From NCBI GenBank assembly GCA_944323635.1, contig CALUTH010000007.1, forward strand, positions 1-32,381: 32,381 nucleotides of DNA, read 5' to 3'. Of this stretch, positions 1 to 32,381 are shown in pieces (position 1 is the first letter of the stretch; the number at the start of each line of letters is the position of its first letter). Position numbers and translations under genes: made by a program. This DNA comes from Candidatus Gastranaerophilales bacterium (GTDB lineage: Bacteria > Cyanobacteriota > Vampirovibrionia > Gastranaerophilales > Gastranaerophilaceae). The notes under the pieces are model-generated. The model had not been told where the DNA came from. It saw only the letters and a program-made list of their open reading frames with translations, and did not search any database.

Positions 1-361
1 CTCCCATTTACCCCCCCCCTCATTTACCCCCCCCTGATTAAAAAAAATCAAGTCCTTTTTTCAAAAAAAATCCAAAAATTATCCAAAAATCCAATTGTAA
101 ATTTTGTAAACAAGTTCAGATTTCAGAAGCGATCGGGGGCATGGTCAATTGTAAAAATTTTTACAAAATTTTGTTACTTGTATTTTAAAAACATGAGAAG
201 TAACATGTGATTAATTCAAAGGAAGGAGTGATGGCGAAGTCATAATTTTGGAGAGAAAAGAGCAGAGGAATTTTAAAAGAGATTTTGAGGATTAAAAATC
301 CTGTCAACAACAATTTAACAATTACAATCACAAATCAATTAAGTATAAGAGGAATAAGCGG
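1..361. other. AT-rich region upstream of anmK
   Basis: No gene is visible. The left edge holds two adjacent ATTTAC(8-9) units, at 6-19 and 22-34, which belong to the dispersed C-run repeat family of this window. A perfect 18-bp palindrome TTGTAAAAATTTTTACAA lies at 149-166 and could be an operator, because its half-site TTTTACAA recurs in the palindrome at 16427-16454. The anmK ribosome binding site (AGAGGA) lies just before 362. The promoter cannot be fixed with confidence. Confidence 0.5.
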
Positions 362-1477
362 ATGGATGAAAAGCGAACGCTAAGGATAATAGGACTTATG
401 TCCGGCACTTCGTGTGACAGTATTGATGCTGCTTTGTGCGAAGTTAATCCTGACATGTCGTGTTCGCTTATAAGCGGGGTTAATTATGAATACCCGCCGC
501 ATATTCGTTCAATGCTGTTTCAGGCGTTTAAAGGCGACATCAGTGTAAAAGATTTATGCAGACTGAATTTTCTTACGGGGGAATGTTTTGCGGCAGCTGC
601 CAATCTGCTTATCGGCGAGTTCGGAAAACCTGATTTAATCGCATCACACGGGCAGACGGTTTACCATTATCCTTATGACAGAAAAACTGATGATTTTTCT
701 GAAAAAAGTACGCTCCAAATCGGTGAAAGTTCCGTTATTGCAGAGCGTACGGGGTGTTTAACAATATCCGATTTCAGAACCCGTGATATTGCGGCAGGCG
801 GTCAGGGGGCGCCGCTTGTGTGTTTTGCGGATGAAAAATGGTTTAAAAATTCACTTGTACAGAATATAGGCGGGATTTCCAATGTAACTGTGATTTCTGA
901 TAATGCGCCTACATACGGGTTTGATACGGGCTGCGGAAATCTGATGATAGATTACTGTACACGCAAACTTTTTGGCAAGCCGTATGATAAGGACGGCGAA
1001 ATCGCTCTGTCAGGGCAGGTTTCCGAAAGCTGGCTTGATTGTCTGCTGCAGGATGAGTACTATTTTATCCAACCGCCAAAAACGACGGGTAGAGAGTATT
1101 TTAGCGAAAACTATATTGAAAATATCTTAAAACTTGCACCGAATGATGATGCGGATATAATCGCAACCCTTGCGGCACTGACTGCAAAAAGTATTGTTCA
1201 GGCTTATGAGAGGTTTGTGTTCCCGTCGTTTACTCCCGAGCGTGTTATTGTAGGCGGCGGAGGGGCGTATAATAAGGCGATTATGAAATTTTTAAGAGGG
1301 TATTTGCCGCAGGGTATAGAATTGAATACCCATGAAGATTTTGGGATTTCAAATAATTATAAAGAGGCAATGGCGTTTGCGCTTTTGGGGTACTGCGCGT
1401 ATTACGGTATACCGAATAACCTGCCGGAGTGCACGGGTGCAAAAAAACGCGTTGTGATGGGAAAGTTTAATTATTGA
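362..1477 (+). CDS. anmK: Anhydro-N-acetylmuramic acid kinase (AnmK)
   Basis: This cytoplasmic enzyme hydrolyses and phosphorylates 1,6-anhydro-MurNAc to MurNAc-6-phosphate with ATP, returning cell-wall turnover products to metabolism. The 371-aa length is normal for the family. Family motifs are visible: GLMSGTSCDSIDA near residues 11-23 (nucleotide binding), SHGQTVYHYP, DFRTRDIAAGGQGAPL, NIGGISNV, FDTGCGNLMID and VIVGGGGAYN. The ATG at 362 is chosen because AGAGGA lies about 8 nt upstream; a second in-frame ATG follows immediately. The gene is alone on its strand and runs into a strong bidirectional terminator. Its presence implies peptidoglycan with anhydro ends, but no murQ or nagZ is in the window. 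Confidence 0.95.
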   Translation: MDEKRTLRIIGLMSGTSCDSIDAALCEVNPDMSCSLISGVNYEYPPHIRSMLFQAFKGDISVKDLCRLNFLTGECFAAAANLLIGEFGKPDLIASHGQTVYHYPYDRKTDDFSEKSTLQIGESSVIAERTGCLTISDFRTRDIAAGGQGAPLVCFADEKWFKNSLVQNIGGISNVTVISDNAPTYGFDTGCGNLMIDYCTRKLFGKPYDKDGEIALSGQVSESWLDCLLQDEYYFIQPPKTTGREYFSENYIENILKLAPNDDADIIATLAALTAKSIVQAYERFVFPSFTPERVIVGGGGAYNKAIMKFLRGYLPQGIELNTHEDFGISNNYKEAMAFALLGYCAYYGIPNNLPECTGAKKRVVMGKFNY

Positions 1478-1497
1478 TTGGATGTTGTTGATACGAT

Positions 1498-1538
1498 TAA
1501 AAAAGCAGGTTTTGTATAAAACCTGCTTTCCTTTTTTT
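1498..1538. terminator. Bidirectional rho-independent terminator
   Basis: A perfect 12-bp stem (1502-1513 with 1518-1529, loop GTAT) is preceded by an A-run and followed by seven T at 1532-1538. It sits between the convergent anmK and the 1539-1928 gene and should stop transcripts from both sides. Confidence 0.9.
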
Positions 1539-1928
1539 CTACATTTCTTTTCTGATTTTTTCTTTTGTTTTATCAATGTTTTTAATTCTTTTTTCGATTT
1601 TCTTAACCTGTTTTTTAAGTTGTTTTCTTTCTTCTTTTACTACTTTGTATTGAGAATCAACTTCTGTATAACGGGTTTTTGCGTTCATCAATTCTGTTCT
1701 TATGTCAACCTGTGCATTGTCTAACTGTAAAATAGCGTTTTGCATATTAGGGTTGCCTGTTTGCGTTGTTTCAACAGCACCGCTTTGAGTAGAGGATGAA
1801 GCTGCTGATGTTGATGAAGCGTTGTATCCTGTGTCATTAAAATCAAGCGGTGTAAATGCGTTACCATCTGCAAGTACTGCGCCTGCACAAATGAATACAG
1901 ATGCTATAGCTACAATTGTCTTTTTCAT
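1539..1928 (-). CDS. Small exported protein with C-terminal coiled coil
   Basis: The protein has 129 aa. The start at 1928 is chosen because an AGGAGA ribosome binding site lies about 7 nt upstream and the reading begins with a clear signal peptide (MKKTIVAIASVFICAGAVLA, cleavage near residue 20). A longer reading in the same frame would put this signal internal. The mature part has a Ser/Thr/Gln-rich linker followed by about 65 residues of Lys/Glu/Arg-rich heptad-like helix (coiled coil) to the end. I do not recognise a family. It lies directly downstream of the cytidylyltransferase gene on the same strand (61 nt gap), but its own ribosome site suggests separate expression. A periplasmic or surface structural role is inference. 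Confidence 0.8.
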   Translation of the reverse strand: MKKTIVAIASVFICAGAVLADGNAFTPLDFNDTGYNASSTSAASSSTQSGAVETTQTGNPNMQNAILQLDNAQVDIRTELMNAKTRYTEVDSQYKVVKEERKQLKKQVKKIEKRIKNIDKTKEKIRKEM

Positions 1929-1989
1929 AATATCTCTCCTGTTCTTCTTTAGCAACATAATAACCTGAATTTTTAATTTTGAAACCATA

Positions 1990-2652
1990 TTAATGAAGGA
2001 TTTTAAGAATTTTTCCGGCAAATTTTAAATCTTCTGCGCTGTCGACTTCCAGAAGTGCGGGCTTTTGCATTTCCCAAAACCCTACCGGCGGTGTAATTCT
2101 GCACTTGTTTTGCAGAATATTTTTCCTTGAAGATATATAAAAAGCGCCGTTTTCAATATAATACCCTTCCCAGTCCTGCCTGCGCGGGCGGTTTTGCGGG
2201 TCATAGTTAATGGGAGTTCCGTCAGGCGACCACAGAAACTGGTGGTTCTTTACTGCAGAAATTACGGAATTGTAATTCCCCTTAAGGAACTTATCCAGCC
2301 CGCCGTTAATGTCTTCCGGCGTAATAAGCGGGGAGGTTGCCTGAATAAATATAACGTTATCAAATTCGTGTTTTTGGGCAAACTCAATCAGCGCGCTTTC
2401 TGAAGTTGCATTGTCTGATGCGGTTTCCGGCGAACGGTTTATTACTTCCACTTTATTAAATCCGAATTCTTCGACTGCCGATTTTATTTCAATAGAGTCT
2501 GTAGAAACGTAGATTTTTTCCAGGATTGAATTTTGCGCGGCAAGGAGCGCCCTGTAAACAAGCGGTTTTCCTGCACAGTCCGTGAGGTTTTTATTCTTAA
2601 TCCCTTTACTTCCGCCGCGCAGCGGAATAAAACCGACATTATACATCAACAT
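1990..2652 (-). CDS. Acylneuraminate cytidylyltransferase family (CMP-nonulosonate synthetase)
   Basis: The family activates nine-carbon sugars (sialic, pseudaminic or legionaminic acid) to CMP-sugars for surface glycans or flagellin glycosylation. The 220-aa protein shows the N-terminal CTP-binding motif LRGGSKGIKNKNL at residues 11-23, then VYRALLAA, YVSTDS and the FIQATSPL segment typical of NeuA, PseF and LegF. Which sugar it uses cannot be told from sequence. The start at 2652 overlaps the 3' end of hpt by 14 nt; an ATG two codons later (2646) also fits. This overlap implies co-transcription and translational coupling with hpt. No nonulosonate synthase gene is in the window, so the pathway partners must be elsewhere. 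A flagellar cap gene is present at 29901-30890, so flagellin glycosylation is possible but unproven. Confidence 0.88.
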   Translation of the reverse strand: MLMYNVGFIPLRGGSKGIKNKNLTDCAGKPLVYRALLAAQNSILEKIYVSTDSIEIKSAVEEFGFNKVEVINRSPETASDNATSESALIEFAQKHEFDNVIFIQATSPLITPEDINGGLDKFLKGNYNSVISAVKNHQFLWSPDGTPINYDPQNRPRRQDWEGYYIENGAFYISSRKNILQNKCRITPPVGFWEMQKPALLEVDSAEDLKFAGKILKILH

Positions 2653-3172
2653 AACCTATATAAGTCAAATTCCTGTAATACCCTTTATAATCAAGCCCGT
2701 ATCCGACAAGAAACTTGTCATCAATCTCAAACCCGTAAATATCCGGCTGAATATCCGCAACGCGTTTGCATTTTTTATTCATAAGCGAGCAAAATACGAG
2801 GTTTTTAACCTTAAAATTCATGTGTATAAAATCGACAAGGAATTTTGCGGTTCTCCCCGTATCAATAATATCTTCGACAATAACCGCGTTTTTGTTGTTA
2901 AGGTCAGGCAGTGAAATATCTACCGCTTTAACTTTGCCGGAACTTGTAAAATCGTGCCCGTAGCTTGCAAGCCGTATAAATTCTGTTCTGACAGGCATTT
3001 TAAGATGTTTAATCAGGTCTACGGTGAACATTATTGAACCTTTAAGGACGCAGATTATATAGACTTCCTCGTCTTTAAACCGTTCGTTTAATTCGTTTGC
3101 AATTTCTTTAACGCGGGCTTGAATTTCGTTTTCGCTCCGCAGGATTTTTAATTCTTTTCCTTCTATCAGCAT
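2639..3172 (-). CDS. hpt: Hypoxanthine phosphoribosyltransferase
   Basis: This purine-salvage enzyme makes IMP and GMP from hypoxanthine or guanine and PRPP in the cytoplasm. The 177-aa length is typical. The PRPP-binding motif VIVEDIIDTGRTA lies at residues 97-109, the CVLKGSIMFTVDL loop at about 41-53, and the C-terminal IDDKFLVGYGLDYKGYYRNL segment is diagnostic for bacterial Hpt. The start at 3172 has GGGAGAG about 6 nt upstream. It is the first gene of a pair with the overlapping cytidylyltransferase. In many Firmicutes hpt pairs with tilS and ftsH; that context is absent here. Confidence 0.95.
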   Translation of the reverse strand: MLIEGKELKILRSENEIQARVKEIANELNERFKDEEVYIICVLKGSIMFTVDLIKHLKMPVRTEFIRLASYGHDFTSSGKVKAVDISLPDLNNKNAVIVEDIIDTGRTAKFLVDFIHMNFKVKNLVFCSLMNKKCKRVADIQPDIYGFEIDDKFLVGYGLDYKGYYRNLTYIGYVDV

Positions 3173-3263
3173 ACGCTCTCCCTTATGTTTTTATTATAGC
3201 ATATCTGCCGCAAACATTTCTTCTTTTTTTAGCAGTCGGGTGTGCGCTATAGTGAGTCCGTAG

Positions 3264-3292
3264 GGTATGGTAAATCACGGATTTACCGCATC
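3264..3292. repeat. Short palindrome GGTAAATC-ACG-GATTTACC
   Basis: The core GGTAAATC / GATTTACC flanks a 3-nt loop (3277-3279). The right arm reads GATTTACCGCATC and the left arm is imperfect beyond the core. The same arm sequence recurs at 23878-23906 and, more diverged, at 15845-15872. It lies in the gap upstream of hpt. Confidence 0.7.
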
Positions 3293-3383
3293 AAAAATAT
3301 AGACAGTATCAAAATATAAATCAGCCGGATAACAACAGTTTTTGTTGGGCTTACAGTCCAACCCGCATATTTTTTCCCCGCAT

Positions 3384-3407
3384 AAAAAAAGCCCCGCGGA
3401 TGCGGGG
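3384..3407 (-). terminator. Rho-independent terminator, minus strand
   Basis: Read on the minus strand, CCCCGC-ATCC-GCGGGG is followed by C and seven T (A-run at 3384-3390). Nothing on the minus strand to the right encodes a protein, so it should end a short untranslated transcript. The preceding plus-strand sequence 3344-3362 also forms a small hairpin (GTTGG / CCAAC). Confidence 0.65.
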
Positions 3408-3494
3408 GTGAAAATTTTTTATAGGAAAGGGAATTAGGGAATAAATTTATCTTAATATCTTTGTGTTTATTTTGTTTGCTTATCTCTTACATAT
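3384..3494 (-). ncRNA. Candidate small RNA (about 110 nt)
   Basis: A promoter-like pair on the minus strand (TTGTGA at 3523-3528, 16-bp spacer, TATACT at 3501-3506) would start a transcript near 3494. A good terminator stands at 3384-3407. No start codon with a ribosome site and no meaningful ORF lies between. I do not recognise a known RNA family. This is inference from signal geometry only. Confidence 0.3.
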
Positions 3495-3691
3495 ATATAA
3501 AGTATATAAATATCCGCCGATTTCACAACGCGTGTATTTTGTTACAAAACTTAATATTTATTCCATGAATACCTGTAAATCCTATGCCGCGGCGGGATGT
3601 ATAGTATGCTGGTTGGCTGTATATAAGTAATTATTCAAATTTACCCGACAAGGTAATACCCAATATCGGCTTTTATTAGTAAACTCATACT

Positions 3692-5080
3692 ATGCAGGAT
3701 ATAAAAAAGTATCAAATCATAGATGAAAATTTTGCGGGGTGTAAGGTCTGGAATAAACTGTGTATAATTACGGCAGGGATTATGGAAAATCCCGAACCAA
3801 TAAAAAAACTTATTCAATCAAATCCTGATACACAGTTCTGGTTATCCGTAAAATCCATGAACCGTGATGAAATTTTACTTGCAAACAGTATCGGGATAAA
3901 AAATGTTATATCGTATCCGATTGATCAAACGGTTGTTGATACTTATTTAAGAGCGATAAATATTGACTCTTCCAAATCACCTGCGTCTGATGCGGAACTT
4001 GAACCGCTTGACGAGGTTCGGGTTATGGTTGTAGATGACAATATAATGAATATTCAGCTGATAGAAGAAGTTTTGCGCGGGCTCGGGATTGCAATAGAAG
4101 TTTATACACTGCCTGCGAATGCTTTAGAAAAAATAAAAACTGATAAGTATGATTTGTTTCTTCTCGATATTTTGATGCCGGAGATTTCAGGGTTTGATGT
4201 GGCTGATGCCGTAAAAAATTCAGAACTCAATAAAAACTCTCCGGTCATCTTTATCAGTGCACTCTCTGATTATGAGTACAAGATTGCGGGTTATAATGCA
4301 GGTGCCTGCTGTTATATAGAAAAGCCTTACGATGTGGGGATTTTGAAACATCAGATTTATAACCTTTTAAAAAAGGAAGAGATAAAAAAGAAAATTAATA
4401 AAGCCCGCGATGCTTTTTATGCAATGGTTACACACGATTTAAAAACACCGATAAGCGCGGAAATTACCGCCCTGCAGATGCTTTTAAAAAAGAATTTCGG
4501 AGAATTGACGGAGGAGCAAAAGGAGATTATAAACGACATTCTTTCGTCGGTAAAGTTTATGAAAACAATGACGGATAATATTTTGTGCTCATACAGTCAG
4601 GGAAATTCAAAACCGCGGCTAAAACTGAGGCTTGAGGATTTAGTTTCAGTGATAAACAACTCTATTCAGGAAACAAAATACATACTTGATGAAAAAGAAA
4701 TCGGACTCAGGTTTCAATCGGACTTTGACGATGCACCCGTAATGGTTGATTTGATTGAAATTAAGCGTGTAATAAACAACCTTATAGGCAACGCCTCGGA
4801 CTATGCGCCGCGCGGGAGTAATATAGTTTTAAGGCTCACAAAATCGGGCGGCGAGTATACTTTTTCGGTGACAGACAGCGGGTGCGGTATTAACCTTGAA
4901 AACCCCAACGATATTTTTAACGAAAACGTAACTTTTGCAAAAGAGCGGAAAAAGATTGGGTTCGGGCTTGGACTATTTATAAGCAAAAATATAATAACCG
5001 CACATAACGGCAGAATTTTTGCGGAAAGCAAAGTTAATCACGGAACGACAATCACATTTACATTACCGGTTCCGGAATAG
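3692..5080 (+). CDS. Hybrid response regulator / histidine kinase
   Basis: This is a signal-transduction protein of 462 aa with no membrane segment, so it is probably cytoplasmic. Residues 1-95 look like a degenerate receiver-like domain without a clear phosphoacceptor. Residues 110-228 are an intact REC domain (VDD at 114-116, phosphoacceptor D159 in LLDILMP, K211 in IEKP). A HisKA helix follows with H248 in THDLKTP. The ATPase domain has the N-box around N363-N367, DSGCGI at 395-400 and GFGLGLFI near 423-430. The REC-then-kinase order is common in cyanobacteria and relatives, where an upstream kinase tunes the downstream one. No good Shine-Dalgarno precedes the ATG, and the start is not firmly fixed. 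No partner regulator is adjacent. The gene converges on the SEC-C gene. Confidence 0.88.
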   Translation: MQDIKKYQIIDENFAGCKVWNKLCIITAGIMENPEPIKKLIQSNPDTQFWLSVKSMNRDEILLANSIGIKNVISYPIDQTVVDTYLRAINIDSSKSPASDAELEPLDEVRVMVVDDNIMNIQLIEEVLRGLGIAIEVYTLPANALEKIKTDKYDLFLLDILMPEISGFDVADAVKNSELNKNSPVIFISALSDYEYKIAGYNAGACCYIEKPYDVGILKHQIYNLLKKEEIKKKINKARDAFYAMVTHDLKTPISAEITALQMLLKKNFGELTEEQKEIINDILSSVKFMKTMTDNILCSYSQGNSKPRLKLRLEDLVSVINNSIQETKYILDEKEIGLRFQSDFDDAPVMVDLIEIKRVINNLIGNASDYAPRGSNIVLRLTKSGGEYTFSVTDSGCGINLENPNDIFNENVTFAKERKKIGFGLGLFISKNIITAHNGRIFAESKVNHGTTITFTLPVPE

Positions 5081-5094
5081 CAGTTGGAAATTTT

Positions 5095-5122
5095 CGCATA
5101 CCTGTAAATCAACAGGTGTGCG
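5095..5122. terminator. Hairpin between convergent genes
   Basis: An 11-bp stem (5095-5105 with 5112-5122, loop AAATCA, one G-T pair) lies between the stop codons of the converging kinase and SEC-C genes. It lacks a good T-run on either strand, so termination is likely from its position rather than proven by sequence. Confidence 0.4.
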
Positions 5123-5132
5123 GTCGGTGTAG

Positions 5133-6401
5133 TTATACATTAACCTTCATACAGCAGTTTTTGTATTTTTTGCCGCTTCCGCACGGGCACGGGTCGTTTC
5201 TGCCGATATTTTTAGGTGCTGCAGCCGGAGCGGGGCGGTTCATCATTGTTTCCATAAAATCAAATGTTCCGCTAAACGCCTGTGACGTGTATAAAACTGT
5301 TGCCGATGAGTACATGTTGTGTTCAAGATAGTACGATTTGTACGTTTTGATTAATTCATCGAATGTAAGGTTCGTTTTAAGAATTTCATTTATCACATTC
5401 ATGAAGTTCGGATATTTGTCTGCAACTCTTTTCAGGATACGGTCTGATACGGCGTCATTGGTAAGAAAATATTTTATACATGCTTCTTTGTTTTCAACAT
5501 TTTCGCCTTCAAAAATTTTGCAGAAGGTTTGATAAAAGGGAATTGCATAAAGTCCTTTTTCTTTGTCAAACACAATACCTACATCATAAGTCGCATTGTG
5601 GGTTGCAAATCCGCCCACAGAGTTTTCCATAAAATTGTTGTAAGTATTCTGGAGTTCGGGAACTTCAAAATACTTGTATTCCGTAACCGGAACGATTTTT
5701 TCTCTCAAATCTCCGGCTTCATCGTCGCAGAATGAACCGATTATATCGTCCGCAAATTTGTTTGATGTAATAATTTCTTCGGTATCAAATTTTTTGATGA
5801 ATTTTTTGTACATGTCCGCGATATTTGTTTTAATTTCGTTTTCTTTGTCAGGATTGTCTTTGTATACAAGTTCCGGATTTTGAACTGCCTTCATAACCGC
5901 GTATTTATATGCTTCACCTTTTTGTGTGTCACTCAGGACATTAGCGATTTCAACAAGGTAGTATTCGCCTTTGTAATTAAAAATTCTTGCAACAAGAAAC
6001 TGTCCGGCATGGATACCGCGCAGGTTTGTCATTTTAGTAAGAGAGTTTACAGTGTAGAGTTTTTCATTAATGAGGTTGTAGAGTTCAAACCCGTTTTTCA
6101 AAACCTTTTTAATTGCAAATATTGAGTAAATATTGTTGTTGAGCGCTTTAGCGACTTCCTGATTCTTAGAAGAGGCGGAATTGCAAAAGAGTTCAATTAC
6201 CGTCTGCGCTTTGTCGCCGATTACACGTTCAAAAATGTATGGCAGAAAAACTTTTTCAATCTGTGAGGAAGGAACGGATTTTGCGCCTATAGTGGCAAGG
6301 TATTCTTCAAAATCGGGCTGTACTGTTTTATCGGTGCGCACAAAATTGAAAACCTCTTTTAATACATCGTTAATACTTATAATTTGTTCAATGATACTCA
6401 T
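5133..6401 (-). CDS. SEC-C zinc-motif protein, function unknown
   Basis: The protein has 422 aa. Only its C-terminus is recognisable: RNDPCPCGSGKKYKNCC at residues 401-417 is a SEC-C zinc-binding motif (C405, C407, C416, C417), the module found at the SecA C-terminus and in many unrelated proteins, where it binds zinc and can contact ribosome or SecB-like partners. The remaining 400 residues are mostly helical and resemble no family I know; there is no signal peptide or membrane segment. An excellent ribosome site (AGGAGAGGTAGG) precedes the start at 6401. It stands alone between convergent and divergent neighbours. It is not SecA, because the motor domains are missing. Confidence 0.8.
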   Translation of the reverse strand: MSIIEQIISINDVLKEVFNFVRTDKTVQPDFEEYLATIGAKSVPSSQIEKVFLPYIFERVIGDKAQTVIELFCNSASSKNQEVAKALNNNIYSIFAIKKVLKNGFELYNLINEKLYTVNSLTKMTNLRGIHAGQFLVARIFNYKGEYYLVEIANVLSDTQKGEAYKYAVMKAVQNPELVYKDNPDKENEIKTNIADMYKKFIKKFDTEEIITSNKFADDIIGSFCDDEAGDLREKIVPVTEYKYFEVPELQNTYNNFMENSVGGFATHNATYDVGIVFDKEKGLYAIPFYQTFCKIFEGENVENKEACIKYFLTNDAVSDRILKRVADKYPNFMNVINEILKTNLTFDELIKTYKSYYLEHNMYSSATVLYTSQAFSGTFDFMETMMNRPAPAAAPKNIGRNDPCPCGSGKKYKNCCMKVNV

Positions 6402-6655
6402 AGAAAACCTACCTCTCCTGTATAAACAGTGTACATGATAAGCAAAAAAAATACAATTACCCCTTTTTTCTTACCTTGTTTACCGCATCCTACGGACTGA
6501 TACATAACGATAAGTCAGTAGACTTAAATCCGGTTTGACAAAAATACATTTACCCCTTTACCCCCTCCCCCTCGCCGGACTTGTGGTTTCTAGTTAAGCG
6601 TGGCTGATACATTTACCCCCCTGTACAAATTTGAAAAAAAGTATATAATCAAATT
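6402..6655. repeat. Intergenic region with C-run repeat units
   Basis: Two units of the dispersed family end here. One ends in ATTTACCCC at 6548-6556 and is followed by more C-runs up to about 6571. The other runs 6573-6621 and ends ATTTACCCCCC. The second closely matches the reverse complement of the unit at 14037-14086 (both begin CGCCGGACTTGT). A half of the GATTTACCGCATC-type palindrome is at 6480-6489. The HD-GYP promoter follows directly. Confidence 0.7.
6622..6649 (+). promoter_or_regulatory. Promoter for HD-GYP gene, probably leaderless
   Basis: The -10 TATAAT at 6644-6649 ends 6 nt before the ATG at 6656. The best -35 is TGTACA (6622-6627, 16-bp spacer). Transcription would begin at or next to the start codon, and there is no Shine-Dalgarno site. 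The -35 lies immediately beside the C-run repeat. Confidence 0.6.
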
Positions 6656-7648
6656 ATGAAGGTTATTACAACTAAAGAACTTAACAACTATAAGATTCTG
6701 CCCTTTGATGTCTATATTAATGAGAATGAAAAATTGTTTTCTGCGGGCGAGGTTTTGACGCCGGGGAAACTGATTTCCTTACGCCAGTATGATACTATAT
6801 ACGCTCAGGAGATTCAGGATATTGCACCTGAAAAAGAGCAGCCGCAGGAGACGGGCAAGGTAAAACTTACTTATGATTTTGATTATGATTCGTTGAACAT
6901 AATGGAGGTAAATACTCCGATTAATAAGAGTTCTACACTTGATACGGAAACCCAAATCAGAATAAAACTTTATTTTATGAAAATCCTTGAACTTTTGAAG
7001 GCGGATGCTTTTGAACATGCATTTAACCATGCCCAGACGCTGGTTACTATTCTTGAACAAACAATTCTTGCGCCGTCCGAAGAGGTTAAAAAGGGGTCAC
7101 AGTTGAGATTTCTTGGTGAGTATGAGGTTTGTCACCCGATTAATGTTGCAATATTTTCCGGCATGATTGCGAGGCGGTTGGAATTAGATAGTCTTGAATG
7201 CCGTAACGTTACGCTTGCAGGACTTTTGCACGATATTGGTAAACTCTATATTGACGGGATTAAAAATGAAAACTCACTTGAAACGCTTGTTTCGGATGCG
7301 ATGAAACAGCATGTTATTCTGGGGTATAACCTTTTAAAACAGTATAATATGCCGGAAACGGTTTGTATGGCGGTGCTTGAGCACCATGAGAATAATGACG
7401 GTTCAGGGTATCCGCGCGGGATTTCAAATGACTGGATAGTTCGACCTGCACAGATTTTGAGTGTTTGCAATTATTTTGACAACCTTGCGTTTAATAAAAC
7501 CCCCATCCACATTTTTAATACAAGAGATGCTTTAAAAAGAATGCTTGAGCTTGGGACGGCAAAATTTGCAGCGGAAATCCTTTATACGTTTGTGCATATG
7601 TTTAGTTATAATGATACTGAAAGCTTTGAGAATATGACCACTTACTAA
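6656..7648 (+). CDS. HD-GYP-like domain protein (c-di-GMP phosphodiesterase family)
   Basis: HD-GYP proteins hydrolyse cyclic di-GMP and control motility, surface attachment and other behaviours. The 330-aa protein has a variable N-terminal 140 residues and an HD-GYP domain at about 155-310: H160, HD at 192-193 followed by IGK, H219, HH at 243-244 and DGSGYP at 248-253. At the position where active members usually read VADxxDA it reads VCNYFDN (270-276), so a usual metal-ligand Asp is replaced by Asn272. Activity may be reduced, or the protein may act as a sensor. There is no membrane segment. It is followed 52 nt later by the 7701 gene. The promoter is leaderless-like. Confidence 0.85.
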   Translation: MKVITTKELNNYKILPFDVYINENEKLFSAGEVLTPGKLISLRQYDTIYAQEIQDIAPEKEQPQETGKVKLTYDFDYDSLNIMEVNTPINKSSTLDTETQIRIKLYFMKILELLKADAFEHAFNHAQTLVTILEQTILAPSEEVKKGSQLRFLGEYEVCHPINVAIFSGMIARRLELDSLECRNVTLAGLLHDIGKLYIDGIKNENSLETLVSDAMKQHVILGYNLLKQYNMPETVCMAVLEHHENNDGSGYPRGISNDWIVRPAQILSVCNYFDNLAFNKTPIHIFNTRDALKRMLELGTAKFAAEILYTFVHMFSYNDTESFENMTTY

Positions 7649-7687
7649 TTTACTATCCTTAACGGATGATTTTTTCAATCCAATCAT

Positions 7688-7693
7688 TATAAT
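7688..7693 (+). promoter_or_regulatory. -10 box 7 nt before the 7701 start
   Basis: TATAAT ends 7 nt before the ATG at 7701 and no Shine-Dalgarno site is present. No convincing -35 is seen at 16-18 bp, so this member of the leaderless set is weaker; read-through from the HD-GYP gene is also possible. Confidence 0.45.
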
Positions 7694-7700
7694 AAATGGT

Positions 7701-8357
7701 ATGAGGAAAGTTTTAGCTTTAATACTGGTATGTATGATTTTGTCCGCGCCTGCGTATTCGTGGTGGTGGTCTAAAAAGGATGAAACGCCCGTATCGGACA
7801 ACGTTATGGATAATCCGGGCTATAAAGGGACTTTGCCTGATTTAGAAAAGGATTATAATGTTCCTGATGAAAAAGTTGTGACGCCGATTTATGAATCTGA
7901 CGAAGATTTTGCCGACCCGTCTACCCTGAAACCTGTTCCGAGAGACAATCCTGCGTTTGTGAACATTATTCTCAAATCGGATAAGTCATCCTCATATTTG
8001 AATGATGTTAATGATATGATAGGATATGTTGAAAAGCTGATTGAATCTATTGAAAATCAGGAGTCTGACCAGCTTTTTATAGCAAAAGCAAGAATTTTTA
8101 AGTTTAAGGTTGACCACTTAAAAAAACTTTATGACGGGAAGTCGGAGAGTTATTATGCAAGTTATAAACAGCTTCAAAAGACAGGCGCGCATACCGATGC
8201 GATTGCGACACTGAGACAGGAGGCGGTTACTTATAAAAAGTACCTTCCTTATCAAACTACCGGTTCGGTTTATAATCCGGCAAACATTGCACAGCAGTTG
8301 GAATACCTGCTTGCGGAATTACAGGACACACTTATGATATTAAAGGATGAGAGATAA
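7701..8357 (+). CDS. Exported protein of unknown function, coupled to deoC
   Basis: This 218-aa protein begins with a signal peptide (residues 1-20, cleavage after PAYS), and the mature end starts WWWSKK. Residues 25-90 are acidic and proline-containing, probably extended. Residues 95-215 are predominantly helical. I do not recognise a family. Its stop codon overlaps the deoC start (TAATG at 8355-8359), so the two are translated in sequence. This is an odd pairing of an exported protein with a cytosolic nucleoside enzyme and may simply reflect operon compaction. Confidence 0.8.
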   Translation: MRKVLALILVCMILSAPAYSWWWSKKDETPVSDNVMDNPGYKGTLPDLEKDYNVPDEKVVTPIYESDEDFADPSTLKPVPRDNPAFVNIILKSDKSSSYLNDVNDMIGYVEKLIESIENQESDQLFIAKARIFKFKVDHLKKLYDGKSESYYASYKQLQKTGAHTDAIATLRQEAVTYKKYLPYQTTGSVYNPANIAQQLEYLLAELQDTLMILKDER

Positions 8358-9010
8358 TGGAACTGAATAATTATATTGAGCACACACTGCTAAAGCAGGA
8401 TGCAAGAAAAGAGGATATTGTAAAGCTGGCAAGAGAGGCGCGAGAATATGAGTTTAAGGGGGTTTGCGTTAACTCCTGCAATATTGAAATTGTTAAAAAG
8501 GAACTTGAGGGGTGCAATGTTAAAATAGTTTCCGTGATAGGATTCCCGCTCGGTGATTGTACAACGGCATCAAAAGTATTTGAGACTACCGATGCAATAA
8601 AACTTGCCGCTGACGAAATTGATATGGTGCTTAATACAGGGCGCTTGAAGGACGGCGATTTTGAGTATGTAAGAAATGATATAAGCGAAGTTAAAAAAGC
8701 GTGCGGCGGGCATGTCTTAAAGGTAATTATTGAAACGGATTTGCTTACAAAAGAAGAAATCGTGATTGCCTGTAAACTGGCTGCTGAAGCGGGTGCGGAT
8801 TTTGTAAAAACATCAACCGGATTTGTAAAAGACGGTGTCGGCGCAAAGGCGGAGGATATAAAACTTATGTATGAAACCGTACAGCCTTACGGCTTGCAGG
8901 TTAAAGCCTCCGGCGGTATAAGAGACAGGGCGGCAGCGGAGAATATGATTGCGGCAGGCGCGTCAAGGCTGGGCACTTCAAGCGGTGTTGCGATTATGCA
9001 GGCGATATAA
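8357..9010 (+). CDS. deoC: Deoxyribose-phosphate aldolase
   Basis: This enzyme cleaves 2-deoxyribose-5-phosphate to glyceraldehyde-3-phosphate and acetaldehyde in deoxynucleoside catabolism. It is a class I aldolase of 217 aa, normal length. The Schiff-base lysine is K151 in FVKTSTGF, with K183 in VKASGGIR and the acidic partner at D89 in ADEIDMVLN; IEHTLLK at the N-terminus is also typical. The start overlaps the preceding stop by one base. No deoA, deoD or deoB is adjacent. The downstream neighbour is convergent. Confidence 0.95.
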   Translation: MELNNYIEHTLLKQDARKEDIVKLAREAREYEFKGVCVNSCNIEIVKKELEGCNVKIVSVIGFPLGDCTTASKVFETTDAIKLAADEIDMVLNTGRLKDGDFEYVRNDISEVKKACGGHVLKVIIETDLLTKEEIVIACKLAAEAGADFVKTSTGFVKDGVGAKAEDIKLMYETVQPYGLQVKASGGIRDRAAAENMIAAGASRLGTSSGVAIMQAI

Positions 9011-9067
9011 GATTACCTGCGTGCTTGAAATACCGTGATTACGGGCGGTCTCTATCATAGGCAAAAT

Positions 9068-9559
9068 TTACAAGTCTTCAATAGTACATTCTATGGTTGT
9101 ACCCTCTTCTAAAATTGCAGATTTACCTTTTATTAGTGCTATAAGGTTAAATGGGATTAGGATAATGGTTGCCGTAAAAACTACCATACATGCAACTATC
9201 CAATCCCTGTCATCTCCCTGAACCTTTTGCCTTAGTGATACTGTATATTCTTTGCCTGTGACATCCCGAATAATACCTTTTCGTATTTCTATATATCCGC
9301 CCTTGCCTGCAAAACCGCGTTTCTTAATTTCTTTGGGCAGTAGTGAAACTATTGTGCCTTTTTTAAAGTATGCGCCGTTTTTTAGCTTAAAATCGGTTAC
9401 AAGTTCTGCAGAAATTGTATCTGCTGTTGTTATGCTTTCGCTTGTAACCTTTTCGGTTACTCTTACAATAATTTCTTTTGTTTTATCTTCTGTTTGGGCA
9501 AAACATGCCTGTGTACATAGAAATATAAGTATTAGAATAGACGCGAAAAATTTTTTCAT
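9068..9559 (-). CDS. Exported protein with one internal membrane segment
   Basis: The protein has 163 aa from the ATG at 9559. A GTG one codon earlier (9562) overlaps the upstream stop and could also serve. Residues 1-22 form a signal peptide (MKKFFASILILIFLCTQACFA). The middle 90 residues look like beta-rich periplasmic sequence. A hydrophobic segment of about 25 residues near 117-142 is followed by a short tail rich in Glu and Thr. No family recognised. The preceding gene's TAG overlaps this start, so the two exported proteins form a coupled pair. Confidence 0.72.
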   Translation of the reverse strand: MKKFFASILILIFLCTQACFAQTEDKTKEIIVRVTEKVTSESITTADTISAELVTDFKLKNGAYFKKGTIVSLLPKEIKKRGFAGKGGYIEIRKGIIRDVTGKEYTVSLRQKVQGDDRDWIVACMVVFTATIILIPFNLIALIKGKSAILEEGTTIECTIEDL

Positions 9560-9561
9560 CA

Positions 9562-9885
9562 CTATTCACCATGGACAAGAATTGTTACTTTATGATAAAA
9601 CAATATGCTCTTGTCTATTCTGTCTATTGAGTTTATACGGGTTATTCCGGCATCTTCCATAGCTGTTTTAATACTGCAATCGCCTAGCGAAACAATATAA
9701 AAATAATTGGTGCATTTTGCTTCGCCCGTTTTAACCGGCTTAAAACGACCGTCAAAATAATCAGAAAACGGAGACTGTGTTTTGTCATAAATAATTGAGT
9801 TAGTTCTGAACAAATCATTTGCCTGTGCTGCACAAGCGGTGATAACAAGTAATCCAAGTACTGCAAACATCTTTTTCACTAACAT
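9562..9885 (-). CDS. Small exported protein or lipoprotein
   Basis: The protein has 107 aa. The start at 9885 is supported by a near-perfect AAGGAGG about 7 nt upstream. The N-terminus is a signal peptide, with either a lipobox-like ITAC (Cys at residue 18) or an ordinary cleavage after AQA at residue 22. The mature part is about 85 residues and contains a KCTNYFYIVSLGDCSI segment whose two cysteines may pair. No family recognised. It is the first gene of a two-gene unit with the 9068-9559 protein and lies divergent from a small XRE regulator, which could control it. Confidence 0.72.
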   Translation of the reverse strand: MLVKKMFAVLGLLVITACAAQANDLFRTNSIIYDKTQSPFSDYFDGRFKPVKTGEAKCTNYFYIVSLGDCSIKTAMEDAGITRINSIDRIDKSILFYHKVTILVHGE

Positions 9886-9958
9886 AAAGTTTCCTCCTTT
9901 TAATCTTGTGTCAAAATAAATTTATAACTTAGTATTACCAACGATTACCCCGATAAAT

Positions 9959-10000
9959 AAGCGTGTCATTCTATACAAATAATAAGCGTACCAGTCTATA
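9959..10000. promoter_or_regulatory. Direct repeat in divergent promoter region (candidate operator)
   Basis: AAGCGTGTCATTCTATA (9959-9975) and AAGCGTACCAGTCTATA (9984-10000) match at 14 of 17 positions with a 25-bp offset. The second copy runs into the -10 of the XRE gene. This is a plausible binding site for the XRE protein, acting on itself and on the divergent exported-protein pair; inference. Confidence 0.45.
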
Positions 10001-10002
10001 TT
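9997..10002 (+). promoter_or_regulatory. -10 box 7 nt before the XRE start
   Basis: TATATT ends 7 nt before the ATG at 10010 and no Shine-Dalgarno is present. The -35 is weak. This matches the leaderless arrangement of other regulators in the window. Confidence 0.45.
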
Positions 10003-10009
10003 GTCAAGT

Positions 10010-10225
10010 ATGAATACAAAGATTCTTGAAGCTTTTGGTAAAAATCTAAAACGCTACAGACTTGAAAATAATATGACCCAGGATGAGTTAGCTGCTAAGA
10101 TTAACGCTCATCAAACATACATTGGCAAATTAGAACTGGGACTTATTAACCCTTCCTTAAAGAGAATTTTTGTGTTAACCAGAGCACTGAATATTAAATT
10201 ATCAGATATTTTTGATTTTGATTAA
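10010..10225 (+). CDS. XRE-family HTH transcriptional regulator
   Basis: This 71-aa protein is a single Cro/CI-type helix-turn-helix: KNLKRYRLENNMTQDELAAK, then INAHQTYIGKLELG (recognition helix) and PSLKRIFVLTRALNIKLSDIF. It has no effector domain, so it probably binds DNA as a dimer and acts as a repressor of its own divergent promoter region. The ATG at 10010 is preferred over the in-frame TTG at 10001, because the TTG overlaps the -10. An alternative role as a toxin-antitoxin or phage-type regulator is not supported by neighbours, which are exported proteins. Confidence 0.88.
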   Translation: MNTKILEAFGKNLKRYRLENNMTQDELAAKINAHQTYIGKLELGLINPSLKRIFVLTRALNIKLSDIFDFD

Positions 10226-10273
10226 TCATATCCCGTAGTGGATTAGTCTAATAATGTCATATAAATTAATATA

Positions 10274-10293
10274 TTACAAATTTTAATTTGTAA
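10274..10293. repeat. Palindrome TTACAAATT-TT-AATTTGTAA
   Basis: A perfect 9-bp inverted repeat lies after the XRE gene, between it and the convergent 410-aa gene. It may be a weak transcription terminator or a protein-binding site. The region 10226-10374 contains nothing else I can name. Confidence 0.45.
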
Positions 10294-10374
10294 AACTTGT
10301 ATATTTATAAAAAAAACTTTTCGGTAAATGTAAATTTTTCGCCGCAAACTGCCTCAAATCACGGCGCTGCGTAC

Positions 10375-11607
10375 TTATATTGCATCCGCTCCGGTTACAC
10401 CGGTGTAGGTTTTGCCGCTCCCTGTGTAATTTTCCATAAGCTGCTGCTGTTTATACAAAAACTCCATTTCCTTCTGATAGAGTTTTAGTTTATATTGCTG
10501 CTCAAGGATTTTCTCTTCTTCTTTTCTTAATTTCTTTTCCTGCTTTTTCTGCTCTTTTTCTTGTTTATCAAGTCTTTCGGCTTCTTTTTCCGTAAACTCT
10601 CTTGACTGGTTTCCGTCATATTCGAGCCTGTAACCTACAATACTTATAGGCAGAGACGAACCGCTGAGCGCCTGTAATTTACTGAAATCACCTTTTGTAT
10701 CAATGCTCCATGTGCCTAGGAATACCGGTGCTTTTCCCGTAAAAGCGTACGCACAGACAATAATCCTGTCCTGATTATTTTCGTCAAACCCCATCGGATA
10801 AATATCCCAGCGGTTCTCATCAAGGTTTGCGCCCTTCGCCTGCGCCCAGTAGTTGGCAATGGCTTCTCTTACTTCAGGAAGCGCGGTTGCTTTTTTGTTC
10901 TCAAAATCATAAATCCATAAATCCGTTTTCCAGATTCCGTCAAATCTGTAGCCTGTTTTTTCTTTTATTAAGAGTTTTGTATTGTCCGTTGTGAAATCTA
11001 CAGGGGTTAAAGTCCTGAAAATATACGGTGTATCAATATCTTTGGAGGTGGAAAGAATAGGTTTCGCCTCACGCCTTATAACATTTGCCTGTTTAACCCT
11101 TTCCAGTTTTGAAAGCGAGGTATCAAGCGGGATAACGTACAAATCCGTTGATGTACAATCTGCCGAGGCGTAATAATGGATTGAAGGGTAAACCATAAAA
11201 GTAAAATCGGATGATACAATCCCCTGACCGTTGACTTCGCGGTCAAAATTGAGCCTGCGCGGAATTTGAAGTTCCGTAAACCCCGGTGTCAGATTGTATT
11301 TAACTAGTTTGTATTTGGGGACAGGAACATACTTCATTCCGTACTCTTCCGGTACCTGTGCGGGTTTTACCTCTACAGTGTTCTTATCTTTGCTCAAAGA
11401 CCTTTCTTCATACTCGGAGCGCAGCATAAAACCTGACTCGGGCATTTTGGATTTTTCATACTCTTCTTTTAATTCTTCTTTGTCAGCCTTATGCTGATAC
11501 TCGTACTCTTTTGCAATAGGAGGTTTTTCACGCAAATACGGGATTTCCGTGTTCTGTATCTTCATTTTCATCATCATATAAAGTCCGGCAGCGGTTTCCG
11601 AAAGCAT
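10375..11607 (-). CDS. Protein of unknown function in a two-component operon
   Basis: The protein has 410 aa and its start overlaps the response-regulator stop (TAATG at 11605-11609), so it is translated with it. No signal peptide is visible at this start. Residues 1-110 are charged and proline-containing. Residues 115-330 look beta-rich with recurring DLYVIPLD, DLWIYDFENKKATAL and APVFLGTWSIDTKGDF stretches, loosely reminiscent of a beta-propeller. Residues about 335-395 are a very charged Lys/Glu/Gln coiled coil. No family recognised. Conserved coupling to a sensor kinase and a LuxR-type regulator would suggest that it supplies a signal or is an output of the pathway; this is inference. Confidence 0.75.
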   Translation of the reverse strand: MLSETAAGLYMMMKMKIQNTEIPYLREKPPIAKEYEYQHKADKEELKEEYEKSKMPESGFMLRSEYEERSLSKDKNTVEVKPAQVPEEYGMKYVPVPKYKLVKYNLTPGFTELQIPRRLNFDREVNGQGIVSSDFTFMVYPSIHYYASADCTSTDLYVIPLDTSLSKLERVKQANVIRREAKPILSTSKDIDTPYIFRTLTPVDFTTDNTKLLIKEKTGYRFDGIWKTDLWIYDFENKKATALPEVREAIANYWAQAKGANLDENRWDIYPMGFDENNQDRIIVCAYAFTGKAPVFLGTWSIDTKGDFSKLQALSGSSLPISIVGYRLEYDGNQSREFTEKEAERLDKQEKEQKKQEKKLRKEEEKILEQQYKLKLYQKEMEFLYKQQQLMENYTGSGKTYTGVTGADAI

Positions 11608-12278
11608 TATACAAGTCCTTCTTTCATTGCCGTGATTGTTGCCTGAGTGCGCGAACCTACGCAGAGTTTTTGCAGAATACTGTGAACATGCGCTTTTGCA
11701 GTTGCCTTTGTAATTACAAGACTTTCCGCAATCTCGTTGTTGGATTGTCCTGCCACCATAAGGCTTAATACATCCATTTCGCGGTCGGTAAGTCCGTATT
11801 GGATTTTACCTGCGTTCGGATTAACTTCCGTTACTCCGCTTTTTGCAATCTGATTTTTGGGATTGTTTATGTTATTTAAAACAAGTTTTGCAATCGCACT
11901 GTCAAGCCACGCCGCACCCGTGTTTACGGTCTCGATTGCGGCAATTGTCTGCTCCGGCGAAGCACCTTTCATAATATATCCGTCCGCTCCCGCGCCGAAC
12001 GCTTCAAAAACATCTTTTTCGCTGTCTCGGGATGTGAAAATCAGAACTTTTATATTCGGGTTTGTCTCTTTAATCTTACGTGTGGCACGTATACCGTCTA
12101 TCCCCGGCAAGCCGATGTCCATTAATATAACATCGGGGTTAAGTTCTTTTGCCATAGAAACGCCCTGAACCCCGTCTTCTGCCTCTCCTATAAGCGAAAT
12201 ATTACTGCTTTTTTCAAGCAATAGCGAAAGCCCCATTCTGACAAGTACATGATCTTCAACCAGCAAAACTCTTATCAT
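11607..12278 (-). CDS. LuxR/NarL-type response regulator
   Basis: This 223-aa DNA-binding response regulator has a REC domain at residues 2-118 with the acidic pocket ED at 8-9, phosphoacceptor D54 in ILMDIGLPG and K105 in YIMKGAS. A LuxR-type HTH lies at about 158-220 (LTDREMDVLSLMVAGQSNNE, then the recognition helix around TKATAKAHVHSILQKL). Its ATG overlaps the kinase stop by four bases (ATGA), so the kinase at 12275-13825 is almost certainly its cognate partner. It should activate or repress promoters when phosphorylated; targets are not visible. Confidence 0.95.
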   Translation of the reverse strand: MIRVLLVEDHVLVRMGLSLLLEKSSNISLIGEAEDGVQGVSMAKELNPDVILMDIGLPGIDGIRATRKIKETNPNIKVLIFTSRDSEKDVFEAFGAGADGYIMKGASPEQTIAAIETVNTGAAWLDSAIAKLVLNNINNPKNQIAKSGVTEVNPNAGKIQYGLTDREMDVLSLMVAGQSNNEIAESLVITKATAKAHVHSILQKLCVGSRTQATITAMKEGLV

Positions 12279-13825
12279 ACCGCTGTTCCCGCCTTTCGCT
12301 TAATACGTTTGGTTATAACATCCGTTAAAAGGAATGAAAATTCGCTTCCTTTATTCAACATTGTATCAAGCCAGATTTTGCCGTTGTGCGCCTCAATAAT
12401 CTGTCTTGACAGATACAACCCTAATCCTGTGCCCGTAGAACGTTTTGCGCTTGTCCCCTGTGAAAATCTCTGGAACAGGTTTGGTATATCCTCCTGCGGA
12501 ATTCCGCTTCCGTTGTCCGCTACGGAAAATATAAGGTCGTTCCCTTCCGCTTTAATAAGGAGTGTAACTTTACCGCCGGATTGGGTGTAGTTTATAGCAT
12601 TGCCGCAAAGATTGCAGATTACGCGCCGTAATTCGGTTTTGTCCGCGTTTATCATTAAGTCCTCGTCAGTGTTTTCCAGAGTAAAATCAAGTTCTTTTTT
12701 GTCCGCAAGCGGCTTAAGTTCGTTGTATATTTGGGTTACAAGGTCATTGAATACAAAATCGGTTTTTTGAAGTATCAGTTTTTCAGCATCGTATCTGAAC
12801 ACTTCGAGTAGTGCGTTCACAAGCCCCAGCAAATCTTCGTTGCTCTTTAGCATTGTTGAAATAAGAAGTTTCTGACGGTCTGTAATTGCGCCGAGACTTC
12901 CGTCAAGAAAGAATTTTAGCGTCTGTATTGCGGCAAGCAGAGGCGTGCGCAGGTCGTGGGTAAGTGTTGCCATAAAGTCATCCCTGAGTTTGTCTGCCTT
13001 TTTCTGTTCGCTTACGTCTCTTAATACACACACATAGCTGTCCTGATTGAATTTTGCAAAACTTATTTCAACCGGCGTGTGGAAACTGCTGAGTGGGTTT
13101 GTGGTATAACAGTTTCTTACAAAAATTTCGTTCTTTTCTGTATCAAGGAATTTTTTTACAGACCCCTTTTCGTGGTATACAAACTCGGTAATATCATTCC
13201 CGCAGAGCCTTTCGGCGCTCAGTCCCGTAAGGTTTTCTACAGCGGGATTAACCTGTTCGATTGTTCCGTTTTTGTCGATTATAATAATCCCGTCCGCGCA
13301 ATGGGTGATTATCCCCGAAAGTTTTTCGTTTGTGGAAATTATATCCGCGGTCTTTTCTTCCACAAGTTGTTCTAGCGAGTGCGAATATTTTTCAAGTTCT
13401 TTTTTTGCGGCATTAAGTTCGTCAATTTTTTCCCTCAACTCCGAAATCAAATAACTGCGCTCAATCCCGTTTCTGATATTAATCAATAAATCGTCATTAT
13501 TCCATGGTTTTTCGAGGTATTTATAAATCCCTGCTTCATTTATTGCATTAATCGCGTTTTCCTTGTCAGCGTAGCCTGTAAGAATGATTTTACTTACCTC
13601 AGGATAAAGTTCTTTTACCTTTATAAGAAACTCCAGTCCGTTCATCTCCGGCATAAGAAAATCGGAAATCACAAGGTCAGGGCGGTTTGTTTCAAGAAAC
13701 TTGAGCGCCTCAACCGGATTGTTGAAAAAATGCGCGTTAGTGTACCCTTCCACCATTAAAAGAGTTTTAAACGCAGAAGTTACTATTTTTTCATCATCGA
13801 CTACTACAATCATCCCGTCTTTCAT
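12275..13825 (-). CDS. Hybrid sensor histidine kinase (REC-PAS-HisKA-HATPase)
   Basis: The protein has 516 aa and no membrane segment, so it is cytoplasmic. A REC domain at 5-122 has D55 in VISDFLMPEM and K106 in LEKPW. A coiled-coil linker covers about 125-170. A PAS domain at about 168-275 (GIIIIDKNGTIEQVNPAVE) probably senses a small ligand or redox state. HisKA has H290 in LTHDLRTPL. The ATPase domain shows N405/N409, DNGSGI at 437-442 and GTGLGL at 465-470. The ATG at 13825 is chosen over an upstream TTG (13843) because a promoter (-35 TTGTCT, 17 bp, -10 TATGAT) ends 6 nt before it. It is first in a three-gene overlapping operon with the LuxR regulator and the 410-aa protein. Confidence 0.92.
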   Translation of the reverse strand: MKDGMIVVVDDEKIVTSAFKTLLMVEGYTNAHFFNNPVEALKFLETNRPDLVISDFLMPEMNGLEFLIKVKELYPEVSKIILTGYADKENAINAINEAGIYKYLEKPWNNDDLLINIRNGIERSYLISELREKIDELNAAKKELEKYSHSLEQLVEEKTADIISTNEKLSGIITHCADGIIIIDKNGTIEQVNPAVENLTGLSAERLCGNDITEFVYHEKGSVKKFLDTEKNEIFVRNCYTTNPLSSFHTPVEISFAKFNQDSYVCVLRDVSEQKKADKLRDDFMATLTHDLRTPLLAAIQTLKFFLDGSLGAITDRQKLLISTMLKSNEDLLGLVNALLEVFRYDAEKLILQKTDFVFNDLVTQIYNELKPLADKKELDFTLENTDEDLMINADKTELRRVICNLCGNAINYTQSGGKVTLLIKAEGNDLIFSVADNGSGIPQEDIPNLFQRFSQGTSAKRSTGTGLGLYLSRQIIEAHNGKIWLDTMLNKGSEFSFLLTDVITKRIKRKAGTAV

Positions 13826-13831
13826 ATTCTT

Positions 13832-13860
13832 ATCATAGCCCAAACCTTTGCTATAGACAA
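13832..13860 (-). promoter_or_regulatory. Promoter of the kinase operon, probably leaderless
   Basis: On the minus strand TTGTCT (13855-13860), a 17-bp spacer and TATGAT (13832-13837) end 6 nt before the ATG. No Shine-Dalgarno is present. Transcription should start at or next to the A of the ATG. Confidence 0.75.
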
Positions 13861-13878
13861 ATTATTTAATTTTGTTAA

Positions 13879-14090
13879 GGGGGGGGTAAATGTTTTGCCA
13901 AGTTTGAATAAAAACTACCGGCTTGATGCAGGTGGGGGGGGTAAATGATTTGCCGCGCAGGAATAGTAACTACAGGCTTGGCGCAGGGGGTAAATATTTT
14001 ATTACGCTTGGATAAGGATTACCGGCTTGATGCAGCGGGGGGGGATGATTTGTCATGTTTGAATAAAGACTACAAGTCCGGCGTGTGGGG
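13879..14090. repeat. Tandem array of about 52-bp G-run repeats
   Basis: Four imperfect units begin at 13879, 13934, 13986 and 14037. Each starts with 5-8 G followed by TAAATG (or a variant), then a TTTGCC-like block, GAATAA, and CTACCGGCTTGATGCAG or a variant. Their reverse complement is the same family as the units at 6573-6621 and 15931-16148. The rest of the 13844-14249 gap holds only promoters and a GC-rich hairpin near 14108-14117. Confidence 0.85.
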
Positions 14091-14214
14091 AGGAAATCTT
14101 CTTTCTCCTGCGGGAGCAGGGTGAGAGTTCTTCTCACACACCAAACAATCAAATATAATCTTTTCTAAATAAAAAAGACAAAACAACCCCGCAGAAAATC
14201 CTTAAAATATATGA

Positions 14215-14243
14215 GTGTCAAAGATTGAATGGTATGATATAAT
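14215..14243 (+). promoter_or_regulatory. Promoter of the 14250 gene, probably leaderless
   Basis: GTGTCA (14215-14220), a 17-bp spacer and TATAAT (14238-14243) end 6 nt before the ATG at 14250. No Shine-Dalgarno is present. Confidence 0.7.
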
Positions 14244-14249
14244 TCTGGT

Positions 14250-15836
14250 ATGCTAAAGGGATTAAAGTATATAGGGATTATCGTCGGGCTGGTTGTTACG
14301 GGTTCTGTCTGTTTAGCGCAGGAGAAGTATTTAATAGTTCCTGTGCCTGATACCATTGTTGCGCCGACCCCGCTTGATCAGGCGGTTTACACTAACACTG
14401 CGGAATTTTTCACTCCCTATATTGTTAATGAAATAAACAAAACCTATTATATGCACGCCCCGACTGTTACGGATGTCAGAAACCGGATTAAGAGTGACTA
14501 CTGGTTGACTAAATCCGCAGCAAAGGCGATGGACGATTTTAGAAGATATTATACGCTCGATTTTAATTTTACAAAAAAAGTTGCAAATCTGTATAACACA
14601 AACCTTGTCCTGCTGCTTACTTCAACACTGGATGCAACCAATTATGTTATGCGCCGCACATGGTGGACTTTTTTTGAAATTCCAGGCTCCTCCGCGCTTG
14701 ACCCTGCTATAAAAATCAATATTTACAGTGTTCTGGTGGATACCGATACAAATATGATTGTATGGTCAAAGACTTACCAGAAAACAATCAGTACGGTAGA
14801 AAACAGAATTGTTCCTGTCGGCTATACTCCGCAGACCGAACAATTACAGCGTATAAAAGATTATTCTGTATACCTTGCCCCGAGAGTTGCACAAAGTCTG
14901 CAAGATACGCTCCTTACTGCATCCCAAAAAATAGCAGAACCAAATATGATTCATACCGACTACGGGTCTATTGATAATGTGTTTACAAAAAGATACAGAA
15001 CTTTGAGAAAAGAGTTTAAAGATGCAACCGTTATCCCTGCGGCAAAAACACGTGAAAACTACGGCAAGGCACGGGCTAAATACCTTGAAATGAAAGAGAA
15101 TTGGGAAGCGGACAGAGCACAAAAAGCTATTGAAAAACAAAACCGCCCGAAAAAAGAGAAAAATATTGAGCCGATAAATTTCCTCTGGTTCAAGAATAAA
15201 GGTAATACATCCCAAAAACCGTTTATGGTTCCGGTAACAGAGACATCCGTACCGGAAATACAACAGGTTCCCGTAAATGCGGCACCTGTATCTCAGCAAA
15301 CATTGACGGCTCCTGCAATTAAAACAACCACGCCGGAAACGCAAAAAGCACCGGTAAATACAACAACAGCGCCAAAATCGCCGGAGGATATTTTGCAGAC
15401 GGTTGAAGCGGCAAAAAACAATTCTTCCATACAGGAAGATAAGAGCGGCAAAACATCAGGTACAACTCCCGCCGCAGAGGCTAAAACACCGTCGCAGTCT
15501 GCGGCTGTAAAACAAAATACAGGAGCGAAACCCGCAGAAAATAAAAAGACAAATACGCCTGCAGCAAAGACAGCGCCTGCGCAGTCCGTTGAAACCGCCG
15601 CGCCTGCCCCGTCAAACGAAAAACCGGCGGTTAATATAAAAACTCCTGCGGACAAAACAAAGGATAATATTGTAAAAATAAACAGCAAAACAAACTCAAC
15701 AGTCGGTGATGAGGAATTACCGGTTGATGCGCTAATTTATACACGTCCGACAAACTACAGACAGGACAGCAGTTATTTACCTGTAAAACCCAGACTGCGT
15801 GAAATAAATATTGATGATACGGTAAATTCGTTTTAA
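14250..15836 (+). CDS. Large exported protein with low-complexity tail
   Basis: This 528-aa protein starts with a signal peptide (residues 1-23, SVCLA then QEKY). Residues 25-230 form a structured domain: NTNLVLLLTSTLD and INIYSVLVDTDTNMIVWSKTY resemble the beta-strand pattern of periplasmic nucleotide-free CsgG/TolB-like folds, but this is a loose resemblance. Residues 240-310 are charged and helical. Residues about 320-475 are Pro/Ala/Thr/Lys-rich low complexity with imperfect repeats of the type PETQKAPVNT. The last 50 residues return to ordinary composition. A cell-envelope role with a flexible wall-spanning stretch is inference. The gene is alone, followed by a palindrome and the second repeat array. 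Confidence 0.8.
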   Translation: MLKGLKYIGIIVGLVVTGSVCLAQEKYLIVPVPDTIVAPTPLDQAVYTNTAEFFTPYIVNEINKTYYMHAPTVTDVRNRIKSDYWLTKSAAKAMDDFRRYYTLDFNFTKKVANLYNTNLVLLLTSTLDATNYVMRRTWWTFFEIPGSSALDPAIKINIYSVLVDTDTNMIVWSKTYQKTISTVENRIVPVGYTPQTEQLQRIKDYSVYLAPRVAQSLQDTLLTASQKIAEPNMIHTDYGSIDNVFTKRYRTLRKEFKDATVIPAAKTRENYGKARAKYLEMKENWEADRAQKAIEKQNRPKKEKNIEPINFLWFKNKGNTSQKPFMVPVTETSVPEIQQVPVNAAPVSQQTLTAPAIKTTTPETQKAPVNTTTAPKSPEDILQTVEAAKNNSSIQEDKSGKTSGTTPAAEAKTPSQSAAVKQNTGAKPAENKKTNTPAAKTAPAQSVETAAPAPSNEKPAVNIKTPADKTKDNIVKINSKTNSTVGDEELPVDALIYTRPTNYRQDSSYLPVKPRLREINIDDTVNSF

Positions 15837-15844
15837 AGTTTTTG

Positions 15845-15872
15845 AGGCGGTAAATCTGCGATTTCCTCCGCC
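15845..15872. repeat. Diverged GGTAAATC-NNN-GATTT hairpin
   Basis: GGCGGTAAATC, loop TGC, then GATTTCCTCCGCC pairs apart from one irregular position. It is placed just after the stop of the exported protein and may act in termination. It is related to the palindromes at 3264-3292 and 23878-23906. Confidence 0.5.
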
Positions 15873-15930
15873 TGTAAACTTGTCTTCGCCCTCTCTCTGC
15901 CCGCTCCGTAGAAGCGAGTGTAAAAATTAC

Positions 15931-16148
15931 CGGCGCGCATCAAGCCTGTAGTCCATATTCCTGCGCGGCGAAATATTTACCCCAGTCCCTGGCGTCTGGA
16001 TAGCAGCGCTTATTCCTGCGCGGCGAAATATTTACCCCAGTCCCTGGCGTCTGGATAGCAGCGCTTATTCCTACGCGGCGAAATATTTACCCCCGCCCGA
16101 ATAGTAGTCCGTATTCTGACATGGCAGAGACATTTACTCCTTTACCCC
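15931..16148. repeat. Tandem array of 53-55-bp repeats ending ATTTACCCC
   Basis: Four units lie at 15931-15983, 15984-16038, 16039-16093 and 16095-16148. The second and third differ at one base in 55, showing a recent duplication. The first (GCATCAAGCCTGTAGTCC...) matches the reverse complement of the units at 13879-14090. All end in ATTTACCCC or a near variant. Confidence 0.88.
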
Positions 16149-16157
16149 TTGCCCCTT

Positions 16158-16373
16158 TTAATCCTTCTTTTCAAACTTAATACGATACCCTAAAATATCG
16201 GCAATATAGACCATTTCGCTGTATGAGAGACTGTTCCTTGCAATTTTGTGGGATAAAGAATCTGGGGTATAGGTTTTATCGGTTCTTTCGGATAGTTTTG
16301 CTGCAAGTTCCTTTAAGAGCATATCTTCCTGCAGCAGCAGTATTTTTACCTGTTTTCTTACATAATTCTCCAT
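16158..16373 (-). CDS. Small HTH (XRE-like) regulator
   Basis: This 71-aa protein has a helix-turn-helix pattern: VKILLLQEDMLLKELAAKLSE, then TYTPDSLSHKIARNSLSYSE, then MVYIADILGYRIKF. This resembles the single-domain LLKER-type XRE proteins of gut bacteria, with a few extra residues in the turn. The ATG at 16373 is chosen because a strong promoter ends 6 nt upstream; an in-frame longer reading to 16397 would start inside that promoter. It is divergent from the 74-aa gene, with two palindromes between them that are likely operators. A role as a local repressor is inference. Confidence 0.75.
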   Translation of the reverse strand: MENYVRKQVKILLLQEDMLLKELAAKLSERTDKTYTPDSLSHKIARNSLSYSEMVYIADILGYRIKFEKKD

Positions 16374-16379
16374 TCTTCT

Positions 16380-16408
16380 ATTATACGAATACATCAATTG
16401 CTTGACAA
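16380..16408 (-). promoter_or_regulatory. Strong promoter, probably leaderless
   Basis: On the minus strand TTGTCA (16403-16408), a 17-bp spacer and TATAAT (16380-16385) end 6 nt before the ATG at 16373. This is the clearest leaderless promoter in the window. Confidence 0.82.
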
Positions 16409-16454
16409 ATATGACAATTCGATGTATTTTACAAGATATATAAGTCTTGTAAAA
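16388..16454. promoter_or_regulatory. Two nested palindromes between divergent genes (candidate operators)
   Basis: AATACATC at 16388-16395 is inverted as GATGTATT at 16421-16428 and brackets the -35 of the HTH gene. TTTTACAAGA (16427-16436) is perfectly inverted as TCTTGTAAAA (16445-16454) across 8 bp. Both fit binding sites for the adjacent HTH protein controlling itself and the divergent 74-aa gene. Confidence 0.55.
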
Positions 16455-16504
16455 GTTATATGTTTCTGAAATGAGTTTATAAAAATTAATAATGGAGTGT
16501 TTAA

Positions 16505-16729
16505 ATGAATTTTACAGAGAGAAAGGCAATCGAAAACAGAATATATAAAATGGGGTTTGAAATAAACAATTTGAGACACCTGTCGCGGGTTCTTGAGGAG
16601 ATATACGTCAACAGACATGGCGTTAATTTAAACAAATCGGATATTTCGGCGGTTGTGTACACTCTTGTACGGATTTCGTTTGCGCTGTCAAAACAGATGC
16701 AGAAACTTCAATCCCGCCTCGGGCTGTGA
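16505..16729 (+). CDS. Small protein of unknown function
   Basis: This 74-aa protein has a GGAGTG ribosome site about 6 nt before the ATG. It is basic, entirely helical in appearance (KAIENRIYKMGFEINNLRHL, then SAVVYTLVRISFALSKQMQK) and has no signal peptide or membrane segment. No family recognised. It is divergent from a small HTH regulator across palindromes, so it is probably controlled by that protein. It could be a DNA-binding or partner protein, and a toxin role cannot be excluded, but nothing in the sequence shows it. Confidence 0.65.
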   Translation: MNFTERKAIENRIYKMGFEINNLRHLSRVLEEIYVNRHGVNLNKSDISAVVYTLVRISFALSKQMQKLQSRLGL

Positions 16730-16751
16730 TTTTGGGGCTGTATCTACTGTA

Positions 16752-16772
16752 AACTGCGGCTTGGGGGCAGTT
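16752..16772. terminator. Weak hairpin between convergent genes
   Basis: AACTGC (16752-16757) pairs with GCAGTT (16767-16772) between the stops of the 74-aa gene and mazG. No T-run follows, so the terminator call rests mainly on position. Confidence 0.3.
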
Positions 16773-16777
16773 GTAAT

Positions 16778-17557
16778 TTAAACTTTATTTTCTGATAAAC
16801 AGGATTTTGCCTGTCTCCATAGTTTGTCAAACTCCTCATAGGAATATTCTTCAAGCGGTTTAACTGCAAGTTCTTCCATTTTCCTAAATCGCGTCATAAA
16901 CTTCTTGTTTGCCCTTAAAAGTGCCTGTTCCGCGTCAATCTTGTGCCACCTTGCAAGGTTGACCGTTGCAAAGAAAATGTCGCCCATTTCGTCTTCCATG
17001 TGTTCTCTGTTGCCTTCCGACACTGCGCGGGCAAACTCTCTGTATTCCGATTTGATACAATCAAGGAGCGATTTTTCCGAATCCCATTCAAACCCTTTTT
17101 TAACTGCGCGTTTGGAAATCTTCTGGGCGCTCATAAGCGCTGATTGAGATTTAGAAATCCCGTCCATTGCTGATTTGCGTTCGGGTTTTTCTTCTTTTTT
17201 GAGTGCATCCCAGTTATTCAGAATATCGTCGGTTGAATTAACCTTTGTATCGCCAAACACGTGCGGGTGTCTGTGGATAAGTTTTTTAGTCAATTCTTTT
17301 GCAACATCTTCTATATCAAACTCCCCGTTATCCTTTGCAATCTGCGCGTGGAGTACAACCTGCAAAAGTACATCCCCGAGTTCTTCTTTCAGTCCTTTAA
17401 TATCACCGTCATCAATAGCATCAACGGCTTCATAAGCCTCCTCAAGCATGTTGGGGCGCAGGGATTTGTGGGTTTGCTTTCTGTCCCATTCGCACCCGTT
17501 TTCGCTTCGCAAAACTGCAATTACTTTTATCAATTCTTCCATATTCGGATAAGACAT
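16778..17557 (-). CDS. mazG: Nucleoside triphosphate pyrophosphohydrolase MazG
   Basis: MazG hydrolyses NTPs and dNTPs to the monophosphate and pyrophosphate, limiting aberrant nucleotides and the ppGpp pool. The 259-aa length matches E. coli MazG. It has two MazG domains: residues about 5-110, with EEAYEAVDAI and EELGDVLLQVV (metal-binding E..E..D), and residues about 140-250, with EDEMGDIFFATVNLARW. The ATG at 17557 is chosen because GAAGGAGT lies 6 nt upstream and the sequence from there (MSYPNMEELIKVI) matches the family start; the longer reading is unsupported. Its promoter is probably near 17600. The next gene upstream on the strand is the decayed parE remnant. Confidence 0.94.
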   Translation of the reverse strand: MSYPNMEELIKVIAVLRSENGCEWDRKQTHKSLRPNMLEEAYEAVDAIDDGDIKGLKEELGDVLLQVVLHAQIAKDNGEFDIEDVAKELTKKLIHRHPHVFGDTKVNSTDDILNNWDALKKEEKPERKSAMDGISKSQSALMSAQKISKRAVKKGFEWDSEKSLLDCIKSEYREFARAVSEGNREHMEDEMGDIFFATVNLARWHKIDAEQALLRANKKFMTRFRKMEELAVKPLEEYSYEEFDKLWRQAKSCLSENKV

Positions 17558-17640
17558 TTTATACTCCTTCAATGTAAAAATAACTTTAATTTGAGTATAT
17601 AATAAAAGGTTTCTATAGTACAATTTGAATTTGTCTGCCG

Positions 17641-17802
17641 CTCTTCGCTTGTAGACAGGTATTCGTTACAAATGCGGATAAATGTCTTGATATTGATTAC
17701 TGATTTTAAGGATGACAAGGCGGGTTATATTGTGCGATAAAGCCGGCTATTTTTTCAATATCGTTATACCTCATCTGTAATGATTAATTCTAATTTATTC
17801 AT
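17641..17802 (-). pseudogene. Decayed ParE/RelE-type toxin gene
   Basis: Reading from an ATG at 17802 that overlaps the ParD-like stop gives MNKLELIITDEV and then a stop. A one-base frame change at about 17769 continues as YNDIEKIAGFIAQYNP, which is the classic ParE pattern (I..E...DI..IA.YIA..NP). It stops again at about 17706, and another frame carries SLKSVINIKTFIRICNEY through about 17641. So at least two frameshifts have broken a ParE-like gene of which no more than about 55 codons remain. The overlap ATGAATAA with the antitoxin is the usual toxin-antitoxin arrangement. It cannot make a full toxin unless the reading is a sequencing error. Confidence 0.7.
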
Positions 17803-18040
17803 ATTTCTGTATCAATTTTTTAAAAGCGGTTTGTCCGTCCTGATAGTTGCCGGATGCGTAATCTTCAAGCCCTTTTTCGATTTCGGTATTTAATGCGGCA
17901 ATTCGTTCTTCAAGGTTTTTATTGTCGGAAAAAGTAAATTGAACAGCAAAAGTAATAGCTTCATCCATTGTGCTGAAAATACCTTCTGCAATCTTGGCTT
18001 TTAAAATATTTTCCATATTATGCGGTAAAGAAATATCCAT
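17795..18040 (-). CDS. ParD-like antitoxin, apparently without a working toxin
   Basis: The protein has 81 aa with an AGAGGAA ribosome site. The N-terminal MDISLPHNMENILKAKIAEG and FSTMDEAITFAVQF form a ribbon-helix-helix of the ParD type, which binds DNA as a dimer. The C-terminal helices (LEERIAALNTEIEKGLEDYA) match the toxin-binding part of ParD family members. It would normally repress its own operon and neutralise ParE. The adjacent parE is frameshifted, so this is an orphan antitoxin, which may act only as an autorepressor or counter other ParE copies in the cell. Confidence 0.8.
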   Translation of the reverse strand: MDISLPHNMENILKAKIAEGIFSTMDEAITFAVQFTFSDNKNLEERIAALNTEIEKGLEDYASGNYQDGQTAFKKLIQKYE

Positions 18041-18144
18041 ATTAAATTCCTCTGTCTTTACATAATTATAACAAATGCAGCGGCAAACTTCAATGCAGAA
18101 TAACTTATTTGCTATTCAGGGCACCGGTTTTTAGGTTTGTAAGA

Positions 18145-19287
18145 TTACAAAATGGCAATATTATCCCGCGTAATAATTGCATCGTAGTTTTTGTATCCGA
18201 GGATTTTTTGAATATCGTCAGAGTGGCAGCCGATAATCTTTTTAATATCTTCTGACGGATAATTTACCATCCCGCGGGCGATTTCTTCACCTTGTTCATC
18301 AAGGATAGAAACTACTTCCGCCTGCTTAAAGTCGTGTATTACTTCAATTACGCCGACAGGGAGAAGGCTTTTCTTCTTTTCAATAATTGCCTCTTTTGCA
18401 TTATCGTTGATTTTAATCTTTCCGATAATATTTGTTGCATAACCAATCCAGCGTTTTTTCCTGCTGAGACTCTCTTTGTGCGGAAGGAAGATTGTTCCGA
18501 TGTCCTCATTATCAAAGATTTTGCCGATAATATACGGGATTTTGCCATTTGTGATGATAACTGTGCCGCCCGAGCGCGTTACAACCTGTGCCGCCTGAAG
18601 TTTTGTTTTCATACCGCCCCTGCCGCCTTCCGAAGCGTCCGTTCCGTACGATAAAATCTTGTCATTAACTTCGTGCACCACTTTTATAAGTTTTGCGTCA
18701 GGGTTGGTTTTGGGGTTTGAATCGTATAACCCGTCAATGTCTGACAATAGAATCGTTAAATCCGCATCCAATTCGCTCGCTACAAGCGCCGAAAGCTTGT
18801 CATTATCGGAAAAACAAACAAGCCGTTCTTTCATTTCCTCATCAATTTCTACGGTTGAAACCGTATCATTCTGGTTAATGATAGGAACAACTCCCAGTTG
18901 CAAAAGTCTTGTTAAAGTGGTCCTGAGACTCAAATATTTTTTCCTTGAATGGAAATCGTCTTCTGTCAAAAGGATTTGCGCGCCTATGACGCCGAGTGCA
19001 TCAAACCCCTGTGAGTAAATAGACATCAGTTTTCCCTGCCCGATTGCAGCGCATGCCTGTTTGAACGCGACACCCTCTTTGGCATCCAGCCCCAAACGTT
19101 TTCTGCCGAGCCCGACAGCCCCCGAGGTTACAAGTATAACTTCGCGTCCCGATTTTACGAGTTTTGAAATATCTTCTATAAAAGAATAAATCCTTGAGAG
19201 CGCTATTTCGCCGTCCTCGTTTCTTAAAACATTTGTGCCGACTTTTATTACAATACGTTTTGCATTTTTGATTTTGTTCTTAACCAT
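18145..19287 (-). CDS. proB: Glutamate 5-kinase
   Basis: This enzyme catalyses the first step of proline synthesis, ATP plus glutamate to glutamyl-5-phosphate. The 380-aa length is normal. It has an amino-acid-kinase domain at 1-270 with VIKVGTNVL at 13-21, VTSGAVGLGRKRLG at 53-66, INQNDTVS, FSDNDKLSALV and SDIDGLYDSNP, plus GGRGGMKTKLQAA. A PUA domain follows at about 290-370. A GAGGT site lies 5-9 nt before the ATG. proA is not adjacent, which is common in this kind of genome. A 118-nt gap separates it from thrC on the same strand. Confidence 0.96.
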   Translation of the reverse strand: MVKNKIKNAKRIVIKVGTNVLRNEDGEIALSRIYSFIEDISKLVKSGREVILVTSGAVGLGRKRLGLDAKEGVAFKQACAAIGQGKLMSIYSQGFDALGVIGAQILLTEDDFHSRKKYLSLRTTLTRLLQLGVVPIINQNDTVSTVEIDEEMKERLVCFSDNDKLSALVASELDADLTILLSDIDGLYDSNPKTNPDAKLIKVVHEVNDKILSYGTDASEGGRGGMKTKLQAAQVVTRSGGTVIITNGKIPYIIGKIFDNEDIGTIFLPHKESLSRKKRWIGYATNIIGKIKINDNAKEAIIEKKKSLLPVGVIEVIHDFKQAEVVSILDEQGEEIARGMVNYPSEDIKKIIGCHSDDIQKILGYKNYDAIITRDNIAIL

Positions 19288-19405
19288 TACAACCTCGTTG
19301 TTTAGTTTTCTTTAGCGGAGCGCAGTTTTTCTCCGCGTTAGAGTCAAAATTCTGCCGTTAATGCAGCAAAATCCGCCCCATCCTCCTGTTTTTCCCGGCG
19401 CGGGG

Positions 19406-20461
19406 TTATAAGCCCATTGCTTTGAGTACATCCTTCATATCTGATGAAGTCTTTTTGACATCGGAATTTGAGAACTTAATAGCATTATCGGGGTCTTTAA
19501 GTCCGTTTCCTGTTAAAACACAAACAATGTCAGAACCTGCTTTGACTTTCCCTTCTTTGTGCGCTTTGATTAATCCTGCAACCGATGCAGCGCTTGCGGG
19601 TTCTGCGAGCACACCTTCCGTCGAGGCAATGAGTTTATACGCCTCAACAATCTTCTCATCGGTTACACAGTTAATTTCGCCATGGCTTTCATCGCGCGCT
19701 GCCTCTGCCTGTTTCCAGCTTGCAGGGTTTCCGATTCTGATTGCAGTTGCAAGGGTTTCAGGTTTCATAATCCGTTCACCGCGTACGATTGCCGCAGAAC
19801 CCTCTGCCTCGTATCCCATCATTTGCGGGAGTTTGCTGATTTTGCCGAGTTTATGAAACTCTTTGTACCCTTTCCAGTATGCGGTTATGTTTCCTGCGTT
19901 TCCGACGGGGATAAAGTGGTATTCAGGAGCTTTCCCGAGCGCCTCGCAGATTTCAAACGCGCCTGTTTTCTGTCCTTCAATTCTGTAAGGGTTGACGGAG
20001 TTAACAAGTGTTATCGGATGTTCTTCCGAGATTTTTCTTACAAATTCCAGTGCGACATCAAAATTACCGTCTACAGCAATAATTTTTGCGCCGTACATCA
20101 TTGCCTGCGAGAGTTTGCCGAGCGCAATATACCCGTCAGGGATAAGAACATAAGTTTCAAGCCCCGCGCGTGCGCCGTAGGCTGCCGCTGATGCGCTTGT
20201 GTTGCCGGTGCTTGCACAGATAATTGCTTTTGAGCCGGATTCTTTTGCCTTTGTAACCGCCATTGTCATACCGCGGTCTTTAAAACTTCCTGTCGGGTTA
20301 CAGCCTTCAAACTTTAAATAAACATTAGCCTCAAGCCCGATTTTCTTTGCGAGGTTGTCGGCTTTAATAAGCGGGGTGTTTCCTTCGTTTAAGGTTACAA
20401 TTTCTGTTGTGTCGCTTACCGGCAGGTATTCTCTGTATTTGTCTATTAATCCTTTGTACAT
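19406..20461 (-). CDS. thrC: Threonine synthase
   Basis: This PLP enzyme converts O-phosphohomoserine to threonine. The protein has 352 aa from the ATG at 20461. A longer in-frame reading to 20509 would overlap hom and is not needed, since AAGGA lies 9-13 nt before 20461 and [15 protein letters not shown] is the family start. PLP lysine K61 lies in [29 protein letters not shown] and VPVGNAGN are the phosphate-binding loops. It is of the short thrC type found in Bacillus and cyanobacteria. It sits 11 nt downstream of hom, in one operon; thrB is not in the window. Confidence 0.96.
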
Positions 20462-20472
20462 CTTAAAATCCT

Positions 20473-21732
20473 TTATATTGCTACTCTTATAAGACTGTTC
20501 AGCGTGCATTCTTTAAACTCTGCAATTACGTTTCTTATATCTTCTTCTCTGCAAAGTTCAGTAATAACAACGATATTTGCGGTGTTATCATCCTTCACGC
20601 CTTTTTGCATAATGCTTTGTAAACTGATATTGTGCTCGGCGCAAAGTGTACCGAGTTTTCCGATAATCCCCTGTGTGTTTGGTGCTGTAAATGATAAGTA
20701 ATACTTATTCACGGTATCCTTGATGTCAACCGGAATAGCCTCCTGTGAGTGGTTGCAGCGCATCATCGGGAGAATGTAGTCAGTCTTGCCAAATTCTGCT
20801 GCTATTGCAAGAATATCACCGACAACAGAACTTGCGGTCGGAAATTCTCCGGCGCCGGGACCGGAAAGAACGATTTTTCCTATCGGATGTCCGCTGATTT
20901 CCACCGCGTTTGTTACATAATCAATGTGCGCAAGTGTCAGATTCTCGGGTACAAGCATCGGATGGACGCGTACGTCTGCCCTTCCCTGTTCATCAATAGT
21001 TGCAAGCGCGATAAGTTTAATTTTGTGTCCTAAGTCGTTTGCCGCTTTAATATCGTCAAGTTTGATTTTGGAAATTCCTTCGCGGTAAACATTTTCGATG
21101 TGTACTCTTTTGCCGAAAGCAATTGTCGCAAGGGTTGTAATTTTGTAAGCTGCATCAAACCCTTCTACGTCGCTTGTCGGGTCAGCCTCCGCGTAGCCCA
21201 TTTCCTGTGCCTCTTTAAGAACTGCAGAATAGTCTGCACCGTCTTTATCCATTTTTGTAAGGATATAGTTGGTTGTTCCGTTCAGGATTGCCTGAATTTT
21301 TGTTATTTTGTTCCCCGCAAGAATGGTCTTAACCGGCATAATTACGGGAATACCGCCTGCGATTGCAGCCTCGTAGAGGATTACTTTGTTGTATTTTTCC
21401 GCAAATTCAAATAAATCTTTTCCCTGTTTTGCAAGAAGTTCTTTGTTTGCCGTTACAATGTGCTTGCCGTGTTCAATAGCGGTCTTGATGTAGTTTCCTG
21501 CAGGTTCAATACCGCCCATAAGTTCTACAACCACATCAATTTCCGGATTTGTAATAATTTCGTCCGGTTTGTCCGTGAGCAAACTTTTATCCTCCGGCGA
21601 AATATTGCGCGGTTTTGTAATATCTCTTACCAGAATTTTTTTTATCTCTACATTATCAAAATTCCTGAGTGTCTTGTAAACCCCGCCGCCTACCGTGCCG
21701 AAACCTAAAATACCAATCCTGATTTTTGCCAT
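20473..21732 (-). CDS. hom: Homoserine dehydrogenase with ACT domain
   Basis: This enzyme reduces aspartate semialdehyde to homoserine, the branch point to threonine and methionine. The protein has 419 aa from the ATG at 21732, preceded by GAGGA; the longer reading begins in a non-family extension. The NAD(P)-binding [11 protein letters not shown] lies at 7-17, [11 protein letters not shown] at 94-104, then LNGTTNYI and a catalytic-region [12 protein letters not shown]-terminal ACT domain at about 345-419 should give threonine feedback control. It is the first gene of the hom-thrC unit. Confidence 0.96.
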
Positions 21733-21853
21733 AATAATCCTCTTTTTTATTTTAATTATACGATAAAAATTTTCGCTTTGACGTAAAACACAAAATCCAA
21801 TGTGCAGCTTAATAAAAATTAACATTAATATCGGTTGAAAAAATCTTTCCTGA

Positions 21854-21859
21854 TATAAT
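21854..21859 (+). promoter_or_regulatory. -10 box upstream of panD
   Basis: TATAAT ends 7 nt before a GTG (21867) that is in frame with panD. The usual start, the ATG at 21879, has GTGAGGA in front. Both a leaderless GTG start and a leadered ATG start are possible. A conserved family start favours 21879. Confidence 0.45.
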
Positions 21860-21878
21860 AATGTGAGTGAGGAAAATT

Positions 21879-22232
21879 ATGTTAAAAGAATTTTTATGTT
21901 CAAAAATACATAGAGCAACCATCACTGATTCCAATCTTGAATATGTAGGCTCAATAACGATTGATGAAGAACTTATAGAAAAAGCCGGAATAAGCGAGTG
22001 GCAAAAGGTAGATATACTGGATATTAATAATGGCGAGCGTTTTCAGACTTATGTAATAAAAGGGAAACGCGGGTCGAAATGTTTTTGTGTAAACGGCGCT
22101 GCTGCAAGAAAAGTTCAAAAGGGCGATAAGATTATAATTATTGCGTACGCTTATTATTCGGAAGAAGAACTTAAAACTCATAAACCCAGAATAGTATTAC
22201 TCAATGACAAGAACGAAGTGATGTCATGTTAG
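21879..22232 (+). CDS. panD: Aspartate 1-decarboxylase
   Basis: This pyruvoyl enzyme makes beta-alanine for pantothenate and coenzyme A. The protein has 117 aa and self-cleaves between G24 and S25 (YVGSITID), with S25 becoming the pyruvoyl group, exactly as in E. coli PanD numbering. Other family motifs are [34 protein letters not shown] and [10 protein letters not shown]. The ATG at 21879 gives this numbering and has a GAGGA site. No panB or panC is adjacent. The 3' end overlaps a small downstream ORF. Confidence 0.95.
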
Positions 22233-22369
22233 AGGATAAGAAGAAAAAAGCGCGTAAAAAACGCGTTAAGCTTGATATAAAAACAATGGGCGTTGATATT
22301 GATAAAAACGAGTACCGTGAAATTGTACTCTCAAATACTAACCGCCCCGAGAGTTTTTACAGCCGCTAG
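22226..22369 (+). CDS. Small basic ORF overlapping panD
   Basis: This 47-aa reading starts [18 protein letters not shown] and ends [12 protein letters not shown]. Its ATG lies inside the last codons of panD (7-nt overlap with the stop), a typical coupling geometry. The first 15 residues are very basic and the rest is mixed. It is in the same direction and no other gene occupies the stretch. I know no family. Coding status rests on position, frame and a sensible amino-acid composition. A chance ORF is the alternative. Confidence 0.5.
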
Positions 22370-22411
22370 GGTAATGAGATGCTTTACAGGTTTATGCCCT
22401 GTTGTTTTAGG

Positions 22412-23692
22412 TTACTGTTTGCCGCGGAGCGTTACGCCTGTATAAACCACTTCAGTTTCGCCTGTCTGCGGGTTTTTCCTTGAAACGGTAAACGGTATTT
22501 TTTCAAAATTATTTATATCAAAACCCTCGCCGTATTCCTGTTTAAACTCTTCATCAGTTGCGGGAAGGGCATCAAAGATTAAATCACCGAAAGCGTTCGG
22601 TGTGCTAAAATCCTTGTGATGCATTATCATTTGTGCAATAGCTGTATCACCGCGCCCTTCAATAAAACAGCTTGCCCCGATTACCTTTGGTTTTTCTCCC
22701 TGAATGGTAATAATATCACCGCTTTTTAGTTCTACGGTTCCGTTATTGCTGCTTTTGTAGGGGCTGTGACGGATTGTTACATCCCCGCTTAAATTGTCTG
22801 CAAGTTGTTGATACCCGTTCAACCAGTTTTCAAATTCGGGTGTATTTTGAACTATTGAAGCATCAACATATTCGCTTACATATCTTCCGTAAATTTGATA
22901 ATCTTCGTATTCCTCCGGATTGGAGTATATTAACCTGCAGGTTGATGTAAGGGCAAGGGTTTCGCACTCAATTTCTTCTGCTTTTGTCGGAAAATTTAAG
23001 GTGTTGTTTTGCGTGGCTTTGCGTTGTAAAAATGCGTGGTTTGCTTCGTGAATAAGTAATTTGGTCATTCGGGCAAGGTCGTTGCATTCAGGATTGTCCG
23101 TTTCAATATGAATAATCCCTTTTTCTGCGTGTCCTGCGCCGGTTTTTTGTGCGTCATAAACTACTTCATCAAGGCATTGCAGAAAGAGTGCCTTATCCTC
23201 TGCCGTTTTAAAATGATTGCCAAGCCCCGAAGCTTCCCAGTTTTGTTTTAAAAGCTGCACGGATTTTTCAACTATTTGTTTATGCTCTTTAAGCCGCGCT
23301 GCCTGCTCCTGCGTTAGTCCTTCAATTTTACCCCCCGCCTGTGTTGCTGCTGTATTGTTGACCGCTGCGGGCTGTTCGGTTAGGGGGTCTTCAGTCTGAA
23401 TATTTTTGCCTAAAGCGTTATTTACCAGCCCGACGATTTTGTTCCAGCATTCTTTACTAAACTGAACAGCCGCATTCTGGTGTACCAGATAATTGTTGCC
23501 GGAATTGGGGTTAACATTATTGTTATTTTGGACTTTCATATTGTCAGGGTTATCAAATTCGTTTATTATTTCAAGCCAGATACTCCCGAGTTTTTTGCAA
23601 TCAGAGGAGGATAACCCGAGTTCTTTTGCTATTCCCTGTGTAACCCCGCCGTTAGTTATTACAAATTTACCGTCTATTTGTCCGTCGCTCAT
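22412..23692 (-). CDS. Putative HExxH metallopeptidase-like protein
   Basis: The protein has 426 aa from the ATG at 23692, which has AAGGAG 8 nt upstream; a longer reading would run into non-coding sequence. Residues 205-221 contain MTKLLIHEANHAF, an HExxH zinc motif (H215, E216, H219), and KAEEIECE at 237-244 could supply the third ligand (E240 or E243), as in gluzincins. Residues 1-95 have two helical blocks (GGVTQGIAKELGL and VQFSKECWNKIVGLVNNALG) joined by an Asn-rich linker, followed by a Gln/Ala-rich linker to about 130. There is no signal peptide, so it is cytosolic or exported by another route. Substrate unknown; no immunity or chaperone gene is adjacent. Confidence 0.72.
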   Translation of the reverse strand: MSDGQIDGKFVITNGGVTQGIAKELGLSSSDCKKLGSIWLEIINEFDNPDNMKVQNNNNVNPNSGNNYLVHQNAAVQFSKECWNKIVGLVNNALGKNIQTEDPLTEQPAAVNNTAATQAGGKIEGLTQEQAARLKEHKQIVEKSVQLLKQNWEASGLGNHFKTAEDKALFLQCLDEVVYDAQKTGAGHAEKGIIHIETDNPECNDLARMTKLLIHEANHAFLQRKATQNNTLNFPTKAEEIECETLALTSTCRLIYSNPEEYEDYQIYGRYVSEYVDASIVQNTPEFENWLNGYQQLADNLSGDVTIRHSPYKSSNNGTVELKSGDIITIQGEKPKVIGASCFIEGRGDTAIAQMIMHHKDFSTPNAFGDLIFDALPATDEEFKQEYGEGFDINNFEKIPFTVSRKNPQTGETEVVYTGVTLRGKQ

Positions 23693-23877
23693 CAAACGCT
23701 CCTTAGAGGTTGGTGTTTTATGCACCGTTTTATGTATTATGGTGTATATATCGGCACATTTTAGAAAAACTTTAATGTTTCGGGGTGTATTGTTACAAAA
23801 ATTTACAAAAAAAAAGGGGGGGAAAAATAAGGTAGTAAAATAAGATTTAGTAATCTTTGATTGCCAAAACATTTATT

Positions 23878-23906
23878 GATGCGGTAAATCATAGATTTAC
23901 CACATC
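23878..23906. repeat. Palindrome GGTAAATC-ATA-GATTTACC
   Basis: 13-bp arms (23878-23890 and 23894-23906, one mismatch) flank a 3-nt loop. This is the best copy of the palindrome seen also at 3264-3292. Confidence 0.75.
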
Positions 23907-24283
23907 CTACTTTAATGCACCCTCTGCGGAGTGAGCCATCAATGTCAGTGAAACAACTACAGAGCGGGCACTGTCTGAGACACACAGTGTCGAGTTTGCC
24001 CGCTTGATGTTGAACTATACAATTGATGAGCGAACGCAGCAACAGGGTGACGGTTTTGCGTCTCTTTTGCCGCCAAAAGAGACCCCGTCCGGAGGACCCG
24101 CCGGAGGCGTTACTGTTTCCTGTTCGGAAGGACAAAAGATTTTAATAAAAAGAGATTGCGGTGATACCCCCTGATAAAATAAATATTTACCCCCTTTCAG
24201 GGGTTTATATAACCTTCTACATATTAGGGTGTATATATCGTGGAGTTTAAGTAATAGCAGCATTAGCGATAGGATTGTACTTT
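23907..24283. repeat. Gene-free region with several inverted repeats
   Basis: Three structures are visible: AGCGGGCA at 23963-23970 inverted as TGCCCGCT at 23997-24004; a stem GTCTCTTTTG / CAAAAGAGAC at 24059-24082; and two mini-hairpins with GGA loops (GTCC-GGA-GGAC, CGCC-GGA-GGCG) near 24087-24109. A C-run unit ATTTACCCCC lies at 24185-24194 inside CCCC-TTTCA-GGGG. The segment resembles that at 32085-32340 in gene-free position and shared CTGTCTGAG blocks. No gene is supported here. Confidence 0.6.
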
Positions 24284-24868
24284 TTAATCGAGGATTCTTA
24301 CCGATGCACCGGTGCCGTAGTTTTTGTTAGAACTGTAGTAACCTCTGCCCCATGGTGAGGTTGAGTACTGTTCCGTGAAAAACCCGCTGTCCATGGAGGG
24401 GGAAAGCCCTGTTGAGGTTCCCATAAAATAATTGCTGATTCTATCTAATAAACGCATTTGGGGCATGGCTGCCGGTGGATAGGGAGAGTACGTATTGTAA
24501 GTGTTATATGTGTCATAGTATGTTCCGGGGTTGTTGTAATAAAAGCTGTTGGATAAGTTTCTGTAGCGGTCTGCAACGGTGCCGGGAATACGCCTGCCGT
24601 ACATGTTTTCTTCAAGCCTGTCAAGGCGTGAACTGATGTTGTCGTTATTATAGTTTCTGCGAAAGAGAGCTTTTTCCATTCGTGATAAATCGTTGTTATT
24701 GTTTACTCTGTATGGTCTTGTTCTGAAACTTCTTCTGTTAATAGGATTACGATTGTAAAAACGATTATTTAGTCCGCCAATGGGTGATGTTTTATGGATT
24801 TGTACGCCTGCAAGGCACTGTGAGGATAATAGTAAAACTGCAGCAACAAAAATCATAAATTTTTTCAT
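24284..24868 (-). CDS. Exported protein with two short R-x-E repeats
   Basis: The protein has 194 aa. The start at 24868 is chosen for its AAGGAGT site and the signal peptide MKKFMIFVAAVLLLSSQCLA (cleavage near residue 20). The mature protein is rich in Asn, Arg, Tyr and Ser. It has two adjacent related segments, DLSRMEKALFRRNYNND and SRLDRLEENMYGRRIPGT, a pattern I associate with secreted proteins of cyanobacteria and their non-photosynthetic relatives (L.RLE..LFG). The C-terminal half is Tyr/Pro/Gly-rich. A surface role is inference. Confidence 0.78.
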   Translation of the reverse strand: MKKFMIFVAAVLLLSSQCLAGVQIHKTSPIGGLNNRFYNRNPINRRSFRTRPYRVNNNNDLSRMEKALFRRNYNNDNISSRLDRLEENMYGRRIPGTVADRYRNLSNSFYYNNPGTYYDTYNTYNTYSPYPPAAMPQMRLLDRISNYFMGTSTGLSPSMDSGFFTEQYSTSPWGRGYYSSNKNYGTGASVRILD

Positions 24869-25034
24869 GGTTAATACTCCTTTAGTATAAGGATAAGCGG
24901 ATTTTAGATTTATAAAATTAAACACCGGGCTAAGCCTGACAAGGGAATTTTGTACGGGGTAACGTGTGATAAGGGATTGGGCTGATATTATGACGGATTT
25001 AGCGCAAATGCCCGAGTAAGATATGCTTATGTTT

Positions 25035-25048
25035 GGGGGGGGAAATGT
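25035..25048. repeat. Isolated G-run unit
   Basis: Eight G followed by AAATGTTTTG matches the start of the 13879-14090 units in the same orientation, but the rest is degenerate. It stands about 100 bp upstream of the tRNA gene. Confidence 0.45.
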
Positions 25049-25148
25049 TTTGTGCGTGAATTTGTGCGGCTTGCACGGGGTGTAAGATTTACAGTTTTAA
25101 AAAAAACATGTTGCAAAAAAAATATGGTTGGGTTACACTTGAATTACT

Positions 25149-25226
25149 GGGAGCGTAGCTCAGTTTGGTTAGAGCGCATGCCTGTCACGCATGAGGTCGC
25201 GAGTTCGAGCCTCGTCGTTCCCGCCA
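25149..25226 (+). tRNA. tRNA-Asp (anticodon GTC)
   Basis: A full cloverleaf can be drawn. The acceptor stem pairs GGGAGCG with CGTTCCC (one G-T pair); the D stem is GCTC/GAGC; the anticodon stem is CATGC/GCATG with loop CTGTCAC (anticodon GTC at 25184-25186); the T stem is GCGAG/CTCGT with TTCGAGC loop. The 3' CCA is encoded (25224-25226), giving 78 nt. Its last 21 nt and the next two bases are repeated exactly at 25394-25416. Confidence 0.97.
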
Positions 25227-25264
25227 TTAAAAGAAGCCACCTTGTGTGGCTTTTTTTAATGGCG
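25222..25264. terminator. Terminator of tRNA-Asp
   Basis: AGCCAC (25235-25240) pairs with GTGGCT (25246-25251), followed by T-run 25251-25257. The outer bases CCGCCATTAAAA also pair with TTTTAATGGCGG, so the extended stem includes the encoded CCA. It should work in both directions. Confidence 0.85.
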
Positions 25265-25422
25265 GAATTGATAGTGGTGAGAATCGCTTTTTGCGAGTTG
25301 CGCGAGGGAGCTGAGGCTGGAGCGTTTTTGCGTTTGTGTTGAAAACACATTAGCAAAACGCGTAATTGCCGTTAAACGCGACCGAGCAAGACACGAGCCT
25401 CGTCGTTCCCGCCATTTAAATT

Positions 25423-25448
25423 AAGAGCCTTTTCAGTGGCTCTTTTTT
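25423..25448 (+). terminator. Second terminator, after the tRNA 3' copy
   Basis: AAGAGCC (25423-25429) pairs with GGCTCTT (25438-25444) followed by a T-run to 25448. It stands in the same relative place as the real tRNA terminator. Confidence 0.75.
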
Positions 25449-25630
25449 GTTGCTCTGATTGAGCCAGTGGGAAGAATTGCTTTTTGCAAATTATGTGGGC
25501 GATTTGAGACTGGAGGCAAAATGGGTTTTTCCCGAAATATTGTTAACTGCTGGTAAATAAGTTCCCATCTCATATTTATCCATTCTTCCTGTTTTAAGAA
25601 ATTGGAAGATATTATTTTTTGATGCAAAAA

Positions 25631-25991
25631 TTAGATTTTATACTTTTTAATTAATAGGTCTACTTTTGCGGGGTAGAAAAATGCTGCGCCTGTATCGAGA
25701 ATGAAGGCAAGTAAGTAAATTAAGTTTGTTATAATTGTGGCAGCAGGCATATTAAAATACCGGCAATAATTGCCCTGAATATACAGTTTAGCGATAGTAT
25801 GCTTTTCTTGAAAATCTGTCGCATATTGTACCTGAAAACGGGCTTAACAAAAACTGCGGCAGCAGAAAAATAAAAACGGTGTTGCTATTGATTTTCTTGG
25901 CGTGTCTGAAATTTGTAGTGCGGCAAACATAAAAATTGTGTAATTGCTTTTGCAAAGTGTGAAAATATTTGTCTCGTATATAATTTATCAA
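25631..25991 (-). pseudogene. Remnant of an MFS transporter gene
   Basis: Broken reading frames on the minus strand give recognisable MFS pieces in the right order. NYTIFMFAALQISDT and FIFLLPQFLLSPFSGTICDR (the latter at about 25788-25880, with the loop signature SPFSG..CDRFSRK) lie first. A stop in YYR and frame changes follow, then CIFRAIIAGILICLLP and, in another frame at 25631-25741, LLAFILDTGAAFFYPAKVDL (cf. the FxPA motif of MFS helix 4). Only the first third or so of a transporter is represented. It is fixed as non-coding by several frame changes, so it is a decayed gene. Confidence 0.65.
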
Positions 25992-26220
25992 ACTATAAAT
26001 TGCTAAGAGGTCTTAATTTTTTACTAATCTCGTTTTATTTTTTCATACAGTATAAGTTTATGACTTAGGCTTAATTTGACATAATATATTTTTTGTAAAA
26101 TCAGTTTGCCGGAAATATACATAAGCAAGTCAAATTTAGGTACAAAGTAGTACTCCTGTTATCTAATTTAATAAACGAAAAGCAGGTAATAATAAAAAGG
26201 AAACAGAAAGGAGGCATCCT
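25992..26220. other. AT-rich gap before the DUF378 gene
   Basis: No gene. TTGACA at about 26077 and TAAAAT near 26096 are spaced too closely (14 bp) for a normal promoter. AAAGGAGG at 26207-26214 is the ribosome site of the next gene. Confidence 0.4.
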
Positions 26221-26451
26221 GTGAAATATGTAAGATACATAGCCTATGCGCTGGTACTTATCGGTGCACTTAACTGGGGGCTGATAGGTATGTTTGGCTT
26301 TGACCTTATTGCCGCAATCTTTGGTGATATGACCATTATGTCAAGAATTATTTATTCTCTTGTTGGTGTGAGTGCTGTGATTACTGCATTTACCGTTCAT
26401 CATTGCGATACGGAACGCCGGACAGAAGCCTGCGAGTATGGAAAATGTTAA
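26221..26451 (+). CDS. DUF378 small membrane protein
   Basis: This 76-aa protein starts with GTG, supported by AAAGGAGG 6 nt upstream. The N-terminal KYVRYIAYALVLIGALNWGLIGMF and FDLIAAIF, with a second hydrophobic stretch IIYSLVGVSAVITAF, give two membrane segments, and the GALNWGLIG motif identifies the DUF378 family. The tail is polar with three cysteines (C402 region not comparable), so both ends may lie on one side of the membrane. The function of DUF378 is unknown. It stands alone before a strong terminator. Confidence 0.85.
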   Translation: MKYVRYIAYALVLIGALNWGLIGMFGFDLIAAIFGDMTIMSRIIYSLVGVSAVITAFTVHHCDTERRTEACEYGKC

Positions 26452-26488
26452 ATACTAAAACCCCGCTTTAAGCGGGGTTTTAGTATTT
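26450..26488. terminator. Strong bidirectional terminator
   Basis: A perfect 17-bp stem (26450-26466 with 26472-26488, loop TTTAA) contains an A-run on one side and a T-run on the other, between the convergent DUF378 and 26501-26995 genes. Confidence 0.92.
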
Positions 26489-26500
26489 CTGCTATTCAAC

Positions 26501-26995
26501 TTACTGCATAACAAAGTTTTTAAGCACGGGATCTTTTGACATCGATATTTGCAGATCTTTTGTGCTTTTTGTGAATAAAATCTCCCAGAAATTCGGTTCA
26601 AAGTTTGAGGCGTCATCATAAAGGTCACGGCGTTGCATTCGCTCCATAAATTTGTTCGCAATTTCGTAATCCTTGTCCTGTCGCTTGAACATTCTGAATA
26701 ATTTTGCAAGTTTGTCAGCAATAGCATTGTCTGTTTTTTGAAACAGCGGTGTGATTTGTCTTGCTGGAATGCTGCAAAAATGCTCATCACAGCCTTTAGT
26801 GTGATGGTACAGTTCTATACTGCTGCCTTGCGCGGGGTTCCCGCTGATTTCAACGATGTCATGCGTATAATTCTTTGTTTTTTGCTCAAAGAGTTTAGCA
26901 ATGTTTTTTAAACGTTCTGTGCTCCCTCGGAAATTCTTAAGACTCATAATTGCAGAAAAACTAACATCGTTACCGTAATGATTACTAATTTTCAT
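26501..26995 (-). CDS. Protein of unknown function
   Basis: This 164-aa protein has AGGAGT about 8 nt before the ATG at 26995. It begins MKISNHYGNDVSFSAIM and has no signal peptide. The rest is mixed alpha/beta, with a His/Cys-containing loop (ELYHHTKGCDEHFCSIP at about 62-78) that could bind a metal, and helical, basic C-terminal halves. No family recognised. I have an impression that a NxxSF-type N-terminus is common among uncharacterised proteins of Gastranaerophilales, but that is unverified. It is transcribed alone and meets a strong terminator. Confidence 0.72.
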   Translation of the reverse strand: MKISNHYGNDVSFSAIMSLKNFRGSTERLKNIAKLFEQKTKNYTHDIVEISGNPAQGSSIELYHHTKGCDEHFCSIPARQITPLFQKTDNAIADKLAKLFRMFKRQDKDYEIANKFMERMQRRDLYDDASNFEPNFWEILFTKSTKDLQISMSKDPVLKNFVMQ

Positions 26996-27210
26996 ACCGG
27001 CACTCCTATGTTTGTGATAACACCCGATTATATCACATAGTTTAACTTTTTTCTATTATAAAATTGTAAATTTTTGATACAAAACCCGCAATTGCTCTGC
27101 TTGCTTTAATTAAAAGAGTTCATATTTCTTAATATATTCACATGTTAGCTGCGGATTTGTAATACTCATGCAGGCGGAATAAATATGACGGATTAAATAA
27201 TATCAGGTAC

Positions 27211-27240
27211 TTGACAGGGAGAATTGGAAAAATGTAGTAT
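27211..27240 (+). promoter_or_regulatory. Promoter of the LysR gene, probably leaderless
   Basis: TTGACA (27211-27216), an 18-bp spacer and TAGTAT (27235-27240) end 6 nt before the ATG at 27247. No Shine-Dalgarno is present. Confidence 0.75.
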
Positions 27241-27246
27241 GAAATT

Positions 27247-28140
27247 ATGGAAGTCAGGGTATTAAAGTATTTTCTTGCGGTTGCACGCGAAGGCAGTATT
27301 ACGGGAGCTGCTGCGTCGCTGCACTTGACCCAGCCGACGCTTACCAGACAATTGCAGGGGTTAGAGAAAGAACTCGGACAAAAACTGCTTATTCGCGGGA
27401 AATACAGGGTTTCACTAACGCCTGAAGGTATGATGCTCCGGAAACGCGCGGAAGAAATTGTTGACCTTGTGGACAAAACCGAAGCAGAGTTTAATTCTAT
27501 AACGGATATTATAGGCGGAGATATTTATATCGGCTGCGGTGAAACGGATTCAATGAAAGATGTTGCAAGTGTTATGAAAGAGCTGCAGACTGAATATCCG
27601 GATATTAAATTCCATATTTACAGCGGCAACGCGGAGGATGTGACCGAAAAGCTTGATAAAGGTCTGCTTGATTTTGGCGTCCTTATACAGCCCATTGATT
27701 TGTCAAAGTATGATTATATAACACTGCCCGATAAAGATGTCTGGGGTGTTGTTATGAGAAATGACAGTCAACTTGCGGCTAAAGAGTTTGTCGAACTTGA
27801 TGATTTAATAAGTGTACCGCTTATTGCATCAAGACAGATGTCGAAGAAATACTCTGCTGACAGCGGTTTCCTTGACTGGTTCGGCGATAAATTTGATTCT
27901 CTTAATATTTCTGCTACCTACAACCTTATTTACAATGCTGTTCTTATGGTTAAAGCCGGTATGGGGTATGCAATTACTCTTGATAAACTGGCGAATACTT
28001 CGGAAGCGAACGGAATTTGTTTTAAGCCGCTGCATCCTAAACTTGAATCAGGACTTGATATTGTCTGGAAAAAATATCAAGTTTTCTCACCGGCAGCAAA
28101 ACTTTTCTTAGAACGTTTGCAGGTAAGGTTTAACGGTTAG
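27247..28140 (+). CDS. LysR-family transcriptional regulator
   Basis: This 297-aa protein has a winged HTH at residues 1-62 (LKYFLAVAREGSITGAAASL, QPTLTRQLQGLEKELGQKLL) followed by a linker helix. A periplasmic-binding-protein-like effector domain spans about 90-295 (IYIGCGETDSMKDVASVMKE, FHIYSGNAEDVTEKL). Effector and targets are not shown by the sequence. It ends 17 nt before pgeF on the same strand, so both may be co-transcribed; LysR genes more often regulate divergent genes, and no divergent operon starts here. Confidence 0.95.
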   Translation: MEVRVLKYFLAVAREGSITGAAASLHLTQPTLTRQLQGLEKELGQKLLIRGKYRVSLTPEGMMLRKRAEEIVDLVDKTEAEFNSITDIIGGDIYIGCGETDSMKDVASVMKELQTEYPDIKFHIYSGNAEDVTEKLDKGLLDFGVLIQPIDLSKYDYITLPDKDVWGVVMRNDSQLAAKEFVELDDLISVPLIASRQMSKKYSADSGFLDWFGDKFDSLNISATYNLIYNAVLMVKAGMGYAITLDKLANTSEANGICFKPLHPKLESGLDIVWKKYQVFSPAAKLFLERLQVRFNG

Positions 28141-28157
28141 AGTAAAAGGATTTTTCT

Positions 28158-28838
28158 ATGTTTTATCTTGATAATTTTTTTGGGAAAAAAGTTCTGAAAA
28201 GTGATTTATTGCCTGAACTAAGGCATTTTTTTACAACCCGTGAGTGCCCTGTCCGCGGGAATGATGAGTTTTTTAAACAGTCATTTGGCGCCAAACGTAT
28301 AATTTCTCCCGTTCAAACCCACAGTGCAAACATTAGGGTTGTAAATGATTGCAGCGAGTATCCCGATACGGACGGACTTATTTTGGCAGAGCAGGATACG
28401 GCGGTATATTTGAGTTTTGCGGATTGTACACCTTTGATTTTTTATGATACGATAAACCGTATTGCGGCGGTTTCGCATGCCGGCTGGCGCGGCACTGTCT
28501 CAAGAATTGCTGCTTTAACCGTCGAAAAAATGTGTAAAGAATTTGGCTCAAAACCTCAGAATATTAAGGTTTTGATAGGACCGGCAATTTCTCTCTGCTG
28601 TTATGAAGTAGGAGAAGATGTGTTTTCGGCGCTTATGGAGACGGTCTCGGACAAGTCAGGACTGTTTAAAGACAGGCATGTTGATTTAAAAAAGATTAAT
28701 GCACGCCAGCTTGAAGAAATTGGTGTTAAATATATTGATATTTGTACGTACTGTACAAGCTGTGATAACGACTTGTTTTTCTCTTACCGTAAAGAAAACG
28801 GCACACCGCTGAGGCATAATGCGGTAGTAGTTTTGTAG
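28158..28838 (+). CDS. pgeF: Peptidoglycan editing factor / YfiH family
   Basis: PgeF-type proteins (DUF152, multicopper-oxidase-like in name, LACC1 homologues) act on UDP-MurNAc peptides or purine nucleosides, depending on the study. The 226-aa protein carries VQTHSANI (H55), FADCTPL (C90), SHAGWRGT (H107), GPAISLCCYEVGEDVF (C147/C148) and CTYCTSCDNDLFFSYR, which are the family's conserved zinc and pocket motifs. An AAAGGA ribosome site precedes the ATG. It follows the LysR gene closely. Confidence 0.92.
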   Translation: MFYLDNFFGKKVLKSDLLPELRHFFTTRECPVRGNDEFFKQSFGAKRIISPVQTHSANIRVVNDCSEYPDTDGLILAEQDTAVYLSFADCTPLIFYDTINRIAAVSHAGWRGTVSRIAALTVEKMCKEFGSKPQNIKVLIGPAISLCCYEVGEDVFSALMETVSDKSGLFKDRHVDLKKINARQLEEIGVKYIDICTYCTSCDNDLFFSYRKENGTPLRHNAVVVL

Positions 28839-28928
28839 TATTTATTACAATAGGGGCTTATTCTGTTAAATTGAATTTATTGTTATTCTCCCTCTCCTCT
28901 CATATTGTAACGAAATTTTGTCAACATG

Positions 28929-28958
28929 TTTACAAAAAAAAACAATTAGTTGTAAAAT
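28929..28958 (+). promoter_or_regulatory. Promoter for the 28981 gene
   Basis: TTTACA (28929-28934), an 18-bp spacer and TAAAAT (28953-28958), followed by AGGAG at 28965-28969. The expected transcript start is near 28965. Confidence 0.5.
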
Positions 28959-28980
28959 ACTATTAGGAGATTATCACAAA

Positions 28981-29628
28981 TTGCCTGCCAATAACTACGA
29001 AAATTTTGATAATATGGAAACTTCGTTTCGCAAATCTTCCGTAATTCAGGAACGATTGGGACTGGTTTCGTCTCATATGTACAAACAGTTTCTTGATTAT
29101 CAGCATGCAACGATTAATACTACGGAGCTTTTCGCTGAAATGATTGACAATTTTAAAGTTATGGCAGACTCCTTTAAACAATCATTTGCGGCACGCGGAA
29201 TTGCAACCCAGAATATTTATGTCGACTATGACAAGGATAAAACGGTTGTTGTGATAAACATCCTCTGGCATACAATCAGCCTTACAACCCGTTGTAACTT
29301 TGAACCGCAGGCGTTGTTCAGAGAAAATAAACCGCCGTTTTTCTGCGGCAGGGTTATGGCGCTTAACGGTAATTACAACGATATTATTGAGGGGGCAAAA
29401 ACTCGTTCTGATATTATGGAAAGGCTCCTTGAAAAAGAAGTTGCGTCGCTCTATGTTCCGGCGGATAAGTCACAGGGCTGTATTTTTAAGATTAAGCACC
29501 TTTCTAACCGCGAGTTTTTCCTGAATAATACTGATGCCTCCAGAGAATTTGTTTTAAAGGTGGTTGAAACCATTTGCGGCGGCGGTGTGTATCACGAAGA
29601 AGGACAGCGCAAGAGTTTTAATATATAA
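28981..29628 (+). CDS. Protein of unknown function
   Basis: The reading starts with TTG at 28981 (215 aa), with AGGAG 11 nt upstream. A later ATG at 29014 (204 aa) is the alternative, and an earlier in-frame TTG at 28918 lies before the promoter and is unlikely. Residues 15-60 are helical. The middle has a beta-rich stretch (IYVDYDKDKTVVVINILWHT) and a cysteine-containing RCNFEP segment. Residues about 155-175 are FKIKHLSNREFF. No signal peptide or membrane segment. I recognise no family. It lies upstream of fliD on the same strand (about 270 nt apart). Confidence 0.62.
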   Translation: MPANNYENFDNMETSFRKSSVIQERLGLVSSHMYKQFLDYQHATINTTELFAEMIDNFKVMADSFKQSFAARGIATQNIYVDYDKDKTVVVINILWHTISLTTRCNFEPQALFRENKPPFFCGRVMALNGNYNDIIEGAKTRSDIMERLLEKEVASLYVPADKSQGCIFKIKHLSNREFFLNNTDASREFVLKVVETICGGGVYHEEGQRKSFNI

Positions 29629-29900
29629 AATCCCCGCTTGTCAAAATCAAAAAAATTTAGTAGTATATATACATCCACTATACAAATTATATCCAATCGA
29701 CAGAGAGAGTGCCGGATGCTAGTATTGGTATGTGTTTGGTGCTTATTTTAAAAAAATTACAATTTTCTGAAAACGTTGTTATATATTTGCAAAATGTGGA
29801 ACATGATTAATAAGGCAGTTTAAACAATAAAAAAAAAGTAGGCACTTGAGAGTTTAAGGACGCTTGGGCGTGCCTGTTATATACTTATGGAGACACTAAG
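29629..29900. other. Leader region before fliD
   Basis: No gene. AT-rich in the first 200 nt. Near 29843-29871 GGCAC...GTGCC may form a hairpin in the fliD leader. No sigma-28 promoter of the TAAA-N15-GCCGATAA type is recognisable. GGAG at 29889-29892 is the fliD ribosome site. Confidence 0.35.
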
Positions 29901-30890
29901 TTGAGCGTAATCGAATTTAGCGGTTTAGTAACTGGTTTGGATACCAATTCGTGGGTGAGCGCACTCACGGCGCTTAAGAACGCCAAAGTTGAGGAGTTAC
30001 AAACAGAGAGAGCTGCCGTTGTTGATCTTAAGGATGTGGTTTCGGGGATAAAGTCGTTTTTTACGTCGTTCAGGAGTTCGTTGGAAAAGCTTACGGATGC
30101 TAAATTTGGCGTGGATGCGATGGATATATTTGTACAGAATCTTGCAAATTCATCGGATCCTTCAAAGGTTACGGCTACCGCTTCTTATACTGCCTCAAGA
30201 GATACTTATGAAGTAGGCGTTACGCAGCTTGCTTCCAGAATTGAAGGCTTAACCGTAAATATCAAAGGACTCACAGAAGGTGAATACGTTACAATTAGGG
30301 TTGAACGCGATACACAGTCAATTATCGACGCTGTTCAGGAAACTCTTGACGCATACAATACTCTTGTTGCTGAACTCAATACGGTTCTGGCGATTGGCGG
30401 TGATTTACACAGCGATACGGCGTTGAAGAGCCTTAAAAATCAGATAACTTCTATGTTTACATCCCGCGGAACAAACGGAGTAACACAGTTTAGAAACCTT
30501 GCTGCAATCGGAATTTCTACGGAAAGCGCAAGTTCTGCAATGCCGTCGGATATTTATTCACTGTATCTTGATGCTGATAAGTTTGAGAATGCACTCAATA
30601 CCTCGGAAGATGAGGTTAAACTCCTGCTTGTCGGTACAGAGGATAACCCTGGTATTTTGACAAGGGTTGAAACAATTGTTGAAAATATGCTTGCAACAAC
30701 AGGCTATTTCTCAACAAAAACCAAATCACTTGACAGAGAAATCAGTCAGTATGATGCTAAAATCGAAAAAGCACAGGCTCAGGCGGATTCTTATAAAGCT
30801 ATGCTTGAAAATAAATTCCAGAATATGGAGCTTTTGTATTCGCAAATGCAGAGTGCGTATACTAACGTATTCTCAGGCGGGCTTGTTTAG
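29901..30890 (+). CDS. fliD: Flagellar hook-associated protein 2 (FliD), short form
   Basis: FliD caps the growing flagellar filament and helps flagellin fold at the tip. The start is TTG at 29901 with GGAG 8 nt upstream (MSVIEFSGLVTGLDTNSWV). FliD_N covers about 1-115. It joins directly to a FliD_C-like part, from about IEGLTVNIKGL (115-125) through VERDTQSIIDAVQETLDAYN to the end with the usual coiled-coil tail (LDREISQYDAKIEKAQAQ, YSQMQSAY). The protein has 329 aa, while most FliD proteins have 400 or more: the central D2/D3 domains that normally interrupt the two halves are missing. Flagellin and other flagellar genes are not in the window. Confidence 0.88.
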   Translation: MSVIEFSGLVTGLDTNSWVSALTALKNAKVEELQTERAAVVDLKDVVSGIKSFFTSFRSSLEKLTDAKFGVDAMDIFVQNLANSSDPSKVTATASYTASRDTYEVGVTQLASRIEGLTVNIKGLTEGEYVTIRVERDTQSIIDAVQETLDAYNTLVAELNTVLAIGGDLHSDTALKSLKNQITSMFTSRGTNGVTQFRNLAAIGISTESASSAMPSDIYSLYLDADKFENALNTSEDEVKLLLVGTEDNPGILTRVETIVENMLATTGYFSTKTKSLDREISQYDAKIEKAQAQADSYKAMLENKFQNMELLYSQMQSAYTNVFSGGLV

Positions 30891-31004
30891 TACCTAAAAA
30901 ATTATGGCATCTCCGGCATGGTTTGTGCTGTCCTGTTTTGAGGCGGGCATTTGTACCGGTGTTATCTTTTTGCTGCCATACTGGTTAAGGTTTGAAAAAA
31001 GTGT

Positions 31005-31010
31005 TATAAT
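31005..31010 (+). promoter_or_regulatory. -10 box for the DUF2971 gene
   Basis: TATAAT ends 23 nt before the ATG at 31034, so this gene has a short leader, with only a weak GGA as ribosome site. No clear -35. Confidence 0.45.
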
Positions 31011-31033
31011 AAGAATACAAGCTGGATTTAATA

Positions 31034-31951
31034 ATGATTAACTACGATGATTTATTGAAGAAAATTCCTAAGGTCAAAAAAATTCTTGATGACGGGGCAA
31101 ACACAAACCTTTATCACTATACAAAACCCGAAAAGCTGTTGAGTATTCTGGAATCCGGTACTATAAGATTTTCCAATGCGCTTTATTTGAATGATAAAGA
31201 GGAGGTTACATACTCGTATAAACTGATTGTAAGTCTTATCAATGAAATGAAAGGGTTGAATGAAGAGCTGTTTTCAAAGATTAAAGAGTACTTTTATAAA
31301 AAATACAAAAATATAATTGACGGGGATGACAATTTTTTAAACAAATATGAATATTATACAATTTCGTTCTCTACAGACAGCGATAACCTTACTCTCTGGA
31401 ATAATTATTCCAAGGGGCAGACATATACCGGTTATAATATCGGGTTTTGTAAAAAAGACCTGATTGACGACATGGAACGGCAGGGGTTTAAATCTGTTTA
31501 CGGCAATATTATTTATAATCAGGATGTACAAATTACCGTATTAAAACTGATTTTTGATAAATGGAACAAACAGTATGAAAAACTGCTGACCTGCAGAAAA
31601 ACCGCAAAAAATAATGAAAAATTGCAGGATACACTCTTTGAACTGATTGATATTTTAAGTATTATAAGTTTGTTTTTTAAAAACCCGTATTTCAGAGACG
31701 AAAAAGAATACCGGATAATATTTATCAGCCATTTCAGTACAAACACGTATAAACAAACAAAGATATTTGAAAAGAACGGGTTGTTTATTCCGTATATTGA
31801 ATACAGATTTTTGAAACGTACGGTAAGTTCAATAAATATAGGTCCTACACTGGATGAGAATATTTTTTACACAAGCACCTGCCGTATGCTTGCCAATTTC
31901 GGGTACGAAAAGAAAACGATAAACCGGTCTAAAATTCCTTTAAGGTATTGA
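31034..31951 (+). CDS. DUF2971 domain protein
   Basis: This 305-aa protein carries typical DUF2971 features: NLYHYTKPEKLLSILESGTI and RFSNALYLNDKEEV at residues 25-60, YYTISFSTDSDNLTLWNNYS at about 107-126, TGYNIGFCK, and DEKEYRIIF near 228-236. The H-Y-T...L..IL pattern is reminiscent of the ADP-ribosyltransferase-like fold, but I have not verified that for this family. DUF2971 proteins are often accessory genes of unknown job, and some occur near defence genes. Here no restriction, toxin or phage gene is adjacent, so a defence role is not supported by context. Confidence 0.85.
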   Translation: MINYDDLLKKIPKVKKILDDGANTNLYHYTKPEKLLSILESGTIRFSNALYLNDKEEVTYSYKLIVSLINEMKGLNEELFSKIKEYFYKKYKNIIDGDDNFLNKYEYYTISFSTDSDNLTLWNNYSKGQTYTGYNIGFCKKDLIDDMERQGFKSVYGNIIYNQDVQITVLKLIFDKWNKQYEKLLTCRKTAKNNEKLQDTLFELIDILSIISLFFKNPYFRDEKEYRIIFISHFSTNTYKQTKIFEKNGLFIPYIEYRFLKRTVSSINIGPTLDENIFYTSTCRMLANFGYEKKTINRSKIPLRY

Positions 31952-32381
31952 TGTTTAATTATTTAAAGGCGCTGTTTATACAGATTTAATGCACGGGGAA
32001 AGACTAAAGGCGGCAATAAATGTTATTGTCAATCGGGCGGAGTCTACTGCTGTCCCGAATAAATTTCAAATTTATTTTTTCTATTTTTCTACAGTCACTT
32101 AACGAAACAATGGCAGGGCAAAATTTGTCTTGTTCGGCGGCGATAAACGGGTCTGCACGGCAAGGCTCACCGCCTTGACCGTTCCGCCCTCTGCCGCCTC
32201 ACGCTGTCTGAGCGCAGCGAGTTATTTTGCCTTGGGTTGAGTTTAGAGAGGGGTAAATGGAGTTGTGTTACTCCTGCTTCCTTTATCCAAGTTTCTTTCT
32301 TTTGTCATCGCAATAAAGCGGATTGCGAGCAGAACGACCGCTTTGCAGAGGGTGAAAGCGTGAGCGTACCCGTTTATCGCA
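31952..32381. repeat. Gene-free right end with repeat-like GC-rich segment
   Basis: No gene is supported. GCAAAAT near 32117 and ATTTTGC near 32224 form a long-range inverted pair around a GC-rich core. CTGTCTGAG is shared with the region at 23907-24283. GGGGTAAATGG at 32250-32260 is a short member of the C-run family in reverse orientation. Position and composition suggest an intergenic repeat block continuing beyond the window. Confidence 0.45.

Follow-up and report, generated by a model that had tools for sequence, protein, structure and literature searches.

A 329-residue FliD variant in a Gastranaerophilales bacterium, probably the naturally headless derivative of a giant FliD

FliD, or HAP2, caps the flagellar filament and combines a D0/D1 leg, in which N- and C-terminal helices are packed together, with a D2/D3 head that makes up the plate. 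In a stretch of 32,381 nucleotides from a Candidatus Gastranaerophilales bacterium (the whole stretch is referred to here as the window), one gene encodes a FliD from which most of this head is missing. Is such a protein a reduced form of an ordinary FliD, a product of genome assembly, a remnant on its way out or a working cap subunit of an unusual kind? We put at roughly 0.6 the probability that this protein, termed mini-FliD here, is a real, derived headless FliD that was cut from a giant and serves in the cap, either as a minimal subunit or in a mixture with others. Judged from sequence comparison, the case for orthology with a giant and for deletion from it is strong; the case for a present function is moderate.

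The mini-FliD gene and its predicted fold

The gene lies at 29901..30890 on the forward strand, as do the features of its locus described below, and reads as what a deletion in frame has left of a giant FliD-like gene. It is an open frame of 329 aa with a TTG start, a TAG stop and no internal stop codon between 29901 and 30890. Within this single frame two Pfam families exceed their curated cut-offs: FliD_N (PF02465) at residues 11-112 (profile positions 1-95 of 97, 51.3 bits against a cut-off of 24.8) and FliD_C (PF07195) at residues 112-318 (profile positions 22-236 of 236, 114.9 bits against 25.4). Frame and matches bear out the first-pass annotation, which had described FliD_N running straight into FliD_C in a protein of 329 aa, with the frame kept and both ends intact. 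The start of FliD_C (~21 positions) is missing as well, whereas the two giants scanned match this profile from position 1.

The AF2 model of mini-FliD (mean pLDDT 59.6, 7 sequences in the alignment) keeps the long helices of the leg. Its N-terminal D0/D1 part, delimited by the model and the FliD_N match, comprises codons 1-82 (29901..30146), with predicted helices at residues 15-66 and 70-82, and its C-terminal D1/D0 part, delimited by the FliD_C match, the model and structure comparison, comprises codons 138-329 (30312..30887), with helices at residues 138-165, 173-187, 225-234, 236-243, 252-264 and 269-326. Between helices 70-82 and 138-165, the model shows, at low confidence, three short strands within a ~55-residue stub (codons 83-137, 30147..30311); residues 78-135 have a pLDDT below 50, and confidence is poorest around the deletion junction described below.

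In a structure comparison with the model, six of the entries at ranks 1-10 carry FliD in their title and the other four are flagellar cap complexes. Their Z scores run from 14.3 to 18.3, the best being that of E. coli FliD (5H5V, Z 18.3); a hook-filament junction entry and flagellin filaments follow at Z 9.2 and below. Mini-FliD shares FliD_N, FliD_C and the D0/D1 fold with the filament cap proteins of E. coli (5H5V) and Salmonella (cap complex 9GNZ), the leg being recognised by structure comparison at moderate model confidence. A D2/D3 head was not found. D2 and D3 had both been annotated as absent; according to the model, D3 and most of D2 are missing, whereas part of D2 may persist as the stub. 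The ordinary FliDs listed in a survey of the phylum have frames of 477-641 codons, compared with 329 aa here. The window also contains a tRNA-Asp (gtc) at 25149-25226.

Orthology with giant FliDs and loss of the module array

We searched 59 genomes of relatives, including the genome of the window, and then seven genomes of the genus. Both ends of mini-FliD correspond to both ends of one giant frame of 2408-2435 codons in G002, G003, G004 and G005 (2400, 2404, 2402 and 2402 aa from the start codon, respectively); in G006 the giant is split over two contigs (C99 and C103), the ends of which lack an exact overlap. Amino acid identity between mini-FliD and its five counterparts is 88-95% in the N-terminal part and 78-90% in the C-terminal part. 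The flanking genes, which served as synteny anchors, are identical in kind in all five relatives: an upstream gene without a Pfam match (28942..29628) and a downstream gene of the DUF2971 family (31034..31951). Since flanks and ends agree, the five giants are taken to be orthologs of mini-FliD. Within the genus, the locus thus holds a giant in five of seven genomes (one split), the mini form in one, that of the window and the only genome of its species from which this form is known, and no such gene in G001, where an empty site lies between the same flanking genes (L089, 4673-4736). A tree built from three flanking proteins groups G003 with G004 (100/100); its other three forks are weak.

What sets the intact giants of the genus (L063, L055, L056 and L064; 2400-2404 aa) apart from mini-FliD, with which they share locus, flanks and both ends, is the head. 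Using a profile made from one giant and iterated (self-BLAST of one giant gave no repeats), we detected 19 tandem modules of ~105 aa between FliD_N and FliD_C in each of the four, spanning residues 127-2163 in the G003 ortholog. The ordinary FliD of the window genome has two modules and mini-FliD has none, and shuffled controls (five for each of 19 proteins) gave no module match at the same threshold. The tandem array of the giants is absent from mini-FliD, which had been annotated as a FliD without D2/D3 domains. The missing head stands, whereas the ancestor appears to have been a giant of ~2,400 aa with 19 modules; derivation from an ordinary FliD by loss of D2/D3 is rejected by synteny and by the C-terminal part, which is 43% identical to the ordinary FliD compared with 78-90% to the orthologs.

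A model of five modules (mean pLDDT 65.5, pTM 0.27) consists of strand-strand-helix-strand-strand-strand units, one after another, with linkers of low confidence between them. A structure search with it gave no convincing whole-chain match, the top hit being an ice adhesin at a probability of 0.23, followed by FliD and FlgE chains with weak scores. A beta-grasp domain has previously been described in FliD (PMC1949818); together with the predicted strand order, this suggests that the modules are probably beta-grasp folds. Small matches to ubiquitin-like families are taken to reflect the fold and not homology, and Flagellin_IN exceeds its Pfam cut-off only in the G191 piece among the giants scanned.

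In the alignment with the G003 ortholog, the gap in mini-FliD covers residues 112-2186 of the latter (2,075 residues), that is 6.2 kb in frame, and removes the whole array plus slightly more, with ends ~15 and ~24 residues outside the 2,037-residue array. Per-base comparison with five relatives places the junction (VTQLAS/RIEGLT) at 30233..30236, the ~4 bp of junction homology being assignable to either side. Recombination between long repeats was considered as the cause and rejected: in the ~200-bp flanks the longest shared word is 8 bp and lies off the junction, in the four giants. Instead, an illegitimate deletion at the ~4-bp match probably excised the 6.2 kb from the giant gene, removing all 19 tandem head modules and joining the FliD_N end to the FliD_C region.

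The direction of the change is indicated by a second giant FliD of the same genome, which lies in pieces on contigs C153 and C152 and has counterparts of 3002 aa in G003 and 3167 aa in G002. It carries the same kind of array; against two pieces of the G006 middle, its best segments are 45% and 63% identical, and the others 27-49%. The array therefore predates the split between the paralogues and the mini form is derived, and the opposite reading, in which relatives gained an array that the window genome never had, is rejected. In G005, a 535-codon C-terminal piece of the second giant, seemingly identical in both places, stands at the start of contigs C22 and C11 (L047 and L048), which may reflect two copies or a shared contig end.

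Decay, assembly and strain mixture

The derived gene could be a decaying remnant: the giant would be a dispensable accessory whose function was destroyed by a deletion that stayed in frame by chance, leaving an open frame on its way out. The empty site of G001 shows that a genome of this genus can manage without the gene, and an ordinary FliD and the second giant remain in the window genome. Against decay, a random cut would rarely land ~15 and ~24 residues outside so long an array, the frame holds no stop, and dN/dS (Nei-Gojobori) is not raised. Between the window and the five orthologs it is 0.046-0.056 for codons 1-112 and 0.028-0.068 for 210 codons of the C-terminal part, compared with 0.022-0.074 and 0.045-0.075, respectively, among the orthologs themselves. 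These values give no sign of relaxed selection on mini-FliD, with dS to the window of 0.7-2.4 being near saturation, at which a recent change is invisible, and a very recent loss of function would look identical.

The signals 5' of the gene have been retained along with its start codon, which likewise speaks against decay. A leader element at 29851..29866, AGTTTAAGGACGCTTG (AGTTYAAGGACGCTTG), recognised by alignment with the regions 5' of both giant fliD paralogues, is conserved before both of them in the genus. In the window genome it occurs exactly only twice, before mini-FliD and before the second giant; allowing up to two mismatches gave four matches, compared with one for the reversed control. 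Its AAGGA core resembles a CsrA site, and CsrA may act at the leader. The sequence GGAGA at 29889..29893 is likely the ribosome-binding site, and a conserved promoter-like stretch at 29776..29802 (TTGTTATA...GTGGAAC), identified by alignment and with similar sequence 5' of the paralogues, may act in transcription. Orthology, loss of the whole array, an open frame, a retained upstream element and no loosening of selection make up the computed support for a real headless FliD, and we regard decay as a possible but somewhat unlikely explanation.

A second explanation is that the middle of the gene was skipped during genome assembly. The assembly has 154 contigs, two of which (C153/C152) divide the second giant between them. 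The overlap of their ends is exactly 77 bp and points to k=77 as the assembly word; a collapse would need a long shared word and is not to be expected at the junction, where just ~4 bp are common. The 16-mers around the junction do not recur in the 11 other loci of this genome that were checked, and the window contains no N. In a search with two pieces of the G006 middle, the deleted part was not found on any other contig of the genome, for which completeness is given as 99.71%, and no closer copy was found than the second giant and the ordinary FliD (43%), which accounted for the matches. Assembly collapse at the junction is thus unlikely on the sequence evidence, and a skipped middle seems to us quite improbable. 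Of the two observations that the first-pass annotation had named as telling against its reading, a longer protein in relatives was indeed found, whereas a deletion made by assembly is not supported by the sequence evidence.

Least credible of all is a strain mixture or reversible switching, in which some cells bear the array, others lack it and only the short form entered the assembly: module number does vary widely among the proteins examined (0, 2, 19 and up to 35), but the deletion ends lack a recombinable repeat, hence there is no evident way to restore the array, and the assembly holds a single form.

Headless and giant caps in the lineage

If mini-FliD is a real headless FliD, can it still serve in a cap? 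The annotation had suggested that a minimal FliD would imply a different cap or a strongly reduced filament tip. A reduced tip does not follow for the whole cell: besides mini-FliD, the genome encodes an ordinary FliD (a 583-codon frame on contig C3) and the second giant, so mini-FliD is not its only cap. Nor does the loss of the head necessarily leave a FliD without a working cap. In P. aeruginosa, flagella remain functional when FliD lacks both D2 and D3, although motile spread falls slightly but significantly. Short tags can take the place of the head, as can the larger one of H. pylori, motility being lowered with tags of 8 or 10 histidines; the match to the filament was located in the terminal helices (PMC8533109). 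As in mini-FliD, the leg is kept and the head removed. The engineered protein differs in that mini-FliD is natural, derives from a 19-module giant and occurs beside other FliDs; its stub of ~55 residues resembles neither of the replacements described there, 4-10-residue tags and the entire H. pylori head, and the comparison is an analogy only. Since P. aeruginosa FliD builds flagella without D2/D3, a functional minimal cap subunit is plausible for mini-FliD by analogy. With its D0/D1 leg kept, the product would probably be exported and placed at the filament tip, acting as a minimal or mixed-cap subunit, alone or together with the ordinary FliD and the second giant, although with two other FliDs present it could be dispensable.

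Reduced flagellins, which might have accompanied a reduced cap, were not found: Flagellin_N has seven matches above cut-off in this genome, including one cut by a contig start and a weaker one (a 331-codon frame) that is perhaps FlgL. One flagellin on contig C6 (L093:4533-8615) reaches 1,357 aa, with Flagellin_N and Flagellin_C at its ends and a middle that resembles, by eye, RTX-type glycine-aspartate repeats, for which Pfam called no RTX family. Giant flagellins (PMC6248924) are likewise far longer than usual flagellar proteins, but they are flagellin and not cap, and in mini-FliD it is the enlarged part that was lost.

The giants themselves extend beyond this genus. In our sample of the order, at least 160 of 383 genomes have a match to mini-FliD, and many of the matches listed lie in frames of 1,200 to 6,603 codons, mostly in genera g25 and g55 (our labels) besides g1. 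Soo et al. (PMC4040986) infer two or more losses of flagella within this class, in keeping with the many genomes that give no match. In a sample of the phylum, FliD_C is matched in 51 of 292 genomes: 13 strong matches in 10 genomes of g1 and g25 have frames of 1,386-4,706 codons, a few of them truncated where a contig ends, and four weak ones (19-35 bits) in three further genomes of the same family have frames of 3,022-6,511 codons. Outside the family, no frame above 714 codons was found in the 17 matching genomes of this sample. The only other FliD_C frame above cut-off with fewer than 450 codons, among the 51 matching genomes, is one of 346 codons in G403, the matches of which begin at base 115 of the contig.

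The longest giants are FliD-like, single open frames of 6603 (G191, L092+L096), 6137 (G318, L097), 6018 (G291, L098), 5285 (G309, L100), 4706 (G122, L090) and 4376 codons (G143, L099), each with FliD-like ends and 28-35 modules. In the G191 giant, which belongs to another genus, GLUG repeats occur within the C-terminal 1,992 codons, as does a match to the N-terminal region of M26 peptidases. We count this stretch in favour of an adhesive or spacer role for the array, and the part lost from mini-FliD would most likely have been such a long, exposed structure at the flagellar tip. No paper on a giant FliD was found by title or abstract start, in a search that took in a minority of the subscription literature.

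Mini-FliD is a real and unusual FliD variant, and the reading that fits best is a giant that lost its head in nature. Headless FliDs in the literature searched were products of engineering alone; mini-FliD is their natural counterpart and offers a natural test of the purpose of the cap head. With its full-size orthologs, a family of giant flagellar caps comes into view in a gut lineage, and these giants, of up to 6,603 codons, are the larger surprise. They raise the questions of how proteins thousands of residues long travel through the flagellar channel, what an arrayed cap binds and whether the head and leg of FliD evolve independently. One tentative and, in our view, rather unlikely idea is that flagellar tips of gut Gastranaerophilales carry giant-FliD arrays of 19-35 beta-grasp-like modules, that module number is evolvable and that mini-FliD mixes or competes with the giants and so tunes the number of arrays at the tip. 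If true, a working headless subunit would set how many tip arrays a flagellum displays.
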